This document shows, piece by piece, positions 1 through 32,790 of a stretch of 32,790 nucleotides of DNA. The stretch covers positions 1 to 32,790 of the forward strand of contig JAIOPR010000098.1 of NCBI GenBank assembly GCA_021413805.1. Reading direction: 5' to 3'. Position numbers and translations under genes: made by a program. Below the pieces are notes generated by a model. It saw only the letters and a program-made list of their open reading frames with translations. It was not told the DNA's origin and made no database searches. Numbering within the stretch: the stretch's first letter is position 1; each line of letters begins with the position of its first letter. The DNA is from Planctomycetota bacterium. Lineage in GTDB: Bacteria; Planctomycetota; MHYJ01; WSZJ01.

Positions 1-756
1 GAAGCCATCCGTGGAATTTTCGGTGCCGATGAAAAGCTGCCCGTTGAAGACCTCCAGCGCGGTGAGCGCCTTGTTTTTCGTCGTGCCGAACCCGTCGTCG
101 ATGAGCACGGTCGTCCCGCCGCCCGAGCTGATGCGCACGAGTTGCCCGCCGTCCGAGGCGTTCGTCGTCACGGCGTACAGGTATCCGCCCCCGACCTCGA
201 GATCGTTGATCGCCGAATTGTCGACGTCGCCGAACCCTGTCGTGGTCACCGACGTCGTCCACGTCGTCCCGTCCGTCGACTTCCAGAGCTGCGCCCCCGT
301 CCCCCCCGTGTTCCGCGTCGCCGCATAAAGCGCCCCGGAAAAATTCGAGAGCGAGGTCACTTCCGCATTCGAAGCGCTTCCCAATCCGACCGGGCTGACG
401 AGCGTCCAGGCCAGGCCGTCCGGAGAGCGGTAGACGGAGCCGCCGAGCGGGCCTGCGGTGGCGCAGTAGAGGAGGCCGCCGAAGAGTTCGAAGTCGTTGA
501 TCCGGGTGACGCCGTCGCCGAAGCCGCCGGTCATGACGGCCGTGAACGTGTTTCCGTCGTTCGTGCGGTAGATGCGGGCGCCGCCGCCGATGTTCTCGGT
601 GCCGATGTAGAGGTACGAGTCGAATTCCCGGAGCGCGACGAGTCCGGTGTTGGCGGGCGTGTTGATCCCGGGATCCGCGACGGGATCCCAGTCCCCGGCG
701 GACACCGGCGACAAGAACAGCGCGAGAGCTGCGAGCACGAGAACGCTGCGAATCAT
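1..756 (-). CDS. Secreted beta-propeller-like repeat protein (C-terminus beyond the left edge)
   Basis: Reading leftward from an ATG at 754-756 there are 252 open codons with no stop before the window edge, so the gene is partial. The start has a strong Shine-Dalgarno (AAGGAGGGG) 2-3 nt upstream. The N-terminus MIRSVLVLAALALFLSPVSA is a clear signal peptide ending in an SxA-type cleavage site, so the protein is exported. The rest consists of repeats of about 45-50 residues with the pattern LY(I/A)(G/A)T.N...G...(Y/W)(R/K)S.DG..(F/W)T.V...GFGD..N, followed by a new 'L..F.G.LY' strand. This resembles blades of sialidase- or kelch-like propellers found in secreted proteins of unknown role. No catalytic motif is visible. 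A consensus TATAAT -10 lies upstream at 794-799. Confidence 0.8.
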   Translation of the reverse strand, partial: MIRSVLVLAALALFLSPVSAGDWDPVADPGINTPANTGLVALREFDSYLYIGTENIGGGARIYRTNDGNTFTAVMTGGFGDGVTRINDFELFGGLLYCATAGPLGGSVYRSPDGLAWTLVSPVGLGSASNAEVTSLSNFSGALYAATRNTGGTGAQLWKSTDGTTWTTSVTTTGFGDVDNSAINDLEVGGGYLYAVTTNASDGGQLVRISSGGGTTVLIDDGFGTTKNKALTALEVFNGQLFIGTENSTDGF

Positions 757-793
757 GACCCCTCCTTCGATCCAACGGCGGCGCGGCGGGGAA

Positions 794-821
794 ATTATAC
801 CCGGGGACATCGGCCCGCGAA
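794..821 (-). promoter_or_regulatory. Promoter of the secreted propeller gene
   Basis: On the minus strand a perfect TATAAT (799 to 794) is preceded by TTCGCG (821 to 816) with a 16-nt spacer. The -35 matches TTGACA at only three positions, so the -10 carries the call. The predicted start leaves a leader of about 30 nt containing the Shine-Dalgarno of the gene that starts at 756. Confidence 0.55.
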
Positions 822-842
822 GCGCTTAACTCCGACCGAAAA

Positions 843-1580
843 TCACGCCCCCACGGCCGTCCGCAGCCGTTTCGCCTCATCACGCATCCCGCGGAGAACC
901 TCGAGCATGTCGCCGCCCTCCGCGACGCCCTGCGGCGCCGCGGCGTGCTTGTCGTCGGGGTCGCCCAGCCCCGCGGCACGGTAGGCCCGGAGAAGCGCCT
1001 GGATCCGGTCGCGGACTTCCAGGGCGTTCTCGATGCCGCGAAGCACGCCGTGGTGCCCGAGCATCATCGACTCCCCGCCCGGCTGCCGCCCGACGCCTCC
1101 GCCTGCGGTCTCGACAATCAGGTCGCTGATTCCGAAATAACGCTGAAGCGGGCCCTGCGTGACGTTCAGGTTCTGAACGTTGGCGAACGTCAGCGTGACC
1201 TCGCGCATGAGCCAGACGCCTTCGCGAATCCGCAGCGACCGGTCGGTGACGATGTACCAGCGCATCTCGTAGTTCAGCCGGGTCGTTACGTAGAACACCG
1301 TTGCCTTGACGAGAATGAGAGCGATGCCGATCACCCAGACGACCGCGCCCAGCCAGGCCAAATCCTTCTGCAACAACACCACCCCCACCACCGTAGCCGC
1401 CGCCATCAGCGCCAGCGACGTCACCCCCAGCCCGATCCACATCGGGAGCATCAGGTACGCCAGAAACCGCGGCGAGGCCCGGAAAATCACAACGCTGTCG
1501 TGCGTCCCGGCCGGTTCCTCCGGCTGCTCGGCGGGAACCCGGAGAATCGAGAGCGCCAGCCGCTTCAGCGATTCATACAT
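843..1580 (-). CDS. Bacterial PH-domain (bPH2/DUF304, YdbS/YdbT-type) membrane protein
   Basis: This 245-aa protein has a hydrophobic hairpin at about residues 40-90 (two membrane helices). A bPH2/DUF304 core follows, with 'YVTTRLNYEMRWYIVTDRSLRIREGVW', 'LTFANVQNLNVTQGPLQRYFGISDLIVETAG' and a stretch after it rich in Gly and charged residues. This order of basic Y-V-T-D-R and N-V-Q-(N/D) motifs is typical of YdbS/YdbT-like proteins, whose exact role is not established. The C-terminal 50 residues are hydrophilic and poorly conserved in appearance. The start ATG overlaps the stop of the upstream bPH2 gene by 8 nt and has a GGGAAGGG Shine-Dalgarno, so the two are translated as a coupled pair and probably act together at the membrane. 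Confidence 0.8.
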   Translation of the reverse strand: MYESLKRLALSILRVPAEQPEEPAGTHDSVVIFRASPRFLAYLMLPMWIGLGVTSLALMAAATVVGVVLLQKDLAWLGAVVWVIGIALILVKATVFYVTTRLNYEMRWYIVTDRSLRIREGVWLMREVTLTFANVQNLNVTQGPLQRYFGISDLIVETAGGGVGRQPGGESMMLGHHGVLRGIENALEVRDRIQALLRAYRAAGLGDPDDKHAAAPQGVAEGGDMLEVLRGMRDEAKRLRTAVGA

Positions 1581-2091
1581 GGCCCTTCCCCCTCTCCACC
1601 GCTTCGCGAACGGCCCGCAAATCCTGGTGAATTTCCCTGAGAAGCGCGACGGCTTCCCCGCCCGTCGCGGGGGCTGCGACGCCGGCCGGCTTCACCTTGT
1701 CGTGGCCGCGCATCCGAGAATAAAGGAAGTCCCGGATCTCTTCGAACTTGTCCGTCCCTTCGATCGAAAGCTCGGCCGAGGAACTTCCCGCGGCGGTCTG
1801 GATCTGGACGGTCCCGATGCCGAGCCATCGCTCGAAGATGTTGCGCGACAGGTGGATGTCCTGGATGCGGGAGTAGGTGAGGACGATCTCGCGGCGGAAA
1901 AGGATGCCCCAGGACGCGGAGACACCTTCTTCGTCGAACTTGTACTTGAGGGTATGGAAGCGGAAGTAGAGCGGGATGAAGATGATCGGCTGGAGAACAG
2001 TGCCGATGAAGGACTGCATGAGGTAGAGCTTGAAAAGGTTCTTGTGGGGGCGGGTGATGGCGTAGATCTCGGCAGGGTTCACCTGTTTCAT
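1573..2091 (-). CDS. Bacterial PH-domain (bPH2/DUF304) membrane protein, first gene of the pair
   Basis: The protein is about 172 aa from the ATG at 2089-2091 (MKQVNPAEIYAITRPHKN). The reading frame stays open further upstream, but those codons are promoter DNA and do not look like protein. One hydrophobic hairpin at about residues 25-50 is followed by a bPH2 core with 'FHTLKYKFDEEGVSASWGILFRREIVLTYSRIQDIHLSRNIFERWLGIGTVQIQTAAG', the family's hallmark order. The C-terminus is a short amphipathic helix. No Shine-Dalgarno precedes the ATG; instead a TACAAT -10 sits 7 nt before it, suggesting a leaderless mRNA. The next gene (ending at 843) overlaps by 8 nt. The function of such PH-domain pairs is not settled. 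Confidence 0.8.
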   Translation of the reverse strand: MKQVNPAEIYAITRPHKNLFKLYLMQSFIGTVLQPIIFIPLYFRFHTLKYKFDEEGVSASWGILFRREIVLTYSRIQDIHLSRNIFERWLGIGTVQIQTAAGSSSAELSIEGTDKFEEIRDFLYSRMRGHDKVKPAGVAAPATGGEAVALLREIHQDLRAVREAVERGKGHV

Positions 2092-2098
2092 GGCGGGA

Positions 2099-2104
2099 AT
2101 TGTA
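2099..2104 (-). promoter_or_regulatory. -10 box of the bPH2 operon, probably leaderless
   Basis: TACAAT on the minus strand lies exactly 7 nt before the ATG at 2091 (spacer TCCCGCC). A transcript starting 6-7 nt after the -10 would begin at or next to the start codon. No convincing -35 is visible at 16-18 nt. The 13-mer TACAATTCCCGCC recurs identically at the acpP promoter (19143-19155). Confidence 0.5.
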
Positions 2105-2134
2105 AGGGTCGGCGGAGTTTTTTGGGAAGCGGCG

Positions 2135-2163
2135 TTGACAAGCAGACGTTTATAGTCAATAAT
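2135..2163 (+). promoter_or_regulatory. Sigma-70-type promoter of radA
   Basis: A perfect TTGACA (2135-2140) is followed after 17 nt by AATAAT (2158-2163, five of six consensus bases). This is the best housekeeping promoter in the window and points at radA, whose Shine-Dalgarno lies about 40 nt downstream. It shares the intergenic space with the divergent bPH2 promoter. Confidence 0.7.
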
Positions 2164-2212
2164 GGCGGTTGATGTAGTATCCACAGAACACATATATGAT
2201 ATAGGAGCACCC

Positions 2213-3589
2213 ATGCCCCGCCCCAAGCCGTCCTTCTGCTGCCTTCACTGCGGCCACTCCGCCTCCAAGCGCCTCGGCCGCTGCCCGACCTGCGGCGAAT
2301 GGAACTGTTTCGAGGCCGACCTCGCACCGGCCGCCGATCCCGCGGGCTGGGCCGTGGGCCGGGACCGCGTCCGCCCCCTGCCCGACGTCCCTGCTTCCGC
2401 CGAAGAGCGGTTCCCCAGCGGGTCGAGGGAGATCGACCGGGTGCTGGGCGGCGGATTCGTCCGGGGCTCGGCCGTCCTCGTCGGGGGCGACCCCGGCGTC
2501 GGGAAATCGACGCTGATGCTCCAGGCGGCGGAGCGCGTCGCCCGGGCCGGGAAAATCGTGCTCTACCTGTCAGGGGAAGAATCGGCCGCCCAGGTGGCGA
2601 TGCGCGCACGCCGGATCGGGGCTGCGGCCCCCACGCTGCTGGTGGGAAGCGGCACGAACCTGGTCGAATTCGCCGCCGAGATCGCCGCCCGGCGGCCGGA
2701 TCTCGTCATCATCGATTCCATCCAGACGGTCGCGCTTCCGGAAATTCCGTCCATCCCCGGCTCCCTGACCCAGGTCCGGGAGTGTGCAGCCAGGCTCACC
2801 GGCGCAGCGAAAACTGCGGGGCACGCGCTGGTCCTGATCGGGCACGTCACCAAGGAAGGCTCCGTCGCCGGTCCGCGAACGCTGGAACACCTCGTGGACG
2901 CGGTGCTCTACCTCGAGGGCGACCGCCTCCAGGACTACCGGCTCCTCCGCGGCGTGAAAAATCGCTTCGGCTCCACCGGCGAAATCGGGATCTTTGAAAT
3001 GTCCGCCATCGGCCTCACCGACGTTGCAAATCCCTCGCGTTACTTCCTTTCCCGCTCCCCTGTCGCGTTACCGGGCGTCGTCGTCACCCCCACGCTCGTC
3101 GGGACACGGACGCTTCTCGTGGACGTGCAGGCCCTCACGACGAAGACAGGCTACGGCACGCCGGCCCGAAGAGCGAACGGCGTGGACGCCACCAGGCTGG
3201 CTGTCCTGCTGGCGGTGCTCGAGAAGCGCGCCGGTCTCCAGATTTCGGGGGAGGACGTCTTCGTCGCGACCGCCGGCGGCGTGAAACTGGAGGAATCGTC
3301 CAGCGACCTGGCCGTGGCGCTCGCGGTGGCGTCCGCCTTCCTCGACCGGGAGTTCCCGCACGATACCGCCGTCGTCGGGGAAATCGGGCTGGGAGGCGAG
3401 ATCCGGCCCTGCGGACCGCTGGAGGCGAGGGTGGAAGAGGCGGCGAGGCTCGGGTTCCGGCGCGTGTTGGTTCCCGGTCCCGGGGTGAAAGGTGGACACG
3501 GGATTGATGTCGAGGCGGTGGCGACAATTGAAGGCGCGCTTGAACGGCTTGGACCGCAGAGGGCTCAGAGAACGACTAGGAGGGCATGA
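2213..3589 (+). CDS. radA: DNA repair protein RadA
   Basis: RadA (Sms) is a RecA-like ATPase and DnaB-type branch-migration helicase that acts in recombinational repair. The 458-aa product has the N-terminal C4 zinc finger (CxxC at residues 10-13 and 24-27), Walker A GGDPGVGKST near residue 91, Walker B 'LVIIDSIQT', the RadA-specific KNRFG motif and a C-terminal Lon-protease-like domain ('VGEIGLGGEIRPC'). The start is the ATG at 2213, with Shine-Dalgarno AGGAG 6 nt upstream. An earlier in-frame ATG at 2162 lies inside the promoter. The last dozen residues (GPQRAQRTTRRA) are encoded by the left inverted repeat and adjoining DNA of an inserted element, so the native C-terminal tail has probably been replaced. 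The next gene starts 2 nt after the stop. Confidence 0.95.
   Translation: MPRPKPSFCCLHCGHSASKRLGRCPTCGEWNCFEADLAPAADPAGWAVGRDRVRPLPDVPASAEERFPSGSREIDRVLGGGFVRGSAVLVGGDPGVGKSTLMLQAAERVARAGKIVLYLSGEESAAQVAMRARRIGAAAPTLLVGSGTNLVEFAAEIAARRPDLVIIDSIQTVALPEIPSIPGSLTQVRECAARLTGAAKTAGHALVLIGHVTKEGSVAGPRTLEHLVDAVLYLEGDRLQDYRLLRGVKNRFGSTGEIGIFEMSAIGLTDVANPSRYFLSRSPVALPGVVVTPTLVGTRTLLVDVQALTTKTGYGTPARRANGVDATRLAVLLAVLEKRAGLQISGEDVFVATAGGVKLEESSSDLAVALAVASAFLDREFPHDTAVVGEIGLGGEIRPCGPLEARVEEAARLGFRRVLVPGPGVKGGHGIDVEAVATIEGALERLGPQRAQRTTRRA
3554..3572 (+). repeat. Left 19-bp inverted repeat
   Basis: CCGCAGAGGGCTCAGAGAA lies in the last codons of radA. It pairs with 3990-4008 (18/19 identity as reverse complement, one A/G mismatch at position 14). 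Confidence 0.75.
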
Positions 3590-3590
3590 G

Positions 3591-3956
3591 GTGTTTGATC
3601 CCGAAACCGACCAGATCATCGCCGCTGCGATTGAAGTTCACCGGTCACTCGGACCGGGACTGCTCGAATCCATTTACGAGGCCGCCCTGGTGACCGAATT
3701 CGAACTTCGTGGAATTCCGTTCGAACGCCAGCGGCCTGTCGATGTGATTTACAAGGATCAGATCATCAAGGGGCAGCGCATTGACCTGATTGTATTCGGC
3801 ACCGTGATCGTGGAAATCAAGTCGCAGCGCCCCAACCCTGAACTTTTTCGCGCTCAAACACTCTCGTACCTCCAGTGCTCAGGTCTAAGCCGTGCGTTGA
3901 TCCTCAATTTTGGTTTGCCCACGATGAAAGCCGGTATCGACCGCGTAGTTCGTTAA
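3591..3956 (+). CDS. GxxExxY protein, PD-(D/E)XK nuclease-like fold
   Basis: The 121-aa product starts at GTG 3591, preceded by a perfect AGGAGG (3578-3583) and lying 2 nt after the radA stop. An earlier ATG at 3492 would only translate radA in another frame. The family signature GLLESIY (G23, E26, Y29) is present, followed by 'RIDLIVFGTVIVEIKS', which gives D65...E75-x-K77, the catalytic pattern of the PD-(D/E)XK nuclease superfamily (PF13366-like). Length matches the family norm of about 120-130 aa. The biological role of GxxExxY proteins is not established. Lower GC than its neighbours and flanking inverted repeats suggest acquisition as a unit. Translation is probably coupled to radA. Confidence 0.85.
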   Translation: MFDPETDQIIAAAIEVHRSLGPGLLESIYEAALVTEFELRGIPFERQRPVDVIYKDQIIKGQRIDLIVFGTVIVEIKSQRPNPELFRAQTLSYLQCSGLSRALILNFGLPTMKAGIDRVVR

Positions 3957-3989
3957 CCCATAAATCCGTTCTCCTCTTTTCTCTCGTTT

Positions 3990-4008
3990 TTCTCCGAGCC
4001 CTCTGCGG
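3990..4008 (-). repeat. Right 19-bp inverted repeat
   Basis: Read on the minus strand this is CCGCAGAGGGCTCGGAGAA, matching the left repeat at 3554-3572 in 18 of 19 positions. It lies 34 nt after the GxxExxY stop codon, in otherwise pyrimidine-rich non-coding DNA. Confidence 0.75.
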
Positions 4009-4082
4009 CCCCGTCCGTTTTTGCGTCGTCACAAGCCCTTCTGCCCTTAACCACCTCTACTGCATTTTCCCCCGTCTCCGCA

Positions 4083-4088
4083 TAGAAT
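4083..4088 (+). promoter_or_regulatory. Candidate -10 for the DUF2752 operon
   Basis: TAGAAT ends 10 nt before the ATG at 4099. A start 6-7 nt downstream would leave a leader of only 3-4 nt, and no Shine-Dalgarno is present. No good -35 is seen, so this is a weak call. Confidence 0.35.
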
Positions 4089-4098
4089 CTCCGCCGCA

Positions 4099-4524
4099 AT
4101 GTCCCCCACCACCCAGGACCGCCTCGTCAACCTCGCCTTCATCCTCGGCGCCTCCGGCCTGGTCACCGTCTCCGCCCTCGTCACCCCCTCCGCCTCCGGC
4201 ATGGGCACCCACGAGAAACTCGGCCTCCCCCCCTGCATGTTCCATAAATGGACCGGCATCCCCTGCTTCTCCTGCGGGATGACCACCTCCTGGGCCTGGA
4301 TGGCCCACGGCCACCCCTGGATGTCCTTCAAAACCCAGCCCATGGGCGCACTCCTCTTCCTCGCCACCATCGCCGCCGGTCTTCTTTCCCTTGTTTACCT
4401 CTTCCGCGGCGGCACCATCGAACGCCGCTTCTCGTCCCGCTACGGCGCTTCACTCACCATCGCTTTCTGGACCGGCCTGCTCGGCGGATGGGCCTACAAG
4501 ATCGTGGAGACCTTCGCGAAATGA
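4099..4524 (+). CDS. DUF2752 family membrane protein
   Basis: This 141-aa protein has three hydrophobic segments (about residues 8-28, 83-103 and 117-132). Between the first two it carries the DUF2752 signature 'CMFHKWTGIPCFSCGMTTSWAW', with conserved cysteines, TG(I/x)PC and CG.T. The function of the family is unknown; the cysteine pattern suggests a metal or disulfide site at the membrane. The stop overlaps the start of the following UDP-sugar dehydrogenase (ATGA), so the two are co-translated. A candidate -10 lies just upstream and there is no Shine-Dalgarno. Confidence 0.8.
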   Translation: MSPTTQDRLVNLAFILGASGLVTVSALVTPSASGMGTHEKLGLPPCMFHKWTGIPCFSCGMTTSWAWMAHGHPWMSFKTQPMGALLFLATIAAGLLSLVYLFRGGTIERRFSSRYGASLTIAFWTGLLGGWAYKIVETFAK

Positions 4525-5843
4525 GCGACATCGAGAAAGACCTCCTCTCCCGCATCGAATCCCGCAAGGCCAGGGTCGGCATCATCGGCCTCGGCTACGT
4601 CGGCCTCCCCCTCGCCCGCGTCTTCACCCAGGCGGGCATCAAGGTCATCGGGTTCGATATCGACCGCGAGAAGATCAGCGCGCTGGCCGAGAAGCGAAGC
4701 TACATCAAGAGCGTCTCGAGCGAGACCGTCCGGGAAATGCGCGACAAGGGATTCGAGGCGACGGACGATTTCGACCGGCTGGCCGAAGCGGACGCAATCG
4801 TGATCTGCGTGCCGACTCCGCTCACCGAGACGCGCGATCCCGACATGACGTACATCGAGAAGACGAGCGAAGCGATCGAGAAGCGGCTGCGCAAAGGGCA
4901 GCTGGTGGTGCTCGAGAGCACGACGTACCCGGGGACGACGGAGGAGGTCGTGAAGCCGATCCTGGAGCGGTCAGGCCTGAAATGCGGCAAGGACTTCCTG
5001 CTCGCGTTCAGCCCGGAGCGCGAGGACCCGGGAAACCCGAACTGGTCCACGGAACGGATCCCGAAGGTCGTCGGCGGGCTCGACGCGGCGGCAGGGCGCG
5101 TGGCTTCGGCCCTGTACGGGAAAGCCGTCATCAAGGTCGTCCCGGTTTCCACCGCGGCGACCGCGGAGGCGACAAAGCTCCTCGAAAACATCTACCGCTG
5201 CGTCAACATCGCGCTCGTCAACGAACTCAAGGTCGTCTTCGATCGCATGGGCATCGACGTCTGGGAAGTCATCGAGGCCGCTTCGACCAAGCCGTTCGGT
5301 TTCCAGCCCTTCACCCCCGGCCCGGGACTCGGCGGGCACTGCATCCCGATTGACCCGTACTACCTCTCCTGGAAAGCGCGCCAGTTCGACGTCACCACGC
5401 GCTTCATCGAACTCGCCGGCGAAATCAACACGTCGATGCCGTACTACGTGATGACGCGGCTGGGGGAAGCGCTGGACCGGCGCGGGAAGACGTTGCACGG
5501 GGCGAAGATCCTTCTGCTGGGAGTGGCGTACAAGAAGAACAGCGACGACGTGAGGGAATCGCCGGCGCTCAAGCTGATGGAGTTGCTGCAGGGGCGCGGG
5601 GCGGAGATCGCGTACCACGACCCGCACGTGGCGAAGCTGCCGAAGATGCGGCACCACGCGATCAAGATGTCGTCGCAAAAGCTGACGGCGGATCTTGTGA
5701 AGAAGCAGGATGCGGTGCTGATCGTGACGGACCACGCGGACGTGGACTATGCGATGGTCGTCGAGAACGCGGCGCTGGTGGTGGACACGAGGAATGCGAC
5801 GAAGGGTGTGAGCAAGCACCGCGAGAAGATCGTAAAGGCGTGA
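4521..5843 (+). CDS. Nucleotide-sugar dehydrogenase, UDP-N-acetylglucosamine 6-dehydrogenase (WbpA) type
   Basis: The 440-aa enzyme oxidises C6 of a UDP-hexose in two NAD-dependent steps, giving a uronic acid for surface polysaccharide. The N-terminal Rossmann motif is GIIGLGYVGLPLA. The central region has SPEREDPGN and the catalytic cysteine in GLGGHCIPIDPYYLSWKA, the version seen in the WbpA/WbpO group. The C-terminal UDP-binding domain includes 'GVAYKKNSDDVRESPALKLM'. The start is the ATG at 4521, overlapping the DUF2752 stop and preceded by GGAGA. A longer in-frame reading from 4248 is only the DUF2752 gene in the wrong frame. The substrate assignment to UDP-GlcNAc is by motif only. A second, more distant dehydrogenase lies at 29249-30442. 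Confidence 0.88.
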   Translation: MSDIEKDLLSRIESRKARVGIIGLGYVGLPLARVFTQAGIKVIGFDIDREKISALAEKRSYIKSVSSETVREMRDKGFEATDDFDRLAEADAIVICVPTPLTETRDPDMTYIEKTSEAIEKRLRKGQLVVLESTTYPGTTEEVVKPILERSGLKCGKDFLLAFSPEREDPGNPNWSTERIPKVVGGLDAAAGRVASALYGKAVIKVVPVSTAATAEATKLLENIYRCVNIALVNELKVVFDRMGIDVWEVIEAASTKPFGFQPFTPGPGLGGHCIPIDPYYLSWKARQFDVTTRFIELAGEINTSMPYYVMTRLGEALDRRGKTLHGAKILLLGVAYKKNSDDVRESPALKLMELLQGRGAEIAYHDPHVAKLPKMRHHAIKMSSQKLTADLVKKQDAVLIVTDHADVDYAMVVENAALVVDTRNATKGVSKHREKIVKA

Positions 5844-5856
5844 GGGGAGAACCGCG

Positions 5857-7212
5857 ATGAGCGACCCCGGCAGCGACGCTCTCGCCGACGCGATAGCGCG
5901 GGGCCTCGTGTCGCCGGACGAGGCATCGGCGTTGCGGCGGGAAGCGGCGGCCGCGGGGATCGGCGTCGAGGAGCTGCTGTCGCGCCGCGGGCTGGAGGCG
6001 ACGACGCAGGGAGAGCTTCGCCCGCCCGAGTTGAATCCCGGCCCGGAGTCGCGGCTCGAACGCACCTCGACAGACCCGGCCTACGACCGCACGGTGGTCC
6101 CGAAAAAGCCGGGCAATCCGCTTGCCGGATCCGGCCGCCTCCAGACAGGCTTCTTCGGCCGCTACCAGATCCTTGGCGAGATCGCGCGCGGAGGTGTCGG
6201 GGTCGTCCACCGCGCCCGGCAGCTCGACGCCGATCGCACGGTCGCTCTCAAGGTCCTTCTCGCCGGCGACTTCGCTTCCGAAATGGACGAACGCCGTTTC
6301 CTCCGCGAGGCTGAAACCGCTTCACAGCTCCACCACCCCAACATCGTCGGGGTCTACGACATCGGCCGGGAGCACGGGCGGGTGTACTACACGATGGAGC
6401 TGGTGGACGGGAAGCCGCTGGGCGTGTGGGCGAAGATGCGGACGCTGGAGGAGAAGCTCCGGGTGTTCGGGAAGGCGTGCCGGGCGGCGCATGTAGCGCA
6501 CATGAAAGGCGTGATTCACCGCGACCTGAAGCCGGGGAACATCCTGGTGACGCCGGAGAGCGAGCCGAAGGTGCTGGATTTCGGGCTGGCGAAGCTGTCG
6601 CGCCCGGGGGCCGATTCGCTTTCGACGATCACGGGGCAGACGCTGGGGACGCCGTACTACATGTCGCCGGAGCAGGCCGCGGGTCGGGTCCACGACATCG
6701 ACCTGCGCACCGATGTATGGGCGCTGGGCGTGATCCTGTTCGAGCTGGTGACGGGAAGAGTCCCCTTCCCGGGGACGGAGCTGACGGAAGTCCTGGCGAA
6801 AATCGACCGAGACGAGCCGGCGCCGTTCGTCGGCCCCGCGGACCTCCGGCTCATCGCGCTCAAGGCCCTCGAGAAAGAACGCTCCCGCCGCTACCCGAGC
6901 GCCGAGGCCCTCGCCGAGGACGTCGATCGCTTCCTCGCCGGCGAGCCCGTCAGCGCGAGGCCCCCCAGCATCCCGTTCCTGGCGCGGCGGTGGGCGAAGC
7001 GCCATCCCGCTTCCGTTGCGGCGGCGGTGGCGGCGTGCGCCGTGCTGGCGGCGGTCGGGCTCTGGCAACTCCGGCGGCCGGGCGAATTCCGCTTCGATGT
7101 GAGCGTGCCGGGGGCGTGGTCGAAGTGGACGGGAAGCGCGTGGCCGGCGAAGCGCGGGTTCCGGCAGGGTTGCACCGCATCGCGACGGGGGCGGACGGAT
7201 TCGAGACGCTGA
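5857..7212 (+). CDS. Membrane Ser/Thr protein kinase, N-terminal part of a frameshifted gene
   Basis: The ATG at 5857 follows GGGGAGA and lies 13 nt after the dehydrogenase stop. Residues 5-48 form a small helical domain. The kinase domain spans about 102-362, with glycine loop RGGVGVV (111-117), ATP lysine K132, alpha-C glutamate E151, HRDLKPGN (221-228), DFG (241-243) and GTPYYMSPEQ, so every catalytic residue is present. A basic linker (RRWAKRHP) precedes one membrane helix at about 387-404. Then 'GEFRFDVSVPGA' begins a PEGA-like domain and the frame goes wrong: the last 32 residues are out-of-frame translation ending at 7212. The continuation is in the -1 frame from 7113. The architecture of cytoplasmic kinase, helix and external propeller is common in Planctomycetota and Acidobacteriota. 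Confidence 0.85.
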   Translation: MSDPGSDALADAIARGLVSPDEASALRREAAAAGIGVEELLSRRGLEATTQGELRPPELNPGPESRLERTSTDPAYDRTVVPKKPGNPLAGSGRLQTGFFGRYQILGEIARGGVGVVHRARQLDADRTVALKVLLAGDFASEMDERRFLREAETASQLHHPNIVGVYDIGREHGRVYYTMELVDGKPLGVWAKMRTLEEKLRVFGKACRAAHVAHMKGVIHRDLKPGNILVTPESEPKVLDFGLAKLSRPGADSLSTITGQTLGTPYYMSPEQAAGRVHDIDLRTDVWALGVILFELVTGRVPFPGTELTEVLAKIDRDEPAPFVGPADLRLIALKALEKERSRRYPSAEALAEDVDRFLAGEPVSARPPSIPFLARRWAKRHPASVAAAVAACAVLAAVGLWQLRRPGEFRFDVSVPGAWSKWTGSAWPAKRGFRQGCTASRRGRTDSRR

Positions 7213-9791
7213 TAACGGAAGCCTACGTGTCGCGTGGAGAAACCCGGACCCTGGCGTACCGCCTCGATCGATCCACCGGCGCGCTGAGGCTCGCTTCGGA
7301 CGAGGATGCCACGGTCGTGGAGATCGGAAGCGAAGTTCACGGGCTGCCGTTCTTCGACGACCGGATTCCCGTCGGCGACTACGTCCTGCGTTTCCGGTCC
7401 CGCGGATTCCTGACACGCGAACGCAAAGTCCGTGTCGAGCGGAACAAAGAAACCCGCGCGTGGGTCTCGATGGTCCCGACCGGGTTCCGCGCGGGACTTC
7501 GGGGGAACACTTTCGAAGGACCGATCGCCACGGGGGACATGGACGGCGACGGGGTGCCCGATGTCTCGACGCTTTGCATGCAGGAGCTGTACCGCCTGGA
7601 CGGGAAGTCCGGCGGGATTTCGCGGGCCACGATCGTTTCTGACCGCATCGGGGAAAGCGGCTGGGGCGCGATCCAGTGGGATGCGGACGGGTGCCCGGAC
7701 GACGCCCTGATCAGCAAGACGTCGCGCGGACTCGTCCTGGTCGTCCTTTCGGGGCGCGAAACGGGACCGGTGGCGCCGGGAGTCCAGGCCCCCCCGCAGA
7801 AGAAGATTTGGAGCACGGTTCTTGACCCGTCGCTCCTCGAGGAGAAGCACCGGATCGAGCCGCCCGTGGAATTCGCCGGGAATCTCTGGGTGCCGGTCCT
7901 GGACGGCATCCGCGTTTTCGAACACGGCACCGGCAAGGAAGGCCCGGCCATCCACACCGGCGGGGCCGAGAAACCACGCCTCCGCCGGATCGCGGGCGGC
8001 TCGGGCCTCCTCGCGCTCACGACCGGGAAACTCCGCCGATACGCCGCCGACGGGACCGAAGTCTGGTCGAAGGAACGCCCGGATCTCCTCGCGATCGCCG
8101 ATCGCCGCAACGCTCCCTTTGAGCCGGCCGCCGACGGGCTCGTCTTCGCTTATGGCTCCCGCCACGTTTTCGCCCTCCGGGTCGCCGACGCTTCCGTCGC
8201 CTGGGAAGAATCCGACCCCGACCATGATTTCTCCGCATTCCTGGCCGACTCGGCCCCGGCGACGCCCCGGACGGTCTTCCTTTCCGGCAGCGGCTCCGTC
8301 CAGGCACGCGACGCTTCCACCGGCCGCTCCACGCTTCCACCCTTTCCCGTCGATCCCGCTGTCTGGAACCAGAGCGCCGTCACCGACACGGCACTCTTCT
8401 ACATCCGCGATGGCGAGCTCGTCTGCCTTGATACTCGAAGCGGCGCGAAACTGTGGGCCAACGCGCTTCCGGCCCCCTCCACCGCATTTCCCTCGGCCTG
8501 CGACGGGCCCGATGGTCCCGAGTACTGGTACACGACGGGAGACGGGCGCCTCCTGGTCCTCGCGGGTGGCCGGCTCCCCCGCGAAGTCCCGCTTTCGTTC
8601 ACCCCGCGGCAGGTGACTCTTCGCCCCCTCGACGCCGACGGGCGGCCCGAAGCCATCCTCGTCGGCTACGGCCTGCAGGTCGTGAATTCCACGCGGATGC
8701 TCTGGAAGCGCCGGGGGACGAACAACATGCGCCCGAGGCCGGTCGTCTTCGACGCGGGCAAAGGCAAGGCCGTTGTCGAGATTGGCCGCTGGGAAAATGG
8801 GGTGAAGGAGGCTCGCGCATTTGCGGCCGAAACCGGCGAACTGCTCTGGGGAGTCGGCGGCGAGTACGACGTCATGCTCGAGCCCGCCCTGTTCGACATC
8901 GACGGCGACGGCACGCTGGACGTCCTGACCCAGCAGCAGGTGAAGGAACTGACCGACCCGACCGTGTCGTTCGTGGCGCTCAGCGGACGCGACGGCCATC
9001 TGCTGAAGTCGATCGTGATTCCATTTACGCCCTATCCCCCCGCGATCCGCATCGATACAGGCGCCGCGATTCCCGAATTTCTCATCTGCCCGTGGGCCGA
9101 AGGGCTTATTGGTTTCCATTTCGGCGGGGACAAGCCGACGTGGAAATCCCACCTCGATCGCCCGATTTTCAGCACGCCACTCATCTTTCCCGGCGCCACC
9201 ACGGAGAAGCGGATGATCGTCGCGGCGCTCGCAGCGAGCCATCCGGAGGAAGGTGCCGTCGCCGCGTGGAGCATGGATGGCAAAGCGCTCTGGACCACGC
9301 CGCTCGCCGACATCACCTGGGGTTCCCCGTTCCCGTTCGACACGGACGGCGACGGCACGCCCGAGATCCTGGTACCGGGGCGCGCGAACATTTCCGTCCT
9401 GTCTGCGGACGGCAAACTCCTCACCACCTGGAACGGTCTGGGCGGCACCTCCGTCTCACCCACCCTGCTCCCCGACGGGTTCGTCACCGGCCTCCGGACC
9501 GGCGTCGCCCGCGCCCGCCGCGACGGCACCACGGTCTGGACCTATCCCTGCGCCTTCGTGACCGGCACCCTGGCCATCGCCGCCCTCCCCGGATCCTCGA
9601 CCCCCACCGTCATCGGCATCGACTGGAACGGCCGGCTCTTCTGCCTCGACCTCGACTCCGGCGCCGAACGCTGGCGCGTCGAAACCGGCGCACGCTGCGA
9701 GCACGGCGTGACGGTGGCGGACGTGGGCGGAATTCCCGTCGCCTTCATCGGAAGCGACGACTTCACTTTGTATGCATTCGACCTGAGGTAG
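7116..9791 (+). CDS. Extracytoplasmic propeller half of the kinase (continuation after the frameshift)
   Basis: About 890 codons are open in the frame one base behind the kinase frame. The first residues, VVEVDGKRVAGEARVPAGLH, complete the PEGA-like strand begun at 7080-7110. A second PEGA-like unit follows, then a large propeller with repeated DxDGDGxxD calcium-type loops (DMDGDGVPD, FDIDGDGTLD, FDTDGDGTPE, PLDADGRPE) and PQQ-like blades (CLDTRSGAKLW, CLDLDSGAERW). There is no signal peptide, so on its own it could not be exported; fused to the kinase helix it would lie outside the membrane as a sensor. A GTG at 7227 with weak GGAAG upstream is the only plausible restart. Joining both parts gives a protein of roughly 1,311 aa. 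Confidence 0.75.
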   Translation: MVEVDGKRVAGEARVPAGLHRIATGADGFETLITEAYVSRGETRTLAYRLDRSTGALRLASDEDATVVEIGSEVHGLPFFDDRIPVGDYVLRFRSRGFLTRERKVRVERNKETRAWVSMVPTGFRAGLRGNTFEGPIATGDMDGDGVPDVSTLCMQELYRLDGKSGGISRATIVSDRIGESGWGAIQWDADGCPDDALISKTSRGLVLVVLSGRETGPVAPGVQAPPQKKIWSTVLDPSLLEEKHRIEPPVEFAGNLWVPVLDGIRVFEHGTGKEGPAIHTGGAEKPRLRRIAGGSGLLALTTGKLRRYAADGTEVWSKERPDLLAIADRRNAPFEPAADGLVFAYGSRHVFALRVADASVAWEESDPDHDFSAFLADSAPATPRTVFLSGSGSVQARDASTGRSTLPPFPVDPAVWNQSAVTDTALFYIRDGELVCLDTRSGAKLWANALPAPSTAFPSACDGPDGPEYWYTTGDGRLLVLAGGRLPREVPLSFTPRQVTLRPLDADGRPEAILVGYGLQVVNSTRMLWKRRGTNNMRPRPVVFDAGKGKAVVEIGRWENGVKEARAFAAETGELLWGVGGEYDVMLEPALFDIDGDGTLDVLTQQQVKELTDPTVSFVALSGRDGHLLKSIVIPFTPYPPAIRIDTGAAIPEFLICPWAEGLIGFHFGGDKPTWKSHLDRPIFSTPLIFPGATTEKRMIVAALAASHPEEGAVAAWSMDGKALWTTPLADITWGSPFPFDTDGDGTPEILVPGRANISVLSADGKLLTTWNGLGGTSVSPTLLPDGFVTGLRTGVARARRDGTTVWTYPCAFVTGTLAIAALPGSSTPTVIGIDWNGRLFCLDLDSGAERWRVETGARCEHGVTVADVGGIPVAFIGSDDFTLYAFDLR

Positions 9792-9792
9792 C

Positions 9793-9853
9793 AGCCCCGG
9801 CCGTTAGCCCCGGCCGTTAGCCCCGGCCGTCAGCCCCGGCCGTTAGCCCCGGC
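9793..9853 (+). repeat. 13-bp tandem repeat, about 4.7 copies
   Basis: The unit AGCCCCGGCCGTT begins at 9793, 9806, 9819, 9832 and 9845. The third copy ends in C instead of T, and the fifth is cut after nine bases. It fills the gap between the propeller stop codon and the nadE promoter. It is non-coding, and no T tract follows that would make it a normal intrinsic terminator. Confidence 0.9.
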
Positions 9854-9870
9854 CCTTCCGCCCGGCCTTC

Positions 9871-9885
9871 GTGTACAATTGACAC
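9871..9885 (+). promoter_or_regulatory. nadE -10 box with an overlapping GTGT-N7-ACAC palindrome (possible NrtR operator)
   Basis: TACAAT (9874-9879) sits 7 nt before the nadE ATG at 9887 and there is no Shine-Dalgarno, which fits a leaderless transcript. The same bases lie in an inverted repeat, GTGT at 9871-9874 and ACAC at 9882-9885 with a 7-nt centre. A repressor bound here would block RNA polymerase directly. Because an NrtR-like regulator is encoded by the next gene, this is a reasonable operator candidate, but the assignment is inference. Confidence 0.45.
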
Positions 9886-9886
9886 C

Positions 9887-11566
9887 ATGCGCATCGCCCT
9901 CGCCCAGATCAACTTCACCGTCGGCGACATCGACGGGAACGCCGACCGCATCATCGGCGCCCTCGCCCACGGCCGCGAACGCGGCGCCCGCCTCGTCGTC
10001 TTCAGCGAACTCGCCCTCACCGGCTACCCGCCGCGCGACCTCCTCCTCAAGCAGGATTTCGTCAAGGCCCAGCTCCGCGCCCTCGAACGCGTCCGCCGCG
10101 CTTCGAAACATATCGCCGCCGTCGTCGGCTTCGCCCAGCCCAACAAGGGCACCGGCCGACCGCTCTTCAATGCCGCCGCCCTCTTCGACAACGGCCGCCT
10201 CGTCCGCGTCGCCCGCAAGTCGCTGCTCCCGTTCTACGACGTGTTCGACGAAGAGCGCTATTTCGAGCGCGGCCGCCCAGACGGCGTGGCCACCATCGAT
10301 GGCGCGAAGCTCGGCATCTCCATCTGCGAGGACGCCTGGAACGACAAGGCGTACTGGCGCCGCCGCAACTACGCCCTCGACCCGATCGCCGCGCTCTCGA
10401 AGAAAGGCGCGAAGATCCTCGTCAATACCAGCGCTTCCCCGTACTGGACCGACAAGGGCGCGATCCGCCAGAAGATGCTGGCCTCGATCGCGAAGCACCG
10501 GCGTGCGCCGCTGGTGTTCGTGAACCAGGTCGGCGGCAACGACGACCTGATTTTTGACGGCCGGTCGTGCGCGTTCGACGCGAAAGGCCGGCTGCTGGCG
10601 AGGGCCGCGGCGTTCGCCGAGGATTTCGTCGTCGTCGATCTCGACGCCCCGCCGGGGGAAATCCGGCGCCAGCCCGCGAACGAAACGGCTGCGGTCTGGG
10701 AAGCGCTGGTCCTCGGGCTGCGCGATTACGTGCGCAAATGCGGCTTCACCGACGTCGTCCTCGGCCTCTCGGGCGGCGTCGATTCTTCGCTCGTCGCCGC
10801 CATCGCCGTCGAAGCGCTCGGCAAGGACCGCGTCCACGGCGTCCTCATGCCCAGCCGCTTCACCAGCGACGCGTCGAACGAAGACGCGGACGTGATGGCG
10901 AAAGCGCTGGGGATCGAAGCGCGGACGATCCCGATCGAAGGGCCGTTCAAGGCGTACCTGGAAGCGCTGACGCCGGCGTTCGCGGGGAGGGCGGCGGACG
11001 TGACGGAGGAAAATCTGCAGGCGCGGATCAGGGGCGCGACGCTGATGGCGCTCTCGAACAAGTTCGGGTGGCTGGTGCTGACGACGGGAAACAAGAGCGA
11101 GCTCGCGACGGGGTACTGCACGCTTTACGGGGACATGTGCGGCGGGCTCGCGGTGATCAGCGACATCCCGAAGATGCTCGTTTACGCCTTGACCCGCCAC
11201 GCAAACCGCGAAAAGGCCGTCGTTCCCGAGCGAGTCTTCACCAAGGCACCGACCGCCGAGCTGCGCGCGAACCAGACCGACCAGGACAGCCTCCCGCCCT
11301 ACGACGTGCTCGACGCGATCCTCGACCGCTACGTCACGAATGACGAGGACCCGGCGAAGATCGTGAAGCGCGGGTTCGACGCCGCGACGGTGGCGAAGGT
11401 CGTCCGCATGGTGGACCGCAACGAGTACAAGCGCCGGCAGATGCCGCCCGGGCTCAAGGTCACCCCGCGCGCCTTCGGCCAGGGCCGCCGCCTCCCCGTC
11501 GCGCAGAGCTACCACCCCGAACTGCGCGCCGGGGCTCCCGCCGCCCGCAAGAGAAAGAAATCCTGA
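9887..11566 (+). CDS. nadE: Glutamine-dependent NAD+ synthetase
   Basis: The product performs the last step of NAD synthesis, amidating nicotinic acid adenine dinucleotide with ATP and using ammonia released from glutamine. The 559-aa protein has both domains. Residues 1-260 form the nitrilase-type glutaminase with the triad E41 (FSELALTGYPP), K111 (RKSLLPFYDVFDE) and C147 (GISICEDAW). Residues 270-540 form the synthetase with the PP-loop SGGVDSS (295-301), 'TTGNKSELATGYCTLYGDM' and 'PPSAELR'-type 'PTAELRANQTDQDSLPPY'. Length suits the two-domain bacterial form. The C-terminus is Lys/Arg-rich. The stop overlaps the start of the NrtR-like gene by one base (TGATG), so the two form an operon. 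Confidence 0.96.
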   Translation: MRIALAQINFTVGDIDGNADRIIGALAHGRERGARLVVFSELALTGYPPRDLLLKQDFVKAQLRALERVRRASKHIAAVVGFAQPNKGTGRPLFNAAALFDNGRLVRVARKSLLPFYDVFDEERYFERGRPDGVATIDGAKLGISICEDAWNDKAYWRRRNYALDPIAALSKKGAKILVNTSASPYWTDKGAIRQKMLASIAKHRRAPLVFVNQVGGNDDLIFDGRSCAFDAKGRLLARAAAFAEDFVVVDLDAPPGEIRRQPANETAAVWEALVLGLRDYVRKCGFTDVVLGLSGGVDSSLVAAIAVEALGKDRVHGVLMPSRFTSDASNEDADVMAKALGIEARTIPIEGPFKAYLEALTPAFAGRAADVTEENLQARIRGATLMALSNKFGWLVLTTGNKSELATGYCTLYGDMCGGLAVISDIPKMLVYALTRHANREKAVVPERVFTKAPTAELRANQTDQDSLPPYDVLDAILDRYVTNDEDPAKIVKRGFDAATVAKVVRMVDRNEYKRRQMPPGLKVTPRAFGQGRRLPVAQSYHPELRAGAPAARKRKKS

Positions 11567-12231
11567 TGCCTCTGCCTCGCCCGCAGATCCAGCTTTCCGT
11601 CGATTGCATCCTGCTCTTCCTCGACGGCCACACGCTCCGCACGCTCCTCATCCGCCGCCCGATCCCGCCTCACCTCGGCACCTGGGCGCTTCCCGGCGGC
11701 TTCGTCCGCCCCGACGAATCCCTCGAGGCCGCCGCCGCCCGCGTCCTGGCCGTCGAGACCGGCGTTCGCGACGTCTACCTCGAGCAGCTCTACACTTTCG
11801 GCGACCCCGGACGCGATCCCCGCGGCCGCGTCGTCACCGCCGCCTACATCGCCCTCGTCCGCCCCCCGGCCCCCGAGCCGCGAGAGGGCGCATGGACCCC
11901 GATGGACGCGCTTCCCGACCTCGCCTTCGACCACCTCACCATCCTCGACTACGCCCGGCAGCGCCTGAAGTACAAGCTGGAGTACAGCCCCGTCGGGTTC
12001 CGGCTGCTGCCGGAGGAGTTCACGCTGAAGCGCGTGCAGGACGCGTACGAGGCGATCCTGGGAAGGGCGCTCGACAAGCGCAACTTCCGCAAGAAACTCC
12101 TCTCGCTCAAGGTGCTGAAACCGCTCGCGAAATTCGTTCGCGAAGGGCCGCACCGGCCGGCGAGGCTGTACCGGTTTGAGGAGGAGAAGTGGGAGCGGCT
12201 GAAGGAAAAGGGGAACGTGTTCGTGTTTTGA
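11566..12231 (+). CDS. nrtR: NrtR-like Nudix-domain transcriptional regulator of NAD metabolism
   Basis: This 221-aa protein has an N-terminal Nudix domain (about residues 8-130) and a C-terminal winged-helix domain (about 145-215: 'LLPEEFTLKRVQDAYEAILGRALDKRNFRKKLLSL'), the architecture of NrtR repressors that sense ADP-ribose. The Nudix box reads GGFVRPDESLEAAAARVLAVETGV. The REUxEE core required for hydrolysis has become RVLAVE, with two acidic metal ligands missing, so the domain probably binds ligand without cleaving it, as in many NrtR proteins. One-base overlap with nadE strongly supports an NAD role. A palindrome over the nadE -10 is a candidate autoregulatory site. The alternative is a plain ADP-ribose or sugar-phosphate Nudix hydrolase, less likely given the winged helix and degraded box. 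Confidence 0.8.
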   Translation: MPLPRPQIQLSVDCILLFLDGHTLRTLLIRRPIPPHLGTWALPGGFVRPDESLEAAAARVLAVETGVRDVYLEQLYTFGDPGRDPRGRVVTAAYIALVRPPAPEPREGAWTPMDALPDLAFDHLTILDYARQRLKYKLEYSPVGFRLLPEEFTLKRVQDAYEAILGRALDKRNFRKKLLSLKVLKPLAKFVREGPHRPARLYRFEEEKWERLKEKGNVFVF

Positions 12232-12249
12232 ACGGCGAGGGGCGGGGGG

Positions 12250-13557
12250 CTATTTCTTCGAGCCGATGACCTCCGAGTTCGTGCAGAGCGCGTACTCCTG
12301 TCCCTCGGCGGCCTTGTACGTCATTCGCAGGTGATAGACCGCGAATCCGCTCTCCGGCACCTTGACCCGCGCTTCCCAGGTTCCCTTGTCGCCGGCAATC
12401 TCGACGCCCGCCCATTTCGAGTCGCGGAAGTCGCGCGTCTCGCTGGCAGCGCTCCACAACTCGACCTTGATCGGCGCCGTGGAAGCGGTCAGGGTCGTCA
12501 CGGAATCGCCCCCGGCCACCTCGGTCTTCCAGTCGAATTTCGGCCTCTCCCGCCCGTCCAGCACATCCGAATAGAACGCCGCGACCGCCTCGATCACCCC
12601 GGGGCCCAGCCCGTGCCCCGCGTTCGGGCAGTAGTGGATGTGCTTCTCGCCCTTCAGGTCCCCGTAATACAGCTTCACCGCATCCACCGGCCAGTACCGG
12701 TCGTTCGTCCCCAGCACGATCAGCTTCGGCATCGTCAGCCGCTCGATGTACGCGTACGGGTCGATCAGCTGAACGAGCCGCTTCCCATCCTCCCCCGCCA
12801 TCTGCCGCGGCAGGTCGAGGTCGGTGTAGTCCTTGATCTGCTCGGAGAATCCGCCGAAAGACTCGATCTGGAGCTTCATCTGCCGGGGCATGTTCAGCGT
12901 GTCGATGACCATCGGCGCGATCGCCTCGACCCGGTTGTCGAACGCGGCGGTGAGCCAGGTGGTCCAGCCGCGCTTGGAAGCGCCGGTGACGACGAATTTC
13001 TCGATCTTGAGGTCGAATTTCTGCTTCACGAACGCCTGGGTGGCGTCCATGGCGCGCATGACCGACTTGGTCATGGGAAGGAGGGCGGGCCAGGACTCGT
13101 CCTTCGTCTCCAGGAACTGCTGGAACGTATACGCGAGGATCTCGTCTTCGTCCTTGCCGCCGAAGATGGGTTCGTTCGGGACCTGCTCGACGATGGCAAT
13201 GACCGACCCGGTGCGGACGGCGATGTCGCGCACGAAGCCGACTTCCATCGTCATGGCGCCGGGTTCCTTTTTGCTGTTGCTGCCGCCGGCGATCACCAGC
13301 ATCGCCTGGTCCGGGTGTGTCACCTTCGCCGGCTTGATCACGTGCATCCAGTGGCGCCATTTCATCCCGTGCCAGGTCTGCGAAGTCAGCCTGAGGACCG
13401 TGATCTCCCCGCCGTCGAACGGCGTCGTCGTCTTCTCGGTCCACTTGTAGGTCTCGTCGGTCGCCAGAACGTACGGGGGCGGGTCGAGGGCGACCGCACG
13501 GGAGGCCGCGAAGAGCACGAGGGCTTGACAGGCGGTTTTGCGCAGAAGCGAGATCAC
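12250..13557 (-). CDS. Secreted PhoPQ-activated pathogenicity-related (PqaA-type) alpha/beta-hydrolase
   Basis: About 435 aa from a GTG at 13555-13557 with AAGGAG (13564-13569) upstream. The in-frame reading up to 13701 lacks a ribosome site and looks non-coding. The N-terminus MISLLRKTACQALVLFAASRAVALD is a signal peptide. The body matches the PhoPQ_related family (PF10142): 'KWRHWMHVIKP', nucleophile elbow GASKRGW, an acid in 'LIVLGTNDRYWP' and histidine in 'NAGHGL', so an export-directed alpha/beta-hydrolase with an intact Ser-Asp-His set. A C-terminal beta domain of about 100 residues follows. The true substrate of this family is unknown, and the name reflects one Salmonella homologue, not evidence of pathogenicity. 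It converges on the NrtR-like gene with an 18-nt gap. Confidence 0.85.
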   Translation of the reverse strand: MISLLRKTACQALVLFAASRAVALDPPPYVLATDETYKWTEKTTTPFDGGEITVLRLTSQTWHGMKWRHWMHVIKPAKVTHPDQAMLVIAGGSNSKKEPGAMTMEVGFVRDIAVRTGSVIAIVEQVPNEPIFGGKDEDEILAYTFQQFLETKDESWPALLPMTKSVMRAMDATQAFVKQKFDLKIEKFVVTGASKRGWTTWLTAAFDNRVEAIAPMVIDTLNMPRQMKLQIESFGGFSEQIKDYTDLDLPRQMAGEDGKRLVQLIDPYAYIERLTMPKLIVLGTNDRYWPVDAVKLYYGDLKGEKHIHYCPNAGHGLGPGVIEAVAAFYSDVLDGRERPKFDWKTEVAGGDSVTTLTASTAPIKVELWSAASETRDFRDSKWAGVEIAGDKGTWEARVKVPESGFAVYHLRMTYKAAEGQEYALCTNSEVIGSKK

Positions 13558-13631
13558 AAGGGACTCCTTTGATTTTCGGTCGTGGCGGCGCGTTCGCGCG
13601 TCAAGGCCTCGCGGGCGCTTTTCGGGTGGCC

Positions 13632-13660
13632 ACTGTAGTACGAAGGAAGAGCGGCTGTAA
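13632..13660 (-). promoter_or_regulatory. Candidate promoter of the PqaA-type gene
   Basis: On the minus strand TTACAG (13660 to 13655) and TACAGT (13637 to 13632) are separated by 17 nt, upstream of the GTG at 13557. Both hexamers are only partial matches, so confidence is low. Confidence 0.3.
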
Positions 13661-13698
13661 TTTGATTTGGAAGCGGATTGCCGCACGGCGCCCGGAAA

Positions 13699-13733
13699 CA
13701 AAAAAAGGCCGGCCCCGCGAAACGGGGCCGGCC
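13699..13733 (-). terminator. Intrinsic terminator of the anti-sigma/DUF3106 operon
   Basis: An 11-bp perfect GC-rich stem (13723-13733 pairing with 13707-13717) encloses a 5-nt loop. On the minus strand it is followed by a run of seven T (13706 to 13700). It lies about 20 nt after the stop of the 13756-14178 gene and is the clearest Rho-independent terminator in the window. It should isolate the PqaA-type gene from the upstream operon. Confidence 0.92.
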
Positions 13734-13755
13734 TCGGGATTTCACCACTTCCCTG

Positions 13756-14178
13756 CTAGAGCACCAGTTCCTTCCCCTTGCGCCCCAGGACCCCGGGCTC
13801 CTTCTTCGTCCCCAGCCCGTTCAGCTGGAGAATCATGTCCAGCGTCGGCCGCAGGTCCACTGGCACCCCGGACCCCGCGCCGAAGACATTCATCACCGCC
13901 CGGGCCGCCGCCGCGCACCGGGCCTGCCGCTCCGCCCGGACCCACGCCTTCGTCAGCAGGTCGATCCGCTTCAGCCGCGCCGAAAGCCTCGCTCTCTGCC
14001 GCTCCGTGAGGCGGTCCAGCGCATCGGAAAGCCGCGCCTCGTCCGTCCGCGACATTCTCTGGTCGCAGCGGTGGAGGAGCGCCCCCCACGATTCGTCCCT
14101 GTCTCCCGCCCACAAATGCGAAGCCCCCGCGAGGGTCATCGCGAGGGCGGCTCCGAACGCAACCAGTCCGTGCTTCAT
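13756..14178 (-). CDS. Small secreted protein of unknown function
   Basis: This 140-aa product starts at ATG 14176-14178 with Shine-Dalgarno AGGAGGA 5-6 nt upstream. The start overlaps the stop of the DUF3106 gene (ATGA). A signal peptide (MKHGLVAFGAALAMTLAGASHLWAG) is followed by a helical, Arg-rich region ('RLTERQRARLSARLKRIDLL') that resembles the repeats of the neighbouring DUF3106 protein. The tail contains 'VDLRPTLDMILQLNGLG'. Two cysteines (in HRCDQ and ARCAAA) could form a disulfide. No family was recognised. By position it is the last gene of the anti-sigma cluster, immediately before the terminator, and it probably acts in the periplasm with the DUF3106 protein. Confidence 0.75.
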   Translation of the reverse strand: MKHGLVAFGAALAMTLAGASHLWAGDRDESWGALLHRCDQRMSRTDEARLSDALDRLTERQRARLSARLKRIDLLTKAWVRAERQARCAAAARAVMNVFGAGSGVPVDLRPTLDMILQLNGLGTKKEPGVLGRKGKELVL

Positions 14179-14816
14179 TTCTGTCCTCCTCGTTCGCCAG
14201 GCGGGCCGCGCGATACCCGCTCCCTGAAGAACTGTTGAAGCTTCCGCTTCTGCTCCGGCCTGGAGAGGGCTTCGAAGGCGGCGCGATCCGCGGAGGACTT
14301 GTCCTGCAGGTATTCCCGCACGACATGCCCGCGGAACTCGCGGCCCAGGAACTCCTTTTTCTCCTCCGGGGTCGAAAGCTGCTTCAGCTGGCGTTTTTGC
14401 TCGGGCGTCAGGCCCTGGGCCATCCGCACGAACGCGACCGCCATCTTTCGCCTGTCCGCTCCCATTTCCTGCAGCTCACGGAGCTTTTGCGCGATGCGCT
14501 CCCGCTGCTGGGGCGGCAGGCCCTCCAGCTTCTTCGACAGTTCGCGGCGGCGCTCTGCAGGCAGATTCTGGAATTTCTGGAAGTTGTCCCGCACGGCGGC
14601 GACCTGCTCGGGCTTGAACGCGCGGTACTGGCGGTACGACTGCTTGATCCGGTCGCGCTCGGACTGGGGAAGCGACTTCCAGTGCTCGATGTTGCGCTTG
14701 AGTTGCTCAACCGACGGCCTGGAGGCCGTCCCCGGTGCAGCATCGCCCTGGGCCGCGGCCACGAACGGGGCGGCGAGGGCGAAGCAGAGGATGAGAAGCG
14801 CGCTAGAAATCTTCAT
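14175..14816 (-). CDS. Secreted DUF3106-type helical repeat protein
   Basis: This 213-aa product has a signal peptide (MKISSALLILCFALAAPFVAAAQ). The rest is almost entirely helical, built of units of about 20-25 residues with a (W/F)..LP..ER..(I/L)...(Y/L) pattern: 'HWKSLPQSERDRIKQSY', 'KFQNLPAERRRELSKKL', 'GLPPQQRERIAQKL', 'GLTPEQKRQLKQL', 'ALSRPEQKRKLQQF'. This is the DUF3106 pattern, often encoded beside sigma/anti-sigma pairs and somewhat like the CpxP/Spy type of periplasmic stress sensor or chaperone. The start overlaps the anti-sigma gene by 14 nt, so the two are co-expressed. The periplasmic role is inferred from context. Confidence 0.75.
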   Translation of the reverse strand: MKISSALLILCFALAAPFVAAAQGDAAPGTASRPSVEQLKRNIEHWKSLPQSERDRIKQSYRQYRAFKPEQVAAVRDNFQKFQNLPAERRRELSKKLEGLPPQQRERIAQKLRELQEMGADRRKMAVAFVRMAQGLTPEQKRQLKQLSTPEEKKEFLGREFRGHVVREYLQDKSSADRAAFEALSRPEQKRKLQQFFRERVSRGPPGERGGQK

Positions 14817-15321
14817 CGCTGAGGCTCGTCAGGAGGTCGATGTACTCGACGGACTGGTTGTCCTCGAGGACGTCCATGTTCTGGACGGTGTCGAGGTTTT
14901 CATAAAGGTCGAGGTTCTGGACGACGGCCTGCTCGTCCGCGGGAAGCTGGCTGATGACGCGTTCGTACTCCGAAGCGGAGTTCGCGCGGAAGCCCGGCCC
15001 GAGCATCATGGTGACGCCGAAGGCCAGCAGAACGATGGCGGCGGAAGCGATGATCGGGAGGTGGCGGCGGAGCTTGTGCGTCCATCGCCGCTCGACTTCC
15101 AGCTGCAGACGCGCGGCCTCAAGAAGTCGGGCCGGAAGCTGGCCGCTGACGTTGCGTCCCGGGTAGTAGCCGAGCAGGCGCCACGTTTCGCGCATCGCGC
15201 TGGCCTCTTTGCTGCAGGCCGGGCACCCCTTGATGTGCGCTTCCACCTTCGCCGCGCCGGAAGCGTCCAGCCGCCGGTCGAGGAAAGCGAGGAGGTCATT
15301 TTCGTGGTCTTTGCAGCTCAC
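14803..15321 (-). CDS. Membrane anti-sigma factor with N-terminal zinc finger
   Basis: About 172 aa from a GTG at 15319-15321; an upstream in-frame GTG at 15405 is the alternative, and neither has a good Shine-Dalgarno. The shorter start puts the zinc-finger domain at the very N-terminus, as in the family: 'DHENDLLAFLDRRLDASGAAKVEAHIKGCPAC' with the Hx3Cx2C zinc motif. One membrane helix follows (LPIIASAAIVLLAFGVTMML), then an acidic external tail with a six-residue repeat (NLDLYE, NLDTVQ, NMDVLE). Such proteins hold an ECF sigma factor at the membrane until stress. No sigma-factor gene is adjacent: the next gene upstream is DnaA-like. The cluster continues with the DUF3106 protein. Confidence 0.8.
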   Translation of the reverse strand: MSCKDHENDLLAFLDRRLDASGAAKVEAHIKGCPACSKEASAMRETWRLLGYYPGRNVSGQLPARLLEAARLQLEVERRWTHKLRRHLPIIASAAIVLLAFGVTMMLGPGFRANSASEYERVISQLPADEQAVVQNLDLYENLDTVQNMDVLEDNQSVEYIDLLTSLSDEDF

Positions 15322-15501
15322 GAGGATAGAACCCCGCGCCGGGGCAGAAGTTTCGAGAGAAACGGTGTGAATTCTCGCGTGCCGGCGCAATTCCGAGGAA
15401 CACACAACTCTTTACGCACAAACATCTTAGGACGGAGTCACGAGGAACGGCCCGCGGCGGATGCCGCTTCGGGCGAAATGAACGCTCGTTTCCGTACCTC
15501 C

Positions 15502-16593
15502 CTACCCCGGCAACTTCGCCCCCCCGACCGCCCTTTGCTCCGTCGCCGCCACCACCCGCGTCAGCTCCTTGTCACTCGCAAGATCCAGCGCCACCTTCCG
15601 GCACGCGTACAGCACCGTCGCGTGATTCCTCCCGCCGAAATAGGCCGCGATCTCCTGAAGCGAATGCGCCGTGAGCTTCTTCGCGAGGTGAAAGCAGACG
15701 TGCCGCGGCACCGTCAGCCTCCGCGAACGGCCGCTTCCGGAAATCTCCGCGGGCTTGAGGCCATAGTGCCCGGCGACGGCGGCGACGATGGCATGGAGCG
15801 TCGGTCCTGGCGGGCGGACAGGGCCGGCAGCGGCGGTCGCCGCGCCCACCGAAATTGTCGCGAGTTCGCGCATCCGCCCCCAGCGCGCCAGGACATCGCG
15901 AGCGCTTCCGGCAGGAGAAGCGGCCGCCGCGAGGATGTCGGGGGAAAGGGTGCGCCTGTCCCGCAGGGCGGCGAGTTGGAGGAGGTTCCGGCGGCCGGCG
16001 TCGTCCGGGGGTTCGATGCGCACCTGCATGGCGGCGGCGAGGCGGGACGCGAGGGGGCGGTTCAGGCCGGTGATGTCGCGCGGCTTCACGCGGCTGGACA
16101 GGACGACGTTGCGGCCGGCGGATTCGAGATGGTCGAACAGGTGGAGGAACTCTTCCTGTGTGGCAGGGCGGGTGGAGAGGCGATCGACGTCGTCGAGGAG
16201 AAGGACCTCGGTAGAGCGGTATTTCTGCCGGAACGCGGCCATGTGCCCCTGGGTGGCGGCGTAGGTGAACTGCCGCATGAAATCGTCGCAGCTGGCGCGG
16301 GCGATGGCCGTGCGACGGCCGGGGGCGTCGCGCAGCCCGGCATCGACGGCCGCCAGGAGATGCGATTTCCCGTTTCCTTCGCCGCCGGTGACCAGCAGAA
16401 CCCGCGACCAGGCGCCGCGCGTCTCGACAAACCGGCGGGCCGCCTCGTGCGCGAGGCGGTTCCACGGCCCGACCACCGTCGCCGCCAGCGTCGCCCCCTC
16501 GGGCGCCGACGCAGCACGATCCCCGCGGACGGCTGCCGGTGAAGGCGGCGCCGCTTTCGCCCTCGGTTCCCCGAGAGCCGTCACGGTCGCCAT
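15502..16593 (-). CDS. Short DnaA-like replication initiator lacking domain I
   Basis: The 363-aa reading from ATG 16591-16593 (Shine-Dalgarno AGGGGAG) carries the AAA+ domain with Walker A GGEGNGKSH (about residues 70-78), Walker B LLLDDVD (131-137) and the 'ASRLA' arginine-finger region. It also has DnaA domain IV (about 267-347) with the signature GGRNHATVLYACRKV. Before the AAA+ core there are only some 40 low-complexity residues, so the DnaB-binding domain I of typical DnaA (about 450 aa) is absent. An earlier in-frame ATG at 16707 adds 38 residues that also do not resemble domain I. It could be the organism's main initiator in reduced form or a second paralogue. No dnaN, gyrB or DnaA-box cluster is nearby, so this is not a typical origin. 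Confidence 0.8.
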   Translation of the reverse strand: MATVTALGEPRAKAAPPSPAAVRGDRAASAPEGATLAATVVGPWNRLAHEAARRFVETRGAWSRVLLVTGGEGNGKSHLLAAVDAGLRDAPGRRTAIARASCDDFMRQFTYAATQGHMAAFRQKYRSTEVLLLDDVDRLSTRPATQEEFLHLFDHLESAGRNVVLSSRVKPRDITGLNRPLASRLAAAMQVRIEPPDDAGRRNLLQLAALRDRRTLSPDILAAAASPAGSARDVLARWGRMRELATISVGAATAAAGPVRPPGPTLHAIVAAVAGHYGLKPAEISGSGRSRRLTVPRHVCFHLAKKLTAHSLQEIAAYFGGRNHATVLYACRKVALDLASDKELTRVVAATEQRAVGGAKLPG

Positions 16594-16710
16594 CGCTCCC
16601 CTGTCTCTTTCTTCTGCCCGGGACGCAAGGGGGCCGCACGATGATGGATGAATGAGTGCGAGTTCCTGCCAGGCCCCTCTTCGCGCCACGCCGGACTCGT
16701 TCCGCACATG

Positions 16711-16740
16711 ATTCTAGGGGCGCCCCCGGCCGCGCCGCAA
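16711..16740 (-). promoter_or_regulatory. Candidate promoter of the dnaA-like gene
   Basis: On the minus strand TTGCGG (16740 to 16735) and TAGAAT (16716 to 16711) are 18 nt apart, leaving a leader of about 110 nt before the ATG at 16593. The rest of the 267-nt gap 16594-16860 shows only an A/T-rich patch at 16750-16775. No terminator for the amidase operon was found there. Confidence 0.35.
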
Positions 16741-16860
16741 ACACTCCGCTTCATTTTTATTTCGGTGAAAAAAAGAACGCGGGGCTGGAAGCGCCTGAAT
16801 TCGCGCCGCTGCGGGCAGGGCGAGGACCGCGCCGCGCGATGGGACGAATGCCGCGGATTG

Positions 16861-17595
16861 CTATTTCAGCGCCTGCCGCACGTCCTCGCGGAGCCGCTCA
16901 AGCGGAAAGTTCTTCCCCGGGCACTCTGTCGGCTCCCCGCGGACTTCGCCGTGAGGCAGGATCCGGTCAGGCGTGATCGAATATCGTTTTGCCAGCCACA
17001 CGACGAGGTCGCGCAGCCCCGGGTACACCTCCTCCGGGAACTCGACCTCCTGGTAGTTCCCGACCACGCAGATCCCGATCCCGTGCTGGTTGTACTTCGT
17101 AGCCTTCGCCCCGGCGTGGGCGCCTTGCAGCTGCTCGATCCATCGCCCGCCGACTTCGACCGCCCCGACGGGAGACCCGTTCCCGTTCCCGACGACAAAG
17201 TGGTACCCCAGCCCGTGCTCCCACCCCTTCTCCTCGCGGTGGTACTTGTCGAACTCCGCCGCGTTCCCGTGCGCCCCGGCGCTGTGGTGCACAACGATGT
17301 ACAGCCACTCGCGCGTCTCCGGCCGAACCAGCTGGCCCTCGATAGGCACCAGCGATTCGGGAAGCGGCGGAATCGCAGCGAACGGGACGCCGGGCAGCGG
17401 CTGAAGCGGCGGCGCCCCGGAATCCGCAGGGGGCCGCGGCTTCGGGTGTCGATCGAATGGCCACGGGAGCGTAGGCGGCTTCCAGGCCCGGGACCTCCCG
17501 CCCGCAGCACGGGGCGTCAGCGCAAACCCGTAGATGATCGCGTAGAACGCCACCACCGCGAAAGCGAGCCGGCCGGGCCGGGGGCGCACGTTCAC
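16861..17595 (-). CDS. Membrane-anchored N-acetylmuramoyl-L-alanine amidase (Amidase_2/PGRP fold)
   Basis: This 244-aa protein starts at GTG 17593-17595 with GGAGGGG upstream, 19 nt after the fabF stop. An N-terminal signal anchor (LAFAVVAFYAIIYGFAL) is followed by a Pro-rich linker of some 60 residues and an amidase_2 domain from about residue 90. It has zinc ligands in 'IVVHHSAG', 'ILPHGEVRG' and 'TECPGK' (His, His, Cys) and the 'GLGYHFVVGNGNG' strand. It would cleave the amide between MurNAc and L-Ala in peptidoglycan, or recycle fragments. Placement behind acpP-fabF suggests coordinated lipid and wall synthesis. Confidence 0.85.
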   Translation of the reverse strand: MNVRPRPGRLAFAVVAFYAIIYGFALTPRAAGGRSRAWKPPTLPWPFDRHPKPRPPADSGAPPLQPLPGVPFAAIPPLPESLVPIEGQLVRPETREWLYIVVHHSAGAHGNAAEFDKYHREEKGWEHGLGYHFVVGNGNGSPVGAVEVGGRWIEQLQGAHAGAKATKYNQHGIGICVVGNYQEVEFPEEVYPGLRDLVVWLAKRYSITPDRILPHGEVRGEPTECPGKNFPLERLREDVRQALK

Positions 17596-17614
17596 AGGCC
17601 CCTCCGCGAGCTGC

Positions 17615-18859
17615 CTAGTTGCGGAACTTCCCGACCAGCACGGCCGAGTTGTGCCCGCCAAACCCGAACGAATTCGAAAGCGCGTACTTCTGCTCCACCT
17701 TCCGCGCCACGTTCGGAATATAGTCGAGGTCGCATTCCGGATCCTTCGACTCCTGGTTGATCGTCGGGTGCAGCACATCGCGCTGGACACTCATCGCCGC
17801 GACCGCGAGCTCAATGCCGCCCGCCGCTCCCAGCGTATGCCCCATCATCGACTTCGTGCTCGAGATCGGAAGCTTCCGCGCGTAATCGCCAAACGCCAGC
17901 TTGATCCCCTTCGTCTCGATCGCGTCGTTCATCGGCGTGGATGTCCCGTGCGCGTTGATGTACGTCACTTCCTCCGGCCGCACGTTCCCGTCCTTCAACG
18001 CCATCAGCATGCACGCCGCCGCGCCTGATCCGTCCGGGTCCGGTGCCGTGATGTGGTACGAGTCCGCGCTTGACCCGATGCCAAGCACCTCGGCATAGAT
18101 CTTCGCGCCCCTCTTCACCGCCAGGTCCAGCCGCTCGAACACCAGGATCGCCGCGCCTTCGCCCAGCACAAACCCGTCCCGCTCCTTGTCGAACGGCCGG
18201 CTCGCCTTCTCCGGCGCTTCGTTCCGCGTCGAAAGAGCCTTCAGCGCCATGAACCCGGCCAGGCCGCTCGGCGTCAATGCCGCTTCGCACCCGCCCGTCA
18301 GCATCAGGTCCGCTTCGCCGTACTGGATGGCACGAAGCGCGCTCCCCATGGCATGGTTCGCGCTGGCGCAGGCGCTGGCGACGGCCCAGTTCGGCCCCTT
18401 GAGCCCGAACCGGATGGAGAGCTGGCCGGGGACGGCGTTGGTCATCAGCTTGGGGATGAAGAATGCGCTGACGCGGCCGGGTCCCTTTTCGAAGAGCCTG
18501 CGATGCTGTTCTTCGAGTTCCCTGAGTCCGCCGATCCCCGAGCCGACGATGCAACCGGAACGGGCCCGGTCGATCTTCTCGAGGTTCAGCTCCGAGTCCT
18601 GGACGGCAAGGGTCCCGGCGGCGATGCCGAACTGGGAGAAGCGGTCGAGCCGCTTTGCCTCGCGTTCGTCGATCCACCGGCCGGGCTCAAAATCGACGCA
18701 CTCTGCGCCGATGGTGGTGTCGAAGCCCTTGGTGTCGAAGGACTTGATCGGACGGACACCGCTGCGACCGGCAAGGAGCGCCTTCCAGATTTCTTCCCGA
18801 TCACACCCGAGGGGGGTGACGAGGCCGATTCCGGTGATCGCGACGCGGTGACGGGACAT
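17615..18859 (-). CDS. fabF: 3-oxoacyl-[acyl-carrier-protein] synthase II
   Basis: FabF elongates acyl-ACP by condensation with malonyl-ACP in type II fatty acid synthesis. The 414-aa length is standard. The catalytic triad is complete: C164 (VASACASANHAMGSA), H304 (NAHGTSTPMND) and H341 (SMMGHTLGAAG). The conserved lysine in 'SSTKSMMGH' and the glycine-rich C-terminus 'NSFGFGGHNSAVLV' are present. The active-site context ACASANHA differs slightly from the common ACATGTHA, which may hint at a KAS subfamily. The start is one base after the acpP stop, so the two are co-translated. The usual fabH/fabD/fabG neighbours are absent. Confidence 0.94.
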   Translation of the reverse strand: MSRHRVAITGIGLVTPLGCDREEIWKALLAGRSGVRPIKSFDTKGFDTTIGAECVDFEPGRWIDEREAKRLDRFSQFGIAAGTLAVQDSELNLEKIDRARSGCIVGSGIGGLRELEEQHRRLFEKGPGRVSAFFIPKLMTNAVPGQLSIRFGLKGPNWAVASACASANHAMGSALRAIQYGEADLMLTGGCEAALTPSGLAGFMALKALSTRNEAPEKASRPFDKERDGFVLGEGAAILVFERLDLAVKRGAKIYAEVLGIGSSADSYHITAPDPDGSGAAACMLMALKDGNVRPEEVTYINAHGTSTPMNDAIETKGIKLAFGDYARKLPISSTKSMMGHTLGAAGGIELAVAAMSVQRDVLHPTINQESKDPECDLDYIPNVARKVEQKYALSNSFGFGGHNSAVLVGKFRN

Positions 18860-18860
18860 C

Positions 18861-19106
18861 TTACTTCACGTTTTTGGTGATGTAATTGATGGCATCGCCG
18901 ACGGTCTGGATCTTCTCGGCTTCCTCGTCGGGGATGGAGAGATCGAAGGCGTCTTCGATTTCCATGACGAGCTCGACGGTGTCGAGTGAATCGGCGCCCA
19001 GGTCGTTGACGAACGAAGTCTGGGGATTGACCTTCTCTTTGCCGACGCCAAGCTGCTTGCAGACGATCTCGATGACCTTGTCCTGGATTTCCTGCGGGGA
19101 CGGCAT
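18861..19106 (-). CDS. acpP: Acyl carrier protein
   Basis: The 81-aa acidic protein has the invariant DSL motif ([13 protein letters not shown], phosphopantetheine serine S40) and typical four-helix ACP spacing ('[20 protein letters not shown]'). GGAGGG lies 6-7 nt before the ATG. It carries growing acyl chains and is the first gene of the acpP-fabF-amidase operon, with a good promoter at 19150-19177. Confidence 0.97.
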
Positions 19107-19149
19107 GCGAGCCCTCCGACGTTAATGGGGGTGACGAATAAGGGCGGGA

Positions 19150-19177
19150 ATTGTAGGGACGAGAAAACGAAAGGCAA
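19150..19177 (-). promoter_or_regulatory. Promoter of the acpP-fabF-amidase operon
   Basis: On the minus strand TTGCCT (19177 to 19172) and TACAAT (19155 to 19150) are separated by 16 nt, with four and five consensus matches. A leader of about 35-40 nt with a Shine-Dalgarno follows. The -10 and its seven downstream bases are identical to those at the bPH2 promoter (2092-2104). Confidence 0.6.
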
Positions 19178-19221
19178 CGAAAACCTGAGGACGGGAACCG
19201 GGAAAGTCTCACCTCCGAAAG

Positions 19222-19632
19222 TCAGGCGGATTTGTGGCTGTTCAGTTCGATCAGGACCCCACGCGTATCGCGAGGGCTCAGGAAATTCACCCTCATTCCG
19301 CCGGAGCCATCACGCGGCTCCGGATAAACCGGTTTGTACCCCTGCAGCTCGAGCGACTTCGTGGCGCTGTCAACGTCCGGCACCTCGAGGCAGATATGGT
19401 GAATCCCCTCGCCGCGTTTTTCGAGAAACTTCGTGATCGCCGACTCCCCTTCGAGCGGCTCGATCAGTTCCAGGCACGTGTTCGCGAACCTGACTTTCGC
19501 AACCCTCACCTTCATTTCTGCCACGACCTCGAACTCGACTTCGGCGTTCGGATCGAGGGAGCGGTAAAACGGAAGCGCGTCCTCGATGCGACGGACAGCA
19601 ATCCCGACATGGTTAAGGGAAGTCCGTGTCAT
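19222..19632 (-). CDS. mce: Methylmalonyl-CoA epimerase
   Basis: This 136-aa vicinal-oxygen-chelate protein interconverts (S)- and (R)-methylmalonyl-CoA, linking propionyl-CoA carboxylase to the mutase. Metal ligands are visible as H in 'LNHVGIAV', H in 'GEGIHHICLEV' and E in 'GVLIELNSHKSA', and the middle motif 'ANTCLELIEPL' is typical. I chose the ATG at 19632, which places LNHVGIAV near the N-terminus as in homologues; an ATG ten codons upstream (19662) is possible, and neither has a clear Shine-Dalgarno. It lies on the same strand as the carboxylase-mutase operon but is separated from it by the plus-strand DUF4010 gene. Confidence 0.9.
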   Translation of the reverse strand: MTRTSLNHVGIAVRRIEDALPFYRSLDPNAEVEFEVVAEMKVRVAKVRFANTCLELIEPLEGESAITKFLEKRGEGIHHICLEVPDVDSATKSLELQGYKPVYPEPRDGSGGMRVNFLSPRDTRGVLIELNSHKSA

Positions 19633-19827
19633 GTTCAGCCGGTGGTCTGCCGGCGGCGACATCCTACATGGAATCTGCGGCAGGCCAAGGAACGGTTAGC
19701 GTTTCCGTGACAGAAAATGGCGCCGCGCAAGGGCTTCGCGCGGCCCCGGGACGCCCGAAACTCCCGGTTCCCCGGCCCGATTGGATCTCTCCTTTTATTT
19801 CGGCGGCCGCGCAGCGAAACTGGGGTC

Positions 19828-21099
19828 ATGCCCGATATTCCCCAGACCGAGTTCTTCGTCCGCGGAGGCGTCGCACTCCTGCTCGGGCTCTCGGTCGGCC
19901 TCGAACGCGAACGCTCCGCCCACGAAGACCATCACGCCCATTTCGCCGGGATCCGCACATTCCCGATCTGCGCCTTGACCGGCTTCCTCTGCGCCCTCCA
20001 CGACGGCACTTCCATGATCGTCGTCGGTTTCGCCGCCGTCGCCGCGCTCGCGGTCGCCGCGTATTTCAAAGCCTCACGCTCGGAACATCCGGGGGTGACC
20101 ACCGAAGCGGCGTACCTCCTGACCTACCTGCTCGGCGCCGGATGCGCGCGGGGGCTGGTCCTGCAGAGTGCCAGCGTCGCCCTCGTGGTCACGACGCTCC
20201 TCGCCGGCCGCGAGCCGCTTCGGCGTTTCGCCCAGACCCTTCCTGAACGGGACCTCGCCGCCGCGCTGAAATTCGGGCTCATCTCCCTCGTGATCCTCCC
20301 GCTCATCCCCAACCGCGATGTCGGCGGCGGCTGGTGGGCCGTGAATTTCTACCAGACGTGGCTCATGGTCGTCCTGATCAGCGGCATCGGGTTCGCGGGA
20401 TACATCCTCACGCGCCTCGTCGGCCCCCGCGCGGGAACCGGGCTTGCCGGGTTTGTGGGAGGCCTCGTTTCCTCAACCGCGGTGACCCTGACATTCAGCA
20501 AGAAGAGCCGGGAAGCGCCGACGCTATCCGCGGCCTGTTCGCTCGCCATCCTCGCGGCCTGTGCCATGCTGTGGCCGAGGGTTCTTGCCGAAGCGTTCAT
20601 CCGGAATCCCGATTTCGGTTTCGAACTGCTGCCGATTGCGGGATTGCTTTTCGGCGTCTCAGCCCTGTTCGTCGCCTTCGCCTGGCGGCAGGCCTCCCAG
20701 GGCGTGCCGACGGGAGAAACCAGCGCGGTGACCTACCGCAACCCCGTCGAACTTCTCCCTGCGATCAAGTTTGCCGCGATTTTCGCGGTCGTCACGATCG
20801 CATTCCGATACGCCCAGCACGGATTTGGCGCGCGGGGCACGCACATCGCCGCCTTCCTCTCCGGCCTCAGCGACATGGACGCCGTCACGCTTTCCATGGC
20901 GAACATGACAAAATCCGGCGCCATCGCGACCGCTCCCGCCATCGGCAACGTGCTCCTCGCGCTGACTTCCAACACGCTCGTGAAGCTCGGGATCGTGGTG
21001 TTCATGGGAAGCGCGGGGACGCGCCGGACGACGGCCATCGGCCTCGGGGCGACGTGTATCGCCGCCATCGCCGCGACGGCATTCGCCCTGCGCGGCTGA
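19828..21099 (+). CDS. MgtC/SapB-DUF4010 family polytopic membrane protein
   Basis: About 423 aa from ATG 19828 (weak TGGGG upstream). An in-frame reading from 19717 adds a basic stretch unlike protein and was not used. The N-terminal third is MgtC-like, with 'GGVALLLGLSVGLERERS' and 'AGIRTFPICALTGFLCA', the conserved membrane motifs of MgtC/SapB. The remainder is DUF4010, with some eight further hydrophobic helices and 'GFVGGLVSSTAVTLTFSKKSRE' and 'HIAAFLSGLSDMDAVTLSM'. Its role, perhaps ion or osmotic homeostasis by analogy with MgtC, is not established. It converges on the mutase gene with a 9-nt gap and no visible terminator. Confidence 0.88.
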   Translation: MPDIPQTEFFVRGGVALLLGLSVGLERERSAHEDHHAHFAGIRTFPICALTGFLCALHDGTSMIVVGFAAVAALAVAAYFKASRSEHPGVTTEAAYLLTYLLGAGCARGLVLQSASVALVVTTLLAGREPLRRFAQTLPERDLAAALKFGLISLVILPLIPNRDVGGGWWAVNFYQTWLMVVLISGIGFAGYILTRLVGPRAGTGLAGFVGGLVSSTAVTLTFSKKSREAPTLSAACSLAILAACAMLWPRVLAEAFIRNPDFGFELLPIAGLLFGVSALFVAFAWRQASQGVPTGETSAVTYRNPVELLPAIKFAAIFAVVTIAFRYAQHGFGARGTHIAAFLSGLSDMDAVTLSMANMTKSGAIATAPAIGNVLLALTSNTLVKLGIVVFMGSAGTRRTTAIGLGATCIAAIAATAFALRG

Positions 21100-21108
21100 C
21101 CCGGCGCA

Positions 21109-22695
21109 CTATTTCGGCGGCACGTATTTCCCGAACGAGCTCTTCATCGCCCCGCAGATTTCGCCGAGCGTCGCGCGCGCCCGGACGGCGGCGAGAATCA
21201 GGGGAACGAGGTTAACCTCCGAGCGCGTCGCGTCGCTCAGCGTCCCCAGAGACTTTTTCACCGCTTCGCCGCTTCGCTTGCGCCGAAGTGTCGCAAGCCG
21301 CTTCGATGCCCGCTCGCGCAATTTCGGCGGGATCTTGAGCGTCGGGATCGAGGGGGCCGCTTCGTCGGCGAACTCGTTGACCCCGACGACGATCGCCTCC
21401 TTCCGGTCCTGGGCGAGCTGCGCGTCGTACGCCGCGCGTTCGATTTCCTTCTGGATGAACCCCGCCTGGATGGCCGCGACGGCGCCGCCGAGGGCGTCCA
21501 CGCGATCCAGGTATTCCTTCGCGCGTTTCTCCAGCTCGTCCGTCATGCGCTCGACAAACCACGACCCGCCGAAAGGGTCCGCCACGGCGGGGACGCCGGT
21601 TTCGAGGGCGAGGATCTGCTGGGTCCGGAGCGCGATCTTGACGGAATCCTCGGTCGGGAGGGCGAGAGCCTCGTCGCGGGAATTTGTGTGGAGCGACTGG
21701 CACCCGCCGAGGGTCGCGGCCATGGCCTGGAGGGCGACGCGGGTGACGTTGTTCTCGGGCTCGCGCGCCGTCAGGGTCGAACCGGCGGTCTGGGCGTGAA
21801 ACCGGAGCATCTGGGCGCGGGGATCGGTGGCGCCGAAGCGGTCCTTCATGATCCCCGCCCAGAGGCGCCGGGCGGCGCGGAACTTCGCGACTTCCTCGAG
21901 GAAATTGTTGTGGGCGTTGAAGAAGAACGAGACCTGGCGGCCGACGGCATTGACGTCCAGCCCGCGTTTGACGCAGTGCGTCAAATACGCGACGCCGTTC
22001 GCCAGCGTGAACCCGATTTCCTGCGCCGCCGTGGAACCGGCTTCGCGGATGTGGTACCCCGAAATCGAAATCGGGTTCCACTTCGGCATCGACTTCACGC
22101 AATGCTCGACGATGTCGGTGGCGAGGCGGAGGCTGGCGGCGGGCGGGTAGATGTAGGTGCCGCGGGCGATGTATTCCTTCAGGACGTCGTTCTGGACGGT
22201 CCCGCCGAGCTTCGAGGCGTCGATGCCGCGCTCTTCTGCGACCGCGACCACGAGCGCGAGGAGCACGGCCGCGGTCGAGTTGATCGTCATGGAGAGCGTC
22301 ACCTGCTCGAGCGGGATTCCCTCCAGGAGTTCCCGCATGTCCTCGATGGAAGCGATTGAAACCCCGACCTTCCCGACCTCGCCTTCCGCCATCGCGTCGT
22401 CCGCGTCGAATCCCATCTGGGTCGGCAGGTCGAACGCGCACGACAGCCCGGTCTGCCCGCGGTCGAGGAGATACCGGAACCGCCGGTTCGTTTCAGCCGC
22501 CGTCCCGAATCCGCTGTACTGGCGCATGGTCCACAGGCGTCCCCGGTACATCTCGCCGTGGATCCCGCGGGTGAACGGGAATTCGCCGGGGCGTGGAAGC
22601 TCCGGGTCGCGGGAAGGAGGTCCGTAGACGGGTGCGACGGGTATCCCGCTGGTCGTCGAGAAGTCCGCTTTCCGCTCGGGGTGCTTCGCGCTCAC
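21109..22695 (-). CDS. mcmA: Methylmalonyl-CoA mutase, catalytic (substrate-binding) subunit of the two-subunit type
   Basis: The 528-aa product is the TIM-barrel part of a B12-dependent acyl-CoA mutase, isomerising methylmalonyl-CoA to succinyl-CoA. Motifs include 'MYRGRLWTMRQYSGFGTAAETN', 'GQTGLSCAFDLPTQMGFD', 'GTVQNDVLKEYIARGTYIYPP' and 'SISGYHIREAGSTAAQEIGF'. The Tyr in MYRGR and the Arg in YIARGTYIYPP sit where MCM, not isobutyryl-CoA mutase, has its substrate ligands. The DxHxxG cobalamin domain is absent, so a separate B12-binding subunit is needed; none is in the window, nor is a MeaB chaperone. It starts at GTG 22695, overlapping the preceding gene (GTGA). Confidence 0.92.
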   Translation of the reverse strand: MSAKHPERKADFSTTSGIPVAPVYGPPSRDPELPRPGEFPFTRGIHGEMYRGRLWTMRQYSGFGTAAETNRRFRYLLDRGQTGLSCAFDLPTQMGFDADDAMAEGEVGKVGVSIASIEDMRELLEGIPLEQVTLSMTINSTAAVLLALVVAVAEERGIDASKLGGTVQNDVLKEYIARGTYIYPPAASLRLATDIVEHCVKSMPKWNPISISGYHIREAGSTAAQEIGFTLANGVAYLTHCVKRGLDVNAVGRQVSFFFNAHNNFLEEVAKFRAARRLWAGIMKDRFGATDPRAQMLRFHAQTAGSTLTAREPENNVTRVALQAMAATLGGCQSLHTNSRDEALALPTEDSVKIALRTQQILALETGVPAVADPFGGSWFVERMTDELEKRAKEYLDRVDALGGAVAAIQAGFIQKEIERAAYDAQLAQDRKEAIVVGVNEFADEAAPSIPTLKIPPKLRERASKRLATLRRKRSGEAVKKSLGTLSDATRSEVNLVPLILAAVRARATLGEICGAMKSSFGKYVPPK

Positions 22696-23048
22696 GACGG
22701 CTTCCCCGGCGCGGGATCGTTCCTGATGTCCGCCATCGTCACGAGTCGCGCCCCGTGCTGGCGGAGGTACCGGGTCACGGCGCGGGAGAGATCCTCGTCC
22801 GCGGCGATGGCCGCAGCCCAGCGTCCCTCGGAGGTTTTCGCCAGCGCGAGACCGGATTCGAGAATGACGAAATCGGCCACGGTGCGGCCGCCCGCAAAAA
22901 GCCGGGCTTCAATTTCCGTGACGGGGACGTTCCGGCCCGGGCGACCGGTCCCCGGCACGTAATCCGGCGTGCGCCCCGGAGGGCCGCTTCGCCCCGAGCC
23001 GCCCGGACGCTTCGGCGCATCCCCGCGATCTCCAGGGCCGGGCCTCAT
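22692..23048 (-). CDS. Unknown 118-aa protein in the propionyl-CoA carboxylase/mutase operon
   Basis: The gene overlaps both neighbours by 4 nt, ATGA with the biotin carrier upstream and GTGA with the mutase downstream, so it is very likely translated. Residues 1-40 are Gly/Pro/Arg-rich and probably disordered. Residues 42-110 look folded: 'VTEIEARLFAGGRTVADFVILESGLALAKTSEGRWAAAIAADEDLSRAVTRYLRQHGARLVTMADI', an alternating strand-helix pattern. It has no signal peptide, no membrane segment, no biotin motif and no DxHxxG cobalamin motif, so it is not the missing B12 subunit. I do not recognise the family. Position suggests an accessory or assembly subunit of the carboxylase or mutase. Confidence 0.7.
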   Translation of the reverse strand: MRPGPGDRGDAPKRPGGSGRSGPPGRTPDYVPGTGRPGRNVPVTEIEARLFAGGRTVADFVILESGLALAKTSEGRWAAAIAADEDLSRAVTRYLRQHGARLVTMADIRNDPAPGKPS

Positions 23049-23551
23049 TCGATCACCGCCAGCAGTTCGCCCTTTTCCACCGCCGCCCCCGCCTTTGCCT
23101 TCACTTCGACAATCTTCCCGGCACGCGGCGCACGGATTTCGTTCTCGAGCTTCATCGCGGCAAGGACGAGCACGGGCTCCCCTTCCTTGACCTCGTCCCC
23201 CACCCCTTTCAACACATTCGTCACCAGCCCCGGGATCGGCGCCCGCAACTCGGCCCGCCCGCCGGCATCACCGCCGCGGTCCTGCTGAAGCGCGAGCAGT
23301 TTTTCAAACCGGGCGTCGCGGGTCAGGAATTCGTAGTTGATGCCCTCGAGCACCACGTCCCATGTCTCGCCCTTCCGCGCCACGCCGATCGAGTGCCGCG
23401 TGTCGTCCACGACCACGCCGCGCACCGCGCCGCGCCGGTCGTCAAATCGCACGTGCCAGGTCGTCTTCCCGTCGGACACCCGGTAGCCCCCCGCTTCTTC
23501 TTCCACGGAAAGCTCCAGCCGGTCCTCACCGTGCTTCAGGGCGAATTTCAT
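23045..23551 (-). CDS. Biotin carboxyl carrier protein of an acyl-CoA carboxylase
   Basis: This 168-aa protein ends in a biotinyl/lipoyl domain (residues 100-168: 'LRAPIPGLVTNVLKGVGDEVKEGEPVLVLAAMKLENEIRAP') with biotin-accepting lysine K134 in AAMKLEN, a variant of the usual AMKM seen in many acyl-CoA carboxylases. Residues 1-90 are a beta-rich domain like the BT domain that tethers carrier to carboxyltransferase in propionyl-CoA carboxylase. It is separate from the biotin carboxylase here, with a 4-nt overlap, whereas many PCC alpha chains are fused. It shuttles carboxybiotin between the two active sites. Confidence 0.9.
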   Translation of the reverse strand: MKFALKHGEDRLELSVEEEAGGYRVSDGKTTWHVRFDDRRGAVRGVVVDDTRHSIGVARKGETWDVVLEGINYEFLTRDARFEKLLALQQDRGGDAGGRAELRAPIPGLVTNVLKGVGDEVKEGEPVLVLAAMKLENEIRAPRAGKIVEVKAKAGAAVEKGELLAVIE

Positions 23552-25065
23552 GTCCGGAGGCCCTCACGGAGCGCGTTGACGCGCCAGGCGCTGGAAGTCG
23601 GGAGCCCCGCGTTTCCGCCGTTGACCTGGGGGGTCTCCTGGCGCCTGCGCCGGTACTCGAGCGCCGCCGCAATCGCCGCAGCTTCCTCGAGGTGCGGCCG
23701 GTCGATCCCCTCCATCGAGAATTCCTTCTCGATGAAACCGGTGTGGAAGTCGCCCTTGCGGAAGCGCTCGTCCGCGAGGAGGTGGAGGTGGAACGGGACA
23801 AGTGTCGGGACGCCCACGATGACGAGTTCGGCGAGGGCCCGGCGCAGGCGCTCGATCGCCTCGGCACGGTCGGTGCCCCAGCAGATCAGTTTCGCGATCA
23901 TCGAGTCGTAGAACATGGAGATGGCGCCGCCTTCGCGGATGCCGGCGTCCCAGCGGGTGTGCGGGCCGGACGGGATGGTGAGCCCGAGGATCGGGCCGGC
24001 CTGCGGCGAGAAATTGGTGAAGGGATCCTCGGCAGTGATGCGGGCCTCGATGGCGTGGCCGCGCGGGGCGAGGTCGTCCTGCTTCCAGGGAAGTTTCGCG
24101 CCCTCGGCCACGGCGATCTGGGCTTTCACCAGGTCCGTGCCCGTGATCATCTCCGTCACCGGGTGCTCGACCTGGAGGCGCGTGTTCATCTCGAGGAAAT
24201 AAAAACTTCCGTCCGGCTCCAGCAGGAACTCGAGCGTGCCCGCACCGTGGTAGTTCACCGCCTTCGCCAGCCGGATCGCCGTCTCGCCCATCTTCGCCCG
24301 CAGCTTCGCGTCCACCGCCACGCTCGGCGCTTCCTCGATCAGCTTCTGGTGCCGCCGCTGGATCGAACACTCGCGCTCGTTCAGGTGGACGACGTTGCCG
24401 TGCGTGTCGCCGAAGACCTGGAACTCGATGTGCCGCGGGCGCTCCACGTAGCGCTCGATGAAGACGCTCCCGTCGCCGAACGCCGCTGCCGCTTCGCCCC
24501 GCGCCTCGCGCAGGTTGCGCTCCAGCTCTTTCGCCTCGCGGACGACGCGCATGCCGCGCCCGCCGCCGCCGGAAGCGGCCTTGATGAGCACCGGGAAGCC
24601 GATTTTCTTCGCGAGCGCGGACAGGTCTTCGCCTTCCTTCGCGGCCCGGTCGAGCCCGGGGACCGTCGGGACGCCCGCCTTTTTCGCCACCTGCCGGGCG
24701 TTCACCTTGTTGCCGATTGCCTCGATGGATTTCGGCGAAGGGCCGACGAACGTGACGCCGGCGTCGGCGCACTGCTGGGCGAAAGCGGCGTTCTCCGAGA
24801 GGAACCCATACCCCGGGTGAATCGCGTCGGCGCCACATTTCTTCGCGGCGGCGATGATCAGGTCGCCGCGCAGGTAGCTCTCTTTCGCGGGCGGCGGGCC
24901 CAGGCGGTACGCCTCGTCCGCCATCTGCACGTGCGGCGCCGCTTCGTCCGCGTCCGAATACACCGCCACCGTCCGGATCCCGAGTTCCCGGGCGCTTCGC
25001 ATCACCCGCACCGCGATTTCGGCGCGGTTCGCGACCAGCAGCTTGCGGATCTTCCGTGGCTTCAC
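23548..25065 (-). CDS. Biotin carboxylase subunit of propionyl/acyl-CoA carboxylase
   Basis: The 505-aa ATP-grasp enzyme carboxylates biotin on the carrier protein using bicarbonate and ATP. Visible motifs are '[18 protein letters not shown]', '[14 protein letters not shown]', the glycine-rich loop [10 protein letters not shown], '[19 protein letters not shown]' and '[18 protein letters not shown]', all intact. It starts at GTG 25063-25065, overlapping the carboxyltransferase stop (GTGA). Codons further upstream in this frame are the carboxyltransferase gene in the wrong frame. The 55 C-terminal residues after the AccC core resemble the linker of alpha chains. Context assigns it to propionyl-CoA and not acetyl-CoA. 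Confidence 0.93.
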
Positions 25066-26669
25066 AGCGGGATGTTCCCGTGCTTCTTCCGGGGAACGCT
25101 CTCGCGCTTGTTCGCCAGCAGTTCCATCGCCCGGCAGATCTCCCCGCGCGTCGTGGCCGGCTCGATCACTTTGTCCACGTAGCCCTTCCCTGCCGCGATG
25201 TAGGGATTCGCGAAGCGCTCGCGGTACTCGGCGACGAGGCGGGCGCGCTCGGCGGCGGGGTCCGCGGCCGCTTCGATTTCGCGCTTGAAGAGGATATTGA
25301 CGGCGCCCTCGGCGCCCATGACAGCGATTTCGGCGCCGGGCCAGGCGATGTTGACGTCGCCGCGGACGTGCTTCGAGGACATGACGTCGTAGGCGCCGCC
25401 GTAGGCTTTGCGCGTGATGACCGTGATCTTCGGGACGGTCGCTTCGCAGTAGGCGTACAGCAGTTTCGCGCCGTTCCGGATGATCCCGCCGTGTTCCTGC
25501 GAGACGCCGGGGAGAAACCCGGGGACATCCTCGAACGTGACGATCGGGATGTTGAAGGCGTCGCAGAACCGGACGAACCGGGCGCCCTTGATCGAGGAGT
25601 TGATGTCGAGGCAACCGGCGAGGACCGCGGGTTGCTGGGCGACGATGCCGGCCACGCGGCCGTGGAAACGCGCGAAGCCAGTGATGATGTTCTGGGCGAA
25701 TTTTGCGGCGACCTCGTAGAACGACCCGGCGTCGTTCACGAGCGAGATCACGTCGTGCATGTCGTAGGGTTTTTTCGGGTCCGCGGGAATGACCGTGTTC
25801 AGTTTCGACTCGCGCCGGTCCGGCGGGTCGTCGCTCGCGATCGAGGGCGGCCCTTCGAGGTTGTTCTGCGGGATGTAGGAAAGCAGCCGACGGATCCCCT
25901 GCAGGCATTCGGCCTCGTTGCGCGACTGGAAATGCGCCACGCCGCTCGTCTCGTTGTGCACCGCCGCTCCGCCCAGCGCCTCACTCGTGACCTCCTCGTG
26001 CGTCACGGTCCGGATGACGTTCGGCCCGGTCACGAACATGTAGCTCGTGCCTTCGACCATGAACGTGAAGTCCGTGATCGCCGGCGAGTAGACCGCGCCG
26101 CCGGCGCAGGGCCCCATGATCGCGCTGATCTGCGGCACGACACCGCTCGCCAGCGTGTTCCGCAGGAAAATATCCGCGTAACCGCCGAGCGACTCGACGC
26201 CCTCCTGGATCCGCGCGCCGCCCGAATCGTTCAGCCCGATCACCGGCATCCCCACCTTCATCGCCAGGTCCATCAGCCGGCAGATCTTCCCCGCGTGCGC
26301 CAGCCCCAGGCTCCCGCCGAACACCGTGAAATCCTGCGAGAACACCGCCACCGGTCGCCCGTCGATTTTCCCAACGCCCGTCACGACGCCGTCCCCCGGT
26401 ACTTTCTGCTTCCCCAACCCGAACGCGTCGCACTGGTGCGTCACGAACATCCCGAATTCGTCGAACGTCCCCTCGTCCAGCAGCAGGTCCACACGTTCGC
26501 GCGCGGTCAGTTTCCCCGAAGCGTGCTGCTTCTCGATCCGTTCAGCACCGCCGCCTTCGAGGGCTTTCTTCTTGAGGTCCTCGAGGCGCTGAAGCGCGTC
26601 TGCCGCGACGGGCGGGAGGGCGGGAGTGGACTTGGGCTTTTGGGCGGTCTTGCCGGAAGGGCGTGCCAT
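25062..26669 (-). CDS. pccB: Propionyl-CoA carboxylase beta (carboxyltransferase) subunit
   Basis: The 535-aa crotonase-fold carboxyltransferase moves the carboxyl group from biotin to propionyl-CoA. Both halves are present, with oxyanion regions '[23 protein letters not shown]', '[17 protein letters not shown]', '[29 protein letters not shown]' and '[16 protein letters not shown]'. The protein is close to the PccB consensus throughout. First gene of the five-gene operon (carboxyltransferase, biotin carboxylase, carrier, unknown, mutase), all overlapping by 4 nt. There is no Shine-Dalgarno before the ATG; a TAGACT hexamer 8 nt upstream suggests a leaderless start. Confidence 0.94.
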
Positions 26670-26677
26670 GGGGAGAA

Positions 26678-26683
26678 AGTCTA
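26678..26683 (-). promoter_or_regulatory. Candidate -10 of the pccB operon, possibly leaderless
   Basis: TAGACT on the minus strand ends 8 nt before the pccB ATG (26669), and the intervening TTCTCCCC offers no Shine-Dalgarno. No convincing -35 was found, so the call rests on spacing shared with the nadE and bPH2 starts. Confidence 0.35.
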
Positions 26684-26736
26684 GCGGTGCGGAAAGCGGG
26701 GGGACAGAAAAACGCGGGAGGACCCGGGTGATCCTT

Positions 26737-28269
26737 CTACTTTTTCTCGAAGTCCACGAGTTCCATCGTGGATTTCCCGCCCCCGAACTCCGCGACAGTT
26801 TTCACGGTTTTCAGGACGACGTCGTCGCTCGTCCAGATCTGCGACCAGCCCTGGTCCGACTTCGATTTGATCCAGTGGCACTTGTATTCGCCCTTGGCCA
26901 CTTTGACCGTTTCGTCGCCTTCCTCCGGTTTCGGCGCTTCCCCGCCCTCGGGTGCCTTCTGGCGTCGGCTGACTTTCTGGTCCTGGCCCGGGATCTTCGT
27001 GCCGTTCATCACCATGTCGGTCTTCTGTGTGTACGAATCGCCATCGAAATCGACCAGGGTCATGACCATCTCCATCTCGGTCTTTGTTCCTGCTGCTTCC
27101 GAAACCATGGCGTACTTCACCCACGAGCCCTTGCCGCAGCCTTCCCAGGGGTTCGGCAGAAGAACTTCCTTGCCGCCGCCATCATTGGCGGGCGGGTTTG
27201 CGGCGGGCTCCTTCGGCGCGGGATTCGATTTCATCTCCTCCACCAGCGACGCCACGTCGCCTACCTGGATGCTCGCCAGCAGGCTTTCAACCGCCGCCTT
27301 CGCGCCTTCCCACTTTTCCTCGGGCACCATCGCCTGAAGGTAGTATTCCTTCCCGCTTCGCGTGAGAAACAAGTAAGCGAAACGGATTCCTTTCCCGTCG
27401 TTGTCCGCGCGAAAATCGCGGCGCTCGGTTCCCGCCGGGGCGACGCCCTCGAGCATCTTCTGGTTCTCGAAAGTCTTGCCCAGCGCCTTGACGGTGAGGT
27501 CGGCCCACGTTTTGGCATCCACGTCGCCGGCGTTATCGACCTCGGACAGGCTCACCATGAGTTCGGCGTCGCCCGTGTCCCACTCCAGGATCTCGTTCGG
27601 GTCGTGCACGCGAAAATCCCCGGTGCGGAACTTCCAGCCCGCCGCGCCACGCATCCCGATGCCGCGAGCCCCGTCCGCCCAGGCCACCCCTGCGGCCGGC
27701 GTCGTACCGCTCGCCGGTTCGTCGCCTGGCTCTTCCTTGAATTCGCCGAGTTCCACGGAAGCGACCACCGCGTCGAAGATCCTGGCTGCTTCGTCGGCCT
27801 GTGCGTCCGGGCAGCGAAGGATCAGTTCGAAATTGTCCTTTCCGTTCGCGACGAACAGGTGCGTGACCTTGAAATCACCCTCTGCCTGCTCCAGCGCGAA
27901 CACGACTTTCTCGCGGTCTCCGCCCCCCACCTTCTCCTCGCTGTCCCACGTCACCGTTTTGCACTTCTTCACCCACTCCGCACCCCGCCATTTCGCGTGC
28001 TTCGCGGACGTCCAGCCCTCTTTCACATGCAAAAAGCCTCCGCGAAGCGAGCCGTCGGCGTTCTGGAACATGGCGAAGCGCCCGTCTTCGCCTTTGACCG
28101 TTTCGAGTTTCCAGTCCTTGGGGAGCTTGAATTTCACGCCGTGTTCGGCGGAAGTGAAAACGCCGTCCTTGAACCCGGCGGAGGCGGGGAGCGTGAAGAG
28201 CGTGACGAGGAGCCCGACCGCCACCACTGCCGTCAGATCACGCCTTTTCCGATCGCTTCGCGAATCCAA
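26737..28269 (-). CDS. Secreted protein with a duplicated domain, unknown function
   Basis: The 510-aa product starts at TTG 28267-28269, supported by Shine-Dalgarno GAGGTGA 4-5 nt upstream, and overlaps the epimerase gene by 37 nt. A signal peptide with basic n-region ([12 protein letters not shown] then [19 protein letters not shown]) is followed by two related units of about 140 residues. Unit one spans about 33-173 and unit two about 204-340; both end in a similar helix-strand ('[11 protein letters not shown]' and '[11 protein letters not shown]') and resemble PsbP/MOG1-like folds. A Pro-rich linker and a C-terminal beta-rich domain of some 150 residues follow ('[33 protein letters not shown]'). 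I do not recognise the family. It is probably periplasmic or surface-exposed. Confidence 0.75.
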
Positions 28270-29252
28270 GGGATCACCTCATTCAGCATCGTGTCGAGGG
28301 TTGACGTCGCTTCGAATCCCAACAGCCGTTTCGCCTTGCTCACATCGGGGGAACGCCAGGCCACGTCGTGCTTGAACGGCTCGTCGCTGACGAAACGGAA
28401 CGGCCGGTCGCCGTGGATCTTCTTCCAGATCGCCCCGGCCAGTTCCAGCACGCTCGTCGCCTGCGCCGTGGAGATATTGAAGTCTTCGTTCAGTGCGGCC
28501 GGATTCTCCATGCACGCCCGGATTCCCTTCGCCAGGTCGCCGCCGTAGGTGTAGTGCCGTACCTGGGCGCCGGTGCCAAGGATATGCAGCGGGTCCTGGC
28601 CGCGCAGGATTTTCTGCACCAGGTCGGGAACGACATGGCTCATCGCCAGCTTCACGTTGCCGCTCGGGATTTCGCGGCCGCCGAGCGCGCGTCCTTCGCC
28701 GACGCCGACGCAATTGAACGGCCGGATAATCGTGAACGGCAGCTGGTACTGCTCCCAGGCGCCCTTCGCGAAATACTCGCAGGCAAGCTTCTGGAACCCG
28801 TAGGTGCTGGCCGGCGGCGGGCATTCGTGGACGTGGGATTCGGGGGTCGGGAAGAGCGTCGCGCTTTCGAAAACCATCGAAGAGCTCATCACGTTGATCT
28901 TCTGCAGTTTCCGCTTCTGGAAAGCCCAGAGGGCGGCGTCGAAATGGGCGGCGGTCATGCGCTCGTTTTCGGCGAGCAGATCGTAGGCGTATTCGTGGAA
29001 GTACGAAATGCCACCGATGCGTGCGGCGGAAGCGACGAGCTGGTCGCAATCGGAGACGAGGTCCTTGAGGAGGTCCACGGACTTCACGTCCCCTTCGACG
29101 AGCGTGTAATTCGGATGCCGGTCGTACGACTTGGAGATGCGGCCGTACTTGGAGAAGTTATCGACGCCGACGACGGTGTGCCCGGCGGCGAGGAGTTCGG
29201 CCACGAGGTACCCGTTGATGAAGCCTGCCGACCCGGTGACGAGGACCTTCAT
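28233..29252 (-). CDS. NAD-dependent nucleotide-sugar epimerase/dehydratase (extended SDR)
   Basis: The product is about 339 aa from ATG 29250-29252 with AAGGAG upstream; the start overlaps the stop of the dehydrogenase gene (ATGA). The Rossmann motif is TGSAGFINGYL, where Asn takes the place of the third glycine of GxxGxxG. The catalytic set is present: Ser in 'NVMSSSMVFES' and YGFQK (YxxxK). Sugar-binding motifs include 'RPFNCVGVGEGRALG' and 'ILGTGAQVRHYTYGGDLAKGI', like UDP-glucose/GlcNAc epimerases. The precise substrate cannot be told from sequence alone. Sits in a glycan cluster with a UDP-sugar dehydrogenase and a glycosyltransferase. Confidence 0.85.
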   Translation of the reverse strand: MKVLVTGSAGFINGYLVAELLAAGHTVVGVDNFSKYGRISKSYDRHPNYTLVEGDVKSVDLLKDLVSDCDQLVASAARIGGISYFHEYAYDLLAENERMTAAHFDAALWAFQKRKLQKINVMSSSMVFESATLFPTPESHVHECPPPASTYGFQKLACEYFAKGAWEQYQLPFTIIRPFNCVGVGEGRALGGREIPSGNVKLAMSHVVPDLVQKILRGQDPLHILGTGAQVRHYTYGGDLAKGIRACMENPAALNEDFNISTAQATSVLELAGAIWKKIHGDRPFRFVSDEPFKHDVAWRSPDVSKAKRLLGFEATSTLDTMLNEVIPWIREAIGKGVI

Positions 29253-30442
29253 GCGCCCTGCTCCTTCGCGAGGCAGTTCCACACGTCCTCGACGACTTTC
29301 CCCGCCGGGATCCGGAGGCCCCGGTATTCCTTGTGCGGCACGCCGACGACGATCACGTCGCAGCCGGCGAGAACTTCCGCCAGCGGCAGGTAGCCTTCCC
29401 CGTCAAGGTAAGGGTCGTGCATGACGACTTCCCGGGCCTCCAGCATCAGGAGTTTCCGCAGCTTGAAACAAAGCGAATCGCGCGTGTCGTCGCAGTCCGC
29501 CTTGAACGTCATTCCCAGGATCCCGACGCGCTTCGTGCGCAGCTCGGTCCGCCGTTTCAGGCAGTTCACAATGAATTGCGGCTGTCCCTCGTTCACGAGC
29601 ATCGCGGCATGGCCGAGGAAGAAGTTGTTATTCGCGAAGGCCGCGAGCTGCATCGTGTCCTTGAGGAGGCACGGCCCTGCGGCCAGCCCCGGGCGCGGCA
29701 TGTGCTCTGTCCTCGGGTAATGCAGCGTCGTGGCCCGGTGGACCTGCGCGAAATCCACGCCGGCGTCCGTCGCGAGCATGTGGAACTGGTTCGCAATCGC
29801 AAACGTGATGTAGCGGTAGCAGTTGCACATCAGTTTCGCCAGCTCCGCTTCCATCGGCTTGACGTCGATGAGCTCGCGCGCGACCTCGCTGAAAAGCTGG
29901 CGCGCCACGGCCAGCCCTTCTGCATCGAACGCGCTCACGATCTGCGGAAGATCGCGGATTTCACGAAGCGAATGCCCCTGGGCCACGCGTTCCGGGCAGA
30001 ACGCCACGTGCACGTTCGGCCCGCTCTCCCGGAACATCCGGTGGATCCTCTCGGACAACCCGGGATAGACCGTCGACCGCAGGATCAGCGTCTGCCCGTC
30101 GCGGAAATGCGGGCGCATCTCGTCGATGACCCGGTAGAAACCCACCAGGTCCGGGCTCAAGTGCTCGTCCACCGGCGTCCCGATCACGCAGATCACCGCC
30201 TGCGCTTCACGCACCACCGCCGGGTCCGTCGTCATCTTCAGCCGCCCCGTCGGCAGCACCTTGCGAAGCAGCTCTTCCCCGCCCTCTTCCATGAACGGCA
30301 TCCGCCCGGCGCGCAGCACGTCCAGCGCCGCGTCGTTCCGGTCGAGGATGTCCACCGTGAACCCGCGCTCCGCCAGCATCATCGCCAGCGGCAGCCCCAC
30401 GTGCCCCGCGCCACCGACGATGCAGATCCGCTTCAGTTCCAC
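29249..30442 (-). CDS. Nucleotide-sugar dehydrogenase, UDP-ManNAc/UDP-glucose dehydrogenase family
   Basis: About 397 aa from GTG 30442, with AGGGGG upstream; the in-frame extension to 30502 looks non-coding. The NAD motif is CIVGGAGHVGLPLA. 'STVYPGLSERI', 'FCPERVAQGHSLREI' and 'ELAKLMCNCYRYITFAIANQF' follow the WecC/UGD pattern. The catalytic cysteine is in AAGPCLLKD, a variant of the usual G.C.(P/x)KD. The C-terminal UDP-binding domain has 'VGILGMTFKADCDDTRDSLCFKL'. It differs clearly from the WbpA-type enzyme at 4521-5843, so the cell has at least two such dehydrogenases. The product would be a uronic acid for surface polysaccharide. Confidence 0.85.
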   Translation of the reverse strand: MELKRICIVGGAGHVGLPLAMMLAERGFTVDILDRNDAALDVLRAGRMPFMEEGGEELLRKVLPTGRLKMTTDPAVVREAQAVICVIGTPVDEHLSPDLVGFYRVIDEMRPHFRDGQTLILRSTVYPGLSERIHRMFRESGPNVHVAFCPERVAQGHSLREIRDLPQIVSAFDAEGLAVARQLFSEVARELIDVKPMEAELAKLMCNCYRYITFAIANQFHMLATDAGVDFAQVHRATTLHYPRTEHMPRPGLAAGPCLLKDTMQLAAFANNNFFLGHAAMLVNEGQPQFIVNCLKRRTELRTKRVGILGMTFKADCDDTRDSLCFKLRKLLMLEAREVVMHDPYLDGEGYLPLAEVLAGCDVIVVGVPHKEYRGLRIPAGKVVEDVWNCLAKEQGA

Positions 30443-30518
30443 CGCGCCCCCTTTTTGCCTGGCCGTCCGGCACTCCCGCGCAACATCCGGAGGATAATCC
30501 AACGCGCGTCCGTGCGCT

Positions 30519-31349
30519 TCATCGGAAGAGCCCCCGCTCCCACATTTTCCAGCCCGCGAATGCAGTGGCGGCCACCAGGACGACGAGGATGCCCCACGCG
30601 CGGGGGGAAGCGGCCATCGCGCCGGCGTACCAGTAGAAGTAGCGGGGCATCCATTTCCAGAGGCGGAAACGGCTCTGGCCGGCGGAGCGGTCGTGCCAGG
30701 AACTGGGGACTTCGGCGACCAGGAAACCCTGGCGATGGGCGCGGGTCGTCAACTCGAGGGCGACTTCGAATCCGTGCCGGCTGCGGACCCGGGTCGCGCG
30801 CAGGAAGGCAGCGCTGTAGGCGCGGAAATTCGTGGTCGCATCGTGGGTCGGGAGCCCCGCGACCCAGTAGAGGGAAACGCCGGCGATGCGGGACAGGGTG
30901 CGCTTGAGGAAAGGCCCGCCGGACTGCGACCCGCCGCGCATGTAACGCGAACCGGAGACGACGCCGGCCCCGGCGCGGATGCGGGCGGCCATCGCCGGGA
31001 TGACTTCGGGGGGATCCGAAAGATCGGCCATGGAGGTCACGATGACATCGGCCCCCGCGGCCAGCGCCGCATCGAACCCGGCCTGAAGCGCGTGGGCGAC
31101 ACCGCGGCCCAGCGAATTCCGGACAAGCTGAAGCGTCGGAGGGCAGTCCGGCATGGCGCGGATGGCGGGAAGCGTCGAGTCGCCGTCGAAGTCGTAGCAG
31201 ACGAGCAGGACGTGAGGCAGTTCCCGGAGCGCGGCGTAAAGTTTCCGGAGGCAGGTGGCGATGTTCTCCGCCTCGTTGTAGACAGGGAGCACCACCGCCA
31301 GGAGCGGCGCGCGGTCCGTCTGGACTCCCGGGGATGCCGCGTCGCTCAT
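30519..31349 (-). CDS. GT2 family glycosyltransferase, dolichyl-phosphate-mannose-synthase-like
   Basis: About 276 aa from ATG 31347-31349, whose start overlaps the stop of the upstream membrane-protein gene (ATGA); no Shine-Dalgarno, so translation is coupled. The GT-A core has 'AVVLPVYNEAENI', an acidic DFDGD segment as nucleotide-sugar site and 'SMADLSDPPEVI', with 'GSRYMRGGSQ' later. 'HGFEVALELTTRAHRQGF..EVP' is typical of polyprenyl-phosphate sugar transferases. One C-terminal membrane helix (about 250-268) anchors it. It probably transfers a sugar to a lipid carrier or to a glycan; the donor is unknown. Confidence 0.85.
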   Translation of the reverse strand: MSDAASPGVQTDRAPLLAVVLPVYNEAENIATCLRKLYAALRELPHVLLVCYDFDGDSTLPAIRAMPDCPPTLQLVRNSLGRGVAHALQAGFDAALAAGADVIVTSMADLSDPPEVIPAMAARIRAGAGVVSGSRYMRGGSQSGGPFLKRTLSRIAGVSLYWVAGLPTHDATTNFRAYSAAFLRATRVRSRHGFEVALELTTRAHRQGFLVAEVPSSWHDRSAGQSRFRLWKWMPRYFYWYAGAMAASPRAWGILVVLVAATAFAGWKMWERGLFR

Positions 31350-32790
31350 GGGAAGTTGAATTTCAGGGTGAACCCGAGCGCGGAGAGCCGGCGGTCGTAG
31401 TCGTACACCACGTCTTCGCGCGCGAGCCACAGGATGAGGTACCGGCCGTTGTCCATCGTCGCACGGGGACGGTAATGCCGGTGCAGGTAGTCGCTGTCGA
31501 AATACGGACCGGTCCACCCCCAGTGCCGGCTCCACCACAGGACCGACTCGAGCCGCATGATGTCAGGCTGGAACCGCATCGTGCTCCCGATCTCCGTGCT
31601 CGTGTCGAGCCAGATAATCTCCGGGCGCTCCCGCTCCCAGAACATCGGGTCCAGCCGCTTGTCCCATTTCCTGCGCGGATTCGGATGGCGCGGCCCCGTC
31701 GCCACGTTGCGATCCACGAACCCCTGCACGTCCAGCGAAACGCCATCGAAGAAGTAAAACGTCGAGGCCACCTCGAGACTCGCCAGCCTCGTCCCCGGGT
31801 GCCCCTGCGTGAGCCGCGAGAAAAATCGCCCGGTCAGCGCGTGGTTGTTGAGACGCGACACCGTCATCGCTTCCAGCCCCTCCGCCGAAAGCCAGATCGA
31901 CCGGTCGGGCTCGCGGTGGTCCCTTCGCATCCCGGACACAATCTCGCTCACGCCGGCCGGACGGAACCCGGCCGCGATCCCCGCGATCAGCACTCCCGAA
32001 CTGATCGCGATCCACGGACCCCGGCGAAGGCCCCCAGGATAGGACTCCCTCCCGATCGCACCCTTCAAAGCCGCACTCAAACCGGGCAGGCACTCGATGG
32101 CGGCGAAAATGACGGCCACCGTGAGGATCACCTGGTACCGGTTCCCCGGGAAATAGTCGCCCCCGCCCCAAAGCACGAGCGCGAAATGCAGCCCGCCCGG
32201 GACCAGCCACGGGATGAGATCGCGAAACGAACCCCGCGGCGTGAACCACGCGCCGATCATGATCAGGACCAGGAAAGGCCAGAGTTCCCGCGTGTAGTCG
32301 AAGAGCGCTTCCCCGATGTTCGCCAGGTTCGGGTACGAGCCCGCTTTCATGAGGATGCACGTCGGGACGAAGTGGCCGTAATAGAAGCGCCAGAAGAGCA
32401 GGATTCCCGCGACACCGAGGAGGCTGGCGAGGTAATGCGCCGCGACGTCCCGCCACGGGCGATCGGCGCTTCGACGGCACAGGAAGACCAGCAACGCCCC
32501 GATGGCGACGGTGTAGAACGAGAAGTCGTAACGGCAGAACGGCAGGATCCCGGTGAGCAGGAAGGTCCATCGCCAGCGCTTCGAGCCCCAGAGCAGAATC
32601 GACACGATCGCCAGAAGCCCGATCATCGCGGCCGACCAACCGGTGCCGGCCAGCCGGCCGAAACATTCGAGGATCGACGCGAGGAGAGCCACGATCCAGG
32701 ACCAGCCGTGGCTCCGCGTGACGCCAAACGTGTGGCGGTAGAGCAGAAAGACCGAGCCCGCGCCGCAGGCGGCGCCGAGAAGAAGCGCTC
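31346..32790 (-). CDS. Polytopic membrane protein, probable GT-C glycosyltransferase (N-terminus beyond the right edge)
   Basis: The frame is open to the window edge. A GTG at 32692 is not the start: the codons upstream continue a hydrophobic segment ending 'SVFLLYRHTFGVTRSHGWSWIV', so the gene is partial. At least 481 residues are visible. About eight membrane helices precede a large C-terminal soluble domain ('DGVSLDVQGFVDRNVATG', 'RPEIIWLDTSTEIGSTM', 'WGWTGPYFDSDYLHRHYRP'), the layout of lipid-linked-sugar glycosyltransferases of the GT-C fold and of arabinofuranosyl-type membrane enzymes. No DxD or other catalytic motif is identified with confidence. It overlaps and is co-translated with the GT2 gene, which could supply its lipid-linked sugar. 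Confidence 0.65.
   Translation of the reverse strand, partial: ALLLGAACGAGSVFLLYRHTFGVTRSHGWSWIVALLASILECFGRLAGTGWSAAMIGLLAIVSILLWGSKRWRWTFLLTGILPFCRYDFSFYTVAIGALLVFLCRRSADRPWRDVAAHYLASLLGVAGILLFWRFYYGHFVPTCILMKAGSYPNLANIGEALFDYTRELWPFLVLIMIGAWFTPRGSFRDLIPWLVPGGLHFALVLWGGGDYFPGNRYQVILTVAVIFAAIECLPGLSAALKGAIGRESYPGGLRRGPWIAISSGVLIAGIAAGFRPAGVSEIVSGMRRDHREPDRSIWLSAEGLEAMTVSRLNNHALTGRFFSRLTQGHPGTRLASLEVASTFYFFDGVSLDVQGFVDRNVATGPRHPNPRRKWDKRLDPMFWERERPEIIWLDTSTEIGSTMRFQPDIMRLESVLWWSRHWGWTGPYFDSDYLHRHYRPRATMDNGRYLILWLAREDVVYDYDRRLSALGFTLKFNFP

Follow-up and report, generated by a model that had tools for sequence, protein, structure and literature searches.

In REPIN-RAYT systems the spreading unit is an inverted doublet of a short repeat, and singlets are likely remnants (Bertels & Rainey 2011, PMC3116915). 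The REP repeat is an imperfect palindrome that carries a GTAG or CGTC tag, and the associated RAYT proteins are HUH/Y1 tyrosine transposases (PMC3116915). IS elements and MITEs are bounded by terminal inverted ends, occur as an autonomous form with a gene and as shorter gene-less derivatives with matching ends, and can be nested. Homing endonucleases of the PD-(D/E)XK type are small nuclease genes that persist as selfish inserts within self-splicing introns or inteins. The element described here shares features with all of these systems and carries a gene of the GxxExxY family (TIGR04256/PF13366), whose members are widespread and, to our knowledge, have no known role. A description of GxxExxY function or of end sequences around GxxExxY genes was not found in the open-access literature, nor were the repeat strings reported below mentioned there (subscription papers and preprints lay outside the scope of the search); the family name itself turned up in 2 of 5.39 million open papers, neither of which dealt with function. 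From the comparisons that follow we consider it probable that the locus holds one copy of a two-ended mobile element in which GxxExxY serves as the cognate nuclease of a REPIN-like system. The mobility of the element is well supported by sequence comparison, and the nuclease is its putative mover.

The window, that is the whole stretch of 32,790 nucleotides that was analysed, corresponds to C114, a contig in a draft genome of 4.57 Mb. The first-pass annotation had described a single gene enclosed by inverted repeats at the 3′ terminus of radA; the repeats lie where it had placed them, at 3554-3572 and 3990-4008, with 18 of 19 positions identical; a repeat search extends the arms to 3543-3579 and 3983-4019 at 78% identity. 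A three-block scan of the 32.8 kb found no other inverted repeat of at least 18/19 with a span of at most 600, nor did 12 simulated sequences of 12 kb each contain one. The host gene radA/sms (2162-3589, forward strand; TIGR00416, E 3e-149), whose true start is likely an internal ATG near 2213, ends at TGA 3587-3589, so that its final 11 codons (PQRAQRTTRRA) begin inside the left arm (from 3554); the left repeat does supply the last RadA codons, as had been proposed. The GxxExxY (PDDEXK_3) gene on the same strand encodes 121 aa, starts at GTG 3591 and has a stop codon ending at 3956 (PF13366, 3.8e-34; TIGR04256, 2.5e-35). Its Shine-Dalgarno sequence AGGAGG, likewise noted earlier and read from the sequence, occupies 3578-3583 within the radA frame, 7 nt before the GTG, and its GC content is lower than that of radA, as a hand count had indicated (54% with GC3 61.5%, against 69% with GC3 82%). 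On the right flank follows a host DUF2752 gene (4099-4524, forward strand; PF10825, 3.8e-14).

The 19-bp repeat of the first-pass annotation is real, but it is the visible part of two heptamer arrays of period [9,9] and not one word. The left array (3554-3579, forward strand) consists of CGCAGAG (3555-3561), CTCAGAG (3564-3570) and CGACTAG (3573-3579), and the right array (3983-4008, reverse strand) of CGCAGAG (4001-4007), CTCGGAG (3992-3998) and AAACGAG (3983-3989), with gg and aa as the successive spacers in both. Since the third unit is decayed at each end, the window copy may be old, though its gene is intact.

The encoded protein is a full member of its family, scoring 121.3 bits (cut-off 35) and 118 bits (cut-off 22) for TIGR04256/PF13366. 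The nuclease-like motif first recognized by eye, D65 (3783-3785), E75 (3813-3815) and K77 (3819-3821), proved invariant in an alignment of six relatives. An AlphaFold model built from this six-sequence alignment reached a pLDDT of 82.6, and its best matches among solved structures were a lambda-type exonuclease (LHK-Exo), Cas4-like proteins and BglII, all of them weak (E at least 0.014); no sequence relative with a solved structure was found. A D...ExK motif on a predicted core alpha/beta fold places the protein in the PD-(D/E)XK superfamily, unlike the RAYTs, which are HUH enzymes. The HUH (Y1) tyrosine transposase signature is absent, profile matches were to PDDEXK_3/GxxExxY only, and none of the PADLOC profiles of known anti-phage defence proteins matched.

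Similar ends were sought around other GxxExxY genes, using 78 loci from the window's own genome (7 genes) and its relatives and a wider set of 111 loci drawn from relatives, Bacteroidota, Alphaproteobacteria, Gemmatimonadota and Spirochaetota. The best match between the upstream flank and the inverted downstream flank had a median of 22.5 at the 78 loci and of 11.5 in the controls (4,658 same-contig controls at equal spacing and 265 cross-locus controls within one genome), and the ends thus recur, as the first-pass annotation had anticipated. At most of the 111 loci each flank carries about three heptamers with the consensus CRCNRAD, spaced 8-11 nt and mostly facing inward; a common form in the alignments is ACCACAGAT NNN CACAGAT NNN CACAGAT, inward on both flanks. 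The same structure is found in Bacteroidota (L069-L072, Bacteroides finegoldii) and in Sphingomonas (fabD-GxxExxY-fabG); in Gemmatirosa it is built on a different word, and in Treponema it is weaker. About half of the loci are without two clear three-unit arrays under a strict score, 15 of the 111 show no shared unit at all, and at some, several of them in the window's genus, the arrays read outward or other, ATCC-rich words take their place. Lag autocorrelation gave a modest signal only, because the spacing varies between loci.

Within a locus the two arrays agree closely. Strong arrays were present on either flank at 53 of the 111 loci. The left and right spacing vectors of these 53 were equal in 46 cases, against a permutation mean of 9.7 and a maximum of 19 in 5,000 permutations, and the heptamers differed at 2.3 of 21 letters compared with 7.4 after shuffling. 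Left/right identity was 91% at heptamer positions and 57.5% at spacer positions, a difference that favours recognition of the heptamers over base pairing of the arms. Heptamer positions 2, 5 and 7 are constant within a locus and variable between loci, and position 4 is looser; the array score rewards C1, a purine at 2, C3 and A6, but neither position 5 nor left/right agreement, and an earlier template-free search for units recovered the same words. Distances between the proteins correlate with those between their units (Mantel r 0.17) and between their spacings (r 0.24), in each case more strongly than in any of 1,000 permutations, a correlation that could stem from co-inheritance instead of recognition. 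On G205 contig C1 (L192-L251) 17 of 63 arrays have the string CAACTGC 4-14 nt beyond their outer edge, in constant orientation, where about 0.3 would be expected; it would be a longer end or a target motif in this genus.

Arrays also occur as pairs that enclose no gene. Across the 1.37 Mb of sequence that surrounds the loci, adjacent arrays were convergent in 66 cases and otherwise arranged in 14, and the convergent pairs comprised 25 gene-less ones (gap <200) and 41 of gene size, nearly all with GxxExxY. Because these sequences had been chosen around GxxExxY, 1.2 Mb of the related genome G205 was added as an unbiased sample, and it contained 73 arrays against 2 in a reversed-sequence control, with 25 convergent neighbours and 12 others. 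Gene-less pairs (gap <250) made up 21 of those 25; the three gene-sized pairs (gaps of 398-433 bp) hold two intact GxxExxY genes and a decayed one, and the remaining, wider pair (942 bp) encloses another ORF. The gene-less derivatives consist of two convergent arrays and measure about 60-220 bp overall. When the distinct gene-less pairs of G205 were compared with 240 GxxExxY arms from many genomes, 12 of 17 found their best match in an arm of G205 itself, although these arms formed 9% of the set, the chance per pair (binomial 1.4e-9); most of the others matched arms from the same family of genomes, and the match can exceed the array, as in GGCCACAAAAACACGAAAGCACAAAA-GGTACTGCC. One gene-less pair of G205 stands in five tandem copies, 282 bp apart (C1:126185-127620, L198).

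In the window's own genome the element end recurs at about 11 other places, and the search for dispersed ends that had been advised yielded gene-less pairs as well: a convergent pair of the window type on contig C116 and, on C355, another with a nested pair of the type that flanks the GxxExxY gene of C268. Since gene-less paired arrays are scattered in the same genomes, the GxxExxY unit looks like the master copy of an undescribed mobile family. Occasionally convergent arrays enclose a different ORF. Beside a GxxExxY copy in L187 (10255-10762) the same arrays flank an ORF of 143 aa with a weak match to Mrr-type restriction nucleases (E 0.05, below cut-off), and of two further pairs with other ORFs (L191, 5569-6197; L177, 2521-2905) one has a PD...ExK-like string (LPDLLIPQEWAIEVK) and one is without a family match; family searches gave no significant match for any of the three ORFs.

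Among 196 genomes of the phylum, GxxExxY was found in 23 of the 26 that are array-rich (five or more matches to a single array pattern) and in 70 of the 170 others (p 4e-6). Related genomes in this comparison are not independent, and only some types of array are captured by the pattern, which gave no hit in the window's own genome. In three array-rich genomes (G040, G055, G092) GxxExxY was not detected. An independent set of 181 viral-contig loci, fetched by the array pattern alone (L265-L405 and further loci), contained 265 arrays, of which 232 could be judged; 117 of these had a convergent partner within 200 bp. Up to 900 bp outward, a divergent partner was present for about 9% and one in the same orientation for 8%. 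Gene-less array pairs are thus common on predicted viral contigs. GxxExxY was found at none of the 181 loci, though the profile recovers its own members, a pattern that fits non-autonomous copies and leaves room for a different mover. Spread of GxxExxY itself by phages was considered and rejected, as no relative was present in phage records, in viral contigs or at these 181 loci.

Such a mover is the basis of the strongest alternative, in which the arrays are moved by host replication or repair or by another enzyme and GxxExxY is a passenger repeatedly caught between them. It would account for the excess of gene-less over gene-bearing pairs, for the pairs without GxxExxY on viral contigs and in the three array-rich genomes, and for the other ORFs inside a few pairs, yet GxxExxY fills most gene-sized pairs, and PD-(D/E)XK-like strings are present in two of the exceptions. 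As the type of end also tracks the protein phylogeny, and the gene-less types match the GxxExxY ends of the same genome, we regard this alternative as unlikely and keep to GxxExxY as the probable cognate nuclease.

The positions of the elements bear on their movement. Insertion at gene ends, first suggested from the window alone, is general: 57 of 75 elements lie behind a co-directional gene, with the left arm at a median of 5 bp past its stop codon, as judged by simple ORF-based gene finding. At radA, the gene ends normally in one genome of the same genus (G004) and two of the same order (G005 and G006), where the DUF2752 gene follows directly and no repeat is present. Another genome of the genus (G002) has the orthologous order radA-GxxExxY-DUF2752 with clear ends, AACCACAGAGGACACAGAG...CTCTGCGCCCTCTGTGGTT; the counterpart of the window's left array reads ACCACAGAGGACACAGAG, in clear CACAGAG arrays. 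A decayed copy occupies the radA locus of G001, and the radA copy is common to two or three species of the genus. The empty site that the first-pass annotation had advised looking for therefore exists, and comparison of empty with occupied loci indicates that the DNA was gained, or lost, as one unit; in the occupied loci the final radA codons come from its left end. In Bacteroides finegoldii (L165) a GxxExxY element likewise lies behind radA, seemingly independent of that in the window.

Elsewhere, a 427-bp composite element of G205, with copies 92-93% identical at other places in that genome, is missing in G126 of the same genus, where 9 bp occupy the orthologous place. A 202-bp stretch that contains a gene-less pair, at a distance of 3 kb, is likewise missing; the comparison rests on coordinates. 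A 27-bp exact copy of the 3′ end of the upstream gene flanks the GxxExxY element of L189 on both sides (around 9720-10310), and the orthologous site in L187 is empty. Apart from this case, duplications at 91 loci were not above control, so the target duplication that the first-pass annotation had also advised looking for is not general. At other orthologous gaps GxxExxY is present in one genome and a different inverted pair in the other, which shows reuse of the slots. Inverted array classes of the CAATTACCAAT and CCCAAAACCC types fill the same gaps without GxxExxY (at the sites in G205 orthologous to L184/L178, and at L189 6350-6700).

Placement just past stop codons could also be read as the mark of control sites, such as mRNA hairpins or terminators, spread by selection and not by mobility, with GxxExxY as a domesticated host or regulatory nuclease. 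The gene-less pairs do fold as strong hairpins (z -7.5), and the sharing of the radA copy among species of one genus is in keeping with such a role; single arrays, however, form no hairpin (z -0.15), the two arms agree less in their spacers than in their heptamers, and multicopy families, nesting and presence/absence differences fit mobility, so that we find this improbable. That the window repeats are ordinary 3′-end or terminator DNA beside which GxxExxY lies by chance is hardly credible, for although the window arms are decayed relative to other loci, the repeats are absent from the empty orthologues, the orthologous G002 element has clear arrays, and paired ends recur at most GxxExxY loci. 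The earlier interpretation as a mobile unit is, overall, supported.

As a two-ended mobile element with GxxExxY as its nuclease, the locus can be set against the systems named at the outset. Its organization is REPIN-like: inverted doublets are extragenic, over-represented and form hairpins as doublets, and singlets are likely remnants. The same repeats stand on both sides of the gene, and one genome can hold several types, each linked to a gene of its own. Unlike in REP, the single array is not palindromic, carries neither GTAG nor CGTC (0 of 73 for each), and consists of three spaced heptamers whose spacing is set per locus. With no HUH enzyme, palindrome or tag, the system is best treated, on present analysis, as an analogue of REPIN-RAYT that stands outside the group. 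Like IS elements and MITEs it has autonomous and gene-less forms whose terminal inverted ends match, but it has no DDE or tyrosine/serine transposase and no general target duplication (the 91 loci equalled the control), and its ends are made of spaced repeats. Like the homing endonucleases it is a selfish insert with a small nuclease gene; unlike them it is sited between genes at stop codons, here between radA and the next gene, where an Rfam search found no significant known RNA or intron, and gene-less forms with cognate ends spread.

A mechanism can be proposed on this basis. Each GxxExxY protein would probably recognize its own heptamer and spacing, one subunit or module binding each heptamer, and the two element ends would be brought together. 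The PD-(D/E)XK site may then cut or nick DNA at the ends, at the target or at both, and the element, together with gene-less derivatives in trans, would be copied or moved into short gaps after stop codons. Recognition and cleavage of DNA by GxxExxY, and its part in the movement, are predictions of this proposal. Whether GxxExxYs at large are the mobilizing nucleases of an undescribed, phylum-spanning class of mobile DNA, each reading its own three-heptamer word and spacing (a CRCNRAD code) and spreading REPIN-like gene-less pairs, is to our minds an evenly balanced question.

No explanation was found in the open-access literature for repeats of the CACAGAG, CACGAAG and CGCAGAT types around GxxExxY. 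The link between repeat and protein gives an orphan nuclease family a testable function, and would place beside REPIN-RAYT a second system of REPIN-like type whose enzyme, a PD-(D/E)XK protein, is unrelated. Its natural combinations of protein, DNA word and spacing may serve as a source from which a recognition code can be read.
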